Assembly (NCBI GenBank): GCA_021496505.1
Contig: CP053031.1
Coordinates: forward strand, 2,720,001-2,784,000
DNA length: 64,000 nucleotides
Origin: Thermoleophilia bacterium SCSIO 60948
GTDB taxonomy: Bacteria; Actinomycetota; Thermoleophilia; Solirubrobacterales; 70-9
Reading direction: 5' to 3'
Positions within the stretch are counted from its first letter, which is position 1. Every line of letters starts with the position of its first letter. The position numbers were made by a program, and so were the translations under genes. The notes beneath the pieces were generated by a model. The model had not been told where the DNA came from. It made no database searches and saw nothing but the letters and a program-made list of their open reading frames with translations. Positions 1 to 64,000 of the stretch are shown here, piece by piece.

Positions 1-1
1 C

Positions 2-853
2 GTGGTCGCGGCCGACAGCAACGGCTCGATCGGTTACTGGCACCCGGGGCTGCACCCGCTCCGCCCCGAGCGCTGGGACGAGCGCCTGCCCTACCCCGGC
101 GGCGGGGGTGCCGAATGGCGCGGGCTGCTGCCGCGCGCGAAGACCCCGCACGTGATCAACCCGGCCAGGGGCTGGGTCGCGAACTGGAACAACCTGCCGG
201 CGGCGGGCTGGACGAACGGCGACGGCCCGGCGCGCGAGCGCCTGTCGGGGCGCCTGCACCGCGTCGGGCTGCTCGAGGAACTCGTCGGCCGCGTCGCGCG
301 CAGCCCGAGCTACGCGCGCTCGACCCGGATCGTGAGGACGTCGGGGACGACCGCCCAGCAGCGACCGCTCGTCTCGGATCGCAGGCTCGCCCTCGCTCGC
401 GACCGCGCGACGGGCCGGGCGCGTGCGACCCTCGCGGCGCTTATCCGCTGGGACGGCGACTACGCGCGCACCCGATCGGACGGGACCGTCGATCCCGGCG
501 TCGCGATCTGGGAGCGCTTCAAGGCGGACATGCAGGCGATCCTCGTCCGGCGCCTCGGGGGTGCCGGCGGGAACCTCCTGGCCGGCGAGACCGGGAGCTC
601 GCACGTCTTCGACGCCACCAACGGCGAGGCGCAGGCGCTGATCAGGCTCGGCCCGGGCGCGTATGCGAAGGCGGCGCGGCGTACGACGGATGCCCTGCGC
701 AGACGCTTCGGCACGGCGAGCGTCGGCGGGTGGCGCGAGCCGCGACGCCGCTACGAGGTGAGCGCCCAGGGCGCCGCCCAGGCGCCAGACCTTCCGTTCT
801 TCGACCGCGGGACCTGGGAGCAGTCGGTCGAGATCGGCCGCGGCGGTCGCTGA
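2..853 (+). CDS. Penicillin acylase family protein, C-terminal part (5' end outside window)
   Basis: This is the end of an N-terminal-nucleophile hydrolase of the penicillin amidase/acyl-homoserine-lactone acylase family. These are usually secreted enzymes that cleave amide bonds and mature by autoproteolysis into two chains. The visible part is the second half of the beta chain: the NPARGWVANWNN stretch (about residues 53-64 of the visible frame) matches the family NPxxGxxxxxNN signature, and the end carries the typical PFFDRGTWEQ block close to the C-terminus. The catalytic Ser at the start of the beta chain lies upstream of the window. The frame is open to the left edge, so the GTG at position 2 is not the real start. 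Substrate cannot be told from this fragment. Confidence 0.8.
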   Translation: MVAADSNGSIGYWHPGLHPLRPERWDERLPYPGGGGAEWRGLLPRAKTPHVINPARGWVANWNNLPAAGWTNGDGPARERLSGRLHRVGLLEELVGRVARSPSYARSTRIVRTSGTTAQQRPLVSDRRLALARDRATGRARATLAALIRWDGDYARTRSDGTVDPGVAIWERFKADMQAILVRRLGGAGGNLLAGETGSSHVFDATNGEAQALIRLGPGAYAKAARRTTDALRRRFGTASVGGWREPRRRYEVSAQGAAQAPDLPFFDRGTWEQSVEIGRGGR

Positions 854-909
854 GCGCCAGCCGTCCGCACCGCTCGTCAGGCCGTCGTCGCCGGCGGTGG
901 CGGCACCGG

Positions 910-1389
910 TCAGCCGCTCGCCGCGCCGCCCCCACCCCGTCGCGCGGCAAAGAAGGCGCGCAGGAGCGCACCGCACTCCTCGCCGAGCACACCGCCGGTC
1001 ACGTCCGGACGGTGGTTGAGTCGCGCGTCCGAGAGCACCTCGAGGACGCTGCCGGCGGCGCCCGCCTTCGGGTCGAAGGCGCCGAACACGACGCGCGGCA
1101 CGCGCGCCAGGACGATCGCGCCGGCGCACATCGCGCACGGTTCGAGCGTCACGTAGAGGGTCGTATCGGGCAGGCGCCAGCCGCCGAGCCGCTCGGCGGC
1201 GGCGCGCAGCGCGAGGACCTCGGCGTGGGCGGTCGGGTCGGGACGCGCCTCGCGCTCGTTGCCGGCCGCGGCGATCAGCTCGTCGCCACGCGCGACGACC
1301 GCGCCGATCGGAGTCTCGCCCCGCCCCCCCGCGGCCTCGGCCTCGGCGAGCGCCGCGCGCATCAGGCGCTCGTCCGAGGCGGCGTCCAC
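910..1389 (-). CDS. tadA: tRNA-specific adenosine deaminase TadA
   Basis: This zinc-dependent deaminase would convert the wobble adenosine (A34) of tRNA-Arg(ACG) to inosine. The protein is 159 aa from a GTG at 1389. It shows the deaminase zinc site His55-Ala-Glu57 and PCAMC (Cys85, Cys88), plus the TLEPCAMCAGAI block and ARVPRVVFGAFDPKAGA typical of TadA. The GTG start is preferred over the longer open frame because it lies two bases after the stop of the upstream UspA gene (TGA-gc-GTG), which suggests translational coupling. An internal ATG at 1362 would cut into the first conserved helix. A guanine or cytosine deaminase of the same fold is the alternative, but size and motifs fit TadA better. 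Confidence 0.88.
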   Translation of the reverse strand: MDAASDERLMRAALAEAEAAGGRGETPIGAVVARGDELIAAAGNEREARPDPTAHAEVLALRAAAERLGGWRLPDTTLYVTLEPCAMCAGAIVLARVPRVVFGAFDPKAGAAGSVLEVLSDARLNHRPDVTGGVLGEECGALLRAFFAARRGGGGAASG

Positions 1390-1391
1390 GC

Positions 1392-1835
1392 TCAGTCGGT
1401 GCGTACGACGAGCACGTCGCATGAGGCGTGGTGGGAGACGCGGTTCGGCACGCTGCCGAGCAGGAAGCGGCGCGCGCCGGTCATCCCGACGCTGCCGACG
1501 ACGATCAGCTCCGCGCCGGTCTCCTCGGCGACGTCGATCAGCGCCGCCGCGGCGTCGCCCTCGCGCGCGTGGGTGCGGATCTCGACGTTCTCCTTCGCCG
1601 CCTCACGCGAGGCCGCGTCGAGGAAGACGTCGACGTCCTGGCGCGGGCCGATCGCGTGACGGACGTCGTTCGGGACGTCACGCTCAGCCTCGCGGAGCTC
1701 GGACTTCGGCACCGGCTGGTAGGCCGAGACGAGCTCGAGCGTGGCGCCGGTCAGCGAGGCGAGTCGGATCGCACGGCGGACCGCTTCGGTGGCGGTCGGC
1801 GAGCCATCGGTTCCGGCGACGATGCGGGTGAACAT
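1392..1835 (-). CDS. Universal stress protein (UspA family)
   Basis: This is a single-domain 147-aa UspA-fold protein, expected to be a cytoplasmic ATP-binding stress protein. The N-terminus has the usual beta-1 segment with IVAGTDGS. The C-terminal half carries the nucleotide-binding signature G-x2-G-x9-G-S (GSVGMTGARRFLLGSV), followed by a hydrophobic last strand ending in VLVVRTD. An AGGAGG Shine-Dalgarno site lies just upstream of the ATG at 1835. It is first in a two-gene unit with tadA. Transcription probably starts from the minus-strand reading of the TAGGCTA element at 1876-1882, giving a leader of about 35 nt. The specific stress is not evident. Confidence 0.9.
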   Translation of the reverse strand: MFTRIVAGTDGSPTATEAVRRAIRLASLTGATLELVSAYQPVPKSELREAERDVPNDVRHAIGPRQDVDVFLDAASREAAKENVEIRTHAREGDAAAALIDVAEETGAELIVVGSVGMTGARRFLLGSVPNRVSHHASCDVLVVRTD

Positions 1836-1875
1836 CCGGTCCTCCTGAGGTCGGTGGGCGGCGGAGAGCGAGCCC

Positions 1876-1882
1876 TAGGCTA
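1876..1882. promoter_or_regulatory. Symmetric -10 element TAGGCTA, possible bidirectional promoter
   Basis: On the plus strand TAGGCT (1876-1881) sits 9 nt before the ATG at 1891. On the minus strand the same bases read TAGCCT (1882-1877), about 40 nt before the UspA start. Such near-palindromic TANNNTA boxes can fire both ways. No clear -35 is seen on either side. Confidence 0.45.
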
Positions 1883-1890
1883 AGGGCCGG

Positions 1891-1983
1891 ATGCCCCGCA
1901 GCTGGCTCATCTCGATGGCGATCCTGATCGTCTGCCTGATCGCGTCGATCGTGATCGGCGTCGTCAAGCTCGCGGGCGTCTAG
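1891..1983 (+). CDS. 30-aa single-span membrane mini-protein
   Basis: This is a short open frame beginning MPRSWLISMAILIV and ending VKLAGV: a two-residue basic head followed by one long hydrophobic helix, as in small membrane proteins. It is the only gene-like element between the divergent UspA gene and the convergent protease gene. It follows a TAGGCT box by 9 nt, the start grammar seen elsewhere in this window. Its stop codon shares the palindrome CTAG (1980-1983) with the stop of the protease gene on the other strand. Function is unknown. Expression is inference, since a frame this short could be chance. Confidence 0.5.
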   Translation: MPRSWLISMAILIVCLIASIVIGVVKLAGV

Positions 1984-4900
1984 CCGCGGCGCGGCCGCTT
2001 CACCCGCTCGCAGCGGCGGACACGATCGTTCGGGCCGATCGTCGCCACGTCTCGGCCGCCGCCGCAGTCGATCACGTCGGCCGATCCACCCCGAGCTCTG
2101 ATCCTGTCGTTCCCGGCGCCGGCGTTCACGCGGTCCTTGCCCTGACCGGGGAAGATGCAGTCGGGCCCTTTCAGGCCGCCGATGCGGTCGGCGCCGCCGC
2201 GGCCCCGGATGAGATCCGACCGAGGGCTTCCGACGAGCAGGTCGCGACCCTGCGTTCCGCGAACCACGCGGGTGCAGCGCCGCGAGCCGGGGTCGCCGCC
2301 CCGAGGAAGCTTCACGTCGGCCACGCGGCCCCAGTTGCCCGCCTCATCGCGAAGCAGTACGGCCGCGTAGCGGGCGTCGCCGACCTGGTCCGCGGTCAGC
2401 TCCAAGGTCTGCCGCGAGCCCGGGTCGACCGTCACGTCTCGATCCGCCCCGGCCCGCGACCCGTCACCCGGCGAGTCGATGGGCTCGTCCGAGACGAGCA
2501 CGCGGACCTTCTCCGCCCGTCCACAGAGCCAGTCATCGCCGGCGGCGATGAAGGAGGCGCTCGCGCCGTCGCCCGAGCGCTCTGCCTCGAGCCCGGTCGG
2601 GGTGCCCGGCGGGCGCGCGTCGGTTCCGTAGGCGTTGGTCGAGAACTCGTCGTGGTGGTAGGTCCACCACTCGTCATTCGACCCCTCGCAGGCGTCGACG
2701 CCGGTGTCCCAGAGGAACGACCAGCCCTCGCGGGTCAGCGAGGCGACGTCGAGATCACCGTCGCCGTCGGCGTCGCCGACCGCCGGCGTCACCTGGTTCC
2801 AGCCGCCCGTGAACTTCGGCCAGCCCTCCGGCTCGGCGCCCTGAGGCCCGTAGGCGTGGACCTGGTAGAGCCCGGTCCCGACGAGCGCCTGGCGCTCCGG
2901 GCCCGCGCCGCCGACCTGCGCGATCGAGGCCTGTGAGAGCAGCTGGAAGTCGTCGGTCGGCAGCGGGTATCCCGGGAGCGCGGAGCCGGTCTGCGGATCC
3001 CAGGCCTGCTCGACGTGGCTGAACGGGAGGTTCTGGTTGACCGCGAGCAGGTTGACGAGCGCGTTCAGCGTCAGGCCGCCCTTGAGGATCGCCGGGGCGC
3101 CGGAGCCGGTCAGGTCGCCGACGGAGGCATAGTCGGCGAGGTTCACGACCGGTCCCTGGTCGGGGCTCTGCGCGACCGCGTTCGAGTAGGTCGTGACCGT
3201 GTCACCGGCGCCGTCGACGAGTCGCGGCCCCTGCCCCGAGATCGACGTCGCGGCCGACACCGAGACCTCGTCGGTCCCGTCGTCGTCGACGTCGAGGACC
3301 GCCGCGTCGTTGCCCGGGACGACGAACGGCAGGACATCCCCGGCCAGCACCCCGACGTCGACGGGCCAGCCGTCGACGAGCGTGCCGTCGCCATGGACGG
3401 CGTAGACCGGATTCGAACCGGTCGAGGAGCCGACGAACGCATTCAGCAGGTCGAAGATCGAGCCGGGCGCCTCGGGCTCACCGGGCACGACCTCGTTCGT
3501 CGCGATCACGACCTCGGGCGGGCCCTCGCCGTCGAGCTGCGCGATCGCCGGCGACGCGATGATCTCGGCCCCGTCCGCACCCTCGGTGGCGAGCTTGGCG
3601 GGGAAGCCGTCGAGCGGCTCGCCGGCTCCGTTCCAGGCGTAGAGGTGCTGATCGAGCGCGCCGACGACGATGTCGAGGCTCCCGTCGTCGTCGAGGTCGG
3701 CGAGCGCCGGCGAGCCGAAGATGCCGCGCTTGATGTGATTCGAGCCGTCGATCGCGCGGTCGGCCGGGTCGAAGCACGGCTCCGGCGCACCGGCCAAGCA
3801 CGGCTCGGAGAGCGCCGGATCGATCCGCACCGGGAAGCCGTCGACGACTGAGCCGTCGAGCTCCCAGGCGTAGACCCGCTCGCCCGCCGCGGCGACGATC
3901 TCCTGGACGAGGTCACCGTCGACGTCGCCGATCGCCGGCACGCGCAGCGTCTCGCCGGGTGTCTCGACGCCGCTCGGCACGCCGTGAGCCTCGGCGATCG
4001 CGAGTGGACCGGTGCGCACGGGCTCACCGCCGTTGAAGCTCTCGACCGGCGTCCCGTCGGAATGGAACGCGCCGAGCTCGCCGCTCGAGGTCGCGATCAG
4101 GACGTCGAGCTCGTTGTCGCCGTCGACGTCGAACAGCCGCGGCGATGCCTCGCCGCCCGAGCCCGTCGTCAGCTCGTCGGCGTCCGAGCCCGACCCGACC
4201 GGCTTCGGCCAGCCGGCGAGGTTGCCGTCGTCGTTGTAGGCATGCAGGGTCTTGCGGTAACGGCCGATGTTCTCCGGGTCACCGGCCTCGTGGACGGTGA
4301 GACGGATCTGGAACGTGTGACGCTCCGGATCAGGGTCGGGATAGGGGTCCGCCGGCCAGGCACCGTCGTCGGGAGCGCCCGCCGGGCGGCCGGCGTCGTC
4401 GGCGACCTGACCGTCGCAGGAGTTCGCCAGGCTCGTGAGCATCGATCGCGGAAGCGTCCCGAGCGTGCCGTCGATCGCCCCGCTGCCGGAGATCCCGTCG
4501 CCCGGGATCGGCTCGAACTCGGAATCGAGCGCGTCCTGCCCGCACGCGTACTCGAGCTCCCAGTCGCCGACGCCCGAGTCGGAGTGCGGAGCCGCGGCGA
4601 GACCCTCGACCTCGACGCCCGACGCCGGGATGCGGTCGACGTTGATCGGCGCGAACCAGTCCGGCGCGCCGAGCTCGGCCTCCGGCGGGATGCGCTCCTG
4701 CTCGATCCGCTCCATCGCCGAGGCGAGGTCGACGCGGCCGTAGCCGAAGTGCGGATCCCAGCCGGGCGAGGCCTTGTCGGGCTGACCGATCGTGCCGGTG
4801 TTCTCCGGCAGCACGTCCTCGGCGGTCATCGTCAGCAGCTGGCGGATCTCGTTGCCGCTCAGGGGGTCGTCATCGCCGAAGACCTCGCGGCCGTAGGAGG

Positions 4901-6374
4901 CGAGGAGCGCCGCCGCGCCCGAGGCCTGGCCGGTGTTCTCCGACCCCGTCGCGCCCATCAGGACGATGTCGGCCTTACCGCCGTACTGGGTCAGGTTCGA
5001 GTTGCGAAAGAAGCTGGTCGTGATCGGCTGCGCGGTCGGGCTGACGCCGCCCTCGCCGAGCAGGTCGAGGAACTCCGAGCAGCCGTCGGCGAACTCGTCC
5101 GGCGGCGCGATCGGCAGGTCGCCGAGCCCCGGCAGCCCGCCCGGGCCGGTACAGCCCTCGAGCGGCGCCGAGTCGGGGAACGCCCCACCGACGTAGATCG
5201 CCTGGTCGTAGTTCGTCGGGTAGTTGTGGTTCGCCGAGTTGATGTCGGAGGAGACGAGCGTCAGCGCAACCCCCTCCGAGTCGGCGTACTCGAACGACTC
5301 GCGCGCGAAGCGGGTGTTCGTCAACCCGCCGACCGCCCCCTCGACGACCGATGCGCCGCGATCCGTCGCGTAGACCACACCCATCGCGAACTGGTCGGTC
5401 GGGACGACGAAGCTGTCCCAGACGCGGACCGGTATCACCTGGCACTCGGGGCAGACGCCCGCCCCGGCGGTCGCGTTGTCGGTGTCACCGACCGCCTCGG
5501 TCGCGCGGCCCGTGCCGTGGCCGCTCGCCGAGCAGCAGCTCGAGGCGTCGTAGGGGTCGTTGTCGTCGTCGAAGAAGTCCCAGCCGGCGATGTCGTCGAC
5601 GTAGCCGTTGGAGTCGGCGTCCGTGCCCTCGGAGAAGGTCGCGATCAGGTCCGAGCCGTCGAGCAGGCCGTCGGCCTCGTCGTCTCCGGCGCCGATCGCA
5701 ACGCGCTCGTCGCAGGCGAAGTCGGTGACGTCGAAGGCGCCGTCGCCATTGGCGTCGTCGCCGCCGCCGAACGAGGCGCATGGGGTCGCGCCGGCCGTCG
5801 GCTGCGAGCGGCCCGTCTGCGGCGCGGGGAGCTCGGCCGCGTTCAGCGCGACCTTCGCCGCGAGCTCCGGCGACTGCCAGCGGATCCCGGTGTCGAGGAT
5901 CGCCACGGAGACGTCCGGTGACCCGGTCGAGTACTTCCACGCCGAGTCCGCCCGGATGCCCGAGATCTGCAGGCACTCGGCGAGCGCCGCGCCGGGATCG
6001 CCGGGCGCGAGCCCCTCGGCCTTGAGGTTGGCGGCGCGCCCGGAGGCGTTCAGCTGGTCGCAGTTCGCGTAGCGGGTCCCGTTGACGTAGTGGGGAGTGA
6101 CGCCGACCGGATCGGGGACCGAGCGCGCGCTGTCGGGGCTGAAGCCGAACAGCCTGAACTCCTCGTCGAAGTAGGTCGTGCAGGACTCGAGACCGGTCTG
6201 CTCGTCGTCGGCCTCGCAGCGGTCGAACTCGGGGTCGTTCGGCGTGTTGACCCGGGGGCTCTCATCCGGGTCCGTGCCGGGGAAGGCGGCGAGCGCGATC
6301 GCCGGCAGAGCCAGCAATCCGAACACAGCGACGGCGAGCGCGATCAGGCGCGCCCGAGCTCTCCCCGAACCCAT
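1980..6374 (-). CDS. Secreted subtilisin-like (S8) protease with FG-GAP and RTX-like repeats
   Basis: This is a 1464-aa exported protein. Residues 1-29 form a signal peptide ending ALA. The S8 peptidase domain (about 90-560) has Asp161 in VAILDTGIRW, His286 in SGHGTGR, and Ser478 in the sequence that aligns with the usual GTSMAAPHVAG block, here ATGSENTGQASGAAAL. The triad therefore looks intact, but the flanking motifs are unusual (HGTG for HGTH, TGS for GTS, no Pro after Ser). Residues about 750-1240 hold FG-GAP/VCBS-type repeats of the DVDGD, DLDDDG and DADGDGD kind, predicted to form a calcium-binding propeller. The last ~100 residues have GRDLLVGS, GRGGADRI and GAGNDRI RTX-like nonapeptides. 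A role as a large extracellular or wall-associated protease is inferred. Confidence 0.85.
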   Translation of the reverse strand: MGSGRARARLIALAVAVFGLLALPAIALAAFPGTDPDESPRVNTPNDPEFDRCEADDEQTGLESCTTYFDEEFRLFGFSPDSARSVPDPVGVTPHYVNGTRYANCDQLNASGRAANLKAEGLAPGDPGAALAECLQISGIRADSAWKYSTGSPDVSVAILDTGIRWQSPELAAKVALNAAELPAPQTGRSQPTAGATPCASFGGGDDANGDGAFDVTDFACDERVAIGAGDDEADGLLDGSDLIATFSEGTDADSNGYVDDIAGWDFFDDDNDPYDASSCCSASGHGTGRATEAVGDTDNATAGAGVCPECQVIPVRVWDSFVVPTDQFAMGVVYATDRGASVVEGAVGGLTNTRFARESFEYADSEGVALTLVSSDINSANHNYPTNYDQAIYVGGAFPDSAPLEGCTGPGGLPGLGDLPIAPPDEFADGCSEFLDLLGEGGVSPTAQPITTSFFRNSNLTQYGGKADIVLMGATGSENTGQASGAAALLASYGREVFGDDDPLSGNEIRQLLTMTAEDVLPENTGTIGQPDKASPGWDPHFGYGRVDLASAMERIEQERIPPEAELGAPDWFAPINVDRIPASGVEVEGLAAAPHSDSGVGDWELEYACGQDALDSEFEPIPGDGISGSGAIDGTLGTLPRSMLTSLANSCDGQVADDAGRPAGAPDDGAWPADPYPDPDPERHTFQIRLTVHEAGDPENIGRYRKTLHAYNDDGNLAGWPKPVGSGSDADELTTGSGGEASPRLFDVDGDNELDVLIATSSGELGAFHSDGTPVESFNGGEPVRTGPLAIAEAHGVPSGVETPGETLRVPAIGDVDGDLVQEIVAAAGERVYAWELDGSVVDGFPVRIDPALSEPCLAGAPEPCFDPADRAIDGSNHIKRGIFGSPALADLDDDGSLDIVVGALDQHLYAWNGAGEPLDGFPAKLATEGADGAEIIASPAIAQLDGEGPPEVVIATNEVVPGEPEAPGSIFDLLNAFVGSSTGSNPVYAVHGDGTLVDGWPVDVGVLAGDVLPFVVPGNDAAVLDVDDDGTDEVSVSAATSISGQGPRLVDGAGDTVTTYSNAVAQSPDQGPVVNLADYASVGDLTGSGAPAILKGGLTLNALVNLLAVNQNLPFSHVEQAWDPQTGSALPGYPLPTDDFQLLSQASIAQVGGAGPERQALVGTGLYQVHAYGPQGAEPEGWPKFTGGWNQVTPAVGDADGDGDLDVASLTREGWSFLWDTGVDACEGSNDEWWTYHHDEFSTNAYGTDARPPGTPTGLEAERSGDGASASFIAAGDDWLCGRAEKVRVLVSDEPIDSPGDGSRAGADRDVTVDPGSRQTLELTADQVGDARYAAVLLRDEAGNWGRVADVKLPRGGDPGSRRCTRVVRGTQGRDLLVGSPRSDLIRGRGGADRIGGLKGPDCIFPGQGKDRVNAGAGNDRIRARGGSADVIDCGGGRDVATIGPNDRVRRCERVKRPRRG

Positions 6375-6380
6375 CCGCCG

Positions 6381-6386
6381 ACCCTA
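6381..6386 (-). promoter_or_regulatory. Leaderless-type -10 box (TAGGGT) for the protease gene
   Basis: Read on the minus strand, TAGGGT is followed by 6 nt and then the ATG at 6374. There is no Shine-Dalgarno sequence. Confidence 0.55.
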
Positions 6387-6431
6387 GGCGACCCTCCCCC
6401 GCGCCGCGCCGATCGATTCTCCGGCCGCGAC

Positions 6432-6437
6432 TAGGCT
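6432..6437 (+). promoter_or_regulatory. Leaderless-type -10 box (TAGGCT) for the cyclophilin gene
   Basis: TAGGCT is followed by 7 nt and the ATG at 6445. No Shine-Dalgarno sequence lies in between. It is divergent from the protease promoter about 50 bp away. Confidence 0.6.
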
Positions 6438-6444
6438 CGCCACC

Positions 6445-6903
6445 ATGTCAAAGGCAAAGCTGAACACGAACGCCGGCGCGATCGAGATCGAGTTCTTCGA
6501 CGCGGACGCCCCGAAGACGGTCGAGAACTTCCGCACCCTCGCGGCCGACGGTTTCTACGACGGGCTCACCTTCCACCGCGTGATCCGCGACTTCATGATC
6601 CAGGGCGGCTGCCCCCAGGGCACCGGCACCGGCGGACCGGGCTATCAGTTCGAGGACGAGTTCAATCAGCACAAGATCGTCCGCGGCGCGCTCGCGATGG
6701 CGAACGCCGGCCCGAACACGAACGGCTCGCAGTTCTTCATCGTCACCACCGACGCCGCCCCATGGCTCGACGGCAAGCACACCGTCTTCGGCGAGGTGAG
6801 CTCGGGGATGGACACCGTCGACGCGATCGAGGGCACCGAGACGGGACCCGGCGACCGCCCCGCCGAGCCGCAGGTGATCGAGTCGATCGAGCTCTCCGAC
6901 TAG
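6445..6903 (+). CDS. ppiB: Cyclophilin-type peptidyl-prolyl cis-trans isomerase
   Basis: This is a 152-aa cytoplasmic PPIase that speeds proline isomerisation during protein folding. The whole cyclophilin fold is present: [13 protein letters not shown] carries the catalytic Arg and Phe, then GPGYQFEDE, then [18 protein letters not shown], then [10 protein letters not shown]. There is no signal peptide, so it acts in the cytoplasm. The start follows a TAGGCT box by 7 nt. The next gene is convergent, and a long inverted repeat beginning 24 nt after the stop may terminate transcription. Confidence 0.93.
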
Positions 6904-6910
6904 CTCCGGC

Positions 6911-8152
<1,242 letters not shown>

Positions 8153-8184
8153 CGCCCTCCTATCGGCGCGCCGGCCGGAGCGCG

Positions 8185-9174
8185 TTAGCCAGTCGCCGGG
8201 TCACCGGCGAGACCGCTGCGACCCGAGTCCTCACCGGCCGTTCGCGCGCCGCTCCCGGCGGCACGGTCGCCGCGCGACTGCTGCTCGGAGCCCTCCGCCG
8301 GCTCGACGACCCGGCGCGAGCCGCCGTTGGCGCCGGGGTCGCCGCCGTCGGGATGGTCGAGCGGCAATGCCGCGTCGCAGAACGCGGCACCGAAGCTCGT
8401 CAGCGAGATCGCGCGTCGCTCGGTGCGCCCGTGGCCGGCCCGCTCGAGCGCCTCGATCACCTCGGGCTGGGCCTCGACGACCTGGTAGACCCGGGGGTCC
8501 GGGAGCGGCTCGTGGGGAAACCAGATCAGCCCGAGCCGGGCGAGGTTGTCGAGGTTGGCGTGGATCCGCTCCGGGCGGCGCATACCCGACTCCGCTCCGA
8601 TCATCGACAGGCCGGCGGCGACGAGCGTCGAGCCGACGCCGAGCGGGCGCCAGGTCCTGACGTCGACGGCGGGCTGCGGGCCCCGCGTCGCGAGCAGCCG
8701 GAGGATCCGTGCCTCGTCCGGAGCGATGTCCTCGAGGATCCGCTCATAGGCGGGATGCGAGAGGTCGGTCTGCTCGGGGTCGTGGACGTCGGCCGAGCGC
8801 CGCAGCAGCTCCGCGCCGCGCAGCTTGAGCTCGGCGTGCTCATCGTCCTCGGGCACGTCCTGTTCGGCCGCGCCGGGCGGCGGCGCCGTGTTCGGCGGGG
8901 GCTCGATGCCGAGCAGTCGCCGCGCGCCACCGCGCAGCTCGTCCGCCGCCTCGCCGGCGAGCAGCGCCGGGTTCTCACCGCGGGCGACGGCGCGCAGGAC
9001 GCGCGAGGACGCCCGCGCACCCGTCGAGACGGCCCACGTGGCGGTGTTGACGTAGACGTCGAAGGCGAGCCGCGCCAGCCCCGGCGCCTGGGCGGCGACA
9101 CCCTCGTCGCGTCGGGCGCCGTTCTGGGAGCCGGGGACGTTCGGCGCGCTCGGGTCCGACTCGTGAGTACCCAT
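8185..9174 (-). CDS. Cytoplasmic protein resembling DUF4393 / Abi-alpha family
   Basis: This is a 329-aa protein. The middle part has the pattern HPAYERILEDIAPDEARILRLL followed by a second domain about residues 200-260, which reminds me of DUF4393 (called Abi-alpha). The N-terminal ~90 residues are Ala/Arg-rich, and the last ~60 are low complexity and likely disordered. The ATG at 9174 lies 2 nt after the stop of the DUF445 gene (TAG-cc-ATG), so the two are translationally coupled. A longer open frame running upstream is the antisense-free shadow of the DUF445 gene and was rejected as coding. Function is unknown. The family name hints at phage abortive infection, but nothing here proves that. 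Confidence 0.7.
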   Translation of the reverse strand: MGTHESDPSAPNVPGSQNGARRDEGVAAQAPGLARLAFDVYVNTATWAVSTGARASSRVLRAVARGENPALLAGEAADELRGGARRLLGIEPPPNTAPPPGAAEQDVPEDDEHAELKLRGAELLRRSADVHDPEQTDLSHPAYERILEDIAPDEARILRLLATRGPQPAVDVRTWRPLGVGSTLVAAGLSMIGAESGMRRPERIHANLDNLARLGLIWFPHEPLPDPRVYQVVEAQPEVIEALERAGHGRTERRAISLTSFGAAFCDAALPLDHPDGGDPGANGGSRRVVEPAEGSEQQSRGDRAAGSGARTAGEDSGRSGLAGDPATG

Positions 9175-9176
9175 GG

Positions 9177-10451
9177 CTAGCCGAACACCAGCAGGTGGAG
9201 CAGGCCGCCCGCGAGACCGAGCACCGCGCCGTGGAGGTAGAGCAGCCACTCGTCCTCGCGCATCGCGGTGCGCAGCATCTCCGAGAACTCGGCCGGCGGC
9301 ATCTCCTGCATCTTCTCGGTGATCATCTCGCGGATCGACTCGCTCTGGCGGCGGTTGAAGTCCTCGTCGCGAAGTGGCTCCATCGTGTACTCGACGGCCT
9401 CCGTCGCGACCGCGTGGCGGACGGCGTCGTACTGCTCGGCGCCGATCGCCACCCGCAGCGGTCCGGCTACCCGCCCCGCGGCTCGATCCACCGCCGGGCG
9501 CATCGCCGATTCGACGACCATCCGCGTCCGGTCGCCGCTCGGGCCGGTGACGAGCTCGTCGCCGATGTTGGCGACGGTCACGAGCTCGGTCGAGATCACG
9601 TCGGCGTACTTGGCCGAGGCCTCGTCCTGGCGCTTGAGGAACAGTCCCTGCCAGCGGAAGCCGAGGATCCGCCGGGGCTCGATCGGCTGGAAGATCATCC
9701 AGATCGCGAGCAGGTTCGTCGCGTAGCCGACGAGAACGCCGCAGATCGGCAGCAGCCACCACTCGTGGAACAGGATCTCGGTCAGCACCGCGACCGGGAT
9801 GCCGAGCGCGAAGCCGAACAGGAAGCCGAAGTTGATGATGAACTTGAGCTCGCGCCGGCCGACCTCGAGGAAGATCTTGTTCGAGAGCTCGGGCCGCTCC
9901 TCGATCCGCCTGATGACCATCAGCTTGACGTCGAGCAGGTGGTCGATGTTGGCGCCGATCTCGTCGGTCACCTCGCGGACGATCTCCGGCAGCTGGGCCT
10001 CGACGCGATCCTGGACGGCGGAGCGCATCCGCGGCGTCAGCTCGTCCCAGAGCCGCGGGTGCTCGCGGCGCATGATCCGCTCGACGACGTCGCGGATGTC
10101 GCGCCGCGCGGTCGAGAGGATCTGCTCGGCGATCTCCTCGGGGCCGAGCTGCTCGTAGAAGTCGCCCGGGCCGCCGATCTTCGCGACGCCCTTGTCGACC
10201 GCGATCGAACCCATCTTCGCGGCCCGCGAAGGGATGATCCCCTGCCAGCCGACGCCGCCCTGCATCACGCCCGGGATCTGCTGGATGCGGCGCGGCAGCA
10301 GGTGGGCGAGCGCCGTCAGACCGGGGACCCGCACGCCGCGGAACTCGACCGGGTAGAAGAGCATGAGGACGCCCGACCAGTTCGTGACGTAGCCGACGAT
10401 CCCCATGAAAAGGGGCACGGTCAGGACGCTGATCAGCTCGTTCTCGATCAC
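9177..10451 (-). CDS. DUF445 family membrane protein
   Basis: This is a 424-aa protein with both halves of the DUF445 signature. Near the N-terminus is a membrane segment with GYVTNWSGVLMLFYPVEFRG, and near residues 245-265 is the repeat GYATNLLAIWMIFQPIEPR. A hydrophobic helix closes the C-terminus. Between them lies a long charged, helical region. The GTG start at 10451 is preceded by GGGGAGA. It is in a run with the FUSC gene upstream (43 nt) and the DUF4393-like gene downstream (2 nt). Family function is unknown; an envelope-associated role is inferred from topology. Confidence 0.85.
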   Translation of the reverse strand: MIENELISVLTVPLFMGIVGYVTNWSGVLMLFYPVEFRGVRVPGLTALAHLLPRRIQQIPGVMQGGVGWQGIIPSRAAKMGSIAVDKGVAKIGGPGDFYEQLGPEEIAEQILSTARRDIRDVVERIMRREHPRLWDELTPRMRSAVQDRVEAQLPEIVREVTDEIGANIDHLLDVKLMVIRRIEERPELSNKIFLEVGRRELKFIINFGFLFGFALGIPVAVLTEILFHEWWLLPICGVLVGYATNLLAIWMIFQPIEPRRILGFRWQGLFLKRQDEASAKYADVISTELVTVANIGDELVTGPSGDRTRMVVESAMRPAVDRAAGRVAGPLRVAIGAEQYDAVRHAVATEAVEYTMEPLRDEDFNRRQSESIREMITEKMQEMPPAEFSEMLRTAMREDEWLLYLHGAVLGLAGGLLHLLVFG

Positions 10452-10493
10452 TGGCTCGTCTCCCCGAGGACCCGGCCCGCCGGGACGGCAAAC

Positions 10494-11675
10494 CTATTCG
10501 AGCCGGTCGCGCGGCTGCGCCAACGGTCGCTCGCCCTCGAGGATCGCGGTCGGGGAGCGGACCGCGTCGCGGGCCATGCTCGGCTGCAGGCCGAGACTCT
10601 CGAGCAGGTCGGTGGCGGTCGAGCGCACCTGGCCGACGATCACCGAGGCGGAGAGGTTCGAGGTGTCCTCGAGCGCGGCCGTCGCCTTCGAGGCGGCGCT
10701 CAGGGCCGCACGCTCGGTCTCCGTCTCCGACTCGTGCGATCCCTCGGACAGGCAGTCGGCGATCTCCCGCACCGCGATCGCGAGGTCCCTGATCGCGTCG
10801 ATCGCCTTCGCGGGGACGCGCTCGCCGAGCTCAGTCGCTCGCAACGCCCCGCGGGCGAGAACGCGGACATTTCGGACCGCATGGTCGAGTGGGATGTCGG
10901 CCTCGGTGAGGCCGCGGACGCGCTCGCGCGAGACGCGGCGCGAGGGCGCCATCCGGATCGTCTCGCCGGCGACGACGACGGCCTCGTGGAAGCGCGCGAC
11001 GAGCGGATCGATGCCGCGCGCGCGCTCGAGCGCCTCCGCGGCCGCCGCAGCGTCGCCGCGCGTCAGCGCCTCGGCGATCCCGTCGAGCGTCGCGGCGAGC
11101 TCGGCGGAGAGCGGCGCGAGCCGACGCCGGACCATCCGGATCGGATGCGCGGGGGTGATCGCGTTCGCGGCCAGCGCGACGACGCCGCCGAGGATCGCGT
11201 CGACGAACCGGTCGATCGACAGGCCCGCCGTGTCGGGCGGCTGGAGAGTGACGACGAGGACGGCCGAGACCGCCGCCTGGTTGACGAGCAGGACCCCGCC
11301 CCCGGCCAGGACCGCCGCCGCGACCGCGAGCGAGACGACGACCGCGAGCTGCCAGACGCCCGATCCGATCAGCAGCACGATCAGGTCGGCGACGCCGATC
11401 CCGAGGGCGACGCCGATCGCGATCTCGATCGCCCGGCGGCCGCGCTGGCCGACGGCGAGGCTCAGTGTGAGGATCGCCGCCACCGCCGCGAAGAACGGCT
11501 GCTCGTGGCCGAGCAGCTCGCGAGCGAGCAGGTAGGCGACGGCCGCCGAGACCCCCACCTGGAGGACCGAGAGCCAGGTCTCGCGAAGCTCGCTGAAGCG
11601 GTCGCGCATCGTGTCGCGGACCGTCTCCCTCGCTACCTCGACGTCGGCGAAGCGATCGAATCGACGCCCGGTCAT
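10494..11675 (-). CDS. FUSC / aromatic acid exporter-like membrane protein
   Basis: This is a 393-aa protein. The N-terminal ~170 residues hold about six closely packed membrane helices beginning LSVLQVGVSAAVAYLLARELL, with the family-like FFAAVAAILTLSLAVGQRGRRAIEIAIGV region. The remaining ~220 residues are a soluble, largely helical cytoplasmic domain. This half-size layout is common in FUSC-type proteins thought to export aromatic acids or other small molecules. The ATG at 11675 has a weak CGGAG site. It is the first gene of the minus-strand run with DUF445 and the DUF4393-like protein. Substrate is unknown. Confidence 0.75.
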   Translation of the reverse strand: MTGRRFDRFADVEVARETVRDTMRDRFSELRETWLSVLQVGVSAAVAYLLARELLGHEQPFFAAVAAILTLSLAVGQRGRRAIEIAIGVALGIGVADLIVLLIGSGVWQLAVVVSLAVAAAVLAGGGVLLVNQAAVSAVLVVTLQPPDTAGLSIDRFVDAILGGVVALAANAITPAHPIRMVRRRLAPLSAELAATLDGIAEALTRGDAAAAAEALERARGIDPLVARFHEAVVVAGETIRMAPSRRVSRERVRGLTEADIPLDHAVRNVRVLARGALRATELGERVPAKAIDAIRDLAIAVREIADCLSEGSHESETETERAALSAASKATAALEDTSNLSASVIVGQVRSTATDLLESLGLQPSMARDAVRSPTAILEGERPLAQPRDRLE

Positions 11676-11872
11676 CGCTCCGACTGTCGCACGGCCGGAC
11701 GACCGGCGCCAGCCGGCCGCCGGGCGATGCGTTGCAGACCGCTCGCAAGCGTCGCCGCCGCCCCGGCGGCGACGCGTACGGTCCCCGCGGGGGGCTCAAG
11801 ACAGCGAAGGGCGCCCGATTCGTCGGGCGCCCTTTCGCACATCCTCGCTCAGCGGCCCACGGCCGCCGGGGG
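11676..11872. other. 197-bp intergenic region
   Basis: It holds the strong hairpin at 11807-11834, which ends the acyl-CoA dehydrogenase transcript, and the promoter region of the FUSC gene. Apart from these I see no gene or RNA in it. Confidence 0.6.
11807..11834 (-). terminator. Intrinsic terminator-like hairpin with TTCG loop
   Basis: AAGGGCGCCCGA and TCGGGCGCCCTT form a perfect 12-bp stem. The loop is TTCG read on the plus strand and CGAA on the minus strand. It lies about 40 nt downstream of the acyl-CoA dehydrogenase stop codon. A modest T-rich stretch follows on the minus strand. Confidence 0.7.
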
Positions 11873-13879
11873 TCAGCCCGCCTTCGCGGCGGTCGCTGAA
11901 TCCGGGTCCTGGGCGCTCTCGGCGCTGCCGTTGCCGGCCGAGCCGTTCGCGGCGGCGCCGTTGGACCCCGACGCGGGCTTCGCCGCGCCCGCCTTCTCGG
12001 CGTCGTCGGGCTGCTTGGCGATCATCGGGCCGTCGCCGGAGGGATCGATGATCCCCTCCTCGATGAACTTGAGGTCGCCCTTGAGGACGCGCTGGGCGAC
12101 CTTGTAATCGGCGACGTCGTCGTTGGCCCAGACCTCCGTGAACAGCGCGTCGGCGCGGCGACGGGCCTGGCGGCAGAACAGCTCCGCCAGCGCCTCCGCG
12201 GCCTCGGCACGCTCGGGCTGCTCCGAGCGGATCGTCTGCGTGTAGACGACCGCCGAGGCGATCGCGAACAGCTCGGCGCCGATGTCGACGATCCGGCCGA
12301 GGATCGCCTGGCGCTGCTCGAGACCCGCCTGATAGCGGCTCATCGCGTAGAACGTCGTCCGCGCCAGCTTGCGCGAGTGACGCTCGCAGTAGCGCAGGTG
12401 CTTGGCGAGCGAGCCGAACTCGTCGTAGGAGCCCGGCTTCTGGCCATCGCCCGTGACGAGCTGCGGCAGCCAGCCGGCATAGAACTTGCCGGCGCCGACG
12501 GCGGCCTTCGCCTTGTCGGAGAGGCCGCCCTCGCCCATCAGGACGTCGCCGGCGACCTCGAGGTGCTTGTCGACGGCCTCACGGGCGATCAGCAGGTGCA
12601 TGATCTCCGTCGAGCCCTCGAACACGCGGTTGATCCGCATGTCGCGGAGCGCCTGCTCGACCGGCACCGGCTTCTCACCGCGCGCCTTGAGCGACTTCGC
12701 GGTCTCGTAGCCACGACCGCCGCGGATCTGCAGCAGCTCGTCGACGACCTTCCAGCCGAGCTCGGAGGCATAGAGCTTCGCGATCGCGGCCTCGATGCGG
12801 ATGTCGTTCTTCTTGTCGTCGGCGAGTCGCGAGGCGACGTCGACCATCGCCTCGAGCCCGTAGGCCGAGCCGGCGATGAACGCGATCTTCTGCGCCACCG
12901 CGTCGTGCTTGCCGACGGGCATGCCCCACTGGACACGCTCGGCACCCCATTCACGAGCGACCTTCGTCGCCCACTTGCCGACGCCGACGCAGATCGCCGG
13001 CAGCGCCAGGCGGCCGGTGTTGAGGGTGGTCAGGGCGATCTTGAGACCCTGGCCCTCCTTGCCGATCAGGTTCTCCTTCGGCACGAAGACATCGGTCAGC
13101 CGCGTGACGGAGTTCTCGATCCCGCGCAGGCCGAGGAACTCGTTGCGGTTCTCGACCTTGACGCCCTCGGACTTGTAATCGAGGACGAACGCCGAGATGC
13201 CGCCCTTGTGGCCCTCGGACTTCGGGACCCGCGCCATGACGACGACGATGTCGGCGACGGCGCCGTTGGTCGCCCACAGCTTGAGGCCGTTGAGCGTGTA
13301 GCCCGAGCCGTCCTCGGTCGGGACGGCGACCGTGCCGACGCGCGCTGGATCGGAGCCGACGTCGGGCTCGGTCAGCAGGAAGGCCGAGATCTTGTCCTTC
13401 GAGACCTGCGGCAGCCACTTGCGCTTCTGCTCCTCAGAGCCGAAGGAGAGCAGCGGCTCGGCGACGCCGATCGACTGATGGGCCGACAGCAGCGTCGAGA
13501 TCGAGGCGTGCCAGACGCCGGCGATGGCGAGCGCCTGGTTGTAGTGGACCTGCGAGAGGCCGAGGCCGCCGTACTCCTGCGGGACCTTCATTCCGAAGGC
13601 GCCGAGCTCGGAGAGGCCGGCGACGACGTCGTCGGGGATCCGCGCCTCCTGCTCGATGACCTGCGGATCGACCTTCTCGACGAGGAACTTCTCGAGCTTG
13701 GCGAGGAACTCCTCACCGCGCTTGGCCTTCTCCGGATCGGTCTTCGGCTGCGGGCTGATCAGGTCGGGGCGGAAGTTGCCGAGGTACATCTCCTTGCCGA
13801 AGCTGGGGAGCTTCCACTCGGTCTCGCGTGCCTCCTCGGCGACCTCGCGCGCTTCCTTCTCGCTGACGTTGACGGCCAT
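11873..13879 (-). CDS. Acyl-CoA dehydrogenase, long (VLCAD/ACAD9-like) type
   Basis: This is a 668-aa flavoenzyme for the first step of fatty acid beta-oxidation. The N-terminal ACAD domain begins near residue 60. FAD/substrate motifs include [26 protein letters not shown] and IRGGRGY. The catalytic base is the Glu of [13 protein letters not shown]. Beyond the ~400-residue core it has a further ~200-residue helical domain, as in the long VLCAD/ACAD9 group, and ends in a low-complexity Ala/Gly/Ser tail. An AAGGGA site precedes the ATG at 13879. It is transcribed divergently from a thioesterase, with a perfect 16-bp palindrome between them, so a TetR-type repressor may control both. Confidence 0.92.
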
Positions 13880-14013
13880 TCGCGTCCCTTTCGTCGCTAG
13901 GGCTTGTCCAAGCTTGGTGGTGCGTGACGCCGGGACCCGGTTCGCGGCACGGGGGATGCGAAGCTCCCGATTCGGCCTGCGGCGGGCTGTCCCGACCCGT
14001 CAAGGGTACCCGA

Positions 14014-14029
14014 TTGACTGGCCAGTCAA
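14014..14029. promoter_or_regulatory. Perfect 16-bp palindrome, likely TetR-type operator
   Basis: TTGACTGGCCAGTCAA is fully self-complementary. It sits between the divergent acyl-CoA dehydrogenase and thioesterase genes, 45 bp before the thioesterase start. Its outer hexamers TTGACT also resemble -35 boxes on both strands, so a bound repressor would block both promoters. Its size and symmetry fit fatty-acid-responsive TetR regulators. No regulator gene is adjacent. Confidence 0.55.
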
Positions 14030-14073
14030 CAGGACCCGGATGGGCGCAATCGATTAGCTTGCGAGGCGAGGGG

Positions 14074-14529
14074 ATGGCTCACGACCGATCGCGAACAGGT
14101 GGCGCCAATCGGCGCGAGGACTACGGATACGTCCTCGAGATCGCGACGCGCTGGGCCGACAACGACGTCTACGGCCACGTCAACAACGTCGAGTACTTCG
14201 CGTTCTTCGACACCGCGATCAACCGCTACCTGATCGACGAGGGCCGGCTCGACATCCTGCGCGGCGAGGAGATCGGCCTCTGCGTCGAGTCTCACTGCTC
14301 CTATGCGGCCTCGGTCACGTTCCCCGAACCGGTCGAGGTCGGAATGCGCGTCGGCCGTCTCGGCAGCTCCAGCGTGCGCTACGAGATCGCGATCTTCCGC
14401 CGGGGTGCCGAGGATCCGATCGCCACGGGATGGTTCGTCCACGTCTTCGTGAACCGCGAATCGCGCCGTCCGACGCCGATTCCGGACCAGGTTCGCGCCG
14501 CGCTCGAGCAGCTCGTCTCGGTCGACTAG
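14074..14529 (+). CDS. Acyl-CoA thioesterase, 4-hydroxybenzoyl-CoA thioesterase (hotdog) family
   Basis: This is a 151-aa single hotdog-fold protein that should hydrolyse acyl-CoA thioesters. The signature [21 protein letters not shown] carries the Asp of the YbgC/4HBT active site. The ATG at 14074 is chosen because GAGGCGAGGGG directly precedes it and the hotdog domain starts about 20 residues later. A TAGCTT box at 14055-14060 could be the -10. The divergent neighbour is an acyl-CoA dehydrogenase and the two share the palindrome at 14014-14029, which places this enzyme in fatty acyl-CoA metabolism. Confidence 0.88.
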
Positions 14530-14819
14530 AAGGGGTTCGGAGCCCGGGCGCGAACGCCGCGGCGCGCCGAGCGCGCGGAGCCGTCACAATTCGTCGTTCG
14601 TATTTCCGGTTCGCCAGCGCGTTCGGACCCCACCGCGGGGTCCAACCGCGCTTGGACACCGGGCCAAAGTTGTCGCCGGTACCGAAACCGGCGGCTTGCG
14701 GCACGTACCTTTTGCCGTCTGCGGACACGAGGCGAGGGACGGCCAGGCAGCGAAGCGGCGAGGCGACCGGCCCGAGCCGGACCGCCGCAACGACGAAGCG
14801 ACCGAGAGACGAATATTCC
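14530..14819 (+). other. gltB leader region (290 bp) with two hairpins
   Basis: No convincing gene lies here. Two stable stems are visible: GGACCCC/GGGGTCC at 14625-14643 and CGCCGGT/ACCGGCG with loop ACCGAA at 14674-14693. Both lie between the thioesterase stop and the inferred TTG start of gltB. The region must hold the gltB promoter and may act as a structured leader. It does not match a riboswitch class I can recognise. Confidence 0.45.
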
Positions 14820-17800
14820 TTGAAGCCGAAGCCCGTCAAGCCCCTCCACGATCCGCTCTCCTTCCGCGATGCCTGCGGCGTCGCGTGCATGGCGCGACTC
14901 GACGGTCGCTCGACCCACGACGTGGTCGAGCGCTCGCTGACCGCGCTCGACCGGCTCGAGCACCGTGGCGCGGCGGGTGCCGACGAGACGACGGGCGACG
15001 GCGCCGGGATCATGGTCGAGCTGCCCTACCGGCTGCTGAGCGAGAAGCGCGGCGAGTTCGGGATCGAGCGCGAGCTGCCCGAGCGCGGCCGGCTCGCGCT
15101 CGGCATGGGCTTCCTGCGCGGCTCGGACGCCGACCTCGAGCGGATCGAGCGCCGCGTCGACGAGCTCTGCGCCGAGTTCGGCCAGCGGGTGCTCGGCTGG
15201 CGCGAGGTCCCGGTCGTCGGCGACAAGGCGGGCCGCGTCGCGGGCGAGTCGATGCCGCGGATCCGCCAGGTCCTGATCGAGGCGGGTCCCGACACCGAGG
15301 CAGGTCAGGACTTCGAGCGCCGCCTCTACCTGATCCGCCGCAACTCCGAGCGCGAGATGCGCTCCGAGCTCGCGTTCCCGAGCTTCTCGTCGCGGACCTG
15401 CGTCTACAAGGGGATGCTGACCGCGCCGCAGCTGCGCGACTTCTACCCCGACCTCACGGACCCGGCGCTCGAGACGAACTTCGCGATCGTCCACTCGCGC
15501 TTCTCGACCAACACGAACCCGAGCTGGGAGCTCGCGCAGCCGTTCCGGATGATCGCCCACAACGGCGAGATCAATACGGCGCGCGGCAACATGAACTGGA
15601 TGCGCGCCCGCGAGGCGTCGATGAGCTCCGAGGCGCTCGGCGAGGACCTCGAGCGCTGCTTCCCGCTGATCCCCGAGGGGACCTCGGACTCGGCCGCGTT
15701 CGACCGCGCGCTCGAGCTGCTCGTGATCGGCGGGCGCTCGACCGCCCACGCGAAGATGATGATGATTCCGCAGGCCTACGAGGGCCGGCCGGACGTCGAC
15801 GCGGACCTGACCGACTTCTACCGCTTCCACTCGGCGCTGCTCGAGCCGTGGGACGGCCCCGCCGCGGTGGTGTCCTCCGACGGTCGCGTTCTCGTCGCGA
15901 CCGTCGACCGAAACGGCCTGCGTCCGGGCCGCTGGGTCCTCTCGCGCGACGGCTGGGTCGGGCTCTCCTCGGAGGCCGGGACGTTCGACGTCGAGCCCGA
16001 GAAGGTCGAGCGCGTCGGCCGGCTCGAGCCGGGGCGCCTGTTCGCGGTCGACCTCGTCGACGGCGAGCTCTCGGTCGACGGTGAGGCCGAGCACATCGTC
16101 GCCTCGAAGCAGCCCTACGGTGAGTGGCACGACCGCTCGACGCTCTCGCTCGCCGACCTGCCCGAGCCGAAGCCGCGCTCGAGTCGGGTCGACCCGCGAA
16201 AGCTCCGAACGCGCCAGCTCGCCTTCGGCTACACCCAGGAGGACCTGCGGGTCCTGATCGCGCCGCTCGCGCGGGACGGCAAGGAGCCGACCGGCTCGAT
16301 GGGCAACGACGCCGCGCTCGCCGTCTTCTCCGAGCAGCGCCCGTCGCTCTTCGGCTACTTCAAGCAGCGCTTCGCCCAGGTCACGAACCCGGCGATCGAC
16401 CCCGTGCGCGAGGAGCTCGTCATGAGCCTCTCGACGCGGATCGGCGCCCGCGGCAACCTGCTCGACGAGAAGCCCGCCGACGCGCACCAGATCCTGATCG
16501 ACCACCCGGTGCTGACCGATCGCCAGCTCGACCGGCTGCGCGCGGTCACCGAGCGCGGTCTGCGGGCGCGGCGGATCGCCGCCGTCTGGCCGGTCGCCGA
16601 CGGGCCCGAGGGGATGGCGCGGGCGCTCGAGCGGATCCACGCCGAGGCGGCTGAGGCGCTCGACCAGGGCGTCTCGCAGATCATCCTGTCCGACCGCGGG
16701 GTCGATTCGGGTCTCGCCCCGATCCCCTCGCTGCTCAGCCTCGCCTCGCTCCACGAGGCACTCGTGCGCCAGGGCGTGCGGCTGCGCTGCTCGCTGATCG
16801 TCGAGTCCGGCGAGCCGCGCGAGATCCATCACATCGCCGCGCTGATCGGCTACGGCGCCGACGCGGTCAACCCGTACCTGATGCTCGAGTCGATCGGCCA
16901 CCTCGCCGGTCGCGGCGCGATCGATGGCGAGCTCGGCCCCGACGAGGGGCGCGACCGCGCGATCCAGGGCATCTGCAAGGGCCTGATGAAGGTGCTCTCG
17001 AAGATGGGGATATCGACGATCTCCTCCTACCGCGGCGCCCAGATCTTCGAGGCGGTCGGCCTCGACGAGGAGCTGATCGCCGAGCACTTCACCGGCACGC
17101 CGTCGCGGATCGGCGGCGTCGGGCTCGAGACGCTCGCCCGCGAGGCGCTCGACCGCCACGCGCGGGCCTATCCCGAGGCGCACAAGCTGACCCTCCCACA
17201 GCACGTCGAGGCGGGCGCGCTGCCCGTCGAGCACGAGCGGCTGCTGCCCCAGGGCGGGCTCTACCAGTGGCGCCGCGACGGCGAGCGCCACATGTGGGAG
17301 CCGGCGACCGTCGCCTCGCTCCAGCGCGCGACCCGGTCGGAGAACGGCGACGGCGAGGAGTCCTGGGAGGAGTTCTCGCACCGCGTCAACGACGAGAACT
17401 CGCGACAGGCGCTGCTGCGCGGGCTGCTGGACTTCAAGCTCGCCGAGACGCCCACCGACCTGACCGATGTCGAGCCGTCGAACGAGATCGTCAAGCGCTT
17501 CTCGACCGGGGCGATGAGCCTCGGCGCGCTCTCACCCGAGGCACACGAGACGCTCGCGGTGGCGATGAACCGGCTCGGCGGCAAGTCGAACTCGGGCGAG
17601 GGCGGCGAGGATCGGCGGCGAAACACGACCGACCCGAACGGCGACCAGCGCCGCTCGCGTATCCGCCAGGTGGCCTCGGGGCGCTTCGGCGTCGACATCG
17701 ACTATCTCCAGCGGGCCGATCAGATCCAGATCAAGATCGCCCAGGGCGCGAAGCCCGGCGAGGGTGGGCAGCTGCCCGGCCACAAGGTCGACGACTACAT

Positions 17801-19382
17801 CGCCCAGTTGCGCTTCTCGACTCCCGGCGTCGAGCTGATCTCGCCGCCGCCGCACCACGACATCTACTCGATCGAGGACCTCAAGCAGCTGATCTACGAC
17901 CTGCGCACGGCGAATCCGCGCGCGTCGGTCTCGGTCAAGCTCGCAGCGCAGGCCGGCGTCGGCACCGTCGCCTCGGGCGTCGTCAAGGCCGGCGCCGACC
18001 ACCTCGTGATCGCCGGCTTCGACGGCGGCACCGGCGCCTCGCCCCAGTCCTCGATCCAGTCGGCGGGCGTTCCGTGGGAGCTCGGGCTCGCCGAGACCCA
18101 GCAGGCGCTGCTTGCCGCCGAGCTCCGCGACCGCGTCGTCGTCCAGTCCGACGGCCAGATGCGCACGGGCCGCGACGTCGTGATCGCGGCGATCCTCGGC
18201 GCCGACGAGGTCGGGCTCTCGACCGCGCCCTTGATCGCGACCGGCTGCATCATGATGCGGGTCTGCCACCTCAACACGTGCCCGGTCGGGGTCGCGACGC
18301 AGGACCCCGTGCTGCGGGCGCGGTTCTCGGGACGGCCCGAGCACGTGACGCGTTTCATGCTCTTCGTCGCCGAGGAGGCGCGGGAGCTGATCGCGAAGCT
18401 CGGCGCGAAGAGCTACGAGGAGATCGTCGGGCGCACCGAGCTGCTCGAGCCGCTCGGCGTCGTCGATCACTGGAAGGCGCGTAGCGTCGACCTGCGGCCG
18501 TTGCTCGAGGTGCCCGAGGCCGGGCGCGACGCGGCCCGCCACTTCGTCAAGGCGAACCCGGTGCCCTCTGAGGGCGGCCACTTCGATCGCCGCATCCTCG
18601 ACGAGGTCCGCCCGGCGATCAGCGACGGCGCCGACGTGCGAATCGAGCGCAAGGTCGTCAACACGGACCTCACGATCGGCGGCCTGATCTCGAGCGAGAT
18701 CGCCCGCGAGTACGGCCCCGACGGCCTGACCGAGGGCTCGGTCGAGCTCGTCCTGCGGGGGTCCGCGGGCCAGAGCTTCGGCGCCTGGCTCTCGCCCGGC
18801 GTCTCGATCGATCTCCAGGGCGACGTCAACGACTACGCCGGCAAGGGTCTCTCGGGCGGCACGATCTCGGTCCGCCCCGACGACGACGTCGACTACGAGG
18901 CGACCGAGAACGTCGTCGCGGGCAACGTCGCGCTCTATGGAGCCACGGGCGGGCGCGCGTTCTTCCGCGGCCTCGCCGGCGAGCGCTTCGCGGTCCGCAA
19001 CTCCGGTGCCTGGACGGTCGTCGAGGGGATCGGCGACCACGGCTGCGAGTACATGACCGGCGGGCGGGTCGTCGTCCTCGGCGCGGTCGGACCGAACTTC
19101 GCCGCCGGGATGAGCGGCGGTGTCGCCTACGTGCTCGACGAGCACGGCAGCTTCGAGCGCATGGTCAACCACGGCATGGTCGACCTCGAGGAGATCGACG
19201 AATCCGACGCCGAGGACGTCCGCGGCCTGATCACCGAGCACCTCGAGCGCACCGCCTCGCCGGTCGCCGAGCGCCTGCTCGGCGACTGGGACGCAGCCAT
19301 GGCGAAGTTCGTCCGCGTGATTCCGCGCGGTTATCGCGAGGCGCTCGCGGCCAAGGAGCAGCGCGCGGAGGCCGCTGCCTGA
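14820..19382 (+). CDS. gltB: Glutamate synthase large subunit
   Basis: This subunit makes glutamate from 2-oxoglutarate and glutamine-derived ammonia, working with GltD. From the TTG at 14820 it is 1520 aa. Cys19 (DACGVACMARLDG) is the N-terminal nucleophile of the class II glutaminase domain after removal of a short propeptide. The glutaminase domain contains FSTNTNPSWELAQPFR and HNGEINT. The central and FMN-binding synthase domains follow, with GEGGEDRRR, PGEGGQLPGHKV and the 3Fe-4S cysteines in CIMMRVCHLNTCPVG (near residue 1143). A GXGXG beta-helix ends the protein. No ATG or GTG fits just upstream of the nucleophile, so TTG is the likely start, with GAGAG nearby. The stop overlaps the gltD start (TGATG). 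Confidence 0.93.
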   Translation: MKPKPVKPLHDPLSFRDACGVACMARLDGRSTHDVVERSLTALDRLEHRGAAGADETTGDGAGIMVELPYRLLSEKRGEFGIERELPERGRLALGMGFLRGSDADLERIERRVDELCAEFGQRVLGWREVPVVGDKAGRVAGESMPRIRQVLIEAGPDTEAGQDFERRLYLIRRNSEREMRSELAFPSFSSRTCVYKGMLTAPQLRDFYPDLTDPALETNFAIVHSRFSTNTNPSWELAQPFRMIAHNGEINTARGNMNWMRAREASMSSEALGEDLERCFPLIPEGTSDSAAFDRALELLVIGGRSTAHAKMMMIPQAYEGRPDVDADLTDFYRFHSALLEPWDGPAAVVSSDGRVLVATVDRNGLRPGRWVLSRDGWVGLSSEAGTFDVEPEKVERVGRLEPGRLFAVDLVDGELSVDGEAEHIVASKQPYGEWHDRSTLSLADLPEPKPRSSRVDPRKLRTRQLAFGYTQEDLRVLIAPLARDGKEPTGSMGNDAALAVFSEQRPSLFGYFKQRFAQVTNPAIDPVREELVMSLSTRIGARGNLLDEKPADAHQILIDHPVLTDRQLDRLRAVTERGLRARRIAAVWPVADGPEGMARALERIHAEAAEALDQGVSQIILSDRGVDSGLAPIPSLLSLASLHEALVRQGVRLRCSLIVESGEPREIHHIAALIGYGADAVNPYLMLESIGHLAGRGAIDGELGPDEGRDRAIQGICKGLMKVLSKMGISTISSYRGAQIFEAVGLDEELIAEHFTGTPSRIGGVGLETLAREALDRHARAYPEAHKLTLPQHVEAGALPVEHERLLPQGGLYQWRRDGERHMWEPATVASLQRATRSENGDGEESWEEFSHRVNDENSRQALLRGLLDFKLAETPTDLTDVEPSNEIVKRFSTGAMSLGALSPEAHETLAVAMNRLGGKSNSGEGGEDRRRNTTDPNGDQRRSRIRQVASGRFGVDIDYLQRADQIQIKIAQGAKPGEGGQLPGHKVDDYIAQLRFSTPGVELISPPPHHDIYSIEDLKQLIYDLRTANPRASVSVKLAAQAGVGTVASGVVKAGADHLVIAGFDGGTGASPQSSIQSAGVPWELGLAETQQALLAAELRDRVVVQSDGQMRTGRDVVIAAILGADEVGLSTAPLIATGCIMMRVCHLNTCPVGVATQDPVLRARFSGRPEHVTRFMLFVAEEARELIAKLGAKSYEEIVGRTELLEPLGVVDHWKARSVDLRPLLEVPEAGRDAARHFVKANPVPSEGGHFDRRILDEVRPAISDGADVRIERKVVNTDLTIGGLISSEIAREYGPDGLTEGSVELVLRGSAGQSFGAWLSPGVSIDLQGDVNDYAGKGLSGGTISVRPDDDVDYEATENVVAGNVALYGATGGRAFFRGLAGERFAVRNSGAWTVVEGIGDHGCEYMTGGRVVVLGAVGPNFAAGMSGGVAYVLDEHGSFERMVNHGMVDLEEIDESDAEDVRGLITEHLERTASPVAERLLGDWDAAMAKFVRVIPRGYREALAAKEQRAEAAA

Positions 19383-20809
19383 TGCCCGATCCGCGCGGAT
19401 TCCTCGAGGTCGAGCGCGTCGTCGCGCCGGAGCGGCCCGCCTCCGAGCGCGTCGCCGACTACGCCGAGATCTACGAGACGTTGCCCGACCACGAGCTCTC
19501 GCGCCAGGCGTCGCGGTGCATGGACTGCGGCGTGCCGTTCTGCAACAACGCCTGCCCGCTCGGCAACCTGATCCCGGACTGGAACGACCTCGTCCGCGCC
19601 GACGACTGGCGCGCGGCCTCCGAGCAGCTCCACGCGACGAACAACTTCCCCGAGTTCACCGGACTGATCTGCCCGGCGCCGTGCGAGTCGGCCTGCGTGC
19701 TCGACATCGACGACGACCCCGTGATGATCAAGCAGATCGAGCTCGGCATCGTCCAGCGCGCGTTCGAGGAGGGCTGGATCGTCCCCGCCGTCCCCGAGAA
19801 GCGGACCGGACAGACCGTCGGGATCATCGGCTCCGGTCCCGCCGGCCTCGCGGCGGCCGACGAGCTCAACCGCGTCGGCCACACGGTCACCGTGTACGAG
19901 CGCGACGAGGCGCCCGGCGGGCTGCTGCGCTTCGGCGTTCCCGACGCGAAGCTCGAGAAGTGGATGATCGACCGCCGCGTCGCGATGCTCGAGCGCGGCG
20001 GCATCCGCTTCGAGTGCGACGTCGACGCCGGGGTCGACGTCTCGGTCGAGGAGCTGCGAAGCCGCCACGACGCGCTGCTGATCGCCGTCGGCTCGCGGGT
20101 CGAGCGTCCGCTCGACGTCCCCGGCTCGGACCTCGAAGGGGTCCACTTCGCGATGGAGTACCTCTACGGCCGCAACCGCGCCGTCGCCCGTTCGATGGGC
20201 CAGGGCGCGCCGGCGGCGCCGGGCGAGGTGTCGGCGGCCGGCAAGCGGGTCATCGTGATCGGTGGCGGCGACACCGGCATGGACTGCATCTCCAACGCGC
20301 TGCGCGAGGGCGCGACGGACGCCGTGATGCTCGACGTCTACCCCGAGGTGCCCGAGGACGGCCGCTACGCCGACACCCCGTGGCCGCTGCAGAAGAAGCG
20401 GACCTTCAGCACCTACGCGCTCGACGAGGGTGGCGAGCGACGGTTCGGCAACCAGGTGATCCGCCTCGAGGGCGATGGCAGGGTCCAGAAGCTCATCGGC
20501 CGCAAGGTCACGGGCAACTCCTCCAGCACCCTCGAGCCGGTCGAGGGCTCGGAGTACGAGATGGACGCCGACCTCGTCCTCGTCGCGATCGGATTCACCC
20601 AGCCCGCCGAGGGACCGCTGACCGACGACCTCGAGCGCACGAAGCGCGGCAACATCGCCGACACCGTCTTCAAGACCTCGCACGACGGCACGTTCGTCGC
20701 CGGCGACGCCCGAGTCGGCGCGTCGCTCATAGTCACTGCGATCGCCGAGGGGCGCCGCAGCGCGCGATCGATCGAGAAGTGGCTGCGCGAGCGCGCGACG
20801 ACCGCGTAG
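19382..20809 (+). CDS. gltD: Glutamate synthase small subunit
   Basis: This 475-aa protein is the NADPH-dependent electron-delivering subunit of glutamate synthase. The N-terminal region holds two cysteine clusters for 4Fe-4S centres: CMDCGVPFCNNACPLGN and CPAPCESAC. A FAD-binding motif GIIGSGPAGLAAAD follows near residue 147, then an NAD(P)-binding motif VIVIGGGDTGMDC near residue 290. The start overlaps the gltB stop by one base (TGATG), so the two subunits are translated in step. A hairpin at 20850-20880 ends the transcript. Confidence 0.95.
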   Translation: MPDPRGFLEVERVVAPERPASERVADYAEIYETLPDHELSRQASRCMDCGVPFCNNACPLGNLIPDWNDLVRADDWRAASEQLHATNNFPEFTGLICPAPCESACVLDIDDDPVMIKQIELGIVQRAFEEGWIVPAVPEKRTGQTVGIIGSGPAGLAAADELNRVGHTVTVYERDEAPGGLLRFGVPDAKLEKWMIDRRVAMLERGGIRFECDVDAGVDVSVEELRSRHDALLIAVGSRVERPLDVPGSDLEGVHFAMEYLYGRNRAVARSMGQGAPAAPGEVSAAGKRVIVIGGGDTGMDCISNALREGATDAVMLDVYPEVPEDGRYADTPWPLQKKRTFSTYALDEGGERRFGNQVIRLEGDGRVQKLIGRKVTGNSSSTLEPVEGSEYEMDADLVLVAIGFTQPAEGPLTDDLERTKRGNIADTVFKTSHDGTFVAGDARVGASLIVTAIAEGRRSARSIEKWLRERATTA

Positions 20810-20849
20810 CGACGAGGCACCGGGCTCGACGTCTCTGCTCGGGCTCGGT

Positions 20850-20880
20850 GACGAAACCACGGATAACCGTGGGTTTCGTC
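20850..20880. terminator. Bidirectional hairpin terminator between gltD and the AsnO-like gene
   Basis: GACGAAACC-ACGG pairs with CCGTGGGTTTCGTC through a 13-bp stem with a single bulged C and a loop of ATAA. It lies between two convergent genes, 40 nt from each stop. Confidence 0.7.
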
Positions 20881-20919
20881 CCCCAATTCAGCGCCTGACG
20901 CCGGAGTGGTCGCCCGGAC

Positions 20920-22701
20920 TCATGCCTCGAGCGTCTGCAGCCACATCTCGAGCGTGCCGAGCTGCCAGAGGCGGTTTCCGTCGAGGTTCGTCATGTGCTC
21001 GTTCGGCGCGTCGAGCAGTCGCCGGACCTCGTCGGGGCGAAACAGCGAGCGGTTGGCGGCCGCGCGCGACAGCAGCGCCTCGCGGACCATCTCGAGCGGC
21101 TTGCCCTCGAGATGGGAGATGGCCGGCACCGGAAAATAGCCCTTCGGCCGGTCGATGACCTCGCTCGGCAGCAGGCGGCGACCGGCGTCCTTGAGCACGC
21201 CCTTGCCCTCCTGATCGAGCTTGAGCTCGGGCGGGCAGCGGGCCGCGAGCTCGACCAGCTCGTGGTCGAGGAACGGCACCCGCGCCTCGACGCCCCAGGC
21301 CATGGTCATGTTGTCGACCCGCTTGACCGGGTCGTCGACCAACATCACCTCGGTGTCGATCCGCAGCGCCCGGTCGACCGGCTCGTCGGCTCCCGGTCGC
21401 CCGAAGTGGCGGCGGACGAAGCGCTCCGAGGGGTCGTGGTCGAGCAGGTAGGCGTCGGTGACCGTCCGCCGCACGTCGGAGTGATCGCCGTCGAAGAACG
21501 CCGAGCGGTAGGTCTCGAAGCCCGAGCCGTCCGCGTCGGCATCGGCGACCTTCTCGTACCAGTGGTAGCCGGCGAAGACCTCGTCGGCGCCCTGGCCCGA
21601 CTGGACGACCTTGACGTGCTTCGAGACCTGCTCGGAGAGCAGGAAGAAGGCGACGTTGTCGTGGCTCACCATCGGCTCGGACTGGGCCGCGATGGCGTCG
21701 GGCAGCGCGTCGACGAGCCGCCCGACCGGGACGCGATCGCGGTGATGGACGGTGCCGTAGCGCTCGGCGACCAGATCGGAGTAGTGGAACTCGTCGCCCG
21801 AGCGCCCGCCGACGGACTCGAAGCCGACCGAGAACGTCTCGAGCCCGGTCTGCCCCTGCTCGGCGAGCAGCGCCACGATCAGGCTGGAGTCCAGGCCGCC
21901 CGAGAGCAATACGCCGACCGGGACGTCGGCGACCATCCGCCGCTCGACGGCGAGCCGCAGCGCGCCCAGGACCGCGTCCTGCCAGTCGGCCGCGTCCATG
22001 TGGTCCTCGCCGGAGTCGCGCGAGAAATCGGGCCGCCAGTAGACGCGCTCCTCGCGCGACCCGTCGGGCTCGATGACCATCAGCCGGCCGGGGCCGAGCT
22101 TGCGTACCCCGCTGAGGACGGTTCGCGGCGCCGGGACTACCGCATGCCAGCTCATGTAGTGGTGGAGCGCGACGGGATCGACCGACGTGTCGACGCCGCC
22201 CCCGGCGATCAGCGCCTGCGGGGTCGAGGCGAAGCGGAAGGACCCGTCGACCTCGGAGTGGTAGAGCGGCTTGATGCCGAGCCGGTCACGCCCGAGGATC
22301 ATCCGGCCCGGTCCGCGCTCGACGAGCGCGAACGCGAACATCCCCAGCAGATGGTCGACGAAATCGAGGCCCCAGCGGTGGTAGGCCTTGATCAGGACCT
22401 CCGTGTCCGAGGTCGAGAAGAAGCGGTAGCCCTCGGCCGTCAGCTCCTCGCGGAGCTGGGGATAGTTGTAGATGCAGCCGTTGAAGACGATCGCGATGCC
22501 GAGCTCGTCGTCGACCATCGGTTGCGAGCCGGTCTCGGAGAGGTCGATGATCTTCAGCCGCCGATGCGCGAGCGCGATCTGCCCCTCCGCCCACGAGCCG
22601 TCGCCGTCGGGACCGCGCGGGGCGACGCGGGCCGCCATCCGCTCGGCGCGCTCGCGGCTCGCAATGCCGCCCGGAACGATCTCTCCCGCGAACCCGCACA
22701 T
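20920..22701 (-). CDS. AsnO-like glutamine-dependent amidotransferase (asparagine synthase family)
   Basis: This 593-aa enzyme uses glutamine nitrogen to amidate a carboxylate. Cys2 in MCGFAGE is the nucleophile of the class II glutaminase domain (RGPDGDG, NGCIYNY). The C-terminal synthase domain has the PP-loop SGGLDSSLI near residue 270. Length and blocks such as HRRLKIIDLSE, HHYMSWHAVVPAPRT and VVQSGQGADEVFAGYHWY closely recall the AsnO group that makes N-acetylglutaminylglutamine amide in proteobacteria, rather than ordinary AsnB. An AGGAGGTC site precedes the ATG. The ATP-grasp gene ends 10 nt upstream, so the pair is co-transcribed. Plain asparagine synthesis is the alternative. Confidence 0.8.
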   Translation of the reverse strand: MCGFAGEIVPGGIASRERAERMAARVAPRGPDGDGSWAEGQIALAHRRLKIIDLSETGSQPMVDDELGIAIVFNGCIYNYPQLREELTAEGYRFFSTSDTEVLIKAYHRWGLDFVDHLLGMFAFALVERGPGRMILGRDRLGIKPLYHSEVDGSFRFASTPQALIAGGGVDTSVDPVALHHYMSWHAVVPAPRTVLSGVRKLGPGRLMVIEPDGSREERVYWRPDFSRDSGEDHMDAADWQDAVLGALRLAVERRMVADVPVGVLLSGGLDSSLIVALLAEQGQTGLETFSVGFESVGGRSGDEFHYSDLVAERYGTVHHRDRVPVGRLVDALPDAIAAQSEPMVSHDNVAFFLLSEQVSKHVKVVQSGQGADEVFAGYHWYEKVADADADGSGFETYRSAFFDGDHSDVRRTVTDAYLLDHDPSERFVRRHFGRPGADEPVDRALRIDTEVMLVDDPVKRVDNMTMAWGVEARVPFLDHELVELAARCPPELKLDQEGKGVLKDAGRRLLPSEVIDRPKGYFPVPAISHLEGKPLEMVREALLSRAAANRSLFRPDEVRRLLDAPNEHMTNLDGNRLWQLGTLEMWLQTLEA

Positions 22702-22711
22702 CGCCGACCTC

Positions 22712-24235
22712 CTATCCCCGTCCCGCCCGCTCTGCCACGACCCAGGTGTCCTTGGCCCCGCCCTTCTGCGACGAGTTGACGACGAAGGCGCCGCGGTCGC
22801 GCGCGAAGCGCGTCAGACCCCCGGGGACGATCAGATCGCCGATCGCGAACGCTCGCAGGTCGACGTGGCGCGGCTCGAGCGCGCCGTCGTGGACGGTCGG
22901 GTGGGTCGAGAGCTCGACGGTCTCCTGGGCCACGAATCCCTCCGGGTCGCGCTCGACCTCGCGGCGGATCCGCTCGCGGTCCTCGGGCCGCGCGTGGGCG
23001 CCGATGAAGACCCCATATCCCCCGTGACCCGCCCGCGGCTTGATCACGAGCTCCTCGAAGCGCTCGAGCGCGGCGGCGCGCTCGTCGGGCCGGGTCAGGT
23101 CGATCGTTCGCACCGACTCGACGAGGGGCTCCTCACCGAGGTAGAAGCGGATCATCGCCTCGACGTAGGCATGGGTCAGCTTGTCGTCGGCGACCCCGGT
23201 CCCGAAGCCGTTGACGACCGTGAGCCTGCCGGCGCGAAGCGGCTCGAGGAAGAGCCCGGCCACCCAGTTCGGCGACCCGGTCGCGTCGACGAGGAGCTCC
23301 TCGTCCGAGCGCCGCAGGACGACTCCGACCTCGGACTCCTCCCCCGCGACGGTCGCGAGCAGGACGTCGCCGCGGAGTCGCAGCGCCGCCGGCTCGACGA
23401 CCGCGACGCCGAGCCGCCGGCCGAGCTCGTCGTGCTCGAATCGCGCGCCGGCGTCGATCGAGTCGGAGAGCAGGACCGCGAGCTCGGGTCCCTCGGGCGG
23501 GCGCGCGGCCTCGAGGACGGCGGCGAGCCCATCGACGGCCGGATCGATGTCGAGCCGCGCGCCGCGGGTCGCGTCCAGCTCGACCGAGGCGGCGGCCAGC
23601 CCCTCGTCGAGCGCCTGCCGCGCGGCGAGCGCGTAGGCGAGGCCGGACGGGGTGCGCAGGTTGTCCTCGAGCACACGCAGGACGCCGTCCCGGCCGCGGA
23701 CGAGGTCGAATCCGATCAGCGGCGTGTGCCCGCCGGGGACGGCGACGCCGTCGAGCAGCGGCTGATGGTGCTGGGCGAGGTCGATGACCCGAGCCGGCAC
23801 GACGCCCGCCGCGACGATCCTGCGCTCGCCGTAGAGGTCGGCGAGGAACGCGTTCAGCGCCCGGGCTCGTTGCGCCAGCCCGGTGGCGATCGCGTCCCAC
23901 TCCGCGGCGGCGATGACCCGGGGCACGGGATCTACGTGGAAGGTCTGGCCGCGCCGACCGCCGAAGGTGACGTCGCGCCGGGCGAGACGGCGTTGGAGGT
24001 CGGACTCGAGCCGAGCGAGGTCGACGCCTTCGAGCGCCCCGATGAGCTCGCGGTACTCGGGACGCGGCTCGCCGTCGCGCAGGAGCGCCTCGTCGCGGTG
24101 CTCCGGTAGGTAGGGCCCGCGCGGGGGAGCCTGCGACTGTCGGGGTTCGTGGGGCGAAGCCCGCGAAACGCTATTCGATGACGCTCCGGGGGGCTCGCGC
24201 TCGCAAGCCTCTGCGAGACTGGGGGCATGGACCAA
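22712..24235 (-). CDS. Circularly permuted type 2 ATP-grasp ligase
   Basis: This family (DUF404/DUF407 type) is thought to form peptide or amide bonds with ATP. Conserved blocks seen are RRGQTFHVDPVPRVI, EWDAIATGLAQRARALNAFLADLYG, NGFGTGVADDKLTHAY, VIKPRAGHGGYGVFIG and GLTRFARDRGAFVVNSSQKGGAKDTWV. The 5' end is uncertain: conservation begins near 24105, but no in-frame ATG, GTG or TTG occurs until the TTG at 24235, which overlaps the start of the divergent MBL gene. A -10-like TAGCGT (24173-24168) suggests a shorter product with an unusual start. It is followed after 10 nt by the AsnO-like gene. The usual alpha-E partner of this family is absent. Confidence 0.82.
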   Translation of the reverse strand: MVHAPSLAEACEREPPGASSNSVSRASPHEPRQSQAPPRGPYLPEHRDEALLRDGEPRPEYRELIGALEGVDLARLESDLQRRLARRDVTFGGRRGQTFHVDPVPRVIAAAEWDAIATGLAQRARALNAFLADLYGERRIVAAGVVPARVIDLAQHHQPLLDGVAVPGGHTPLIGFDLVRGRDGVLRVLEDNLRTPSGLAYALAARQALDEGLAAASVELDATRGARLDIDPAVDGLAAVLEAARPPEGPELAVLLSDSIDAGARFEHDELGRRLGVAVVEPAALRLRGDVLLATVAGEESEVGVVLRRSDEELLVDATGSPNWVAGLFLEPLRAGRLTVVNGFGTGVADDKLTHAYVEAMIRFYLGEEPLVESVRTIDLTRPDERAAALERFEELVIKPRAGHGGYGVFIGAHARPEDRERIRREVERDPEGFVAQETVELSTHPTVHDGALEPRHVDLRAFAIGDLIVPGGLTRFARDRGAFVVNSSQKGGAKDTWVVAERAGRG

Positions 24236-24895
24236 ATCCAGCGGGTCGTGCGCTTCGGGATCGTCAACGCCTACCTCGTCGAGGAAGAGGATGGGATGAC
24301 GCTCGTCGACACGGGCCTGCCCGGGTCCTCGCGGGCGATCCTCAAGGCTGCCGCCGAGCGCGGCGGGCGCATCGCGCGGATCGTCCTCACGCATTCCCAC
24401 GGCGACCACATCGGCTCGCTCGATCGCCTCGCCGCCGATCTGCCCGACGCCGAGGTGTCGATCTCGCGCCGCGAGGCGAAGCTGCTGCGCAAGGACAAGA
24501 CGCTCGAGCCGGGAGAGCCCGACTCGAAGCTGAGCGGTTCCTATCCGGGCGCGAAGACGGTCCCGGGTCGGCTCCTCGAACCCGGCGAGACGGTCGGCTC
24601 GCTCGAGGTCCACGCGGCGCCGGGCCACACCCCCGGCCACGTCGCGCTGCTCGATCCGCGCAGCGGCACTCTGATCTGCGGCGACGCCTACTCGACGCTC
24701 GGCGGGGTCGCCACCTCGGCAAAGCCGAATCCGCGCTTTCCGCTGCCGGCGATCGCCACCTGGGACCGTCCGACCGCGCTCGAGACGGCAAAGCGCCTGC
24801 GCGCGCTCGAGCCGAGGCACCTGGCGCCGGGCCACGGCAGGATCGTCGACTCACCCGTCGCGGCGATGGATGCCGCGATCGCCGCCGCGAGCTGA
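24227..24895 (+). CDS. MBL-fold metallo-hydrolase
   Basis: This is a 222-aa cytoplasmic metallo-beta-lactamase-fold hydrolase. Metal ligands are in [11 protein letters not shown] (HxHxDH, near residue 49), GHTPGH (near residue 130), CGDA (near 150), and the final His of APGHG (near 206). This layout is that of glyoxalase II-like or lactonase-like hydrolases. The substrate cannot be told. The ATG at 24227 follows GGGGGC. The gene is divergent from the ATP-grasp gene, and their 5' ends touch or overlap depending on the true ATP-grasp start. Confidence 0.85.
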
Positions 24896-25130
24896 GCGGA
24901 GCGGGCCGCCCGGGGGCACCCGGAGCGCCGACTGGCCCGTCGGGAGAAACGCTCACGCTCCGACCTCGACGCTATGGACAAAGGCCCCCGGCCTATTGTT
25001 GGACGAGCGGATAAGTGCCGGGAGGCGCGCGAGACCTACGCTCCGCGCTTCCCTCACCGCCACCAATGTCACGTCGAAACGACCGCGCGCGCCCTCCGGC
25101 TGCGCGCGGCGCCAGGAGGCTCAGGACCCC
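24896..25130 (+). other. 235-bp region upstream of glnN
   Basis: No gene is supported here. Candidate promoter-like sequences occur around 24985-25010, but no well-spaced -35/-10 pair is convincing. The last part holds the AGGAGG ribosome binding site of glnN at 25114-25119. Confidence 0.4.
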
Positions 25131-27275
<2,145 letters not shown>

Positions 27276-27317
27276 CGGCGGCCGGGTAGCGCCCGGTCCC
27301 TCACACGCAACCTGTTC

Positions 27318-27345
27318 GACGGGGCGGCCATTCGGTCGCCCCGTC
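27318..27345 (+). terminator. Rho-independent-type terminator after glnN
   Basis: GACGGGGCGGCC and GGTCGCCCCGTC form a 12-bp stem with one G-U pair and the loop ATTC, followed by TCTCGTTTCC. It lies 43 nt after the glnN stop and 24 nt before the convergent esterase stop. Confidence 0.75.
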
Positions 27346-27368
27346 TCGTTTCCGGGGACGTCCCGGTC

Positions 27369-28313
27369 TCAGGACGGGTGGATCAGCCCACGGAACGCGG
27401 CGATCATCTCCTGGCTCGCCGCCTCGGCGCCGTCGGAGATCGGACCGAGCGCGAAGAAACCGTGGATCATCGACTCGAAGCGCAGATCGCGGACCTCGTT
27501 GCCCGCCGCCGCCAGGGCCTCGGCGTAGGCCTGACCGTCGTCTCGCAGCGGGTCGTATCCGGCGGTGGCGACGACCGCGGGCGCCAGCCCGGAGAGGTCG
27601 TCGGCGAGCGCCGGGGACAGGCGCGGGTCGGCCGGATCGGCGTCGGCGGCGAGGTATTGCTCCTGGAACCAGACCATGTCCTCGAGCGTCAGGAAGTAGC
27701 CCTCCGCGTTCTCGGTCATCGAAGCGGGCGCGTCGTCCTCGGTGTGGGTCATGTTCGTCGCCGGGTAGATCAGGAGCTGGGCGATCAGCCCCGGATCGGA
27801 GTCACGGAATTCCTGCGCGAGCACGGCGCTGAAGTTGCCGCCTGCACTGTCGCCGCCGATCGCGACCCGGCGTGGATCGCCGCCGAGCTCCGCGGCGTTG
27901 TCGAACGTCCAGCGAAGCGCCGCGCGGGCGTCGTCGAGCCCGGCGGGGAAGGGATCCTCCGGAGCGAGCCGGTAGTCGCTCGTCACGACGACGCAGCCCG
28001 CGCCTTCGCACAGGATCCGGCACTGCCAGTCGTAGCCCTCGAGGTCGCCGATCGTGAACCCGCCGCCGTGGACGAAGAGCAGCGTCGGCCACGGGCCCTC
28101 GCCCTGCGGACGGTAGATCCGCGCGTCGCGCTCACCGTCGCCGCCCGGGACCGTTGTCTCCTCGACGGATCCGACCTCGAGCGGGCGGTTCATCGCGATG
28201 CCGGCGAAGACGTTGCGAAGCATCTCGCGCCCCTGCTCGGGGCCGAGCGTCGCGAGGCTCGGCCCGCCCTCGATCTGGGACAGCAGGGCTCCGAGTTGCG
28301 GATCGACGCTCAT
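27369..28313 (-). CDS. Alpha/beta hydrolase, HSL-type carboxylesterase
   Basis: This is a 314-aa esterase of the hormone-sensitive-lipase family (family IV). The oxyanion motif is HGGGF (near residue 86), the nucleophile sits in GDSAGG (near 155), the acid is in DPLRDDG (near 256), and the His is in IHGFF (near 286). There is no signal peptide. The ATG at 28313 is chosen over a GTG nine bases upstream because a TAGGGT box lies exactly 7 nt before it, as in many genes here. It is divergent from the Ser/Thr kinase gene. Confidence 0.9.
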   Translation of the reverse strand: MSVDPQLGALLSQIEGGPSLATLGPEQGREMLRNVFAGIAMNRPLEVGSVEETTVPGGDGERDARIYRPQGEGPWPTLLFVHGGGFTIGDLEGYDWQCRILCEGAGCVVVTSDYRLAPEDPFPAGLDDARAALRWTFDNAAELGGDPRRVAIGGDSAGGNFSAVLAQEFRDSDPGLIAQLLIYPATNMTHTEDDAPASMTENAEGYFLTLEDMVWFQEQYLAADADPADPRLSPALADDLSGLAPAVVATAGYDPLRDDGQAYAEALAAAGNEVRDLRFESMIHGFFALGPISDGAEAASQEMIAAFRGLIHPS

Positions 28314-28320
28314 CGGCGCC

Positions 28321-28326
28321 ACCCTA
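28321..28326 (-). promoter_or_regulatory. Leaderless-type -10 box (TAGGGT) for the esterase
   Basis: On the minus strand TAGGGT is followed by 7 nt and the ATG at 28313. Confidence 0.55.
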
Positions 28327-28416
28327 GTCAGCGCGGGGCGCCGGCTCGGACGCCTCGTGCGCGAAAGCCCGCGTTCATGCCCGCGTGCTGGCTTTTCGCT
28401 TCGGCTCGCCGTCGAC

Positions 28417-28422
28417 TAGGCT
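28417..28422 (+). promoter_or_regulatory. Leaderless-type -10 box (TAGGCT) for the Ser/Thr kinase
   Basis: TAGGCT is followed by 9 nt and the ATG at 28432. No ribosome binding site intervenes. Confidence 0.55.
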
Positions 28423-28431
28423 CGGCGCCCG

Positions 28432-29550
28432 ATGAGCTCTGAGATGGCGCAGCTCGAACCCGGGTCGGATTTCGCCGGCCACCGGATAGTCGCCGAGCTG
28501 GGTCGCGGACCGCTCGGCGTCGTGTTCCGTGCCAGACACCTGGCGCTCGACCGCGACGCGGCTCTGAAGGTCTTCGTCCCGGCGATCTCCGACCGCGAGG
28601 GGCCACAGAAGCGACTGCGCCGCGAGGCGGCGGCCGCGGCGCGAATCCACCATCCGGGAGTCGCGGCCGTCCACAACGCCGGCGTCGAGGACGGGCGGGC
28701 CTACCTGGCGATGGAGCTCGTAGACGGCCCCGACCTGCGCGACGTGATCGAGCACGAGGGGGCGCTCGAGCCCGATCTCGTCGCGGAGATCGTGACCGAG
28801 ATCGCGGCGGCGCTCGACGCGGCGCACGCCCGCGAGGTCCTCCACCGCGACCTCAAGCCCTCGAACGTCCTGCTCGACCGCGACGGGCGCGCGCGGATCG
28901 TCGACTTCGGCGCGACGGCGGTCGCGGGACCGGACGCCGCGCTCGACCCGGAGCTGCCCGCGATCGGCGACCCGGACTTCATGGCCCCGGAGCAGATCGG
29001 CAGCGACGAGTCCGGCAAGCCGGCCGACATCTACGCGCTCGGGGCGATCGCCCACTTCCTGCTGACCGCCGAGGACCCGTTCCCTAATCGCAGCCCCGCC
29101 GCCAAGCTCGTCGCGGCGGCGCTCGCGGCACGGCCCGAGCCCTCGGCCGTCTACGACGACCTCTCGCGGCAGATCGACGTCGTCATCGCCCGCGCGATGG
29201 CGATCGACCCCGCGGAGCGCTACGCGAGCGGCCGCGAGCTGGCGAGCGAGCTGTCGGCCGCGATCGGCGCCGAGACCGACCCGCAGCGCGCACCGGACAC
29301 GCCCGCGGAGCCTGCCGCCGCCGCCAGCGCGCCCGCAGCCGTGGAAGCCGAGCCGGACCCGGAGCCCGCGCCGGTCGACGAGCCGGAAGACGGCGGCGAG
29401 ATCCCCGAGGACGAGCCGGCCGGCGATTCGGAGCCGCCCTCCGTCGCCGAGGGGCGCGAGCCGACCGGGCTCGAGCAGCCGCTCAAGATCGCGATCGCGA
29501 TCGTCCTCGTGCTGGTGATCCTGCTGGCGCTGATCCTGCTGCTGCTCTAA
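28432..29550 (+). CDS. Membrane-anchored Ser/Thr protein kinase (PknB-like kinase domain)
   Basis: This is a 372-aa Hanks-type kinase. The glycine loop is GRGPLGVVF, the ATP-anchoring Lys is Lys46, the catalytic loop HRDLKPSN has Asp140, DFG has Asp158, and MAPEQ stands for APE. After the kinase domain (about 15-280) comes an acidic Pro/Glu/Ala-rich linker of about 65 residues. The protein ends in one membrane helix (about 350-372) with nothing outside, so it lacks the extracellular sensor (for example PASTA) of PknB. The activation loop is short. The convergent neighbour encodes an FHA protein, a typical phosphothreonine reader and kinase substrate. Confidence 0.9.
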   Translation: MSSEMAQLEPGSDFAGHRIVAELGRGPLGVVFRARHLALDRDAALKVFVPAISDREGPQKRLRREAAAAARIHHPGVAAVHNAGVEDGRAYLAMELVDGPDLRDVIEHEGALEPDLVAEIVTEIAAALDAAHAREVLHRDLKPSNVLLDRDGRARIVDFGATAVAGPDAALDPELPAIGDPDFMAPEQIGSDESGKPADIYALGAIAHFLLTAEDPFPNRSPAAKLVAAALAARPEPSAVYDDLSRQIDVVIARAMAIDPAERYASGRELASELSAAIGAETDPQRAPDTPAEPAAAASAPAAVEAEPDPEPAPVDEPEDGGEIPEDEPAGDSEPPSVAEGREPTGLEQPLKIAIAIVLVLVILLALILLLL

Positions 29551-29594
29551 CCGCGGCAGGGCGGACCGGCGCGGGCCGCGGGGCCGTCAGGCCG

Positions 29595-30269
29595 TCACGC
29601 GGTCTCGAGCTCGCGCGGGGTGACGATCCCCGCACGCAGGGCGCTCTCGGCGAGGCCCTCACGACGCTCGAGGTTGCTGCCCCCGACGCCGAAGCGCTCG
29701 CTCAAGCGGTCGATGTCGGCGACGATCTCCGAGACCTCGCGCCCGAGCCGTCCGGTGAGCTCGTCGGCGGTCGCGGGCTCGGCGCCCTCGCGGGCGTAGG
29801 CGAGCGGTGCACAGAGCGCGACGAGGAGCTCGCGCTCCTCACCGCTCAGCGCGACGGGCCCGCGCTCCTCTCCGGCCGGCTCGGCGACCGGCTCCGGGTC
29901 GGGCTCGCGCGCCGGGTCGCGGAATCGGATCTCGGTTCGGCCGAGCCGCAGCGAGTCACCGTCCTCAAGCTCCTGCCAACCGCGCACGCGACGTTCGTTG
30001 ACGAAGGTGCCGTTGCGCGACTGCTCGTCGTCGAGGACTCCCCAGCGCCCGCCGTCATGGCGGATGTCGGCGTGGACGCGCGAGATCTCGGTGTCGGCAC
30101 CGAGATCGAGATCGACGTTCGGGCCGCGGCCGAGCCGCAGCCTGGAGCCCGGCTGGAGCACGACGACACGAGGTCCCGAGTCGGTTTCGAGCAGCAGGAA
30201 CGGGTCCCCCGAGCGCTCGGCCTCGAGCTCGAGCTCGGATCGGTCGTCGGCTGCGGGCTGCTGCTCCAC
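29595..30269 (-). CDS. FHA domain protein
   Basis: This is a 224-aa cytoplasmic protein. The FHA domain (about residues 28-105) has the hallmark LGRGPNVDLDL, ISRVHADI and SRNGTFVN, which bind phosphothreonine peptides. A Pro/Glu linker follows, then a helical C-terminal part of about 90 residues that may be a small helix-turn-helix-like domain. The GTG at 30269 is chosen because TATCCT lies exactly 7 nt upstream, and the longer frame has no support. It converges on the Ser/Thr kinase gene, so the two may act together in one signalling route (inference). Confidence 0.82.
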   Translation of the reverse strand: MEQQPAADDRSELELEAERSGDPFLLLETDSGPRVVVLQPGSRLRLGRGPNVDLDLGADTEISRVHADIRHDGGRWGVLDDEQSRNGTFVNERRVRGWQELEDGDSLRLGRTEIRFRDPAREPDPEPVAEPAGEERGPVALSGEERELLVALCAPLAYAREGAEPATADELTGRLGREVSEIVADIDRLSERFGVGGSNLERREGLAESALRAGIVTPRELETA

Positions 30270-30276
30270 GGGCCGC

Positions 30277-30282
30277 AGGATA
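30277..30282 (-). promoter_or_regulatory. Leaderless-type -10 box (TATCCT) for the FHA gene
   Basis: On the minus strand TATCCT is followed by 7 nt and the GTG at 30269. Confidence 0.5.
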
Positions 30283-30441
30283 GGCCACCCCGCCGCGAGC
30301 TGCCGAGGCATGGAGGAGGCCGGCACCGAGCGCCCTGAGTCGCTCGCCGACCCTCGCCCGGCGAAGCTCCCAGCCGGCCCGGGATCGACGCGTCCCGGAG
30401 GTTCGGGCGCTCCGCGCCCGGTCGCGCCGGTCCCCGCGTCC

Positions 30442-30447
30442 TAGATT
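30442..30447 (+). promoter_or_regulatory. Leaderless-type -10 box (TAGATT) for typA
   Basis: TAGATT is followed by 7 nt and the GTG at 30455. A TTG at 30446 lies within the box and so is unlikely as a start. Confidence 0.6.
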
Positions 30448-30454
30448 GGGCTCG

Positions 30455-32293
30455 GTGAAGCGCCGCGAAGACCTACGCAACATCGCCATCGTCGCCCACG
30501 TCGACCACGGGAAGACGACGCTCGTCGACGCGATGCTGTGGCAGTCCGGGGCGTTCCGCGAGAACCAGGACGTCAACGAACGCGTCATGGACTCGATGGA
30601 CCTCGAGCGCGAGAAGGGGATCACGATCCTCGCCAAGAACACCGCGGTCCGCTACGGCGACGTCAAGCTGAACATCGTCGACACTCCGGGCCACGCCGAC
30701 TTCGGCGGCGAGGTCGAGCGCTCGCTGACGATGGTCGACGGCGTCCTGCTGCTCGTCGACGCGGCCGAGGGCCCGATGCCGCAGACGCGTTTCGTGCTGC
30801 GAAAGACGCTCGAGGCGCGGCTGCCCGTGATCCTCGTCGTCAACAAGGTCGACCGTCCGGACGCGCGCACCGAGGAGGTCGTCGACGAGGTGCTCGAGCT
30901 GTTCTTGGACCTCGACGCCGACGAGTCGCAGATCGACTTCCCGGTCCTCTACGCGGTCGCCCGCGACGGCCGCGTCTCCGAGGACCCGGATGACCTCGGC
31001 GATTCGCTCGCGCCACTTCTCGACCTGATGGTCGAGCGGATCCCCGCGCCCGAGTTCGATCCCGAGCTGCCGCTCCAGGCGCACGTCACCAACCTCGACT
31101 CCTCCCCCTACCTCGGCCGGCTCGCGCTCTGCCGCGTGCGCCAGGGCACGATCCGCCGCGGCGCGCCGATCGCCTGGTGCCGAGCCGACGGATCGATCGA
31201 GCGCGCGTCGGTCGCGGAGCTGTTCGTCACCGAGGCGCTCGATCGGGTGTCGGCAGACGAGGCCGGGCCCGGCGAGATCATCGCCGTCGCCGGCCTCGAC
31301 GAGGTCACGATCGGCGAGACGCTCGCCGATCCCGAGGATCCGCGGCCGCTGCCGGTCATCACCGTCGACGAGCCGTCGCTGTCGATCGTCGTCGGCATCA
31401 ACACCTCGCCGCTCGCCGGCCGCGAGGGCAAGAACAAGGTCACCGCGCGCCAGATCCGCGACCGCCTCGACCGCGAGCTGATCGGCAACGTCTCGATCCG
31501 CGTCAACGACATCGGCCGACCCGACGCCTGGGAGGTCCAGGGCCGCGGTGAGCTCCAACTCGTCGTCCTGCTCGAGATGATGCGCCGCGAGGGCTACGAG
31601 CTGACCGCGAGCCAGCCGCAGGTCGTCACCCGGGAGATCGACGGAACGCTCTGCGAGCCCGTCGAGCGGGTCGCGATCGACGCGCCCGACGACTACGTCG
31701 GGGTGATCACGCAGATGCTCGCGCTGCGACGCGGGCGCATGGAGCAGATGGTCAACCACCAGTCCGGACGCGTTCGGCTCGAGTACCTGATCCCGGCCCG
31801 CGGACTGATCGGCTTCCGGACCGAGTTCCTGACCGAGACGCGCGGCACCGGCCTCATGCATTCGGTCTTCGACCGCTGGGAGCCGTGGGCGGGCGAGCTC
31901 CGAACGCGCCCGACCGGCTCACTCGTCGCCGACCGCACCGGCCAGACCGCGAGCTTCGCGCTGTTCGGACTCCAGGAGCGCGGGACGCTGTTCGTCGGAC
32001 CCGGCGAGGAGGTGTATGAGGGCATGGTCGTCGGCGAGAACTCGCGGCCGGATGACCTCGACGTCAACGCCGTCAAGCAGAAGCACCAGACCAACGTCAG
32101 AGCCGCGTCGGCCGACGTCCTGGTGCGGCTGATCCCGCCGAAGGTCCTGTCGCTCGAGAACGCGCTCGAGTTCCTGCGCGAGGACGAGTGCGTCGAGATC
32201 ACGCCGACGTCGATGCGGCTGCGAAAGCTCGAGCTCGGCAAGACCGAGCGGCGCAAGGCAGCCAAGCGCGCCAAGCCCGCGGCGACGGTCTAG
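30455..32293 (+). CDS. typA: Translational GTPase TypA/BipA
   Basis: This is a 612-aa ribosome-associated GTPase related to EF-G, linked to ribosome assembly and stress adaptation. The G1 motif is [10 protein letters not shown]2/switch I is EREKGITI, G3 is DTPGH and G4 is NKVDRPD. The beta-barrel, two further domains and the TypA-specific C-terminal domain ([40 protein letters not shown]) all follow in order. The GTG at 30455 gives the usual N-terminus [19 protein letters not shown]. The FAD oxidoreductase gene starts 6 nt after the stop. Confidence 0.95.
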
Positions 32294-32299
32294 GCCGCC

Positions 32300-33766
32300 G
32301 TGTTCGCCCGCCCGTCCGCCGCCTCGGGGCCGTGGCCGCGCACGAAGCCCGACGCCGCCCACCGGCGCGCCTACGCCGAGGCGTTGCCGGCGCCCTACTG
32401 GCTCGAGCGCCCGGAGCGCCCCGAGCCGCGACCGGCTCTCGGCGGGCCGCTCGAGGCCGACCTGGTGATCGTCGGCGGCGGGCTCACGGGATTGTGGGCG
32501 GCGCTGAGCGCCATCGAGTCCGATCCCGGGCGCAGGGTCGCCGTGGTCGAGGCGGGCCGGATCGCCGACGGTGCCTCCGGGCGCAACGGCGGCTTCTGGT
32601 CGGCGTCGCTGACCCACGGGCTCTCGAACGGCCTCGCCCGCTTCCCGGACGAGATGGAGACGCTCGAGCGACTGGCGACGGAGAACTTCGACGGCGGCGT
32701 CGCCGCGCTCCGCGAGCACGGGATCGAGGCCGACTTCGAGCCGACGGGCCACATGAGCGTCGCCCTGGCCGAGCACGAGGTCGGCTGGCTTCGCGAGGAG
32801 GCCGAGGAGGGACGGCGCTTCGGGCACGACATCGAGCTGCTCGACCGCGACCGGGTTCGCGCCGAGGTCGACTCGCCGCTCTACCTCGGCGGCATGTGGG
32901 ACCGGACGGGGGCCGCGATGGTCGACCCGGCGAAGCTCTGCTGGGGGCTCGCCGCGGCCGCCGAGCGCGCGGGCGCGGTCGAGGTCTTCGAGCGCACGAC
33001 GGTCGAGTCGATCGAACGCGCGGGTGCCGGCGTTCGGCTCACGACGCGCTCGGCCGACGGCGCGCCGGGCGAGATCCGAGCCGAGAAGGCGATGCTCGCG
33101 ACGGCCGCCGTTCACGGTCTCGTCCCGCAGATTCGCTGGCGAGTGGTCCCCGTCTGGGACTACGTCCTGATGAGCGAGCCGCTCAGCCGCGAGCAGCTCG
33201 ACGCGGTCGGGTGGCGAAACCGGCAGGGCCTCGACGACTGCGCGAACCAGTTCCACTACTACCGGCTGACCGCCGACGACCGGATCCTCTGGGGCGGCTA
33301 CGACGCGATCTACAACTTCCGCAGCGGCCACCGCTCGGCGCTCGAGCAGCGCGAGCGCAGCTTCGCCGGTCTGTCGCAGCGCTTCTTCACCAACTTCCCG
33401 CAGCTCGAGGGACTGCGCTTCAGCCATCGCTGGGGCGGCGCGATCGATACCTGTAGCCGCTTCTTCTCCTTCCAGGGGACGGCCCTCGGAGGGCGAGTCG
33501 CCTACTCGGTCGGGCACACCGGCCTCGGGGTCGGCGCGAGCCGGTTCGGCGCCAGGGTCGCGCTCGACATGCTCGCCGGCCGCGAGACCGAGGCGACGCG
33601 GCTGCGGGCGATGCGCTCGAAGCCGATCCCGTTCCCACCCGAGCCGCTTCGCTGGGGCGCGATCGAGCTGACGCGAAACCGCCTCGCGGCGGCCGACCGG
33701 CGCTCGGGCGAACGCGGCCTCTGGCTGCGGACGCTCGACCGCCTCGGGCTCGGGTTCGACAGCTAG
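32300..33766 (+). CDS. FAD-dependent amine/amino-acid oxidoreductase (DAO family)
   Basis: This is a 488-aa flavoprotein. The dinucleotide-binding motif VIVGGGLTGLWAA is near residue 55, with DGASGRNGGFWS next, as in gamma-glutamylputrescine oxidase (PuuB)- or sarcosine-oxidase-like proteins. The C-terminal part contains RWGGAIDT and GHTGLGVGASRFGARVALDMLAG, which complete the FAD site. A conserved N-terminal extension (WPRTKPDAAHRRAY, then PYWLERP) fits the PuuB-like branch. The GTG start lies 6 nt after the typA stop, so it is probably co-transcribed. Substrate is unknown; a secondary amine or polyamine derivative is the best guess. Confidence 0.85.
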   Translation: MFARPSAASGPWPRTKPDAAHRRAYAEALPAPYWLERPERPEPRPALGGPLEADLVIVGGGLTGLWAALSAIESDPGRRVAVVEAGRIADGASGRNGGFWSASLTHGLSNGLARFPDEMETLERLATENFDGGVAALREHGIEADFEPTGHMSVALAEHEVGWLREEAEEGRRFGHDIELLDRDRVRAEVDSPLYLGGMWDRTGAAMVDPAKLCWGLAAAAERAGAVEVFERTTVESIERAGAGVRLTTRSADGAPGEIRAEKAMLATAAVHGLVPQIRWRVVPVWDYVLMSEPLSREQLDAVGWRNRQGLDDCANQFHYYRLTADDRILWGGYDAIYNFRSGHRSALEQRERSFAGLSQRFFTNFPQLEGLRFSHRWGGAIDTCSRFFSFQGTALGGRVAYSVGHTGLGVGASRFGARVALDMLAGRETEATRLRAMRSKPIPFPPEPLRWGAIELTRNRLAAADRRSGERGLWLRTLDRLGLGFDS

Positions 33767-33773
33767 CGGCCGC

Positions 33774-34439
33774 TCAGCCCGTGGCGCGCGCCCGGCGCGA
33801 GCGACGGCGGCGCCCGTAGTACACGGCGGCGCCGACGCACGCGAGCACGAATGCGACCAGCACGATCGGAGTCGCGTCGCCGACGACCGTCGACACGCGC
33901 TCCCAGTTGGCTCCGAGCAGTGAACCGGCTCCGATCAGCAACGAGTTCCAGAGCAGCGATCCGAGGAAGGTCAGCCCCACGAACCACGCGATCGGCATCT
34001 CGGAGAGGCCCGCCGGGACCGAGACGACGCTGCGGATCCCGGGGAGGAGCCGGCCGAAGAAGACGAATAGCCGCGCGCGCTTGTCGAACCACGCGTCCGC
34101 GCGATCGAGGTCGCGCTGCTTGAGGCGAACCAGGTAGCCCCAGCGCTCGAGGATCGGCCGTCCGCCGTAGCGGCCCACCGCGTAGATGATCAGCGCGCCG
34201 ATGACCGAGCCGGCGGTCGCCGACAGCACGGCCGGGACGAACGCCAGCGTGCCCTCGAACACGTAGAAACCGGCGAGCGGCAGGATCACTTCGGAGGGGA
34301 TCGGCGGCACCAGGTTCTCGAGCAGTATCAGGCTCGCGAGGATCGGATATCCGCCGCCGTCGAGGGCGCTCTCGGCCCAGCTCGAGATCGACGCGAGCGG
34401 CGCGAGGAAGGCGAGGATGATCGCGATCGGCGGCAACAC
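33774..34439 (-). CDS. DedA family membrane protein
   Basis: This is a 221-aa integral membrane protein of the DedA/VTT superfamily, whose members flip polyprenyl-phosphate or phospholipids. It has the conserved ENLVPPIPSEVILPLAGF motif near residue 40 and the GRLLPGIRSVVSVPAGLSEM re-entrant motif near residue 128. About five hydrophobic segments are present, ending in a basic tail. The GTG at 34439 follows a TAGCGT box by 8 nt. Confidence 0.9.
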   Translation of the reverse strand: MLPPIAIILAFLAPLASISSWAESALDGGGYPILASLILLENLVPPIPSEVILPLAGFYVFEGTLAFVPAVLSATAGSVIGALIIYAVGRYGGRPILERWGYLVRLKQRDLDRADAWFDKRARLFVFFGRLLPGIRSVVSVPAGLSEMPIAWFVGLTFLGSLLWNSLLIGAGSLLGANWERVSTVVGDATPIVLVAFVLACVGAAVYYGRRRRSRRARATG

Positions 34440-34447
34440 GGCGCGGG

Positions 34448-34453
34448 ACGCTA
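34448..34453 (-). promoter_or_regulatory. Leaderless-type -10 box (TAGCGT) for the DedA gene
   Basis: On the minus strand TAGCGT is followed by 8 nt and the GTG at 34439. It gives the DedA gene its own promoter downstream of the glycosyltransferase operon. Confidence 0.5.
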
Positions 34454-34477
34454 GCGGCGCCGCGGCCCGCCCGCGCC

Positions 34478-36148
34478 TCAGCCGTCGATGCTTGCCGTCC
34501 TGGCGCCCTCGGCGCCGGAGCGCGCGGCGAGCGAGTCGAGCGGTGGCCGCTCCTCCGTCGGTGCGCTCACGGTCTCGAACCCGACCACCGGGCGCGGCGC
34601 GAATCGCGACGGGGTCGCCACCTCCCCGGGCCGTACCCGCCGCTCAACGGCGGCGGCGACCTGAAAGGCCATCGTCGAGAGCGCGCCGAGCGGCTGGTGG
34701 CTGTTGAGCCTTTCGCCGAGGTCGACCTGGGCGACGCGCTCGAGCCCGAACCGCCGCACGACGTCGATCAGCATCGCGATCTCGACGCCGTAGCCGACGG
34801 GCACGCTGAGCGACTCGAACACCTCGCGGTCGATCGTCATCTCGCCGGCGAGCGGCTGCTCGAAGCCGCGCAGGTCCGGGAAGTGGAGGTTGATCAGCGG
34901 TCTGGCCGCCAGCTCGGTCACGCGCCCGCCCTCACCGGCCTGGAGCCGACCGTTGTCGAGCGGGCGCCGGAAGCTCGCCTTGACGAGCACGAGCTCGGGG
35001 TCGGCGAGTGCCGGCGCGAGCAGGCGCGGCAGGAAGTTCGGGTCGGGATCACGGCTGTCGGCGTCCATGAACGCGATCAGGCCCCCGCGCGCAACCGACA
35101 CCGCGCGCCACATCGCATCGCCCTTGCCGCGGCACGGACCGAAGTCCGCGAGCAGCTCGTCCTCCTGGACGACCTCGGCCCCGCACTCGGCGGCGACCGT
35201 CGCCGTGCCATCGCGCGAATCCGAGTCGATGACCAGGATCTGGTCGATCAGGCCGCTGTCGCGGTGCGGGACGAGCCCATCGACGATCGGCCCGATCGTC
35301 GAGGCGACCTCGCGGGCGGGCAGGATCACGCTGACGCTTCGATCCGGGTCGGGCTCGAGGCGGACCTGCTCGCGAAACGGCTCGCGCCGGCGAGAGAGCC
35401 ACTCGCCGACCGCCAGGTCGAGCGCGAGGCCGCGACCCGCCCGTCCCTTCGTCCGGGCCGAGGTCACGACGCGGACCCTGTCGGGTCGCTCGATCGTGAT
35501 CCTCGCGGTCGTGAGCGCCTTCGCCAGCTCCTCGTCCTCGAGCGAGTCGACGGCCGCCATCCCGCCGGCTCGGCGGTAGGCCTCGCGCGTCAGCCCGATC
35601 GACGCTCCCGCGAAGTGGGGATGCTCGGAGCGCCCGCCGCGGCCGTGGCGCGGTGTGCGTCGCGCCAGCTCGCGCTCACGCGCGATCGCGGTCTCGCGAC
35701 TCAGCGCCGCGAGCTCGGTCGGGTCGAGCTCGATCCGCCCCGCGATCGCCCTCGCCCCGTCGGCGACCATCGCCAGTTGCTCGGCGAGCCAGTCGGGGTC
35801 GACGCGGGTGTCGGCGTCCGTCGTCGCGATCAGCGATCGGTCGTCGCCACGCTCGTGGAGGATCTCGTAGGCAACGTCCATCCCGAGCGCACGCGCGGCG
35901 CCCGCGCCCCGCCCCGGGCCCTCGATCGTCCGCAGCGTCGGCCGGCCGCCCGCGAACCGGGCCGCGACCTCGGCGGTCCCGTCGCTCACCGCATCGAGGA
36001 CGAGCAGGATCTCGAAGCCGCCCGGGTCGACGCCGCGCTGTCCGACCAGCGCCTCGAGGCAGGACGCGATCCGGTCCTCCTCGTCGCGCGCGGGGACGAC
36101 GACGATGGCGTCGAGCCGTGATCCGGGTTCGTGGGAGACGCCGCTCAC
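34478..36148 (-). CDS. Two-domain glycosyltransferase: GT2 fused to GpgS-like (GT81) domain
   Basis: This is a 556-aa fusion. Residues about 12-245 form a GT2 domain (VVVPARDEEDRI, donor/metal motif TTDAD at 109-113, HPHFAGASIGLT, TSARTKGRAG) of the kind found next to deacetylase, methyltransferase and acyl-CoA dehydrogenase genes. Residues about 265-500 resemble glucosyl-3-phosphoglycerate synthase: GKGDAMWRA, MDADS at 361-365, ELAARPLINLHFPDLRGFEQPLAGE, GYGVEIAMLIDV and AQVDLGERLNSHQPL. The usual HRNQPL block is NSHQPL here, so the metal-binding His is displaced. The GTG start overlaps the stop of the flavoprotein gene upstream (GTGA). It is the last gene of the five-gene operon. Confidence 0.85.
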   Translation of the reverse strand: MSGVSHEPGSRLDAIVVVPARDEEDRIASCLEALVGQRGVDPGGFEILLVLDAVSDGTAEVAARFAGGRPTLRTIEGPGRGAGAARALGMDVAYEILHERGDDRSLIATTDADTRVDPDWLAEQLAMVADGARAIAGRIELDPTELAALSRETAIARERELARRTPRHGRGGRSEHPHFAGASIGLTREAYRRAGGMAAVDSLEDEELAKALTTARITIERPDRVRVVTSARTKGRAGRGLALDLAVGEWLSRRREPFREQVRLEPDPDRSVSVILPAREVASTIGPIVDGLVPHRDSGLIDQILVIDSDSRDGTATVAAECGAEVVQEDELLADFGPCRGKGDAMWRAVSVARGGLIAFMDADSRDPDPNFLPRLLAPALADPELVLVKASFRRPLDNGRLQAGEGGRVTELAARPLINLHFPDLRGFEQPLAGEMTIDREVFESLSVPVGYGVEIAMLIDVVRRFGLERVAQVDLGERLNSHQPLGALSTMAFQVAAAVERRVRPGEVATPSRFAPRPVVGFETVSAPTEERPPLDSLAARSGAEGARTASIDG

Positions 36149-37311
36149 CGCCGGCTCCGCGACGCCTCGGCGATCCGCTCGCGCCCGTGCTCGTAGGCGT
36201 CGTCGCGCTCGTGCGCCAGCACGCCGACGAGCTCTCCGCCGGCGAGGTACTCGACGCTGAAGCCATCGGCGTCGCCGTCGAAGCGCGCCTCGTCGAAACC
36301 CTGGCCCCAGCCGCCGTACTTCAGCGTCCGCTCGCCGATGACCGACCAGAAGCCGGGCACCGAATCCCAGGCCGACTCGGCGCCGGCCATGGACGCCCCC
36401 GCCACGGCCCCCTGGTCGAGTGCCTCGCCCCAGTGCTCGACGAGCAGCGGCTCGCCGAGCGTCGCGTTCGTCGCCTCGGCGACGTCGCCGGCCGCCCAGA
36501 CCCCCGGCGCCGAGGTCCGCATCGCGGGGTCCGTGAGGATCCCGTCGCCGACCTCGAGTCCGGCGGCCCGCGCCAGCTCGGTGTTCCGCTCGACCCCGAG
36601 CGCCAGCAGGACGGCGTCGCAGTCGAGGGCTTCGGCGCCATCGCTTCGAAGCCGCGGGCGCTCGCGCTCACCCCTCTCGATCGCCTCGAGCGCGGTCTGC
36701 ATCCGGAGCTCGACGCCGCCCTCGACCAACCACCCGGCGATGACCGCCGCCGCCTCGGACCCGAGGCGCTCGGCCTGGGGCGAGGACTCGGCGCTGAGCA
36801 GCGTCACGCGGGCCCCGCGCGCGGCCAGCGAGACCGCGGCCTCGCAGCCGATGAAACCCGAGCCGACCACCGCGACGTGCTCCTCGGGGGCGGCCCAGGC
36901 CGCGAGCCGGCCGGAGTCGGCCGGCGTTCGCAGTCCGGCCACCCGATCGCCGGCGACGCCCGGCAGCGGCGGGCGCGCCGGCCTCGCACCCGTGGCGAGC
37001 AGGCAGCGCTCGAACTCGATCCGATCGCCGGCGACGGTGCTCAGCGTCCGGTTCGCCGGGTCGAGCGCGACGACCGCGGTCGAAGTCTCGATCGCGACGC
37101 CGAAGTCGGTCGCCCATCCGTCGCCGCGGAGCGCGATGTCGCCGAGCTCGGCCTCGCCGCGCAGGAATTCCTTGCTGAGCGGTGGGCGCTCGTAGGGAGC
37201 GTGAGGCTCGGCGGCCAGCATCAGCACCGGCCCGGCGCCGCCGTTCTCGCGGAACCCCTCGGCGGCCGACACCGCGGCCGGGCCGGACCCGACGATCACC
37301 GTGACGGCCAT
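36145..37311 (-). CDS. Ferredoxin-reductase-like FAD/NAD(P) oxidoreductase
   Basis: This is a 388-aa pyridine nucleotide-disulfide-fold flavoprotein without a redox disulfide. The FAD motif is VIVGSGPAAVSAAE at the N-terminus, followed by YERPPLSKEFLRG, which marks the ferredoxin/putidaredoxin reductase group. The NAD(P) motif VAVVGSGFIGCEAA is near residue 145, and GVWAAGDVAE near 275. A reductase C-terminal domain follows. The ATG at 37311 lies 4 nt after the methyltransferase stop (TGA-cgcg-ATG). No ferredoxin or oxygenase gene is nearby, so the electron acceptor may be the acyl-CoA-dehydrogenase-like protein or an unlinked partner (inference). Confidence 0.88.
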   Translation of the reverse strand: MAVTVIVGSGPAAVSAAEGFRENGGAGPVLMLAAEPHAPYERPPLSKEFLRGEAELGDIALRGDGWATDFGVAIETSTAVVALDPANRTLSTVAGDRIEFERCLLATGARPARPPLPGVAGDRVAGLRTPADSGRLAAWAAPEEHVAVVGSGFIGCEAAVSLAARGARVTLLSAESSPQAERLGSEAAAVIAGWLVEGGVELRMQTALEAIERGERERPRLRSDGAEALDCDAVLLALGVERNTELARAAGLEVGDGILTDPAMRTSAPGVWAAGDVAEATNATLGEPLLVEHWGEALDQGAVAGASMAGAESAWDSVPGFWSVIGERTLKYGGWGQGFDEARFDGDADGFSVEYLAGGELVGVLAHERDDAYEHGRERIAEASRSRR

Positions 37312-37315
37312 CGCG

Positions 37316-37879
37316 TCAGTCGCGCTCCCAGACGCCGAGCAGGTAGTCGCGCTCCGTCGCCGCCTCGACGCGACGCAGGCGATCTGCCCGTGTGATCGCC
37401 GCATCGACCGAGAGGGCGTCGCTGAGCATGTCCGCAGAGCTGCCACGCCAGTTGACGGAGATGAGGCGGCCGCCCGGAGCGAGGACGGCGGTGAGGCGGG
37501 CGATCGTGCGGTCGAGCACCTCGCCCCCCAGGTAGTAGAGGACCTCGGAGCAGACGATGAGATCGAACGGGCCCGGCGGCAGGCTCGACGTGATGTCCAT
37601 GCGCTCGATCCGCACCCAGCTCACGCCGCGGTTGCGCCTACGGGCGTGGTCGACAGCGGCCGAGCTGAGGTCGATCGCGTCGAGGTGGTCGCAGCGCGGC
37701 GCCAGCATCGACGTGAAGACTCCGATCGAGCATCCGACCTCGAGCGCGAGACCGGGGTGCGGGCCGATCGCCTCGAGGGTGCGGGCGTACTTCGCGCGCT
37801 CGTACTCGCTCGACGCATAACGCCACGGATCGGGGTCGGCCGCGTAGAGGCGGTCGAAGTGGTCGGCTGAGGTGCTCAC
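37316..37879 (-). CDS. NodS-like SAM-dependent methyltransferase
   Basis: This is a 187-aa class I methyltransferase. The N-terminus FDRLYAADPDPWRYASSEYERAKYARTLEAIG and the SAM motif LALEVGCSIGVFTSMLAPRCD resemble NodS, the N-methyltransferase of rhizobial lipochitooligosaccharides. FDLIVCSEVLYYL and GGRLISVNWRG complete the domain. The GTG at 37879 overlaps the stop of the acyl-CoA-dehydrogenase-like gene (GTGA). A longer frame upstream is only the other reading of that gene. N-methylation of a deacetylated amino sugar is a reasonable guess from family and context. Confidence 0.87.
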   Translation of the reverse strand: MSTSADHFDRLYAADPDPWRYASSEYERAKYARTLEAIGPHPGLALEVGCSIGVFTSMLAPRCDHLDAIDLSSAAVDHARRRNRGVSWVRIERMDITSSLPPGPFDLIVCSEVLYYLGGEVLDRTIARLTAVLAPGGRLISVNWRGSSADMLSDALSVDAAITRADRLRRVEAATERDYLLGVWERD

Positions 37880-38946
37880 CGGGGTGCGTCCTGGCGCAGG
37901 GCCGCCGCGCCGGTCCGCTCGAGCATCGGATCGAGCCGGTGCTGGAGGAGGAAGAGCTCGAGGTCGCGGCGCACGCGCTCGAGGCGCCCGCCGACGACGA
38001 ACGGTTGCGATCCGCACGCCCGCTCGGCCTCGGCGATGATCGACCGGGCCTCGGCCGCGATCCCGCGGCGGACGGCGATCGAGGTCGCGCGCAGACCGCC
38101 CGCGCGGCCGGCGAGGCGCCGAGCACCGTGGCCGAGCAACGCGTCGATCGTCTCCGTCGCGGCGAGGATGCGGCCCGCCGCGAGCTGCGAGAGCGGCTCC
38201 TCGGAGCGCCGCGATCGCAGGTCCTCGATGGCGGCGGCCGCGGCGGCATCGGCCATCCCGGCCCACGAGGCGGCGGTCCGCATCGCGTCGCCCGAGAACC
38301 ACGGGTCGCGGGCGATCTCGCCCGGCTCGCCGAGCACGGCGAGCAACGGAGCGCCGTCGAAGACCACGCGGTGACTCTCGGACGCCCGCATCCCGTGAGC
38401 CGCGAAGACGCCTCGATCGATCTCTGCGTCGGTCGCCTCGACGAGCGCGATCGACGGAGGGCCCGGCGCGTCGCCGCGCGCGAGGACGAGCGCGAGCTCG
38501 ACGCCACCGGCGCCCGAGCAGAAGTCCTTGGCGCCGCGCAGCACCGGGACTGCACCCGAGCGGTCGATCCACGCCGGCTCACGCGTGCCCGGCGGCGGGT
38601 CGCCACCCCAGACGCCGACGAGTGCCCCTGCCGCGATCCTGGCGAGGAGGTCCGACCGAAGCGGCTCCGGCGCCAGCAGCGCGATCCGCTCGACCCCGTT
38701 CAGGTGCCCGTCGAGGATCCGCCCGACCGACGAGTCGGCGAGCGCCGCCGAACGCACCAGCGCCCAGCGCTCGAGCGTCGCCTCGAGCGTCTCGGCGATC
38801 GGGTCCGCCGGCGCGGTGGCGCCCGCCTCGCGCAGGGCCGCGAACGCCTCGGCGGGGAAGCGCGGCGAGCGATCGAGCGCGTCGGCACCCGCAGCGATCA
38901 CGTCGAGGGCGCCGACGAGCTCGGTGTCGCGGACGAGCGCGCTCAC
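37876..38946 (-). CDS. Acyl-CoA-dehydrogenase-like protein of the glycoconjugate operon
   Basis: This is a 356-aa protein with the layout of the acyl-CoA dehydrogenase fold: an N-terminal helical domain, a middle beta domain (GAKDFCSGAGGVELALVLARG, where ordinary members have a KxWxTxA pattern), and a C-terminal helical bundle. It is shorter than typical members and its motifs are divergent. I could not identify a certain catalytic Glu, so it may bind FAD but act on an unusual substrate. The GTG start overlaps the deacetylase stop and its own stop overlaps the methyltransferase start. Such proteins recur next to GT2, deacetylase and NodS-type genes. Confidence 0.78.
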   Translation of the reverse strand: MSALVRDTELVGALDVIAAGADALDRSPRFPAEAFAALREAGATAPADPIAETLEATLERWALVRSAALADSSVGRILDGHLNGVERIALLAPEPLRSDLLARIAAGALVGVWGGDPPPGTREPAWIDRSGAVPVLRGAKDFCSGAGGVELALVLARGDAPGPPSIALVEATDAEIDRGVFAAHGMRASESHRVVFDGAPLLAVLGEPGEIARDPWFSGDAMRTAASWAGMADAAAAAAIEDLRSRRSEEPLSQLAAGRILAATETIDALLGHGARRLAGRAGGLRATSIAVRRGIAAEARSIIAEAERACGSQPFVVGGRLERVRRDLELFLLQHRLDPMLERTGAAALRQDAPR

Positions 38947-39563
38947 GGCGTGCCCTCGGCGAGCGTCGTCGGCTCGAGCCGGCGCCGGCTCGCCAGAGCC
39001 GCGAGCCGGCCGATCAGCTCGACGGTCTGCTCGCAGCCGTCGCGCCGCGCGCCCGGCCCGATGCCGTCGTGCATCAGCACCACCTCGCCGTCGGCGAGCT
39101 CCCCGCCCGGCAGCGCGGCCGCCATCTCCTCGGCGCTGTCACCGCGCCAATCGTGCGTGTCGAAGGACCAGTGCCAGAGCTCGAGCCCGAACTCCTCGGC
39201 GGCGGTCGCGCTCGCGGGGGTCTCGATCCCCCACGGCGTCCGCCAGCTCGCCGGTTCGATCCCGAGGCCCTCGAGCGCGGCGCGACCGGCGCGCGCCTCC
39301 TCGAGCACCTCGGTCTCCGAGAGCTCGCTGTGGCGGACGTGCTCGACGCAGTGCAGAGCGACCTCGTGCCCCTCGGCCGCCATCCGCTCGATCAGCCCGG
39401 GGTTCTCGAGCGCTGACCCGACGCAGCAGAAGAAGGTCGCGCGAAGCCGCTCGTGGCCGAGCGCGTCGAGAACCCGCGGCGTCCAGACGGGATCGGGTCC
39501 GTCGTCGAAGGTGAGAGCGACCCGGTCGGGTGCGGTATGTCGGCGGGGCGAGCTCAGCGGCAT
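38943..39563 (-). CDS. Polysaccharide deacetylase (NodB homology domain)
   Basis: This is a 206-aa carbohydrate esterase family 4 protein that would remove N-acetyl groups from an amino sugar. Motif 1 is TFDDGPDP (Asp20, Asp21); the metal His pair is HCVEH (near residue 68); motif 3 RTPWG is near 108; and the final motif LMHDG is near 170. There is no signal peptide or membrane helix, so it should act in the cytoplasm on a precursor rather than on the wall. It is the first gene of the operon and its stop overlaps the next start (GTGA). Confidence 0.9.
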   Translation of the reverse strand: MPLSSPRRHTAPDRVALTFDDGPDPVWTPRVLDALGHERLRATFFCCVGSALENPGLIERMAAEGHEVALHCVEHVRHSELSETEVLEEARAGRAALEGLGIEPASWRTPWGIETPASATAAEEFGLELWHWSFDTHDWRGDSAEEMAAALPGGELADGEVVLMHDGIGPGARRDGCEQTVELIGRLAALASRRRLEPTTLAEGTP

Positions 39564-39616
39564 GGCGCGATACCCGCGGCGGGCGGACGAGAAACGACCG
39601 GAGGCGGCCAGACGCG

Positions 39617-40807
39617 TCAGCTCGTAGCGGGCTCGACCGCGCGCCGCTCGGGCAGGGGCACGCTCGGGGTTCGAGCGAGGCAGATCGCGTGCATCACGAG
39701 CTGGGTCCCGTGCGGGAGCCGGATGTCCGATTCGTCGGGGCGGCCGAGCAGCTTCTCGGCCTCGGCCAGGACGCCGAGCACCGCCTCGCAGACCTCGGCC
39801 GCGCGCGAGCTCTCCTCGACGACGCAGGCGAGCTCGGCGAGCGACAGCGCCTCCGTCGGGTCACCGCCGGACGCGATCGCGGTGATCGCCGACGTCAGGT
39901 GCGAGGCGACGCGGGCGAGCACCGGATCCTCGGTCCGCGGCGAGGGCTCGCCGTCCTTGCCCACCCCCGGGGCGCGGCCGACGTCGAGCGGGCCGTCGCC
40001 GGCGAGGATCGCCTCGATGTTGCCGCGCGCGATCGCGACGAGCCCGTCGGGCGAGATGCAGGCCTCGACCGCGTAGCGCATGTGCGTCGCGAAGCTGAGC
40101 GCCGGGCGGCCATAGGGCGAATCGGAGGCCCAAACGATGCGACCGGGCGGGACGAGCGAGAACAGAGCCTCCATGTCCGCCGGGTTCCACCACGAGGTGT
40201 CGACGAAGACGTTCTCGCGGGCACCGATTTCGCGCCAGATCCAGCCGAGGTCGGAGACGGCGGCGTGAGCGAGGATCAGGCGCGCGCCGGGGTGGCGGTC
40301 GGCGAGCTCGATCGCGTGCCGCCCGAGCGCGGGGATCCCGCGACCGGCGTGGATCAGCACCGGCGCCCGCGCCTCGGATGCCAGCTCGACCACGGCGTGG
40401 ACGCCGGGCTCGTCGAGGCCGAAGCGCTCGGCGCGCGGATGGAACTTGAACCCCACGGCGCCCGCATCGAGGCAGCGGCGGGCCTCGGCGAGCGCGTCGT
40501 CGCGCGGATCGATCCGCGCGAGCGCCGCGACCCGCCCGCCCGACTCGGCCGCGGTCGCGATCGCGAAGTCGTTCGCCGCGGGGTAGCCGCCGGGCTCGTG
40601 CATCGGGAACGTCAGCGCCCGCGCGCCGATCGGGTCGAGCCCCGCGACGAGCTCGGCGGGGGTCTGCCGGTAGCCGTCGGGGTCGTTCTGGCCGATGTGC
40701 GTATGGGCATCGAACGGCCGCCGCTCGCCGGTCGTCTCGAGCATCGCGTCGGCCCAGGGCCTCGAGATCCGATCGATCTCGGCGTCGGGGTCGGGCTCGG
40801 TACTCAA
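39617..40807 (-). CDS. Amidohydrolase 2-type metal-dependent hydrolase
   Basis: This is a 396-aa protein. A TIM-barrel domain begins with FDAHTHIGQ near residue 35 and carries FKFHPRAERFG, LIHAG, LILAHAAVSDLGW and WASDSPYG, the usual metal and substrate positions of the amidohydrolase 2 family. About 100 further residues form a helical C-terminal extension of unknown role. The TTG at 40807 overlaps the aminotransferase stop (TTGA), so the two genes are coupled. The longer frame upstream runs through the aminotransferase gene and is rejected. Substrate is unknown. Confidence 0.82.
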   Translation of the reverse strand: MSTEPDPDAEIDRISRPWADAMLETTGERRPFDAHTHIGQNDPDGYRQTPAELVAGLDPIGARALTFPMHEPGGYPAANDFAIATAAESGGRVAALARIDPRDDALAEARRCLDAGAVGFKFHPRAERFGLDEPGVHAVVELASEARAPVLIHAGRGIPALGRHAIELADRHPGARLILAHAAVSDLGWIWREIGARENVFVDTSWWNPADMEALFSLVPPGRIVWASDSPYGRPALSFATHMRYAVEACISPDGLVAIARGNIEAILAGDGPLDVGRAPGVGKDGEPSPRTEDPVLARVASHLTSAITAIASGGDPTEALSLAELACVVEESSRAAEVCEAVLGVLAEAEKLLGRPDESDIRLPHGTQLVMHAICLARTPSVPLPERRAVEPATS

Positions 40808-41982
40808 CGCGGCGAACCCTCCGTCGTCCGCGTCGAGGCGACGGCGTCGGCGATCCGGCCGACGATCCGCTCGAGGATCGCCGGGGAGGTCGCGAAGTTC
40901 AGTCGCGCGAAGCCCTCCCCCTCGCGGCCGAACTGCGGGCCGGGCGACAGCGCGATCCCGGCCTCGACCAGGCAGAGCTCGGCGGGGTCGGCGCCGAGCG
41001 CGAGGCCGCGCATGTCGAGCCAGGCGAGGAAGCTCGCGTCCGGCGGCCGGTAGCGGACGTCCGGGAGTCGCTCGGCGAGCAGGTCCGCGAGCCGGCGGCG
41101 GTTCTCGTCGAGAACCGCGATGACCGCGTCGAGCCACTCGTCGCCGGCGTCGAACGCGGCGACGCTGGCGATCACGCCGAGGTGTCCGACGTGACGCGCG
41201 ACCGACCCGATGCGCTCGAGCCGCTCACGCGCGGGACCGTCCGCCGCAACGGCGACGGCGCACTTCAGACCGGCGACGTTGAAGGCCTTGGAAGCCGAGC
41301 TCAGCACCACCCCGCGGCGCGCGGCGGCCTCCGAGACGGTCGTGAACGCGTGATGCTCGGACCCGGGCATCAGGAGGGGCGCGTGGATCTCGTCGGAGAT
41401 CACCCAGGCGTCGTGGGACTCAGCGAGCTCGGCGAGCCGGACGAGGTCGTCTCGCGGGACCACCCGGCCGACCGGATTGTGCGGAGAGCACAGGATCACG
41501 ACCCGCGCGCCCGAGGCCAGCTCGGCTTCGATCGCATCGAGGTCGAGGTCCCCGGAGGAGTCGAGGGGAACCTGGATCAACGGGCTCCCGGCCTCCGGCA
41601 CGACCTCGAAGAAGGGGTGGTAGACCGGCGTCGTGATGATCGTCCCGCCGGCGTCAGGATCGAGGACGCGGACGAGCTCGGTGACCCCGACGACGACGTC
41701 GGAGACCGCGATCACCGAACCCGGATCGAGCTCCCAGCCGAGCCGCCTGGACGCGAAGCGGGCGAACGAGCCGCCGAGGTCGCTCGCGTCGGGAAACGCG
41801 TAGCCGGCGTCATCGCGATCGACCGCCGCCCTGAGCGCATCGCGCACCGGATCGGCGAGCGGGAAATCCATCTCGGCGACCCAGGCGGGGAGGGCGTCTC
41901 CGTAGTACGCCCACTTGGCGCTGGTGCGCTCGCGGAGCCTCGCCTCGTCGAGATCGATCAGCCGGGAGCGGTCGAACACCAT
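40804..41982 (-). CDS. MalY/PatB-type PLP-dependent aminotransferase or C-S lyase
   Basis: This is a 392-aa fold-type I PLP enzyme. The N-terminus RTSAKWAYYGDALPAWVAEMDFPLADPV is typical of the MalY/PatB group (cystathionine beta-lyase or C-S lyase). CSPHNPVGRV and WVISDEIHAPL place the PLP Asp, SSASKAFNVAGLKCA the Schiff-base Lys, and ARLNFATS the carboxylate-binding Arg. The ATG at 41982 follows TAGCGT closely (5 nt); GTG as second codon gives 8 nt. It is coupled to the amidohydrolase downstream. Confidence 0.88.
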   Translation of the reverse strand: MVFDRSRLIDLDEARLRERTSAKWAYYGDALPAWVAEMDFPLADPVRDALRAAVDRDDAGYAFPDASDLGGSFARFASRRLGWELDPGSVIAVSDVVVGVTELVRVLDPDAGGTIITTPVYHPFFEVVPEAGSPLIQVPLDSSGDLDLDAIEAELASGARVVILCSPHNPVGRVVPRDDLVRLAELAESHDAWVISDEIHAPLLMPGSEHHAFTTVSEAAARRGVVLSSASKAFNVAGLKCAVAVAADGPARERLERIGSVARHVGHLGVIASVAAFDAGDEWLDAVIAVLDENRRRLADLLAERLPDVRYRPPDASFLAWLDMRGLALGADPAELCLVEAGIALSPGPQFGREGEGFARLNFATSPAILERIVGRIADAVASTRTTEGSPR

Positions 41983-42043
41983 CGCCGACGCTACCGGTCG
42001 CGGAGCGGCGGGCAGGCCGGAGCCCGCCCGCGCCCGCGTTCGG

Positions 42044-42325
42044 CTACTTCTTCTTGCCGCCGATCCCGACTCGGCTGGCGACCGACTTGCCGGCCGAGAC
42101 CGCGGCGTCACCGGCCGACTTCGCCGCCGAGACGGCGCCCCCGGCCGCGCTCGAAGCCGTGTTCTTGGCCTTGCCGAGGTTCGAGGCGGCCTCGTTCTGC
42201 TTGCGCGACGCGGCGGCCTTGCGGGCGTTGTCGGTGTTCTTCGCCTTCGCCTTGGCCTGGTTGGCCTTGCGGGTCGCGGCGGCCTTCTTCGCGGCAGCTG
42301 AGCGCTGTGCCTTGGTCTGAGCCAT
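42044..42325 (-). CDS. Histone H1-like Lys/Ala-rich protein
   Basis: This is a 93-aa strongly basic protein made almost only of Lys, Ala, Arg, Asn, Gln and Ser. Repeats of the AAKKAAATRKA and ARKAAASRK kind resemble eukaryotic H1 tails and bacterial H1-like proteins. The middle and C-terminal parts are Ala/Ser/Gly-rich and end in GGKKK. It probably binds nucleic acid or is a stress-related structural protein. A GGAGGGA site lies about 10 nt upstream of the ATG. Low-complexity composition limits certainty about homology. Confidence 0.72.
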   Translation of the reverse strand: MAQTKAQRSAAAKKAAATRKANQAKAKAKNTDNARKAAASRKQNEAASNLGKAKNTASSAAGGAVSAAKSAGDAAVSAGKSVASRVGIGGKKK

Positions 42326-42456
42326 CTGGCCTATCCCTCCATCGTTTTGATCGATTCAAGGAACGGGCCTCACGGCCCGGACTTGTCGTCAGGCCCGAAC
42401 ACTTCCCGGCCTCCCTCGAATTAACCTCCAAATTCGCCCCTTCGCGGCACGAGGAG

Positions 42457-43299
42457 ATGAGCGCCTTCCCTGACGAGAATTCAGCCTCCGGGAACCGGAT
42501 CTGCGTGACCTGCGGAGTCGCCCAGCCCGTCGCGGCCGCGCTCGACGGCGAGTGCCGGACGTGTCTCGACGAGCGCCAGTGGGTGCCGGCGGAGGGGCAG
42601 CTGTGGACGACGCACGCCGAGCTCGCCGAGGACCACTCCAGCGAGTTCGCGGAGATCGAGCCGGGCCTCGTCGAGATCCGGACCGATCCCGGGTTCGCCA
42701 TCGGCCAGCGGGCGCTGCACGTCGGGCCGGAGCGGCTGCTCTGGGACTGCGTCAGCCTCGCCGACGAGGCGAGCGCCGAGCGCGTCGAGGAGCTCGGCGG
42801 CGTCGACGTGATCGCGATCAGCCACCCACACTTCCACGCCTCGATGAACCGCTGGGCCGAGTTGCTCGACGCGCGCATCCTGCTCCACGCCGCCGACCGC
42901 GAGCACGTCCTCGATCCGGGGCCGCGGATCGAGCTCTGGGACGGCGAGCGGCTCGAGCTCGGGTCGGACGGGCTCGAGCTCGTACGACTCGGCGGGCACT
43001 TCTCCGGCGCCACCGTCTGCCTGTGGCCCGCGGGCGCCGAGGGCCGCGGCTCGCTGCTCTGCTCGGACGTGATCCAGCTCGTCAACGACCCCGGCTGGGT
43101 CTCGTTCATGCGCAGCTACCCGAACCTGATCCCGCTGCCCGCGCGCGGGGTCGAACGGATCGCCGCGCGCGCCGCCGAGCTCGGGTTCGACCGCCTGCAC
43201 GGCGGCTGGAGCGAGAAGACGATCGAGCACGGCGGCCGCGAGGCGGTGGCGCGCTCGGCACGGCGCTACGTCGAGGCGCTCGGCGAGACCGGCGACTGA
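42457..43299 (+). CDS. MBL-fold hydrolase with N-terminal zinc ribbon
   Basis: This is a 280-aa protein. Residues about 15-40 hold a CVTCG...CRTC zinc-ribbon-like pair. The MBL-like domain has SHPHFHASMNRWAELL in place of the classical HxHxDH, followed by LHAADREHV, LGGHFSGATV and LLCSDVIQL. The family therefore keeps the fold, but its metal site differs from classical hydrolases. The ATG at 42457 is the only sensible start, although GAGGAG abuts it with no spacing. The next gene starts 33 nt downstream with its own -10-like box. Function is unknown. Confidence 0.82.
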   Translation: MSAFPDENSASGNRICVTCGVAQPVAAALDGECRTCLDERQWVPAEGQLWTTHAELAEDHSSEFAEIEPGLVEIRTDPGFAIGQRALHVGPERLLWDCVSLADEASAERVEELGGVDVIAISHPHFHASMNRWAELLDARILLHAADREHVLDPGPRIELWDGERLELGSDGLELVRLGGHFSGATVCLWPAGAEGRGSLLCSDVIQLVNDPGWVSFMRSYPNLIPLPARGVERIAARAAELGFDRLHGGWSEKTIEHGGREAVARSARRYVEALGETGD

Positions 43300-43319
43300 C
43301 GGGCATCGACACTCAGGGA

Positions 43320-43325
43320 TACCCT
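43320..43325 (+). promoter_or_regulatory. Leaderless-type -10 box (TACCCT)
   Basis: TACCCT is followed by 7 nt and the ATG at 43333. Confidence 0.5.
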
Positions 43326-43332
43326 GCCGTCG

Positions 43333-43629
43333 ATGGGCTTCCTCGACCGGCTGCGCAACCTCTCGACCCAGGCGACCGGCCCACAGCACCCCGATGGCGA
43401 GGCGGAGCTAGTGGTCGGCGATGCGAGCTACGACGGCTGGGACATCGTCCAGGACTTCGGCGAGCTCGAGACGGCGCGCGCCTTCCGCCAGTCGCTGACC
43501 GATCGCGGCCAGCGAGCGATCCTGACGAGCGACTGGCCGCTCGACGAGTTCGGGCGCGGCGACATCTCGCTCCGCGTCCCGCCGGGACAGGGCACGGACG
43601 CCGAGGAGATGCTCGAGGACCCCGAGTGA
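43333..43629 (+). CDS. Orphan 98-aa protein coupled to an exonuclease gene
   Basis: I do not recognise a family. The protein is acidic, begins MGFLDRLRNLSTQATG, and has a central region with IVQDFGELETARAFRQSLTDRGQ that suggests a small alpha/beta domain, then a disordered acidic tail. There is no signal peptide or membrane helix. The start follows TACCCT by 7 nt. Its stop overlaps the GTG of the 5'-3' exonuclease gene (GTGA), so the two are translated together and may act together (inference). Confidence 0.75.
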   Translation: MGFLDRLRNLSTQATGPQHPDGEAELVVGDASYDGWDIVQDFGELETARAFRQSLTDRGQRAILTSDWPLDEFGRGDISLRVPPGQGTDAEEMLEDPE

Positions 43630-44495
43630 GCGGGCCGCTGCTCGCGGTCGACGCGCCGTCGCTGCTCTACCGCGCGTTCTTCGCCCTCCCCGACTCGATC
43701 ACCGACGACGAGAAGCGTCCGGTCAACGCGCTGCTCGGCTCGGCCAACCTGATCCTCGCCGAGGCCGCCGCGCACTCGCCGCGCGCCGTCTGCCTCTGCT
43801 TCGGCGCCGAGGCCGCCGCGTACCGGACCGAGCTGCTCGGCAGCTACCACGCCGACCGCCCCGAGATGCCCGAGGGGCTGGCCTCGCAGTGGGAGCGCTC
43901 GGAGGCCTTCTACTCCGGGTTCGGCTGGCACGTCCTGCGCCACCCGACGCTCGAGGCCGACGACCTGCTCGGCACCCTCGCCGACCTCGAGACCACGGCC
44001 GGCGGCGAGGCGCTGCTCCTGACCGGCGACCGCGACATGTTCCAGTGCGCCTCCGACAGCGTCCGCGTGCTCTACGTCTCCACCGGGACCCGCGGCGGAA
44101 CCGCGATGGGACCCGACGAGGTCCGCGCGAAGTACGGGATTGACCCCGAGCAGGTGCCTGACTTCATCGCGCTGCGCGGCGACCCCTCCGACGGCATCCC
44201 CGGCGCGAAGGGCGTCGGCGAGAAGACCGCCGCCGAGCTGCTCCGCACCCACGGCTCGCTCGAGGCGATCCTCGAAGGGGCGATCCGAGAGCGCCGCCCG
44301 AAGCTCCGCACGACGCTGATCGAGATGGCCGACGAGCTGCGTGAGTTCAAGCGCATCGCGACGCTCCAGGATGCCGAGCTCGATCTACCGGCCGACGCAC
44401 CGACCGACGACTCGCGCGCCGCGGCGACGGCGCGCGAGTTCGGGATGAACCGGCTCGCCGACCGGCTCGAGTCTGGTTCCTGGCGCGAGGGTTGA
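43626..44495 (+). CDS. Stand-alone 5'-3' exonuclease (PolA N-domain/FEN-like)
   Basis: This is a 289-aa flap-endonuclease-like protein without a polymerase part. The N-terminal metal Asp is in LLAVDAPSLLYRAFF, further acidic residues are in LEADDLLGTLA and LLTGDRDMFQ, and the DNA-binding helix-hairpin-helix is in DPSDGIPGAKGVGEKTAAELL near residue 190. This set matches the 5' nuclease domain of DNA polymerase I, acting on flaps or RNA primers. The GTG start overlaps the stop of the 98-aa gene. Its 3' end lies in the stem of a long hairpin shared with the convergent GNAT gene. Confidence 0.92.
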   Translation: MSGPLLAVDAPSLLYRAFFALPDSITDDEKRPVNALLGSANLILAEAAAHSPRAVCLCFGAEAAAYRTELLGSYHADRPEMPEGLASQWERSEAFYSGFGWHVLRHPTLEADDLLGTLADLETTAGGEALLLTGDRDMFQCASDSVRVLYVSTGTRGGTAMGPDEVRAKYGIDPEQVPDFIALRGDPSDGIPGAKGVGEKTAAELLRTHGSLEAILEGAIRERRPKLRTTLIEMADELREFKRIATLQDAELDLPADAPTDDSRAAATAREFGMNRLADRLESGSWREG

Positions 44496-44515
44496 CCGGG
44501 CGCGGTCAGCCCTCG
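44486..44515. terminator. Convergent hairpin spanning two gene ends
   Basis: CGAGGGTTGACC (44486-44497) pairs with GGTCAGCCCTCG (44504-44515) through 12 bp with one G-U pair and the loop GGGCGC. The exonuclease stop (44493-44495) lies in one arm, and the last codons of the GNAT gene (stop at 44506-44508) lie in the other. Confidence 0.6.
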
Positions 44516-45060
44516 AGCCGCTGCGGGCCGATCGGATCGGCGGGCTCGCCGTCCTCCTCGGGACCGAGGCGAAGCTGCCACCAGGAGACGTCGCGCCAGG
44601 CGCCGTGCTTCCAGCCGATCGCGCGGTAGACGCCGATCGACTCGAAGCCGAGCGCGCGGTGGAGGCCGATCGAGGCGTCGTTCGGCACGGTGATCCCGGC
44701 GCAGGCGATCCGCAGGCCTTGGCGCCGGAGCAGACCGAACAGGGCCTCATACAGCGCCCGGCCGACCCCGCCGCGCTTCGCCCGCCCATCGACGTAAACC
44801 GACACGTCGACGGCCCAGCGGTAGGCGGTGCGGGTCCGGTGCTGACCGGCGTAGGCGAAACCCGTCACACCGGCCTCGTCCTCGGAGACCAGCCAGGCAT
44901 AGCTCGCGTTCGCGACCTCGATCCGGCGCGCGATCTCCTCAGCGTCAGGAGCGTCGTCCTCGAACGAGATCGCGCTGTCGGAGACGTAGGGGGCATAGAT
45001 CCGCGCGCACGCCGCGGCATCGGGACCCGGTTCGGCGTGCCTGATCGTGAACTCGGCCAA
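44506..45060 (-). CDS. GNAT N-acetyltransferase, phosphinothricin acetyltransferase-like
   Basis: This is a 184-aa acetyltransferase of the Pat/Bar-like group. SISFEDDAPDAEEIARRI near the N-terminus, GFAYAGQHRTRTAYRW, VSVYVDGRAKRGGVGRALYEAL (acetyl-CoA loop) and LHRALGFESIGVYRAIGWKHGAWRDVSWWQL all match this group, which acetylates small amines such as phosphinothricin or methionine sulfone. The TTG at 45060 is chosen because TAGTCT lies exactly 7 nt upstream. The natural substrate is unknown. Confidence 0.87.
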   Translation of the reverse strand: MAEFTIRHAEPGPDAAACARIYAPYVSDSAISFEDDAPDAEEIARRIEVANASYAWLVSEDEAGVTGFAYAGQHRTRTAYRWAVDVSVYVDGRAKRGGVGRALYEALFGLLRRQGLRIACAGITVPNDASIGLHRALGFESIGVYRAIGWKHGAWRDVSWWQLRLGPEEDGEPADPIGPQRLEG

Positions 45061-45067
45061 GCGCGCG

Positions 45068-45073
45068 AGACTA
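45068..45073 (-). promoter_or_regulatory. Leaderless-type -10 box (TAGTCT) for the GNAT gene
   Basis: On the minus strand TAGTCT is followed by 7 nt and the TTG at 45060. Confidence 0.5.
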
Positions 45074-45126
45074 GCCAGCCGGAGCCCGGCGCGAGGCGAC
45101 GGCCGGGGCGAGCCTTGAGGTCCGTT

Positions 45127-45132
45127 TAAGGT
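45127..45132 (+). promoter_or_regulatory. Leaderless-type -10 box (TAAGGT)
   Basis: TAAGGT is followed by 9 nt and the ATG at 45142. Confidence 0.45.
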
Positions 45133-45141
45133 ACGGCGCCG

Positions 45142-45753
45142 ATGCCTTCGCCACCAAAGACCGTCGATGAGTCCCCGCTCGGCTTCACCTGGGTGATGGA
45201 TGAGGAGATGGGCCGCGGCTGCCATGCGCTGGCCGAGGGCGGCCAGGTCTGGCTGATCGACCCGGTCGACTTCGACGGGCTCGAGGAGAAGGTCAGGAAG
45301 CTCGGCGAGCCGGCGGCCGTGATCCAGCTCCTCGATCGCCACTGGCGCGACTGCAAAGAGCTCTCGGAGCGCTGGGGCGTGCCGCATCACCGAACGCCGG
45401 ACGAGCTGCCCGGCACCCCGTTCGAGGTGATCAAGGTCCTCAACCTCCCCGTCTGGCGCGAGCGCGCCCTGTGGTGGGCCGATCGCCAGGCGCTCGTCGT
45501 CGCTGAGGTCGTCGGCACGAACGCGCTGTTCACCGGCGGATCGGACCGCGCCGCCGGGATCCACCCGATGCTTCGCGTGAGGCCCCCGCGGATCCTCCGC
45601 GGCCGCTCGCCCCAGCACCTGCTGATGGGCCACGGCGACCCGATCCACGGCCCCGAAGCGACCGACGCGCTCGAGCTCGCCTATGCGCGCTCGCGCAAGG
45701 ACATCCCGCGCGTCATCCGCAACATGCCCGGGCCGCTCAGCCGCTACTTCTAG
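45142..45753 (+). CDS. MBL-like protein with degenerate metal site
   Basis: This 203-aa protein seems to keep the outline of a metallo-beta-lactamase fold: WLIDPVDFDGLEEKVRKLG near the N-terminus, VIQLLDRHWRDCKEL where HxHxDH would stand, LVVAEVVGT where the active-site Asp strand would be, and a final LLMGHGDPIHG. Only some metal ligands remain, so it may be a non-enzymatic relative. There is no signal peptide. The start lies 9 nt after TAAGGT. Assignment to the fold is inference from motif order. Confidence 0.65.
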   Translation: MPSPPKTVDESPLGFTWVMDEEMGRGCHALAEGGQVWLIDPVDFDGLEEKVRKLGEPAAVIQLLDRHWRDCKELSERWGVPHHRTPDELPGTPFEVIKVLNLPVWRERALWWADRQALVVAEVVGTNALFTGGSDRAAGIHPMLRVRPPRILRGRSPQHLLMGHGDPIHGPEATDALELAYARSRKDIPRVIRNMPGPLSRYF

Positions 45754-45771
45754 GCCGCTCCCGCCTCGCAG

Positions 45772-45810
45772 ACGCGCGAAGGGCGGCCCCTGCAAGACCG
45801 CCCCACGCGT
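45772..45810. terminator. Composite hairpin between convergent genes
   Basis: ACGCG (45772-45776) and GGGCGG (45781-45786) pair with CCGCCC (45798-45803) and CGCGT (45806-45810), giving a two-part stem with small internal loops. It lies 19 nt after the 45753 stop and 64 nt before the csbD stop. Confidence 0.45.
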
Positions 45811-45873
45811 GAGTCCGGCCGGGATCCGTCCGCGGCCGTCAGATCTCCGGCGCGGCGCGCCGGTCGGCTCGGA

Positions 45874-46062
45874 TCAGGTCTTGCGCTCGAGGTTCGCCTG
45901 CTCCTGGCGCTTCTGAGTGGCCTTGTCCTCAGCCTCGGCGGCCTCGTTGGCGACCTCGTCCTTGCGCTCCTCGCGCCGGCCCTGCTTCTGCGTCTCCTTG
46001 TCGCCGGTGAGATCGCCGACGGCCTGCTTCACGCGGCCCGTGACCTTGTCCTGAAGTCCCAT
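45874..46062 (-). CDS. CsbD family stress protein
   Basis: This is a 62-aa hydrophilic, charge-rich protein of the CsbD family, small general-stress proteins of unknown mechanism. The signature GLQDKVTGRVKQAVGDLTGD at the N-terminus is typical. The rest is a Lys/Glu/Gln-rich helix. AAGGAG lies 7 nt before the ATG. The promoter at 46097-46120 matches the SigB/SigF stress-sigma pattern, in line with the family's known SigB control in Bacillus. Confidence 0.9.
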   Translation of the reverse strand: MGLQDKVTGRVKQAVGDLTGDKETQKQGRREERKDEVANEAAEAEDKATQKRQEQANLERKT

Positions 46063-46096
46063 CTGATGCTCCTTCGCGTCGGGGTGCCCGCGGCGT

Positions 46097-46120
46097 TTAC
46101 CCGTCCCTCAGAGCTCAAAC
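46097..46120 (-). promoter_or_regulatory. SigB/SigF-like promoter for csbD
   Basis: On the minus strand GTTT (46120-46117), 14 nt, then GGGTAA (46102-46097) fits the general-stress sigma pattern GTTT-N14/15-GGGTAW. The ATG lies 34 nt after the -10. Confidence 0.65.
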
Positions 46121-46133
46121 GCACCGGTGGCGA

Positions 46134-47945
46134 CTAGCCCTGTCCCGCCTCCTCGGCGGCCCGCTCGGCCGCCTCGAGCTGGCGCTCGATCAGGTCGAGG
46201 CCGGCGCTCCAGAACCCCGGATCGCGGAGGTCGACGCCGACGATCTCGCCGAGCTCCTCAGGGGGTAGTGAGCCACCCGCCTTGAGCATCTCGAGATAGG
46301 ACGGGACGAAGCCCTCGCCCTCCTCCTCGTAGCGCCGGTAGACCGACAGCGCGAGCAGGTGGCCGTAGGCGTAGGCGTAGACGTAGCCCGGCGTATCGAC
46401 GAAGTGCGGCACGTAGCTCCACCACGAGCCGTAGTCCTCCGAGCGCTCGACAGAGTCGCCGAGCAGGTCGGTCTGGGTGGCGAGCCAGTGCTCGGCGAAA
46501 TCGTCGGTCGACAGCTCGCCGCGCTCGCGCCGGTGGGTGTGGATCGCATCCTCGAAGCGGTTCATCGCGACCTGGCGGAAGACGGCCGCGACGGCTCCGT
46601 CGAGCGAGTCGGCGAGCAGGCCGAGCCGCGCGGCGGCGTCGGGAGCACGCTCGAGCATCCGCTCGAGGACGATCGTCTCGCCGAAGATCGAAGCCGTCTC
46701 GGCGACGGTCAGCGGCGTCGCGAACTGAAACAGCCCGCGCGGCCGCGCCAGCGAGGCGTGGACGCCGTGGCCGAGCTCGTGGGCCATGGTCAGCGCGTCG
46801 CGCGGGCGCGAGGTGTAGTTGAGCATCACGTACGGATGCGAGCTCGGGACGGTGTATGAGCAGAACGCGCCGCCGCGCTTGCCGCGGTCCGGCGGCGCGT
46901 CGATGTAGCCGTCGAAGAACGCCGCCGCCGCGTCGCCGAGCTCGGGCGAGAACCCGCGGTAGCAGTCGAGGACGAGGTCGCGCGCCTCGGCGTAAGGGAT
47001 CAGGGCGTCCGTCGTCGCCATCGGCGCCATGCGGTCGTAGTAGGCGAGCTGGTCGAGACCGAGCACCTTCGCCTTGAGGCGATACCAGCGCCGCGCGAGC
47101 TCGTAGCGCCCGACGACCGCCTCGATCAGCGCCTCGACCGACTCGTCAGATGCCTCGTTGGCGAGGTTCCGCGACGCGATCCAGCTCGGATAGGAGCGCA
47201 GCCGGTCCTTCGTCGCCTTGTCGGCGAGCAGGGTGTTGAAGACGAACGCGCGCGTTCGCAGTCCGGGCTGGAGGGCTTGGGTCACGGCGCCCGCGGCCTC
47301 GGCGCGACGCTCGCGATCGGGATCCTCGAAGCGAGACAGCGCCTCCATCAGCGCCACCGGCTCGTCGGAGTCCGACAGCTCGACCGTGACCGCCGAGATC
47401 TGCTCTGTGAACAGCCGCCGGAAGGCCGACGGACCGGTCACCGCGGTCTCCGTCAGCACCTTCTCCTCCGGCTCGGAGAGCTGGTGGGGGCGATAGCGGC
47501 GGAGAGTGCGCAGGTAGTGCGCCCAGCGCTCGGAGCCCTCGCCGGCGAGCATCCGGTCGGCGTGCTCGTCGGGGAGCTCGTTCCACTCGAGCTCGAAGAA
47601 CAGGAGCTCCGTCTCGAGCTCGGCGCCGCGCTCGCGGACCTTCTGGAGCAGCGCGCCGCGCTCGGGGTCCTGCGTGTCGGTCGTGAACAGCAGCGAGGCG
47701 TAGGAGCCGGCACGACCGACGAGGTCGAAGATCGCCTCGAGCTCGGCCATCACGGTGGCGAACCCGGACTCGTCGAGCTCGGCCACCCGGCCGCGGTGCG
47801 CGCTCGCCAGCTTCGTCCCACGCTCACGCGCCTGCTCGAGCAGCTCCAAGGCGCCCTCGGCGCCGCCACCTTCGACGAGCGGTTCGAGGTCCCACCTCGC
47901 CGCCGCCAGCTCCTCGTCTCGTCCCTGCGTTGCCTCTGCGCTCAT
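46134..47945 (-). CDS. pepF: M3 family oligoendopeptidase F
   Basis: This is a 603-aa cytoplasmic zinc metallopeptidase that degrades oligopeptides. The zinc site is HELGH with His389, Glu390 and His393 (MAHELGHGVHAS), and the third ligand Glu is in TASIFGET about 25 residues on. The N-terminal helical part and the late YGSWWSYVPHFVDTPGYVYAYAYGHLL block are typical of PepF. The ATG at 47945 follows TATCCT by 10 nt. Confidence 0.93.
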   Translation of the reverse strand: MSAEATQGRDEELAAARWDLEPLVEGGGAEGALELLEQARERGTKLASAHRGRVAELDESGFATVMAELEAIFDLVGRAGSYASLLFTTDTQDPERGALLQKVRERGAELETELLFFELEWNELPDEHADRMLAGEGSERWAHYLRTLRRYRPHQLSEPEEKVLTETAVTGPSAFRRLFTEQISAVTVELSDSDEPVALMEALSRFEDPDRERRAEAAGAVTQALQPGLRTRAFVFNTLLADKATKDRLRSYPSWIASRNLANEASDESVEALIEAVVGRYELARRWYRLKAKVLGLDQLAYYDRMAPMATTDALIPYAEARDLVLDCYRGFSPELGDAAAAFFDGYIDAPPDRGKRGGAFCSYTVPSSHPYVMLNYTSRPRDALTMAHELGHGVHASLARPRGLFQFATPLTVAETASIFGETIVLERMLERAPDAAARLGLLADSLDGAVAAVFRQVAMNRFEDAIHTHRRERGELSTDDFAEHWLATQTDLLGDSVERSEDYGSWWSYVPHFVDTPGYVYAYAYGHLLALSVYRRYEEEGEGFVPSYLEMLKAGGSLPPEELGEIVGVDLRDPGFWSAGLDLIERQLEAAERAAEEAGQG

Positions 47946-47991
47946 ATCCCGACCGAGGATATGGAGCCGGCCCGGCCGACCGAGACCGCGA

Positions 47992-48204
47992 TCAGTCGCG
48001 GTTCGGGATCAGGATCCAGAGCGCGATGTAGACGAGGAACTGCGGGCCCGGCAGGACGATCGAGATCACGAACGCCGCCCGGACCAAGAACGTCGAGACG
48101 TCGAAGCGGTCGGCGATCGCCGCGCAGACGCCGGCGATCATGCGGTTGCTCGGGCGTGAGAGCCCGGCCAGCCCCTCGTTCTTGGTCAGAGATCTGCGCG
48201 CCAT
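47992..48204 (-). CDS. PspC domain membrane protein
   Basis: This is a 70-aa protein. The PspC domain has NRMIAGVCAAIADRFDVSTFLVRAAFVISIVL followed by a second hydrophobic stretch LVYIALWILIP. PspC proteins are linked to envelope-stress responses. AAGGAGG precedes the ATG at 48204, which abuts the stop of the upstream gene at 48205, so the two are co-transcribed. Confidence 0.9.
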   Translation of the reverse strand: MARRSLTKNEGLAGLSRPSNRMIAGVCAAIADRFDVSTFLVRAAFVISIVLPGPQFLVYIALWILIPNRD

Positions 48205-48534
48205 CTAGGCCTCCTTGCGGCCCCGCGGAACCGCGAGGTCGAATCGAATCTTCTCCGGGTCGACGCTGCTCACGAGCGGCACGCCGAGCCGGTGGGCGAT
48301 CCGGTAGGACCAGGCGTAGGGCCACGGGATCGGCAGCAGGGGGGCGAAGTCGGCGACGTGGCCGTCCTTCATCTCGACCTCGACCACGAACTTCGAGGTC
48401 GGGAAGATGATGCCGCGCGGATTCTCGGCTCCGACGAGCCTCAGGCGCGCCGGGCCACCGTGGCCGCTGAGGTTCCTGACCTCGCGAACGAAGCGCCGGA
48501 TCCGGAACGGGTTGAAGTACTTGAGTCGGGACAC
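48205..48534 (-). CDS. Conserved hypothetical 109-aa protein
   Basis: I do not recognise the family. The first third is basic (KYFNPFRIRRFVREVRN); the middle has a short beta-rich stretch (KFVVEVEMKDG), followed by PIPWPYAWSYRIAHRLGVPLV. There is no clear membrane helix or signal peptide. The GTG at 48534 is chosen because the longer frame upstream would run into the promoter region and 5' end of the divergent ABC1 kinase gene. It is in one unit with the PspC gene downstream. Confidence 0.68.
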   Translation of the reverse strand: MSRLKYFNPFRIRRFVREVRNLSGHGGPARLRLVGAENPRGIIFPTSKFVVEVEMKDGHVADFAPLLPIPWPYAWSYRIAHRLGVPLVSSVDPEKIRFDLAVPRGRKEA

Positions 48535-48610
48535 ACGGAGCCCGTACCCGGCGGCGGCGCGGTGAGTCTCCCGGGCCCCGTGAACCCGGCTTGGCAGACT
48601 GAACTCTCGA

Positions 48611-50002
48611 ATGACCGACGGTGGAAAGGGACCGACGAAGGGCCGCGGCGCGCGGACCGCTCGGCTCGGGCGCGTCGCGATCGGCGGCGCGACTCGCTGG
48701 GCGGGTGACCGCTTCGACGTCCGCGGCTCCGACGAGGAGCGGAAGCGGCGCCGCGGCGACCGCGTCGTCAAGACGATCGACTCGCTCGTCGACCAGCTCT
48801 CGGTGATGCGCGGCGCGGCGATGAAGGCCGGTCAGGTTCTCTCCACCGTCGAGTTCCCCGGTCTCGACCCCGACCAGGCCGAGTACCTGCGTGGGCGCCT
48901 CGCGTCGCTTCGCGACGACGTCCCGGCCGTCGGCTGGAAGGAGATGTCGAAGGTGATGCGCGAGGAGTGGGGCCGCGACCCCGAGAAGGTCCTCGCGAAG
49001 ATCGACCACGAGCCCGCCGCCGCGGCATCGATCGGGCAGGTCTACCGCGGCACCGATCACGACGGTCGCGAGGTCGCGATCAAGGTCCAGTACCCGGGGG
49101 TGGCGGAGGCGGTCGAGTCCGACATGCGAAACGTGCGTCTGCTCTCGCCGATGCTGCGTCGCCTGATGCCCGGCCTCGACTTCAAGAGCGTCCTCGCCGA
49201 GCTCGCCCAGCGAATCAGTGAGGAGTGCGACTACGAGCTCGAGGCATCGACCCATCGCCGGATCGCGCGCTACTGGCGCGACCACCCCTTCGTCCACGTG
49301 CCTGAGGTCGACACGGAGCTCAGCCGGCGGCGCGTGCTGGTGACCGAGTGGGTCGACGGCAAGGACTTCGAGCAGGTCTCGGCGCTCGACGAGCCGACGC
49401 GCGACCGCTACGCCGAGATCGTCTACCGCTTCTTCTACGGCACGGTCCTCGGCCTAAACCAGGCGCTCGGCGACCCGCACCCCGGCAACTACCTGCTGAG
49501 GGAAGACGGCCGCGTCGCGTTCTTCGACTTCGGGATGATGAGCCGGCTCCCGGCCGACTATCTGCGCGAGGAGGGACGGGTCTTCCGCTCGATCCGCGAG
49601 GAGGACCCGGACGAGCTCGTCGGCGCGATGCACGAGCTCGGCTACCTGCCAGGCGAGCTCGCCGAGTGGGACGCCTCGGTGTTGATGAAGCAGATGCGGA
49701 TGGCCGGCTGGTGGCTCGTCTCCGAGGAGCCGATCCGGCTCGAGCCCGACGACCTGTGGCGCGGGGCGAACCCGATGCTCGAGGACTTCGGCGGCGAGAT
49801 GATGGATCAGATGCGGCGGATGACCGTGCCGCCCGTCGCGCTGCTGCTTCGCCGCATGGAGGGGCTGCTCTTCCAGGTCGCATCGACCGTGCGCGCCGAG
49901 GCCAACTGGGGCCTGCTGCTCCAGGAGTTGATCGAGGGCTCAGAGGAGCCGGTCAGCGAGCTCGGCCGCGAGCACGCCGAGTGGCTCGCGGCGAAGGTCT
50001 GA
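48611..50002 (+). CDS. ABC1/AarF (UbiB-like) atypical kinase
   Basis: This is a 463-aa protein of the ABC1/ADCK family. The family-specific KxGQ motif is KAGQ at residues 72-75, the Ala-rich loop is AAAASIGQVYRG, the VAIK-type Lys is in EVAIKVQYPG, the ECDYELEA block is near residue 206, and the catalytic region is DPHPGNYLL with FFDFGMM as the DFG motif. Such proteins act as regulatory ATPases, often for isoprenoid-quinone or lipid metabolism. A hairpin at 50014-50035 follows the stop. Confidence 0.92.
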   Translation: MTDGGKGPTKGRGARTARLGRVAIGGATRWAGDRFDVRGSDEERKRRRGDRVVKTIDSLVDQLSVMRGAAMKAGQVLSTVEFPGLDPDQAEYLRGRLASLRDDVPAVGWKEMSKVMREEWGRDPEKVLAKIDHEPAAAASIGQVYRGTDHDGREVAIKVQYPGVAEAVESDMRNVRLLSPMLRRLMPGLDFKSVLAELAQRISEECDYELEASTHRRIARYWRDHPFVHVPEVDTELSRRRVLVTEWVDGKDFEQVSALDEPTRDRYAEIVYRFFYGTVLGLNQALGDPHPGNYLLREDGRVAFFDFGMMSRLPADYLREEGRVFRSIREEDPDELVGAMHELGYLPGELAEWDASVLMKQMRMAGWWLVSEEPIRLEPDDLWRGANPMLEDFGGEMMDQMRRMTVPPVALLLRRMEGLLFQVASTVRAEANWGLLLQELIEGSEEPVSELGREHAEWLAAKV

Positions 50003-50013
50003 CCGCAGTCGCT

Positions 50014-50035
50014 CGGCCGTCTCGGCAGACGGCCG
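50014..50035 (+). terminator. Hairpin terminator after the ABC1 kinase gene
   Basis: CGGCCGTCT and AGACGGCCG pair perfectly over 9 bp with loop CGGC, starting 12 nt after the stop codon. No long T-tract follows. Confidence 0.55.
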
Positions 50036-50105
50036 TCAGGTCCGAGCGCTTCGGTTTCGCCGACCGCATGCCCTGATCTCCCCCGAGCCCGCGGGCTCCC
50101 CCGCC

Positions 50106-50111
50106 TACGAT
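50106..50111 (+). promoter_or_regulatory. Leaderless-type -10 box (TACGAT)
   Basis: TACGAT is followed by 7 nt and the GTG at 50119. Confidence 0.5.
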
Positions 50112-50118
50112 CGAACGA

Positions 50119-50466
50119 GTGAACGCTCGTGACGACATCGATCTCGAAGCGATCCGCGCCCATCTCGAGGCTCGCCTCGATGAGCTCGGCGGCCGGATCG
50201 ACGAGGCCGTGCGCCCGCCCGACGCCCAGTCGGGGATCAGCTTCGGCAAGCGCATCGGCGACGGCACGACCGAGGCTGTCGACCGCTTCGTCCGGGTCGG
50301 CGTCGCCGAGCAGCTCGACGAGTCCGGGAAGCAGGTGGCTCGGGCGCTCGAGAAGCTCGACGAGGGCAGCTACGGGACCTGCGACAACTGCGGCGCGGAG
50401 ATACCCGCCGGGCGGCTGCAGGCCCGGCCGGAGAGCGTGCTCTGCGTCGAGTGCGCCGCGGCTTGA
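50119..50466 (+). CDS. DksA/TraR-type zinc finger protein
   Basis: This is a 115-aa protein with an N-terminal helical part and a C-terminal four-Cys zinc finger: Cys88, Cys91, Cys109 and Cys112 in CDNCGAEIP and LCVEC. The finger matches DksA/TraR proteins, which enter the RNA polymerase secondary channel or act as general regulators. The coiled-coil arm is shorter than in DksA, and acidic tip residues are not obvious, so RNA polymerase control is only likely. The start follows TACGAT by 7 nt. Confidence 0.85.
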   Translation: MNARDDIDLEAIRAHLEARLDELGGRIDEAVRPPDAQSGISFGKRIGDGTTEAVDRFVRVGVAEQLDESGKQVARALEKLDEGSYGTCDNCGAEIPAGRLQARPESVLCVECAAA

Positions 50467-50600
50467 GCGTCCTCGCCGAGTCGCCGCTGACCCAAACTCC
50501 TCGGTCGTCGATCCGAACGTCCTCGGTTGGAGATCCCCGGGCTGATGCGTAGGCTGGCCCGCACGTCGCCGTAGGCGCCGGAAACCATGGGAGCTCGCGG

Positions 50601-50981
50601 TTGAGATCGAACAGGTGCGCCGTCGCGTTCGCGGCCGCGGTCATGGCGCTCGGGTGCGCAGCGCCGGCTTCGGCGGGGTCGGCGGGTAAGCCGACGACGG
50701 TCGTCTTCGTCGGCTCTGGCTACGTCAGCGATGGAACGACCTCGAGGGCGAACGCCTACGGTCGCCTCGAGACGGCGAAGAGATGCCTCGGCGGCCGCAC
50801 GGTCAAGATCTACGCGTTCATCGGCCAGACGAAGAAGCTCGTCGACGTCGATCGCTCGTCGCGCAACGGCTCCTGGGCAGGCGAGGGCTCGGTCCCCGGC
50901 TCACCCGACGGCTACCAGGTCGTGGCAGAGCGGGCGAAGCGCGGCAAGGTCGTATGTCGCGAGGGCAGCGTCGCGACCTGA
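50601..50981 (+). CDS. Secreted small protein, paralogue A of a tandem pair
   Basis: This is a 126-aa protein with a signal peptide (AFAAAVMALGCAAPASAGS) and a mature part of about 100 residues, predicted to be one small beta-rich domain with two Cys. I do not recognise the family. The second half (TVKIYAFIGQ, NGSWAGEGSVPG, YQVVAERAKRGKVVC) matches the next gene region by region, so the two arose by tandem duplication. The TTG start has GGAG 7 nt upstream; no ATG or GTG fits. Confidence 0.72.
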   Translation: MRSNRCAVAFAAAVMALGCAAPASAGSAGKPTTVVFVGSGYVSDGTTSRANAYGRLETAKRCLGGRTVKIYAFIGQTKKLVDVDRSSRNGSWAGEGSVPGSPDGYQVVAERAKRGKVVCREGSVAT

Positions 50982-51007
50982 TGAGAGATGCGAACGGAGG
51001 ACGAGGG

Positions 51008-51391
51008 ATGAAGCGAATCGCAACGACGGTTCTCGCCGTGGTGCTGGCGCTCTGCGTGTCTGCTCCGGCCGACGCCGGAAAGCCGCGCAAGAAGCCGACG
51101 AAGCCGGGCGTGACCAGCTACTCCTGGAATCCGGTGACCTCCGAGGCGGGCGTTTCCGGGTCGATCGACGCGGTCGAGCGCTGCGAGCCGGACCGGGTCG
51201 TTCGCGCCTTCGCGATCATCGGCGGAAACTCGCAGCCGCTCGATGTCACGGTCTCCGGCGTCCAGGGCGTCTGGAACGTCAGCGGGCCCGTCCCCTCGTA
51301 TCCGGACGCGATCAAGGTCAAGGTCGAGCGCAAGCGGGTCGGCAACACCGTCTGCAAGCGCGGCGTCCAGACGCAGGCCTTCTCCCGGTAG
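51008..51391 (+). CDS. Secreted small protein, paralogue B of a tandem pair
   Basis: This is a 127-aa protein with a signal peptide (MKRIATTVLAVVLALCVSAPADAGK), a Lys-rich mature N-terminus and a beta-rich domain. The segments VVRAFAIIGG, QGVWNVSGPVPSYPD and IKVKVERKRVGNTVC line up with those of the gene 26 nt upstream, including the two Cys. GGAGGACGAGGG precedes the ATG at 51008. A longer frame upstream is the other reading of paralogue A. Function is unknown. Confidence 0.75.
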   Translation: MKRIATTVLAVVLALCVSAPADAGKPRKKPTKPGVTSYSWNPVTSEAGVSGSIDAVERCEPDRVVRAFAIIGGNSQPLDVTVSGVQGVWNVSGPVPSYPDAIKVKVERKRVGNTVCKRGVQTQAFSR

Positions 51392-51394
51392 CGC

Positions 51395-53809
51395 TCAGCG
51401 GCCCGCGTCGGGGTCGCCCTCGACGGAGATCCGGGGCAGCGCGCGGTCGAGCCACGCCGGCATGTACCAGGCCGAGCGTCCGAGCAGCTCGAGGATCGCG
51501 GGGACGAGCAGGCAGCGGACGATCGTCGCGTCGACGGCGACCGCCACCGCCATCCCGACTCCGAACTGCTTGATCGTCGGGTCGCCGGAGATCACGAAGG
51601 CGCAGAAGACGGAGACCATGATGAGCGCCGCCGAGGTGATCACACGGGCGGTGCCCGCGACGCCGTGGACGATCGCCTCGCGCGCGTCCGACGTCGCCAT
51701 CCAGCCCTCGCGGACGTGTGACATCAGGAAGACCTCGTAGTCCATCGAGAGCCCGAACAGGATCGCGAACATCATCAGCGGCACGTAGGAGACGATCGGC
51801 ACCGCGCCCTCGAGCCCGACGAGCCGAGCCGTCCAGTCGTTGGAGAACACGAACGAGACGACGCCGAACGCGGCCGCGATGGAGAACGCGTTCATCACCA
51901 CCGCCTTCAGCGGCACGAGCAGCGACCGGAAGGCCAGCATCAAGACGATGAACGTGAGCAACAGGACGAGGCCGATGACGAGCGGCAACCGACCGGTGAT
52001 CTGCGTCGCGAGGTCGACGTAGCTCGCCGTCAGACCACCCACGGAGGCGGTCTCGTCGTTGCCGGCGGTCGCCTTCGGGAGGACGTCGTCACGGAGTGTC
52101 TCGACCAGGTCCGCGGTCCGTGGGGAGGAGGGCGCGCTCGTCGCCACCACCGTGAGCACGGCGGCGTCGCCGGCCTTGTTGACGAGCGGCGGGCTGACCT
52201 GATCGACGTCGTCGGTCCGCTCGATCTTCTTGCGCAGCGAGACGAGCCTCGGGTCGGACTCGGGTGAGCGCAGGTACTTGCGCTGCTTGTCGAGCTTTCG
52301 CTGCTGCGCCGCGCTCGGTCCGGGCGCCGGCGGGGCCTGAGCGCTCACCTGCTCCTGCGCCTGCTCGGATGCCTCGTCCGGCGGGATCCCTTCGCCCTCC
52401 AGCTGCTCGGTCAGCTGCGCGACCTGTTGTTGCTCTTGCTGCTGAGCTTGCTGCTCGGCCTGCTGCTTCTGGCGTTGTTGCTTTTGGTCGAGCTGGTTCA
52501 GCGAGGCCTGGTCGTTCTTCGCCGGCTTCTCGAGGTCGACGGAGACGAGGATCGTGCCGTTGGCGCCTGCCCCGAACCCGCCGCGGACGATGTCGTAGGA
52601 CTGCCGCGACTCGGTGTCCTTCGGCAGCGCGCCGTTGTCCTGCTGGCCGAGGGTCAGCGATCCGACCGGTATCGCCAACGCGATCAGGATCGCGAAGCCG
52701 GCGATCAGGCAGACGACTGGATGCCGCGTGACGGTCTCGGCCCAGCGCGCCCAGCCGTGGGGACGGTCGTCGTGGGGCTTGTGCCCCACCGGCAGCCGCA
52801 GGCTGTCGATGCGGCGGCCGAGCAACGAGAGGATCGCCGGCAGCAGCGTCACCGCGCCGACCATCGCGACCGCGACGACGATCGCTGCCGTGAACCCCAG
52901 CGTCGTCACGACCGGGATCTGGGCCGCCCAAAGGGCGAGCAGGGCGATGACGACCGTCGTTCCCGCGAAGACGACCGAGACGCCGGCCGTCGCCGTCGCC
53001 GCGCCGATCGCCTTCATCGTGTCGCGACCGTCGGCGCGGAAGCCGCGGTAGCGCGTGACCATGAACAGCGCGTAGTCGATGCCGACGCCGAGGCCGATCA
53101 TCGTCGCCAGAGCCGGCGCGGACGTCGGGATGTCGGTCAGGTGACTGAGCAGGGTCAGCGCCCCCAGTCCGATGACGAGCCCGATCACCGCGGTGACGAG
53201 CGGGATACCCATCGCCACGAGCGTTCCGAACGTGAACGCGAGGATGATCGCGGCGGCTACGATCCCGACGACCTCGGAGAGGTGCGTCGAGGGCTTGGAG
53301 ACCTTCTGGCCGAGGTAGCCGCCCGCGCCGACGTCGAGGCCGGCGTCGCCGAGCGGGTCGGAAACACCGACGAGGTGCTCGGCCTCGTCGACGGTGAGGT
53401 CCGACGGCCCGTCCTCCAGCAGCAGCGTGATGGTCCCAACGTCGCCCTTGCCGGTCAGCGAACCGCCGCGGTCGAACGGCCCCGTCGCTTTCCGCACTCC
53501 GGGGTCGCTCTGGTAGGCGCGGGTGACCTGCTCGATCGGCCGCTTGTACTCGGGCTTGGAGAGCTTCTCGCCGCTCGGTGCGCGGATCGCGATCGGGACG
53601 CTGCCGTTGGCCTGTGAGGGGAAGCGGTCGTCGAGCAGGTCGCTGGCCGTCTGGCTGTCGGTCCCCGGCAGCGTCAGGTTGTCGTTGGTCTCCGACCCGG
53701 CGGTCGCGGCGGCAGCACCGACGCCGACCGCGGCGACGATCCAGACCGCGAGCACGATCCACGCGTGGCGCGCGCAGAACGCTCCGAGATCGTGAAGCCT
53801 CTTCGCCAT
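51395..53809 (-). CDS. MMPL family RND transporter
   Basis: This is an 804-aa membrane transporter with the MmpL/YdfJ layout: a helix at residues about 15-38, a first soluble domain, five or six helices (IGLGVGIDYALFMVTRYRGF near residue 235), a second soluble domain and a second helix set with the repeat ILFGLSMDYEVFLMSHVREG. The duplicated GLGVGIDYALF and GLSMDYEVFL motifs carry the Asp-Tyr pair for proton transport. The second soluble domain contains a Gln-rich coiled-coil insert of about 50 residues. Lipid or hydrophobic compound export is likely; the cargo is unknown. The ATG at 53809 has GGTGGGGG close upstream. Confidence 0.9.
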   Translation of the reverse strand: MAKRLHDLGAFCARHAWIVLAVWIVAAVGVGAAAATAGSETNDNLTLPGTDSQTASDLLDDRFPSQANGSVPIAIRAPSGEKLSKPEYKRPIEQVTRAYQSDPGVRKATGPFDRGGSLTGKGDVGTITLLLEDGPSDLTVDEAEHLVGVSDPLGDAGLDVGAGGYLGQKVSKPSTHLSEVVGIVAAAIILAFTFGTLVAMGIPLVTAVIGLVIGLGALTLLSHLTDIPTSAPALATMIGLGVGIDYALFMVTRYRGFRADGRDTMKAIGAATATAGVSVVFAGTTVVIALLALWAAQIPVVTTLGFTAAIVVAVAMVGAVTLLPAILSLLGRRIDSLRLPVGHKPHDDRPHGWARWAETVTRHPVVCLIAGFAILIALAIPVGSLTLGQQDNGALPKDTESRQSYDIVRGGFGAGANGTILVSVDLEKPAKNDQASLNQLDQKQQRQKQQAEQQAQQQEQQQVAQLTEQLEGEGIPPDEASEQAQEQVSAQAPPAPGPSAAQQRKLDKQRKYLRSPESDPRLVSLRKKIERTDDVDQVSPPLVNKAGDAAVLTVVATSAPSSPRTADLVETLRDDVLPKATAGNDETASVGGLTASYVDLATQITGRLPLVIGLVLLLTFIVLMLAFRSLLVPLKAVVMNAFSIAAAFGVVSFVFSNDWTARLVGLEGAVPIVSYVPLMMFAILFGLSMDYEVFLMSHVREGWMATSDAREAIVHGVAGTARVITSAALIMVSVFCAFVISGDPTIKQFGVGMAVAVAVDATIVRCLLVPAILELLGRSAWYMPAWLDRALPRISVEGDPDAGR

Positions 53810-53826
53810 CCCCCACCCAGTTCGAC

Positions 53827-53849
53827 GTGCGCGGCTCGATCCCGCGACC
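53827..53849 (-). other. tRNA-like 3'-half remnant
   Basis: On the minus strand GGTCGCGGGATCGAGCC, then GCGCAC, resembles a tRNA T-arm: a near-paired 5-bp stem closed by G-C around ATCGAGC. I could not find matching D and anticodon arms upstream, so this is at most a fragment, for example an old integration scar, or chance. The rest of 53810-54032 holds no gene that I can see. Confidence 0.25.
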
Positions 53850-54032
53850 GGCAATCAAACACCGAACGCGCGGAAAGTCCAGCAGATCGGCCTCCGCGGC
53901 GGTGGCGAGCCGGCGGACGACGGTCGGGCGACGATCGGCGGCCACCTGCTGGCGCCGAATCGTCGCTCGACGCGATGGGCAGCGGTCCGTCGGCCGCAGC
54001 GGCGTCGGGCGGCCGCCCCGGGGGACGGCCTC

Positions 54033-54416
54033 CTAGCGCTGGATCAGCTCGATCCGGTAGTCGTCGGGGTCGCGGACGAAGCAGATCAGCGTGCCGTCCG
54101 GCCTGCCGCCGACGCGGTAGGGCGGCTTCTCGGGCTCGATCCCCTGCTCGGCGAGCTGCTCGAGCCGCGCTTCGATGTCCGAGGTCGAGATCGCGATGTG
54201 GTTGTAGCCCGTGCCGAGGTCGTAAGGACCCTCCTGGTCGCGGTTCCAGGTCAGCTCAAGGCGCGGTTCACCGCCGTCCTCGGGCATGTTCATGAAGACG
54301 TTTATCGCCTCGTCGCCGATCGGCTTGCGCCGCACCTCCTCGAAGCCGAGCGCCTCGTAGAACGCGACGGAGCGATCGATGTCGGTGATCCGGTAACAGG
54401 TGTGCAGGTAGCCCAT
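54033..54416 (-). CDS. gloA: Lactoylglutathione lyase-type glyoxalase I
   Basis: This is a 127-aa glyoxalase/VOC-fold metalloenzyme that isomerises the hemithioacetal of methylglyoxal and a thiol. The four metal ligands line up with the E. coli enzyme: His5, Glu54 (RLELTWN), His73 (YNHIAI) and Glu123 (RIELIQ). GYNHIAISTSDI and RDPDDYRIELIQR are close to typical GloA. As actinobacteria often lack glutathione, the thiol cofactor may differ (inference). The ATG is at 54416. Confidence 0.9.
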   Translation of the reverse strand: MGYLHTCYRITDIDRSVAFYEALGFEEVRRKPIGDEAINVFMNMPEDGGEPRLELTWNRDQEGPYDLGTGYNHIAISTSDIEARLEQLAEQGIEPEKPPYRVGGRPDGTLICFVRDPDDYRIELIQR

Positions 54417-54466
54417 GCGATGGCGCTACCCGAGTGGCGCCACGGACTACCGCCGGGCAGAAAACC

Positions 54467-55522
54467 TCAGCGCCGCTTGAACACGTAGCGCTTCAGCCTC
54501 GGCTCGCGGTCGACCTGCGGATAGGCCGCCTCGTTGGCCGCCAGCGCGGCTGCCGCCGTCAGCGCGTCGGCGGTCACGGTCGCGGGGTTCGCGCCGGGCT
54601 GGAGCACCTCGGCGCACAGCGCGGGCGTGTCGAGCCGGGACGGGTCGGCGGGACCACGGTGGCGCAGGGCATCGTCGGCGAGCGCGTAGGCGACCGGATC
54701 CATCGTCCCGATCGAGAGGTGGTCGGCCGTGTTGTTCGGGCAGACGTCCTGGGTCGCGACGTTCGTGATCTTGCCCTTGCCGGTGCGGAGCGCCGAGGAG
54801 CCGTTCTCGTCGCCGTTCGGAGTGACGACCGCGTCCGCGGCGGTGTAGATCTCGGTGTAGGAGATGCCCCTGAACGTCTCGGCTCGCGAGTTGAGCGCCG
54901 CGATGAAACGCGAATCGGCCGCCTGCTGAGCGTTCGCCGGCGCGCAGCCGCCACAGTCGCGCTCGGCCTGCGTCGTGCCGTGGTTCGAGCCCGCGAAGCC
55001 GATCACGTCGGCGACCATCTTCCGCGTACCGGGCCAGAAGCGAAGCGGCCAGCGCATCACCATGCCACCCTGCGAGTGGCCCATCGTCGCGATCCGGCGG
55101 TTGGCGAGCGCGTGCGTGCGGCGGATCGCGTAGGTCACGTACTGACCGCGGAGTTGGATGTCACCGAGGTTCGAGTCGCGGCCGCCGGGGTTGCGGTTCT
55201 GCGGTTGGTCGGAGACGCAGAACGGCCGGTCGGTCTGCTCGAACGCGCGCTCGTAGTTCCACGAGAAGTTCTGGTCGGAGTTGACGCCGGTGGCGGCGAG
55301 CAACAGGACGGGCTGCTTGCGCGCGTTGCGGATTCCGATCGAGCATTCGAGGCTCGCCTTGAGCTTGCTCTTCGGGACGGTGAGCTTCGGCCCCGGCTGG
55401 CCGAGCGGGGCGAACGGGCGCGCGGCCGAGGCGGGCCCCGCGGCGAGGAGGCCGGCGAGCGCGAAGGCGAGAATCAACAGGGGAGCGGTGGCCGACGAGC
55501 GGCGGTGACCTCGAGCTGGCAT
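54467..55522 (-). CDS. Secreted lipase related to Candida antarctica lipase B
   Basis: This is a 351-aa exported alpha/beta hydrolase. A basic head and hydrophobic stretch (LLILAFALAGLLAAGPASA) form a signal peptide ending near residue 33. The nucleophile Ser150 lies in GHSQGG, preceded by the TGVNSDQNFSWNYERAF block; the acid is Asp230 in AADAVVTPN, and the base is His268 in TADHLSIGTMDPVAYALADDAL. Spacing (80 and 38 residues) is close to that in CALB (82 and 37), as is the oxyanion-side sequence. The ATG at 55522 gives a proper signal peptide; a longer frame upstream is unlikely. Confidence 0.87.
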   Translation of the reverse strand: MPARGHRRSSATAPLLILAFALAGLLAAGPASAARPFAPLGQPGPKLTVPKSKLKASLECSIGIRNARKQPVLLLAATGVNSDQNFSWNYERAFEQTDRPFCVSDQPQNRNPGGRDSNLGDIQLRGQYVTYAIRRTHALANRRIATMGHSQGGMVMRWPLRFWPGTRKMVADVIGFAGSNHGTTQAERDCGGCAPANAQQAADSRFIAALNSRAETFRGISYTEIYTAADAVVTPNGDENGSSALRTGKGKITNVATQDVCPNNTADHLSIGTMDPVAYALADDALRHRGPADPSRLDTPALCAEVLQPGANPATVTADALTAAAALAANEAAYPQVDREPRLKRYVFKRR

Positions 55523-55611
55523 CGACCAAGCGTCGCAGGCGACCGGTCTCAGCGTCGCAGTCGCGCGCCCGCGGACTAAAGAACGTGTGCCGCGCAACCG
55601 AAAGAGTGGCG

Positions 55612-56871
55612 ATGGCCTGGACGCGAGCCAGAACCCGCCGCCGGGCGACCCACCTCTCGATCGCGATCGCGATCGCTCTCGCGACCTGCGCGGTCCAGCT
55701 GCTCGACCCGGGCAACGCGACCCGGGCCGGCGCCTTCTACACCGTCGCCGTCGCCGTCGCTTCGATGAGCCTCGGCCTGCGCTGGGGGCTGGCGATCGTC
55801 GCGCTCAGCCTCGGACTCGACCTACTGAGCGACCCGCAGAGCTTCGCCGGCGCCGACATGCTCGCGCGCTGGCCGCGGCTCTTCGTCCTGATCGTCGTCG
55901 CGATCACCACGGCGCGGCTCACCGACCGGATCCGCGACGCGCTGCGCGCGTCGCGCCAATCGGAAGAGCGCTTCAGGCGTTCGTTCGAGGACTCCCACAT
56001 CGGGATGGCGATCGTGGCGACGAAGGGTGAGCACGCGGGCGCGATCACCGAGGTCAACCCTGCCCTTGCCGATCTGCTGCGAACGCCCGCCGAGGACCTC
56101 ATCGGCAAGAAGACGATCGCCTCGTTCATCCCCGAAGAGGACGCCCCGGCGATGGCGCGCGAGATGGCGCGGCTTCAGAGCGGCGAGATCCCGGTCCTGC
56201 ATCGCGAGTTCGAGATAGTCGTGCCCGACGGGCACCGCAGATGGGTCAGCTTCACCGCGTCGATGGTGCGAGACGAGGACGGCGATCCGATCTACCGGAT
56301 CTCTCAGATCGAGGACATCGACGCGCGACGTCGCGCCGAGGACAAGCTGCGCTGGCTCGCCGACCACGACGCGCTCACCGATCTTCCCAACCGGCGCCGC
56401 TTCGCGCGCGAGCTCGAGGCCGAGCTCGGGACCCGCAGTCGCGGCGCCGTCGTGATCTGCGACCTCGACGGGTTCAAGCAGGTCAACGACACCCTGGGTC
56501 ACCCCGCCGGGGACCGCGTGCTCGCGCTCGTCTCGGAGCTGCTCAGGACGAGCGTGCGAAGCGGCGACATCGTCGCGCGGGTGGGTGGGGACGAGTTCGG
56601 CGTGCTGCTGCGCCGGGTCGACCCCGACTCGGTCGGACCGCTGGTCGACAAGCTGGTGGCCCAGGTCGACGCGGGCCTCGAGCTCGAACGTACCGCCGAA
56701 GCGCCCCGGGTGACGCTCAGCGCCGGCAGCGCCTGGTTCGACGCCGTCGAGGGGGCCGACCCCGGCGAACTGCTCGACCGGGCCGATCGCGCGATGTACG
56801 TCGTCAAGCAGCGCCACCACCGCAGCCGCGGCGGGGGCCTCGAAGGGTCCGAGGCGGCCGGCGCGCTCTAG
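55612..56871 (+). CDS. Membrane-bound diguanylate cyclase with PAS sensor
   Basis: The protein is about 419 aa. The first ~110 residues hold three or four membrane helices. A PAS domain follows (about 120-240: RFRRSFEDSHIGMAIV, VNPALADLLRTP), then a GGDEF domain (about 250-400) with the intact active site GGDEFG and DHDALTDLPNRRRF at its start. No EAL domain or clear RxxD inhibition site is evident. It should make cyclic di-GMP in response to a ligand or redox change sensed by PAS. ATG at 55612 is preferred (AAGAG upstream), but GTGs at 55585 and 55606 are possible. Confidence 0.87.
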   Translation: MAWTRARTRRRATHLSIAIAIALATCAVQLLDPGNATRAGAFYTVAVAVASMSLGLRWGLAIVALSLGLDLLSDPQSFAGADMLARWPRLFVLIVVAITTARLTDRIRDALRASRQSEERFRRSFEDSHIGMAIVATKGEHAGAITEVNPALADLLRTPAEDLIGKKTIASFIPEEDAPAMAREMARLQSGEIPVLHREFEIVVPDGHRRWVSFTASMVRDEDGDPIYRISQIEDIDARRRAEDKLRWLADHDALTDLPNRRRFARELEAELGTRSRGAVVICDLDGFKQVNDTLGHPAGDRVLALVSELLRTSVRSGDIVARVGGDEFGVLLRRVDPDSVGPLVDKLVAQVDAGLELERTAEAPRVTLSAGSAWFDAVEGADPGELLDRADRAMYVVKQRHHRSRGGGLEGSEAAGAL

Positions 56872-56889
56872 CCGGCGCCCGCCGGTCGG

Positions 56890-57348
56890 TCAGTCGCGCG
56901 GTGTCGCGGCGTCGAGGCTCTCGGCGAGGCGCATCAGCGTCTTGCGCAGTTCGAGCCGCTGCTCGTAATCGAGTCCCATCGAGCGCCCGACCTCCTCGGG
57001 GACATGCTCGGCGCGTCGCTGCAGCTCGATCCCTCGGTCGGTCGCCTCGACGAGGACCGACCGCTCGTCCTCCGGCGCGCGACGGCGGCTGACGATCCCG
57101 GCGCCCTCGAGGCGCTTGACCAGCGGCGAGATGGTCCCCGAGTCGAGTTGGAGCTGTTCGCCGAGCTCGCCGATGGTCGTCGCGCCGCGCTCCCAGAGCA
57201 CGAGCATCACCAGGTACTGGGGATAGGTCAGCCCGAGCGGGTCGAGAAGCGAGCGGTAGCGACCGGTGGCCGCGCGAGAAGCCGCGTACAGAGCGAAGCA
57301 GAGCTGCTCGCTCAGCCCCATTCCGTTCGATTTGACAGCGCCTTCCAT
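56890..57348 (-). CDS. ohrR: MarR family regulator, OhrR-like
   Basis: This is a 152-aa winged-helix repressor. The sensing Cys17 lies in LSEQLCFALYAASRA, and YPQYLVMLVLWERG plus LDSGTISPLVKRLEGAG match OhrR, which responds to organic hydroperoxides by Cys oxidation. The wing RRRAPEDERSV is conserved. The usual target gene ohr is not next to it in this window. The ATG follows TACGTT by 6 nt. Confidence 0.85.
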   Translation of the reverse strand: MEGAVKSNGMGLSEQLCFALYAASRAATGRYRSLLDPLGLTYPQYLVMLVLWERGATTIGELGEQLQLDSGTISPLVKRLEGAGIVSRRRAPEDERSVLVEATDRGIELQRRAEHVPEEVGRSMGLDYEQRLELRKTLMRLAESLDAATPRD

Positions 57349-57354
57349 CTGGAG

Positions 57355-57360
57355 AACGTA
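57355..57360 (-). promoter_or_regulatory. Leaderless-type -10 box (TACGTT) for ohrR
   Basis: On the minus strand TACGTT is followed by 6 nt and the ATG at 57348. Confidence 0.45.
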
Positions 57361-57404
57361 CCTCGTTTCCCCTAATTCGGGTCGCTATTCGTACAACCCG
57401 GGCT

Positions 57405-57845
57405 TCAGCCTTCGTCGACGGTCGCGAGCGCCGTGTCGAGCCGCGCGACCTCGTCGGCGGTCGGCGAATCGACTAGTAGGACGACGTTGGCCGTCAGATA
57501 GCAACGGATCGTGATCGCGGTGTCGCAGCGCTCGTACTGCTCGCCCGCGGCCTCCGCGCTCGGGCTCACGATCAGCGAAGCCGCCCCGTGGGCGAGGTCG
57601 CTGCCGGGGGCGATCGAGTCGGCGCCGACCGCATCGGTGAAGCCGACCGTGTGAATCTCGGTCTCCGCCTCGCTCGACGCGAGCCGGGGGCCGAGCTCGA
57701 TCCCCGCGCCGGCCTCGTTCGCAACCGCGACGAACGCGTCCGCCGACAGCAGCGACTCGGGCTCGGGGCGCAGAACGAGCGTCGCCGCGGCGGCCAGCGC
57801 CGCCGCGGCGATCGCGACCGCGAACGCGCGGCCCAGCCGGTTCAC
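57405..57845 (-). CDS. Membrane-anchored or secreted 146-aa protein of unknown function
   Basis: The N-terminus is a basic residue pair followed by a long Ala-rich hydrophobic helix (RAFAVAIAAAALAAAATLVL), so the protein is anchored or exported. The mature part of about 110 residues is acidic and Ala-rich with two Cys (ERCDTAITIRCYL). No known family is evident. The GTG at 57845 overlaps the stop of the M23 peptidase gene (GTGA), so the two are translated together and may act together in the envelope. Confidence 0.72.
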   Translation of the reverse strand: MNRLGRAFAVAIAAAALAAAATLVLRPEPESLLSADAFVAVANEAGAGIELGPRLASSEAETEIHTVGFTDAVGADSIAPGSDLAHGAASLIVSPSAEAAGEQYERCDTAITIRCYLTANVVLLVDSPTADEVARLDTALATVDEG

Positions 57846-58753
57846 CCCTCTCCCCCCTCGAGCGAGCGGCCCGTCGCGATCGTGCCGACCGCCGGGTCGA
57901 GGTAGCGAGCCGGGTCGACCGTCGGTGCCGAGGGGGCCGATCCGGCGCGGACCTGGAAGTGGGTGTGCGGCCGCAGACACGGGCCGGTGCATCCCACCCG
58001 GCCGATCGTCTGCCCCGCCTCGACCGTGTCGCCGATGGCGACGTCGATCGCGCTCTGGTTGCCGAAGCAGCTCGTCAGCTCCTCCGCGCCGGCGAGCGGC
58101 GGGTCGAAGCGGTGGGCGACGCAGCTGTACTCGCCGTAGATCGGATTCGGCCCGGCGCCGACCACGACGCCGTCGGCCGGAGCGACGATCGGCTCGCCCT
58201 CGGCGGCCGCGATGTCGATCCCGTCGTGAAGGACGCCGAAGCGGTCTCCGAAGGCCGAGAGCACCGGCCCCTCGACCGGCACCGAGAGCGGTCCCTTCGA
58301 CGCCGGCACCCGCTCCCCCGCGCGAGCCCCGAGCCGCGAGGCGAGCTCGAGCGCGCGGTCCGGGTCCGGGAGCGTTCCGCGCGCCGCGATCGCCTCGGCG
58401 TATCGCTCCGGAGCGCCCGCCGATTCGAGCGCGTAGGCGAGACCGGGGATCCGCTGCTCCGCGGGGATCGTCGAGGCGGCACCGGCGGTTTCGAGCTGGT
58501 CGACCGCGGCGAGGATCGTCCAGTCGAGACCGAGGCCGTCGGCCGTCGAGCGCAGGAGCTCGAGCTCGTCGGCCGGGATCGTCCGCTCGGCCAGCGCGCT
58601 CGGCTCGGTCTCGGGCGCCGCCTCGAGCTCCGCGGCCGGGGCGGGAGCGGCCTCGAGCGCCGGCGGGTCGGGTGTTGTGAGCGCGAGCGTGATCAGAACT
58701 CCCGCCAGCGCCCCGGCGAGTGCCGGCAAGACCCAGTCGACGAGCGCCCGCAT
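57842..58753 (-). CDS. M23 (LytM-type) peptidase
   Basis: This is a 303-aa envelope protein. One membrane helix at residues about 5-27 is followed by a Pro/Ala/Glu linker and a helical region. The LytM domain (about 165-290) has HDGIDIAA as the first zinc site, and HTHFQVRAG supplies the HxH pair. The zinc set therefore looks complete, and peptidoglycan cross-bridge cleavage is likely. The ATG at 58753 is chosen because TAGCTT lies exactly 7 nt upstream. It is coupled to the 146-aa protein gene downstream. Confidence 0.85.
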   Translation of the reverse strand: MRALVDWVLPALAGALAGVLITLALTTPDPPALEAAPAPAAELEAAPETEPSALAERTIPADELELLRSTADGLGLDWTILAAVDQLETAGAASTIPAEQRIPGLAYALESAGAPERYAEAIAARGTLPDPDRALELASRLGARAGERVPASKGPLSVPVEGPVLSAFGDRFGVLHDGIDIAAAEGEPIVAPADGVVVGAGPNPIYGEYSCVAHRFDPPLAGAEELTSCFGNQSAIDVAIGDTVEAGQTIGRVGCTGPCLRPHTHFQVRAGSAPSAPTVDPARYLDPAVGTIATGRSLEGGEG

Positions 58754-58760
58754 CGTGGGC

Positions 58761-58766
58761 AAGCTA
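58761..58766 (-). promoter_or_regulatory. Leaderless-type -10 box (TAGCTT) for the M23 gene
   Basis: On the minus strand TAGCTT is followed by 7 nt and the ATG at 58753. Confidence 0.5.
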
Positions 58767-58797
58767 GCGGTCGAGCTCGCCCTCCGGGCGCGGCCGA

Positions 58798-59844
58798 TCA
58801 GCCCCCGAGCTCGTCGGGCTCCTGCTCGAGCTCGATCCCGAAGCGCTCCCGGACCCGGTCTCGGATCTCGCCGCGAAACGCGTCGAGGCCGGCGTACGTG
58901 GCGGTGCCGTCGTTCACCAGGACGAGCGCGTTCGCATCCCAGGTCCGCATCCCGTGGGCGGCGTGGCCGCGCATCCCGGCCGCCTCGATCAACCAGCCCG
59001 CCGCGAGCTTCTCGGTCCCGTCGGGCTGCGGGTAGTGGGGCGGCTCGGCCGGTGCGGCCGCGGCGCGGACCCGGTCGAGCAGCTCCGTGCCGACGACCGG
59101 GTTCTTGAAGAACGAGCCGCTGTTGGCGACCCGAGTCGGGTCGGGAAGCTTCGTGGCGCGGACGGCGATCACCGCGTCGCGGACCTCGGCGAGGCTCGGT
59201 GCCTCGATCCCGCGGCGCTCGAGCTCGGCCGCGAGCGAGGCGTAGAACGGCGGCCGCGGGTCGCGCCGGGACAGCCTCAGCGTGACCGCCGTGACGATGT
59301 GGCGTCGCGTCTCGACGCGCTTGAAGATGCTCGTCCTGTAGCCGAATCCGCAGGCCTCCGGACTCAGGAGGACGAGATCGCCGGAGAGCAGGTCGAGGGC
59401 CTCGACCGCGACGACGGTCTCCGCGAGCTCCTGCCCGTAGGCGCCGATGTTCTGAACCGGAGCGGCTCCCATCGTGCCCGGGATCGCGGACATCGCCTCG
59501 ATCCCCTGGAGGCCGCGCTCGACGGCGAGGGCGCAGATGTCGTCCCAGATCTCGCCGGCCCCGACGCGCAGCTCGGCGCCGCGCGAATCCTCGGCCAACA
59601 CCTCGACGCCGCGGATCCGGTTGAGGATGACGAGGCCCTCGAAGCCGATGTCGGCGGCGATCACGTTGCTGCCAGAGCCGAGGACGATCAGCTCGAGTCC
59701 GCGCGAGGTCGCGACCTCGACGGCCTGCCCGAGCTGCCTGGCGTCGTGGACCTCGGTGACGAGCGTCGCGGGGCCGCCGAGCCGCATCGTCGTCAGCTCC
59801 GAAAGGGGGACGTCGCGGCGCAGCTCGAGGTCCGGCGGGCTCAT
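58798..59844 (-). CDS. murB: UDP-N-acetylenolpyruvoylglucosamine reductase
   Basis: This is a 348-aa cytoplasmic FAD enzyme that reduces the enolpyruvyl group to lactyl in UDP-MurNAc synthesis. The N-terminal FAD part has TTMRLGGPA and VLGSGSNVIAADIGFEGLVI, then GLQGIEAMSAIPGTMGAAPVQNIGAYGQE. The catalytic Ser is in ANSGSFFKNPVV, and the last part has LAAGWLIEAAGMRG. The extra loop and domain between (GYRTSIFKRVETRRHIVTAV) place it with type I MurB. It lies in a run of envelope genes on the same strand. Confidence 0.95.
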   Translation of the reverse strand: MSPPDLELRRDVPLSELTTMRLGGPATLVTEVHDARQLGQAVEVATSRGLELIVLGSGSNVIAADIGFEGLVILNRIRGVEVLAEDSRGAELRVGAGEIWDDICALAVERGLQGIEAMSAIPGTMGAAPVQNIGAYGQELAETVVAVEALDLLSGDLVLLSPEACGFGYRTSIFKRVETRRHIVTAVTLRLSRRDPRPPFYASLAAELERRGIEAPSLAEVRDAVIAVRATKLPDPTRVANSGSFFKNPVVGTELLDRVRAAAAPAEPPHYPQPDGTEKLAAGWLIEAAGMRGHAAHGMRTWDANALVLVNDGTATYAGLDAFRGEIRDRVRERFGIELEQEPDELGG

Positions 59845-59889
59845 CGACGCGTCAGCTTCGCAGGCCGCGGCGGCGGCGAGCGCCCGGCG

Positions 59890-60891
59890 TCAGGCCGAGC
59901 GCCCGGCGAGCACCTCTTCGGCGACCTCGCTCTCGTCGGCGCGCTCGCCGACCGTTCCGACGACGGGGATGTCGCGCTCCTCGGCGAGCTCGGTCAGCGC
60001 CCGCTGCATCTCGGAGACGATCGAGTCGTAGACCTTCTCGCGATCGGGGTCGGCGCCGAACTCGGTCTCGAGGTGGATCGGCGGAAGCACCTGGATCGTG
60101 ATCTGGGCCGGCAGCGGGATCCGCAGCGGCAGGTCGAGGACCGTGATCCCCCACGGCGGCGCGACCTGCACGGGCAGGACCTTGAGGCGCAGCATCTTGT
60201 CGAGCCCGAGCGCCTTCGAGGCGCGCTCGCCGCGGGTCAGGAACAGGGCGGTCTCCTGACCCCCGATCGCGACGACCGGGACGATCGGCGCACCGGCCTC
60301 GAGCGCGATGTCGATGAACCCGCGGCGACCGCCGAAGTCGACCTCGTCGGATTGCCAGCTCGGGCGGTAGGTCTCCCAGTCGCCGCCGGGATAGACGAGC
60401 ACCGCCGCTCCCTCGGCCAGCGCGCGACGGGCGTTGTCGGGGGCGGCCGGGATCATCCCGTATTTGCGAAGTCCCGCGAGCCCCGGAATCCGGAACAGCA
60501 TGTCGTGGGCGAGCTGGTGGAAGCGGCGCCGGGTGCCGAAGAACTTCGCGAACTCGTAGCCGAAGACGAACGTGTCGGCGATCAGGCTGCCGCCCGAGTG
60601 GTTGCCGACGAGCAGCACCGGGCCGGTCGCCGGGATCTGCTCGATACCTCGGACGTGAGGCCGGAAGTAGGCGCGGGTGAGAGCGCGGTAGCTCGCGAGG
60701 GTCTGCTCGATGAACTCCGGGTCGCGCTCATCGAGCGGGTTGTCCGAGCGCTCGGAACCCGGGGTGAAGTCGTGCGCGAACGCGGCCGCGCTGGCGCGCG
60801 TCGCGCTGATCGCGCTCGAGGCCGCATCCACTCCGCGGGTGGCGATCGCCGCGCCGATCTCCCCGACCTCGCCGAACATGCCCGCGATCAT
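59890..60891 (-). CDS. Lysophospholipid-type acyltransferase (LPLAT superfamily)
   Basis: This is a 333-aa protein. The HX4D motif appears as NHSGGSLIAD near residue 97, and AVLVYPGGDWETYRP supplies the acceptor-binding FPEG-like block. This NHSGG/YPGG pattern is typical of the DGAT-like or phospholipid acyltransferase branch found in actinobacteria. The first ~60 residues are an extra helical part. No strong membrane helix is obvious, so peripheral membrane binding is likely. The acceptor is unknown. Confidence 0.85.
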   Translation of the reverse strand: MIAGMFGEVGEIGAAIATRGVDAASSAISATRASAAAFAHDFTPGSERSDNPLDERDPEFIEQTLASYRALTRAYFRPHVRGIEQIPATGPVLLVGNHSGGSLIADTFVFGYEFAKFFGTRRRFHQLAHDMLFRIPGLAGLRKYGMIPAAPDNARRALAEGAAVLVYPGGDWETYRPSWQSDEVDFGGRRGFIDIALEAGAPIVPVVAIGGQETALFLTRGERASKALGLDKMLRLKVLPVQVAPPWGITVLDLPLRIPLPAQITIQVLPPIHLETEFGADPDREKVYDSIVSEMQRALTELAEERDIPVVGTVGERADESEVAEEVLAGRSA

Positions 60892-60951
60892 CCCAGCTTC
60901 CCTACCCGCGCGTGACGCTCGTTCACCCGCGGGCTCGCGAGGTACGGGGCG

Positions 60952-61782
60952 CTACTGCTCGATCACGACCTCCGCTCCGAGCGGCAGCGCGTCGATCATC
61001 GCGTGGAGATCGTCCGCCGTCGCGTGCGGGCAGCCGTTCGAGGTCGCGCCGCCGGCCGTGTTCTCCGGTGAGCCGTGGATCGCGATCCGGTTGCCGCCCG
61101 ACCAGTCAGCGGGGACGTTGGGCTGGATCGCCGCGACCGCGATCGCGCAGCAACCGTAGATGGGGTCGATCCCACTCGTCAGCTCGTCGGTGACCGAGAA
61201 GGTGCCGATCGGCGTGGTCGAGTCCGGAGCGCCGATCGTGACCGTGAACGAGCGTTCGACCCTCGTGCCGTCGAGGATCTGGGCGCGCTGCTCGGAGAGG
61301 TCGATGTGGATCGACATCGAGGTCGTCGAGGTGCCGACCTTCGCGTCGTCGAGGCGGATCCAGGCGAGCTCGCCGTTGGCGACGAAGTGGGTCGGCACCC
61401 CGACCCAGTCGCCCTTGCGCTCGATCACCGAGTAGGCGGTCTCCGAGCCGAACTCGGTCACCGAGTCGACGGTCGTGATCACGGATCCGCCCGGCGCGTC
61501 GCGGAGCTCGACCGACTGGCCGTCGCGGACCCAGACGATCTCGTGGCGCGACGCCTCGCGGCGGGCGGCGCGACGGGCGGCGCGGCGCTTGCGCTCTGCC
61601 GCGGCGCGAGCGGCGATCCGCTTCGCCGCCGGCGCCGGGTTGAGATCCGCGGTCGTCGTGATCGGGGCCACGACACCCTCGGCGGCCTGAGCCGGCTGGG
61701 GACCGCGGTTCGGGCCGAAGTTGACGAGCAGCGCCGCGACGGCGAGGACGACGATCAGGCCGGTGGTGAAGAAGCGCCTCAC
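60952..61782 (-). CDS. L,D-transpeptidase (YkuD domain)
   Basis: This is a 276-aa exported protein. The N-terminal hydrophobic helix (TTGLIVVLAVAALLV) is a signal or anchor, followed by an Arg/Ala-rich charged stretch. A small SH3-like segment spans about 82-140, and the YkuD catalytic domain spans about 145-275. The catalytic site is IHGSPENTAGGATSNGC, with His, Ser and the nucleophilic Cys in the family order. It would form 3-3 cross-links in peptidoglycan or attach proteins to it. The GTG start is at 61782. Confidence 0.88.
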   Translation of the reverse strand: MRRFFTTGLIVVLAVAALLVNFGPNRGPQPAQAAEGVVAPITTTADLNPAPAAKRIAARAAAERKRRAARRAARREASRHEIVWVRDGQSVELRDAPGGSVITTVDSVTEFGSETAYSVIERKGDWVGVPTHFVANGELAWIRLDDAKVGTSTTSMSIHIDLSEQRAQILDGTRVERSFTVTIGAPDSTTPIGTFSVTDELTSGIDPIYGCCAIAVAAIQPNVPADWSGGNRIAIHGSPENTAGGATSNGCPHATADDLHAMIDALPLGAEVVIEQ

Positions 61783-61867
61783 ACCACGGCCTTCGTGCGG
61801 CCGCGCGTGGGCGCTTAGCGATCTACGTCATTCGTCCAGGCGGCTTGACCGGCTGTGGAGAGAGTCG

Positions 61868-62294
61868 CTACGCGCGCTGGTCCACGAGATCGAGACCCTT
61901 GCGCACGTTGCGCTCGATCCCCTTCGCGACGACCTTCTCGAGCCCCGGGACGACGGCGCCCTCGAAGCTGATCTCGTAGCGCATGTGGGTGCCGGTCCCC
62001 GACGGGCTCAGCAGGATCTCGCCGCGGTGGCCCCTTGACCGCGGTGCGGTTGGTGATCCGGTAGCGGATCACCGAGTCCGGCTCGCACTCCGTCACCGTC
62101 TCGACGATCGGCGGCAGCGGCCCGATCCGCAGCTCGCGCTGCGACCCGACACCGTTGCGCGAGGACTCGCCGTCGCGAAGCCGCTTGATCTTCGCGCCGA
62201 AGAGCGGGCCGAGGTTCTCGTGCTCGGACATGAACGCGAACACGCGCTCCGGCGGCTTGGAGAAGTCTCGCTCGATCAGGACCCTGGCGCTCAC
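61868..62294 (-). pseudogene. SRPBCC (polyketide cyclase/dehydrase-like) gene with a frameshift
   Basis: Read from the GTG at 62294 the protein starts VSARVLIERDFSKPPERVFAFM and continues to RYRITNRTAVKG, a typical START/SRPBCC beginning. After about 62028-62036 (around GGCCCCTT on the plus strand) the frame is lost. The next frame continues the domain with HRGEILLSPSGTGTHMRYEIS and EKVVAKGIERNVRKGLDLV and stops at 61868. The coding length is one base too long (427 nt). The result would be about 141 aa. A real frameshift or a one-base sequencing error in the C/G run are both possible. Confidence 0.7.
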
Positions 62295-62379
62295 GGACGG
62301 GCATCCAACCACGCCGAGGGGGCGAGGCGCGCCGCGCCCCCTCGGCGGCCCCCTCCGGGGAGGATCGGCCGGTCCGCCG

Positions 62380-63183
62380 TCAGATCGATGCCGCTGCGGC
62401 GCGCAGAGCCTCGGCGGTCTGAGAGTCGGCCGGCAGGAACGCCTCGATCGAGAGCTCGGCGGCGGTGACGTCGAGAGCCGTCCCGAACGTTGCGACCGTG
62501 CTGAGGAAGCTGAGCTCGCCGCCGCTGCCGTCCGAGATCCGCAGCGGGACCGCGACACGCTCCCCGGTCGGGCCGATCAGCTGGTCCTCGCCGATGACCG
62601 GGAACCCGAGCGCCTCGTCGAGCAGGTCGCCCAGCATCGCGTCGCCGGAGACCGCGAACTCGCGCCGAAGCCGGTCGATCAGGTGCGCGCGCCACTCTGC
62701 GAGGTTGACGATCCGCGGGGCGAGGCCGTCGGGATGCAGGCTGATCCTGACCACGTTGGGCGGCGCTTCGAGCAGATCCGGGTCGACGCCCGCGGTCAGC
62801 AACCCGATCGCCGAGTTCGCCGCGACGAGGTTCCAGCCGCGATCGATCGCGAGCGCCGGGAAGGGCTCGTGCGCCTTCAGGATCGAGTCGAGCGCGGCGC
62901 GGATCGGCTCCATCTCCGGCGAGTGGAGGTCGCGCTCGCCGAAGCTCGGTGCATGCCCGGCGGCGACGAGGATCTGATCGCGCTCGCGGAGCGGCACGTC
63001 GAGGCGTTCGCAGAGCCGGAGCACCAGATCGGGACTCGGCGTCGCCCGGCCGGTCTCGCAGAACGAGAGGTGGCGCGCCGAGGTCGCGGCGTCGAGCGCG
63101 AGCTCCATCTGCGAGAGCCCGCGACGCCGGCGCCACTCGCGAAGCAGCGTTCCCGCCCTGTCGTTCTTCGCCGCGACGGCCAC
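62380..63183 (-). CDS. XRE family transcription regulator with MmyB-like ligand domain
   Basis: This is a 267-aa protein. An N-terminal helix-turn-helix (LLREWRRRRGLSQMELALDAATSARHLSFCETGRATPS) is followed by an MmyB-like sensor domain from about residue 90 (PFPALAIDRGWNLVAANSAIGLL, then LAEWRAHLIDRLRREFAVSGD). Such regulators bind small molecules, often fatty acids or related ligands. The GTG at 63183 follows TACGGT by 6 nt. It is divergent from the homocysteine S-methyltransferase-like gene, a plausible target. Confidence 0.9.
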   Translation of the reverse strand: MAVAAKNDRAGTLLREWRRRRGLSQMELALDAATSARHLSFCETGRATPSPDLVLRLCERLDVPLRERDQILVAAGHAPSFGERDLHSPEMEPIRAALDSILKAHEPFPALAIDRGWNLVAANSAIGLLTAGVDPDLLEAPPNVVRISLHPDGLAPRIVNLAEWRAHLIDRLRREFAVSGDAMLGDLLDEALGFPVIGEDQLIGPTGERVAVPLRISDGSGGELSFLSTVATFGTALDVTAAELSIEAFLPADSQTAEALRAAAASI

Positions 63184-63189
63184 GGCGGC

Positions 63190-63195
63190 ACCGTA
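63190..63195 (-). promoter_or_regulatory. Leaderless-type -10 box (TACGGT) for the XRE regulator
   Basis: On the minus strand TACGGT is followed by 6 nt and the GTG at 63183. Confidence 0.5.
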
Positions 63196-63261
63196 TCCGG
63201 GCCGCCGTGGCTCGGGCGAGCGGGCGCGCCGGCCGCGAGCCCGCGGCGACCGGCCTCGGGG

Positions 63262-63267
63262 TAGCTT
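63262..63267 (+). promoter_or_regulatory. Leaderless-type -10 box (TAGCTT)
   Basis: TAGCTT is followed by 6 nt and the ATG at 63274. Confidence 0.5.
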
Positions 63268-63273
63268 GGGCGG

Positions 63274-64000
63274 ATGGAGGCGAGCGCAGGCCGTGACTTC
63301 CGCACCGCCCTGACATCCGGGGACGTGATCGTGACCGACGGCGGGATCGAGACGCGGATCATGTTCGAGACCGATTACGAGCTCGACCCCGATGTCCAGG
63401 TGGCGGCGATGGTCGGCGATCCGAGGGGCCGAGCGCTGATCCGCGAGGTCTACGCGAGCTACGTGCGGGCCGCCGAGCGCGCGGGCGTCGCAATCGTGAT
63501 CGGAACGCCGACCTTCCGTGCCTCGCGCAACTTCGCCGTCCGAGCCGGTCTGGGTGGCGAGGTCGAGCGGCTCAACCGCGAGGCGGCGGAGATGCACGCC
63601 GAGATCCGCGCGACCGCCGAGGTGCCGGTCTACGTCGCGGGCGTCCTCGGCCCGGCGCGCGACGCCTACACGCCCGGTGAGGCGCCGGACGCCGCCGAGG
63701 CGGCCACGTACCACGCCGAACAGGCCGAAGCGCTCGCCGCGTCCGGCGTCGACCTCCTGTTCGCCGCGACCTTCCCGGCCGTCGCCGAGGCGACGGGCGC
63801 CGGGCGCGCGATGGCAGCCACGGGCCTCCCCGCGGTCGTCTCCCTGGTGCTCGGCCCCGACGGCGCGGTGCTCGATGGCACGCCGCTCGGCGAAGCCGTG
63901 GCGCAGATCGACTCGGCGGTCGAGCCGCGAGCCGCGTACCTCTCGCTGTCGTGCATCCACACGAGCCTCGCCGAACGCGCTCTCGCCGCCTGCCCGCCCG
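63274..64000 (+). CDS. Homocysteine S-methyltransferase family protein (3' end outside window)
   Basis: The frame is open from the ATG at 63274 to the right edge (242 codons). It begins MEASAGRDFRTALTSGD and soon has VTDGGIETRIMF, the DGGxET start of homocysteine S-methyltransferase barrels. YVAGVLGPARDAYTPGE corresponds to the family GSxGP block, and YLSLSCIHTS near the edge carries the first zinc Cys position. The remaining zinc cysteines would be outside the window. It may use betaine, S-methylmethionine or another methyl donor. It follows TAGCTT by 6 nt and is divergent from an XRE/MmyB regulator. Confidence 0.85.
   Translation, partial: MEASAGRDFRTALTSGDVIVTDGGIETRIMFETDYELDPDVQVAAMVGDPRGRALIREVYASYVRAAERAGVAIVIGTPTFRASRNFAVRAGLGGEVERLNREAAEMHAEIRATAEVPVYVAGVLGPARDAYTPGEAPDAAEAATYHAEQAEALAASGVDLLFAATFPAVAEATGAGRAMAATGLPAVVSLVLGPDGAVLDGTPLGEAVAQIDSAVEPRAAYLSLSCIHTSLAERALAACPP

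Follow-up and report, generated by a model that had tools for sequence, protein, structure and literature searches.

An AsnO-Family Amidotransferase Gene Adjoins a Circularly Permuted ATP-Grasp Ligase Gene

The window, a 64,000-nt stretch of the genome of Thermoleophilia bacterium SCSIO 60948, carries on its reverse strand two neighboring genes, one encoding an AsnO-family glutamine-dependent amidotransferase of 593 aa (20920..22701) and the other a circularly permuted ATP-grasp ligase of the PF14403/PF04174 kind (22712..24235), hereafter CPG. The coordinates bear out the preliminary description of two genes 10 nt apart on one strand: the CPG stop codon occupies 22714-22712, the asnO ATG lies at 22701 and its stop codon ends at 20920, and the intervening gap (22702..22711, reverse strand) holds a GGAGG sequence resembling a ribosome-binding site. 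The GC content of the pair (about 71-74%) is in line with that of the flanks, which led us to reject the idea of a foreign island.

The amidotransferase scored 929 bits over residues 1-590 against TIGR03104, the N-acetylglutaminylglutamine amidotransferase equivalog (cut-off 570), and 286 bits against the AsnB equivalog, under the cut-off of 499, so that identity as AsnB was rejected, in agreement with its earlier description as AsnO-like. It also exceeded the cut-off of TIGR01536, and in Pfam it matched Asn_synthase (303 bits) and GATase_7. Its catalytic blocks were intact, including Cys2 in the initial MCG, the pyrophosphate-binding loop SGGLDSS (residues 267-273; 21883..21903, reverse strand), SGQGADE and RPKGYF. 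Two further genes with the Asn-synthase fold were present in the genome, one of which is a true AsnB by score (506 bits).

CPG scored 335 bits against CP_ATPgrasp_2 (PF14403; cut-off 32) with the full profile covered, and retained all of the conserved catalytic blocks (LEDN.RxPSG, GVADDK, KPxxGxGG, RHVDLR, and VNSSxxGGxKDTW), while an NCBIfam search matched it to no equivalog. Its start is uncertain. The first in-frame start codon downstream of 24835 is a TTG at 24235, which overlaps a divergent metallo-hydrolase gene; the conserved part of the protein begins at about 24110, no ATG or GTG was found near this conserved N-terminus, and the codon aligned there is GTG in a same-genus genome and CTA in the window. 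A structure model of CPG (mean pLDDT 70, built from 7 sequences, sufficient for matching folds and not for docking) resembled a putative glutathionylspermidine synthase (3n6x), eukaryotic glutathione synthetases and the E. coli glutathionylspermidine synthetase.

The known partner of AsnO, Ngg (TIGR03103), was not found in the genome, where the best match reached 32 bits against a cut-off of 569, and the partner in the window is a circularly permuted ATP-grasp ligase instead, as had been proposed. The accompanying remark that such ligases usually occur with alpha-E proteins held for the family and failed for this member: the genome encodes no alpha-E protein (PF04168), which ruled out an alpha-E association there, and since CPG is also its sole PF14403 protein, CPG is not of the alpha-E-linked kind. 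In three relatives that do have alpha-E (G017, G007, and G122), alpha-E directly adjoins a different, higher-scoring PF14403 gene.

AsnO Adjoins Either Ngg or GCS2- and CPG-Type Ligases

We scanned 84,980 species' genomes once and classified the best 80 AsnO loci by their neighboring ligase. Ngg adjoined AsnO at 56 of these loci, CPG and/or a GCS2 carboxylate-amine ligase did so at 22, and both sets occurred together at none; the remaining two, with neither ligase type in their flanks, were mycobacterial. At 16 of the 22 non-Ngg loci the ligase was a single protein, a GCS2::CPG fusion confirmed by Pfam, with hosts that included Frankia, Micromonospora, Actinoplanes, and Pseudonocardia. The pairing is therefore not unique to SCSIO 60948, as the same families are neighbors in many actinobacterial lineages. 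Together with the retention of the CPG location in another species of the same genus, this argues that the pairing of AsnO with CPG did not arise by chance.

In a phylum-level sample, AsnO was present in 44 of 396 genomes and Ngg in 31 of those 44, and among the 13 AsnO genomes without Ngg, GCS2 and/or CPG adjoined AsnO in 12. In the thirteenth (G520), CPG lay on another contig within a 922-aa open frame, the size expected for a GCS2::CPG fusion. Five Streptomyces-like genomes had GCS2 and lacked CPG genome-wide, four of them with the arrangement GCS2-AsnO-S9, from which we concluded that CPG is not always needed. AsnO can thus adjoin either ligase or both.

The associated hydrolases also varied. 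An S9 peptidase gene came next at most GCS2/CPG-type AsnO loci, M42 was frequent at Ngg loci, and DUF1028, an Ntn-hydrolase family, took the place of the hydrolase at Rubrobacter-like AsnO loci. Four such loci (L123, L124, L125, and L009) were CPG-AsnO-DUF1028 operons, some preceded by a very divergent GCS2, and the order GCS2-AsnO-S9 was seen at Streptomyces and Streptomyces-like loci L059, L085, L126, L138, L139, and L140. Several individual loci departed from these arrangements. At L136 S9 came immediately after the GCS2::CPG fusion without an intervening AsnO, and AsnO was not found elsewhere in that genome (G537, 87% complete). At L131 (G503 C5:21757-23426) Ngg took the form of two overlapping frames, GNAT and ATP-grasp, perhaps reflecting a split gene or a frameshift, and at the AsnO/GCS2::CPG locus of Micromonospora foliorum (L065) the other strand bore an additional GCS2 gene, unfused and divergent (7809-8942).

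The Thermoleophilia CPG Belongs to a Set With a C26 Hydrolase and GCS2

Within Thermoleophilia, AsnO was detected in 4 of 249 genomes: two with Ngg, SCSIO 60948, and G017, which has GCS2-AsnO. The CPG subfamily of the window, delimited by a gap in scores, was commoner, occurring in about 19 of the 249. Because most Thermoleophilia with this type of CPG have no AsnO, we reasoned that the core job of CPG needs no amidation. Of the 17 CPG loci in AsnO-less genomes, 13 had a same-strand Peptidase_C26 gene and 12 a GCS2 gene no more than 1 kb away, mostly arranged as CPG-C26-GCS2; four of the 17 had neither nearby. AsnO joins this set piecewise, and the four genes are linked to one another in different combinations across relatives: C26-GCS2-AsnO at L044, C26-AsnO-CPG at L024, GCS2-AsnO with CPG-C26 elsewhere in G017, and CPG-AsnO in the window.

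Phylogenetic analysis placed the window CPG within the Thermoleophilia clade of CPGs linked to GCS2 and C26 (SH-aLRT 98). The genome of SCSIO 60948 also carries a C26-GCS2 operon, at about 860.8-862.8 kb and unlinked from CPG-AsnO, and the GCS2 encoded there fell inside a clade of CPG- and AsnO-linked GCS2 proteins (SH-aLRT 98), while three other GCS2 paralogs of the same genome fell outside it. The window CPG thus belongs to the Thermoleophilia CPG-C26-GCS2 set by its clade, and both partners are present in the genome at a distance. Since the genome holds the missing pair elsewhere, we view GCS2, CPG, C26, and AsnO as a split module, in which the unlinked C26-GCS2 pair may work together with CPG-AsnO. 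At this distant locus (L106 4814-7949 and 8423-9949, about 0.86 Mb) the C26 hydrolase and GCS2 genes overlap in one operon, adjoined by genes that, named from their sequences, encode a PucR-like regulator and an AmtB-like ammonium transporter.

The genes for GOGAT and GSIII beside the pair had been suggested to feed the pathway, an idea that gained no support from the distribution of these genes: GSIII was present in nearly the whole family (19 of 21 genomes), whereas SCSIO 60948 was the only family member in the class sample with AsnO. No GOGAT or GSIII neighbors were seen at other AsnO-CPG loci in the neighborhoods inspected. In that other species (one same-genus genome), CPG likewise adjoins MBL-GSIII; the location of CPG is therefore stable within the genus, which is uninformative on feeding. 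The adjacency of GOGAT and GSIII looks incidental.

AsnO Sequences Differ With the Type of Partner

The window AsnO resembled Ngg-linked AsnO proteins (mean 62%, maximum 66%) and GCS2/CPG-linked ones about equally, and 180 of its 593 positions were 98% conserved across both types. The two types differed consistently at positions 570, 572, 574, 380, and 528-529, of which 380 is the residue after a conserved active-site Tyr and 528-529 follow the conserved RPKG loop. At 570-577, a putative specificity segment, Ngg-linked AsnO has an LTPLRG-like segment and GCS2/CPG-linked AsnO has RTxLG[AS]N; the window protein, with MTNLDGNR (20971..20994, reverse strand), fits neither. In particular, it lacks the [LI]TPL-type segment (reading MTNLDGN) that marks Ngg-linked AsnO, a regularity that emerged from the present alignment and is unpublished as a criterion. 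From the fold of AsnB and beta-lactam synthetase, we would expect sites 570-577, 380, and 528-529 to line the active site. The differences by partner type suggest, at the level of sequence, that the two types may act on different substrates. Joint switches of partner and motif numbered only 1-3 (one independent pair on starred branches and three on all), too few for a test.

A Proposed Pathway to a Gamma-Glutamyl-Capped Peptide Amide

We lean, by a modest degree, toward the interpretation that CPG and AsnO form one half of a module whose four genes are split between two loci and which produces and recycles a short peptide amidated at its C-terminus, with GCS2 and CPG in place of Ngg. In such a pathway, the GCS2 encoded beside C26 elsewhere in the genome would couple an amino acid to glutamate at the gamma-carboxyl, giving a gamma-glutamyl product; CPG, as a relative of eukaryotic-type glutathione synthetase, would add a further residue; and AsnO would use glutamine nitrogen to convert the free C-terminus into an amide. 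Breakdown of the product would fall to the C26 hydrolase, a role that S9 and DUF1028 peptidases might fill in other lineages. GCS2 plus CPG would in this way replace the two domains of Ngg, a GNAT cap and a RimK-type ATP-grasp, and the GCS2::CPG fusion repeats this two-domain layout with different folds. The Ngg of S. meliloti both acetylates a glutamine and couples it to another, leaving the dipeptide to be amidated by AsnO (PMC8070244).

We infer a gamma-glutamyl-capped peptide from the chemistry of GCS2 enzymes, which activate a carboxylate by phosphorylation, in most cases the glutamate gamma-carboxyl, before ligating an amino acid to it (PMC2588565), from the glutathione-synthetase-like fold of CPG, and from the C26 (gamma-glutamyl hydrolase) family, whose members include gamma-glutamyl-GABA hydrolase. 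The product would likely be of the gamma-glutamyl-(glutaminyl-)glutamine amide class, serving as a compatible solute or a nitrogen store; the substrates, the order of the steps and an osmotic role are likewise proposals, and homology makes an osmolyte function plausible. The earlier suggestion that the pair offers another way to a C-amidated peptide is supported, and was incomplete in that GCS2 and the C26 hydrolase had been missed.

The same genes could instead make N-acetylglutaminylglutamine amide (NAGGN) in a non-homologous way, with CPG forming the Gln-Gln bond, an unlinked GNAT or an acetate-using GCS2 supplying the acetyl group, and AsnO acting as usual. The near-equal closeness of the window AsnO to both partner types and the large share of positions conserved across them are what this scheme would expect; we nonetheless think it unlikely, because the two types differ consistently at the sites listed above, the standard Thermoleophilia neighbor is a gamma-glutamyl-type C26 hydrolase, and a GNAT gene is absent from the shared set. 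Less likely still, CPG and AsnO might suffice for a dipeptide amide here, leaving some other job to the distant C26-GCS2 operon. The pair does stand alone in the window, and G319 has CPG-AsnO-DUF1028 without an adjoining GCS2, but the GCS2 of SCSIO 60948 falls in the CPG/AsnO-linked clade and sits beside a matching C26.

We find it improbable that the pair belongs to a peptide-tagging or protein-modifying system such as has been proposed for CP-ATP-grasp/alpha-E/Anbu operons, in which AsnO would amidate the tag. The ATP-grasp superfamily is shared, and an ATP-grasp protein of an Anbu operon hydrolyzes ATP (PMC6376114); against this, the genome has no alpha-E, the dipeptide associated with the AsnO family is a free one, and the accompanying hydrolases belong to small-peptide families. 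Most improbable of all is that AsnO is a mere asparagine synthetase with CPG as an incidental neighbor: the fold is shared and the TIGR01536 cut-off was exceeded, yet the TIGR03104 and AsnB scores given above point the other way, the genome has a separate AsnB, and the pairing recurs over many lineages.

Relation to Known Systems

Each of the families involved, AsnO, CP-ATP-grasp, and GCS2, was already known. The NAGGN pathway was reportedly described by Sagot et al. in 2010 as AsnO plus Ngg, a GNAT::ATP-grasp protein. Like the set considered here, that pathway (AsnO, Ngg, and an M42 peptidase) places an AsnO of the same equivalog family together with a ligase and a peptidase, as in the P. aeruginosa genes PA3459-PA3461 (PMC8070244). 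The present set differs in having CP-ATP-grasp and GCS2 rather than Ngg, and C26, S9, or DUF1028 rather than M42, and in the C-terminal motif of AsnO. With the CP-ATP-grasp/alpha-E/transglutaminase/Anbu operons of Iyer et al. (2009), as these are cited in PMC6376114 and PMC5666114, it shares the ATP-grasp family PF14403, whereas the genome of SCSIO 60948 is without alpha-E and its CPG belongs to a distinct Thermoleophilia clade linked to GCS2 and C26. Glutathione synthesis by gamma-glutamylcysteine ligase and glutathione synthetase, or by the bifunctional GshF, offers a further parallel, a GCS-type ligase and an ATP-grasp of glutathione-synthetase fold that are often fused; the ATP-grasp of the window type, in contrast, is circularly permuted (PF14403) and coupled to an amidotransferase. 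In a literature search that did not extend to Iyer et al. (2009), we found no paper on a combination of GCS2, CPG, and AsnO.

About a quarter of the sampled AsnO loci have a mutually exclusive set of ligases in place of Ngg, which makes it likely that their product is different or is made in another way. Tentatively, and with somewhat less confidence than we place in the module itself, we propose that actinobacteria have a second class of peptide-amide solute, gamma-glutamyl-capped and made through GCS2, CP-ATP-grasp and AsnO, as a counterpart to NAGGN. TIGR03104 labels every such AsnO an N-acetylglutaminylglutamine amidotransferase, from which genome papers then deduce a NAGGN osmolyte; if the proposal is true, the product has been misnamed in many of the "NAGGN" annotations given to Frankia, Streptomyces, Micromonospora, and Thermoleophilia. 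To our knowledge, neither the CP-ATP-grasp nor the YbdK-type GCS2 ligases have an established physiological product, and the AsnO loci give both a concrete and testable setting.

One published case bears on such annotations. In Casuarina Frankia, an asnO-"ngg" locus whose "Ngg" shows less than 15% identity, and which has a dipeptidase gene between "ngg" and asnO, was labeled as ordinary NAGGN (PMC5563000). This is probably the same system as GCS2::CPG with AsnO; at the Frankia loci that we surveyed, GCS2::CPG adjoined AsnO, accompanied at some by an S9 peptidase.

Follow-up and report, generated by a model that had tools for sequence, protein, structure and literature searches.

The window analysed here, a stretch of 64,000 nt from the genome of Thermoleophilia bacterium SCSIO 60948 (a single contig of 3.42 Mb), contains a five-gene operon that is a real, conserved and so far uncharacterised pathway. 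In the reading that we prefer, to which we assign a probability of about 45%, the encoded enzymes would add an N-acetylhexosamine to a hexosyl-glycerate, after which the added sugar would be deacetylated, N-methylated and oxidised. A described product, either for this operon or for the ACAD/PIG-L/NodS/GT2 clusters of other bacteria (ACAD, acyl-CoA dehydrogenase), was not found in the literature searched, in agreement with an earlier reading of the same DNA that had used the letters alone (hereafter the sequence-only reading).

All five open reading frames are located on the minus strand and were called identically by a gene caller based on codon usage. They encode a CE4 (NodB-type) deacetylase (39563-38943, 206 aa; PF01522, 2.6e-23, 82.7 bits vs. 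a cut-off of 23.1), an ACAD-fold flavoprotein (38946-37876, 356 aa), a NodS-like SAM methyltransferase (37879-37316, 187 aa; PF05401 NodS, 2.4e-22), an FAD/NAD(P)H oxidoreductase of the ferredoxin-reductase type (Pyr_redox_2; 37311-36145, 388 aa; PF07992, 1.9e-57; HcaD, 2.8e-60), and a glycosyltransferase fusion (36148-34478), in which an N-terminal GT2 domain of ~265 aa (35354..36148; PF00535, 8e-31) is followed by a C-terminal GT81 domain of the GpgS/MpgS type (34478..35353) scoring above the cut-off of the GpgS equivalog model (NF010496, 318.9 vs. 262 bits). Three junctions are GTGA overlaps (-4, -4, and -4), and a gap of 4 nt separates the methyltransferase and oxidoreductase genes. The open reading frames, the gene caller and the Pfam/NCBIfam searches thus bear out the operon, families and junctions of the sequence-only reading, with the ACAD assignment resting on a match below the cut-off (PF02770, 21.5 vs. 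33.3 bits).

The conserved co-occurrence expected by the sequence-only reading was recovered by a neighbourhood search with the ACAD-like protein as query, in 29 genomes of the class as well as at 20 further loci. Within the class, 30 of 399 genomes gave a match (E ≤ 1e-15), one of which (G003) was excluded because its protein had 30% identity and stood without the operon neighbours, resulting in 29/399 operon genomes. The order NodB-ACAD-NodS-(ferredoxin-reductase-like)-GT2-(GpgS), mostly with 4-nt overlaps, was present in essentially all Thermoleophilia loci with sufficient contig; one operon (L074) has no CE4 deacetylase gene, and at L089, L090, and L093, which come from genomes of a single genus, a peptidase-like gene on the opposite strand separates the ACAD and NodS genes. 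In a sample of the phylum, the ACAD-like protein was matched in 26 of 396 genomes, the majority belonging to the Rubrobacteraceae (f23), a family in which 23 of 31 genomes encode the ACAD-fold flavoprotein. All 20 loci from the phylum search kept the operon order as far as their contigs extend, and a plasmid of R. indicoceani (NZ_CP031116) carries the operon in the same gene order as the window. Pairwise distances correlated across loci for most gene pairs (weakly for NodB vs. the ferredoxin-reductase-like protein). As the order is identical in dozens of genomes, the five-gene arrangement is far beyond chance. Genes outside the operon did not recur across the loci compared, which marks the operon as a self-contained unit. 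The flanking amidohydrolase, aminotransferase and DedA-like genes were rejected as members for the same lack of recurrence, and a HAD phosphatase, nearby at 6 loci only, was discarded as a constant partner.

A related gene set occurs in other phyla. A tblastn search of plasmids with the ACAD-like protein returned 40 records, mostly from Alphaproteobacteria and Deinococcus, and of the 14 regions examined, 12 were annotated ACAD - PIG-L - NodS-like methyltransferase clusters, one was the Rubrobacter plasmid that carries the operon, and one was from Nostoc (an unannotated record in which ACAD and PIG-L were detected and the methyltransferase was not). The proteobacterial cluster that the sequence-only reading had referred to therefore exists. 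In D. radiodurans, an extra gene is inserted between the members of the set. When the 10 GT-containing proteobacterial/Deinococcus clusters were searched with a profile for the GT2 domain of the actinobacterial operon, every cluster gave exactly one glycosyltransferase with more than 100 bits, and motifs common to both sides were observed in the ACAD-like proteins (R..[DE]GH.N, GVW, K..[CA]SG, DL..[YF]L.Q) as well as in the NodS-like enzymes (DPW, YE..K, SE..Y, and others). By sequence, this is one homologous core with two branches, PIG-L being used in one and CE4/NodB in the other.

The PIG-L and CE4 folds are unrelated and have de-N-acetylase chemistry in common. As proposed in the sequence-only reading, the NodB-type protein takes the place of PIG-L, since it occupies the PIG-L slot of the homologous clusters. 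The window protein has all five catalytic motifs (TFDDGPD, HxxxH, RxPWG, W..D..DW, and LxHDG), of which motifs 2-5 were found in 33/33 orthologues and motif 1 (T[FY]DDGP) in all 28 orthologues that cover it; it is predicted to release the amine of an N-acetylhexosamine. Two unrelated deacetylases in one slot are the best evidence for a required step, and this exchange argues that de-N-acetylation is needed.

The acceptor is suggested by the GT81 domain, which a profile search of the genome identified as its only GpgS-type protein above the NF010496 cut-off. Its best PDB match is the MpgS of R. xylanophilus (3f1y, 242 bits; GpgS 182). The GpgS equivalog model, on which a 251-residue stretch of this MpgS reaches 338.6 bits, is therefore unable to tell glucosyl and mannosyl enzymes apart. 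A strict GpgS reading of the domain was rejected, as the mannosyl synthase outscores it on the GpgS model; the glucosylglycerate of the sequence-only reading is uncertain and too specific, the nearest enzyme being the R. xylanophilus MpgS. The active site is intact, with the catalytic E54, K114, DxD, T187, PL.GE, Y229 and E232 all kept (residue roles in GpgS-type catalysis: PMC2581804). Ser81, said to exclude GDP (PMC2581804), corresponds to Ser in the window and to Ala in 17 of 26 operon members, as in the R. xylanophilus MpgS, with a numbering that is approximate because it was counted over from the conserved Glu54/Lys114/Asp134. GT81 is fused in most Thermoleophilia, forms a separate first gene at three loci (L088, L094, and L095), or is placed elsewhere. 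GpgS was present in 29/29 operon genomes vs. 133/370 others (Fisher 9e-13, uncorrected for ancestry), in 7/7 genomes checked, including those without GpgS in the operon, and in a Rubrobacteraceae/f13 set (11/11). Rubrobacteraceae keep a stand-alone enzyme, while Lys114, DxD and Thr187 have disappeared from their fused GT81, where that domain exists at all. With the domain degenerate or absent in this family, not every operon needs to perform the GT81 step itself, and hexosyl-(phospho)glycerate may be a substrate suppliable by either the operon or a stand-alone GT81.

For the GT2 domain, a fold search matched many GT2s and gave no hint of the donor. The domain resembles polymer/LPS glycosyltransferases (WrtF, chondroitin polymerase), which would suit another kind of product, i.e., a lipid-linked or polymeric envelope glycan or glycolipid decorated with a de-N-acetylated, N-methylated residue, with GpgS tied to the operon only via the sugar-nucleotide pool. 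Also in favour of such a glycan are two or three further glycosyltransferases in some proteobacterial clusters, a hydrophobic protein immediately downstream of the R. indicoceani operon, and the DedA-like (VTT domain) protein that follows the operon in the window. However, all five operon proteins are free of hydrophobic or membrane segments according to a sequence scan, the pathway chemistry being for this reason probably soluble; no flippase, ligase or polymerase recurred at the loci compared, and GT81 is physically fused with GT2 in most Thermoleophilia. We consider an envelope glycan unlikely, albeit the most probable of the alternatives.

The ACAD-fold flavoprotein bears on the final step. 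Its AlphaFold model (pLDDT 84.4) has the ACAD fold, and in Foldseek and VIA comparisons dehydrogenases (in VIA, Z ~33-34 over ~340 residues, rmsd ~3) tied with the oxygenases DszC, KijD3 and MsuC, which made these tools uninformative as arbiters between the two functions. The top PDB sequence/profile matches include ORF36 nitrososynthase, KijD3, DszC and MsuC. The catalytic Glu was compared with three reference ACADs from the class (L014, L020, and L027), all reading GEGT: the MCAD Glu376 (EGT) position holds His or Ala/Pro/Gly and similar residues in all operon proteins inspected, and the IVD E254 position Met/Ile/Leu/Trp in the aligned operon members, in which Glu is thus absent at both known base positions. 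Judging from their sequences, the ACAD-fold proteins of the operon are an operon-specific subfamily. The fold and the missing Glu fit a group D flavoprotein monooxygenase, with dehydrogenases scoring equally by fold; group D oxygenases include N-hydroxylases (PMC6165268). Since the dehydrogenase Glu is missing and oxygenases are among the profile matches, oxidation of an amino sugar is more likely than chemistry of the beta-oxidation type.

In fold, the protein also matches ColB1 at Z 34.3 (rmsd 2.9 over 339 residues), which would fit a different role, in which it dehydrogenates a carrier-bound acyl or aminoacyl group and the operon yields an acylated sugar conjugate. Given the Glu missing at both positions, and the lack of a recurrent acyltransferase, carrier protein or acyl-CoA ligase in the operon, this is improbable. 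The acyl-modified product of the sequence-only reading was accordingly abandoned, as the operon has no acyltransferase and the flavoprotein is without the dehydrogenase Glu in every member inspected.

The NodS-like methyltransferase, whose second-best PDB match is NodS itself (3ofj), is predicted to carry out amino-sugar N-methylation, and the targets of NodS-like enzymes may also be other amines or hydroxyls. The Pyr_redox_2 flavoprotein is an optional member (absent in about half of the Thermoleophilia loci, present in the Rubrobacteraceae loci) that presumably donates electrons. The usual partner of group D monooxygenases is an HpaC-type reductase, and the operon reductase is not of that type.

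In our preferred reading, the operon would encode a soluble cytoplasmic pathway to a small glycoside. The GT81 domain, or a stand-alone copy, would supply a hexosyl-3-phosphoglycerate, with either glucose or mannose as the hexose. To it, or to an acceptor like it, the GT2 domain would transfer an N-acetylhexosamine, from which the CE4 deacetylase would remove the acetyl group, and the NodS-like enzyme would methylate the freed amine. The amino sugar would then be oxidised by the ACAD-fold flavoprotein, through N-oxidation or another oxygenation of the group D kind, and the electrons would come from the NAD(P)H flavoprotein where one is present. Step order, substrate, product, methylation site and oxidation type are set down here as we infer them, and so is any part in stress protection. 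The latter may be hinted at by catalase, Mn-catalase, USP (universal stress protein) and Ku/LigD genes near several proteobacterial clusters. A wider proposal, which we regard as doubtful, would make the product a cross-phylum stress metabolite, namely a soluble N-methylated, N-oxidised hexosamine glycoside with a hexosyl-glycerate base in Thermoleophilia/Rubrobacteraceae and other acceptors in Alphaproteobacteria/Deinococcus, reached by two independent deacetylation solutions.

The same oxidative-stress neighbours, together with the parallel logic of glycosyl transfer, de-N-acetylation and amine modification, could point to a mycothiol- or bacillithiol-like pathway leading to a redox cofactor or thiol; neither a Cys ligase nor an acetyltransferase recurs in the operon, and we hold this for improbable. 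The genome has only an MshC match of 270.8 bits, below the cut-off of 485.1, which argues neither way. A Nod-factor-like lipochitooligosaccharide signal, suggested by NodB- and NodS-related enzymes encoded in one operon, is very improbable, as both proteins fall far below the equivalog cut-offs (NodB TIGR04243, 117.1 vs. 240 bits; NodS NF041650, 90.2 vs. 300 bits) and the NodC-type family is absent among the GT2 matches listed, so that the "Nod-factor-like" of the sequence-only reading is reduced to family resemblance. NodA (PF02474) had no match in the genome, as was also the case in the control genomes.

Lineages known to withstand drying or radiation, Rubrobacter, Deinococcus and Sphingomonas among them, have the enzyme core. 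The actinobacterial form offers two clues without counterpart in the proteobacterial one: the swap in deacetylase fold pins one chemical step, and the fused GpgS/MpgS points to a hexosyl-glycerate acceptor. With these two clues, what the family as a whole produces becomes open to testing.

Among known systems, the Alphaproteobacterial/Deinococcus clusters share with the window the homologous ACAD subfamily, the NodS-like enzyme and one GT2, whereas their deacetylase is PIG-L rather than the CE4 of the actinobacterial operon, those examined have no annotated GT81 or ferredoxin-reductase-like gene, and some, unlike the window operon, carry additional glycosyltransferases. With rhizobial NodB and NodS, the window has in common that CE4 and NodS families are encoded together, but its proteins stay under both equivalog cut-offs and are accompanied by a different glycosyltransferase in a different operon. 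The GT81 domain has the catalytic residues of GpgS/MpgS (M. tuberculosis Rv1208, R. xylanophilus MpgS), and differs in sitting behind a GT2 domain in a fusion and in its N.HQ segment, which is like that of the R. xylanophilus MpgS. The group D sugar N-oxygenases KijD3, ORF36 and DnmZ, which act on amino sugars and whose substrate is a dTDP-sugar, have the same ACAD fold as the window protein, at an identity of ~20%.

On the side of the window's operon, the five genes are closely flanked by others on the same strand: an amidohydrolase and a class I/II aminotransferase gene (window 39617-41982) lie 53 nt upstream, and a gene for a DedA-like VTT-domain protein (33774-34439) lies 38 nt downstream. 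These three flanking genes could be co-transcribed with the operon, in the genome of the window only. In R. indicoceani, the operon (locus L042, NZ_CP031116, 73040-89945) is carried by a 170-kb plasmid, with arsM, an ArsR regulator and arsH at a distance of about 2 kb and, immediately downstream, a gene for a large hydrophobic protein with no Pfam family.

At three loci from three genomes of one genus (L089, L090, and L093), an opposite-strand gene encoding a secreted-looking, peptidase-like protein of about 505 aa was inserted between the genes for the ACAD-fold flavoprotein and the NodS-like methyltransferase. The ferredoxin-reductase-like gene, when absent from the operon, was sometimes found in divergent orientation a few kb away (L082, 2888-4003; L088, 10877-12019). 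The ACAD-like gene of the D. radiodurans plasmid cluster (L044, 5543-7882) is annotated as encoding a protein of 779 aa, roughly double what is usual, and the homologous portion lies at the C-terminus.

The GT81 domain fused C-terminally to GT2 was degenerate at seven Rubrobacteraceae loci (L149, L153, L154, L155, L157, L159, and L164), where the catalytic Lys, the DxD motif and the acceptor Thr were all gone; a separate, stand-alone GpgS/MpgS was present in those Rubrobacteraceae genomes that were tested. The mannosyl-3-phosphoglycerate synthase (MpgS) of R. xylanophilus (PDB 3f1y) scored 338.6 on the curated GpgS equivalog model NF010496, well above its cut-off of 262, and MpgS enzymes may therefore be labelled as GpgS in annotations.
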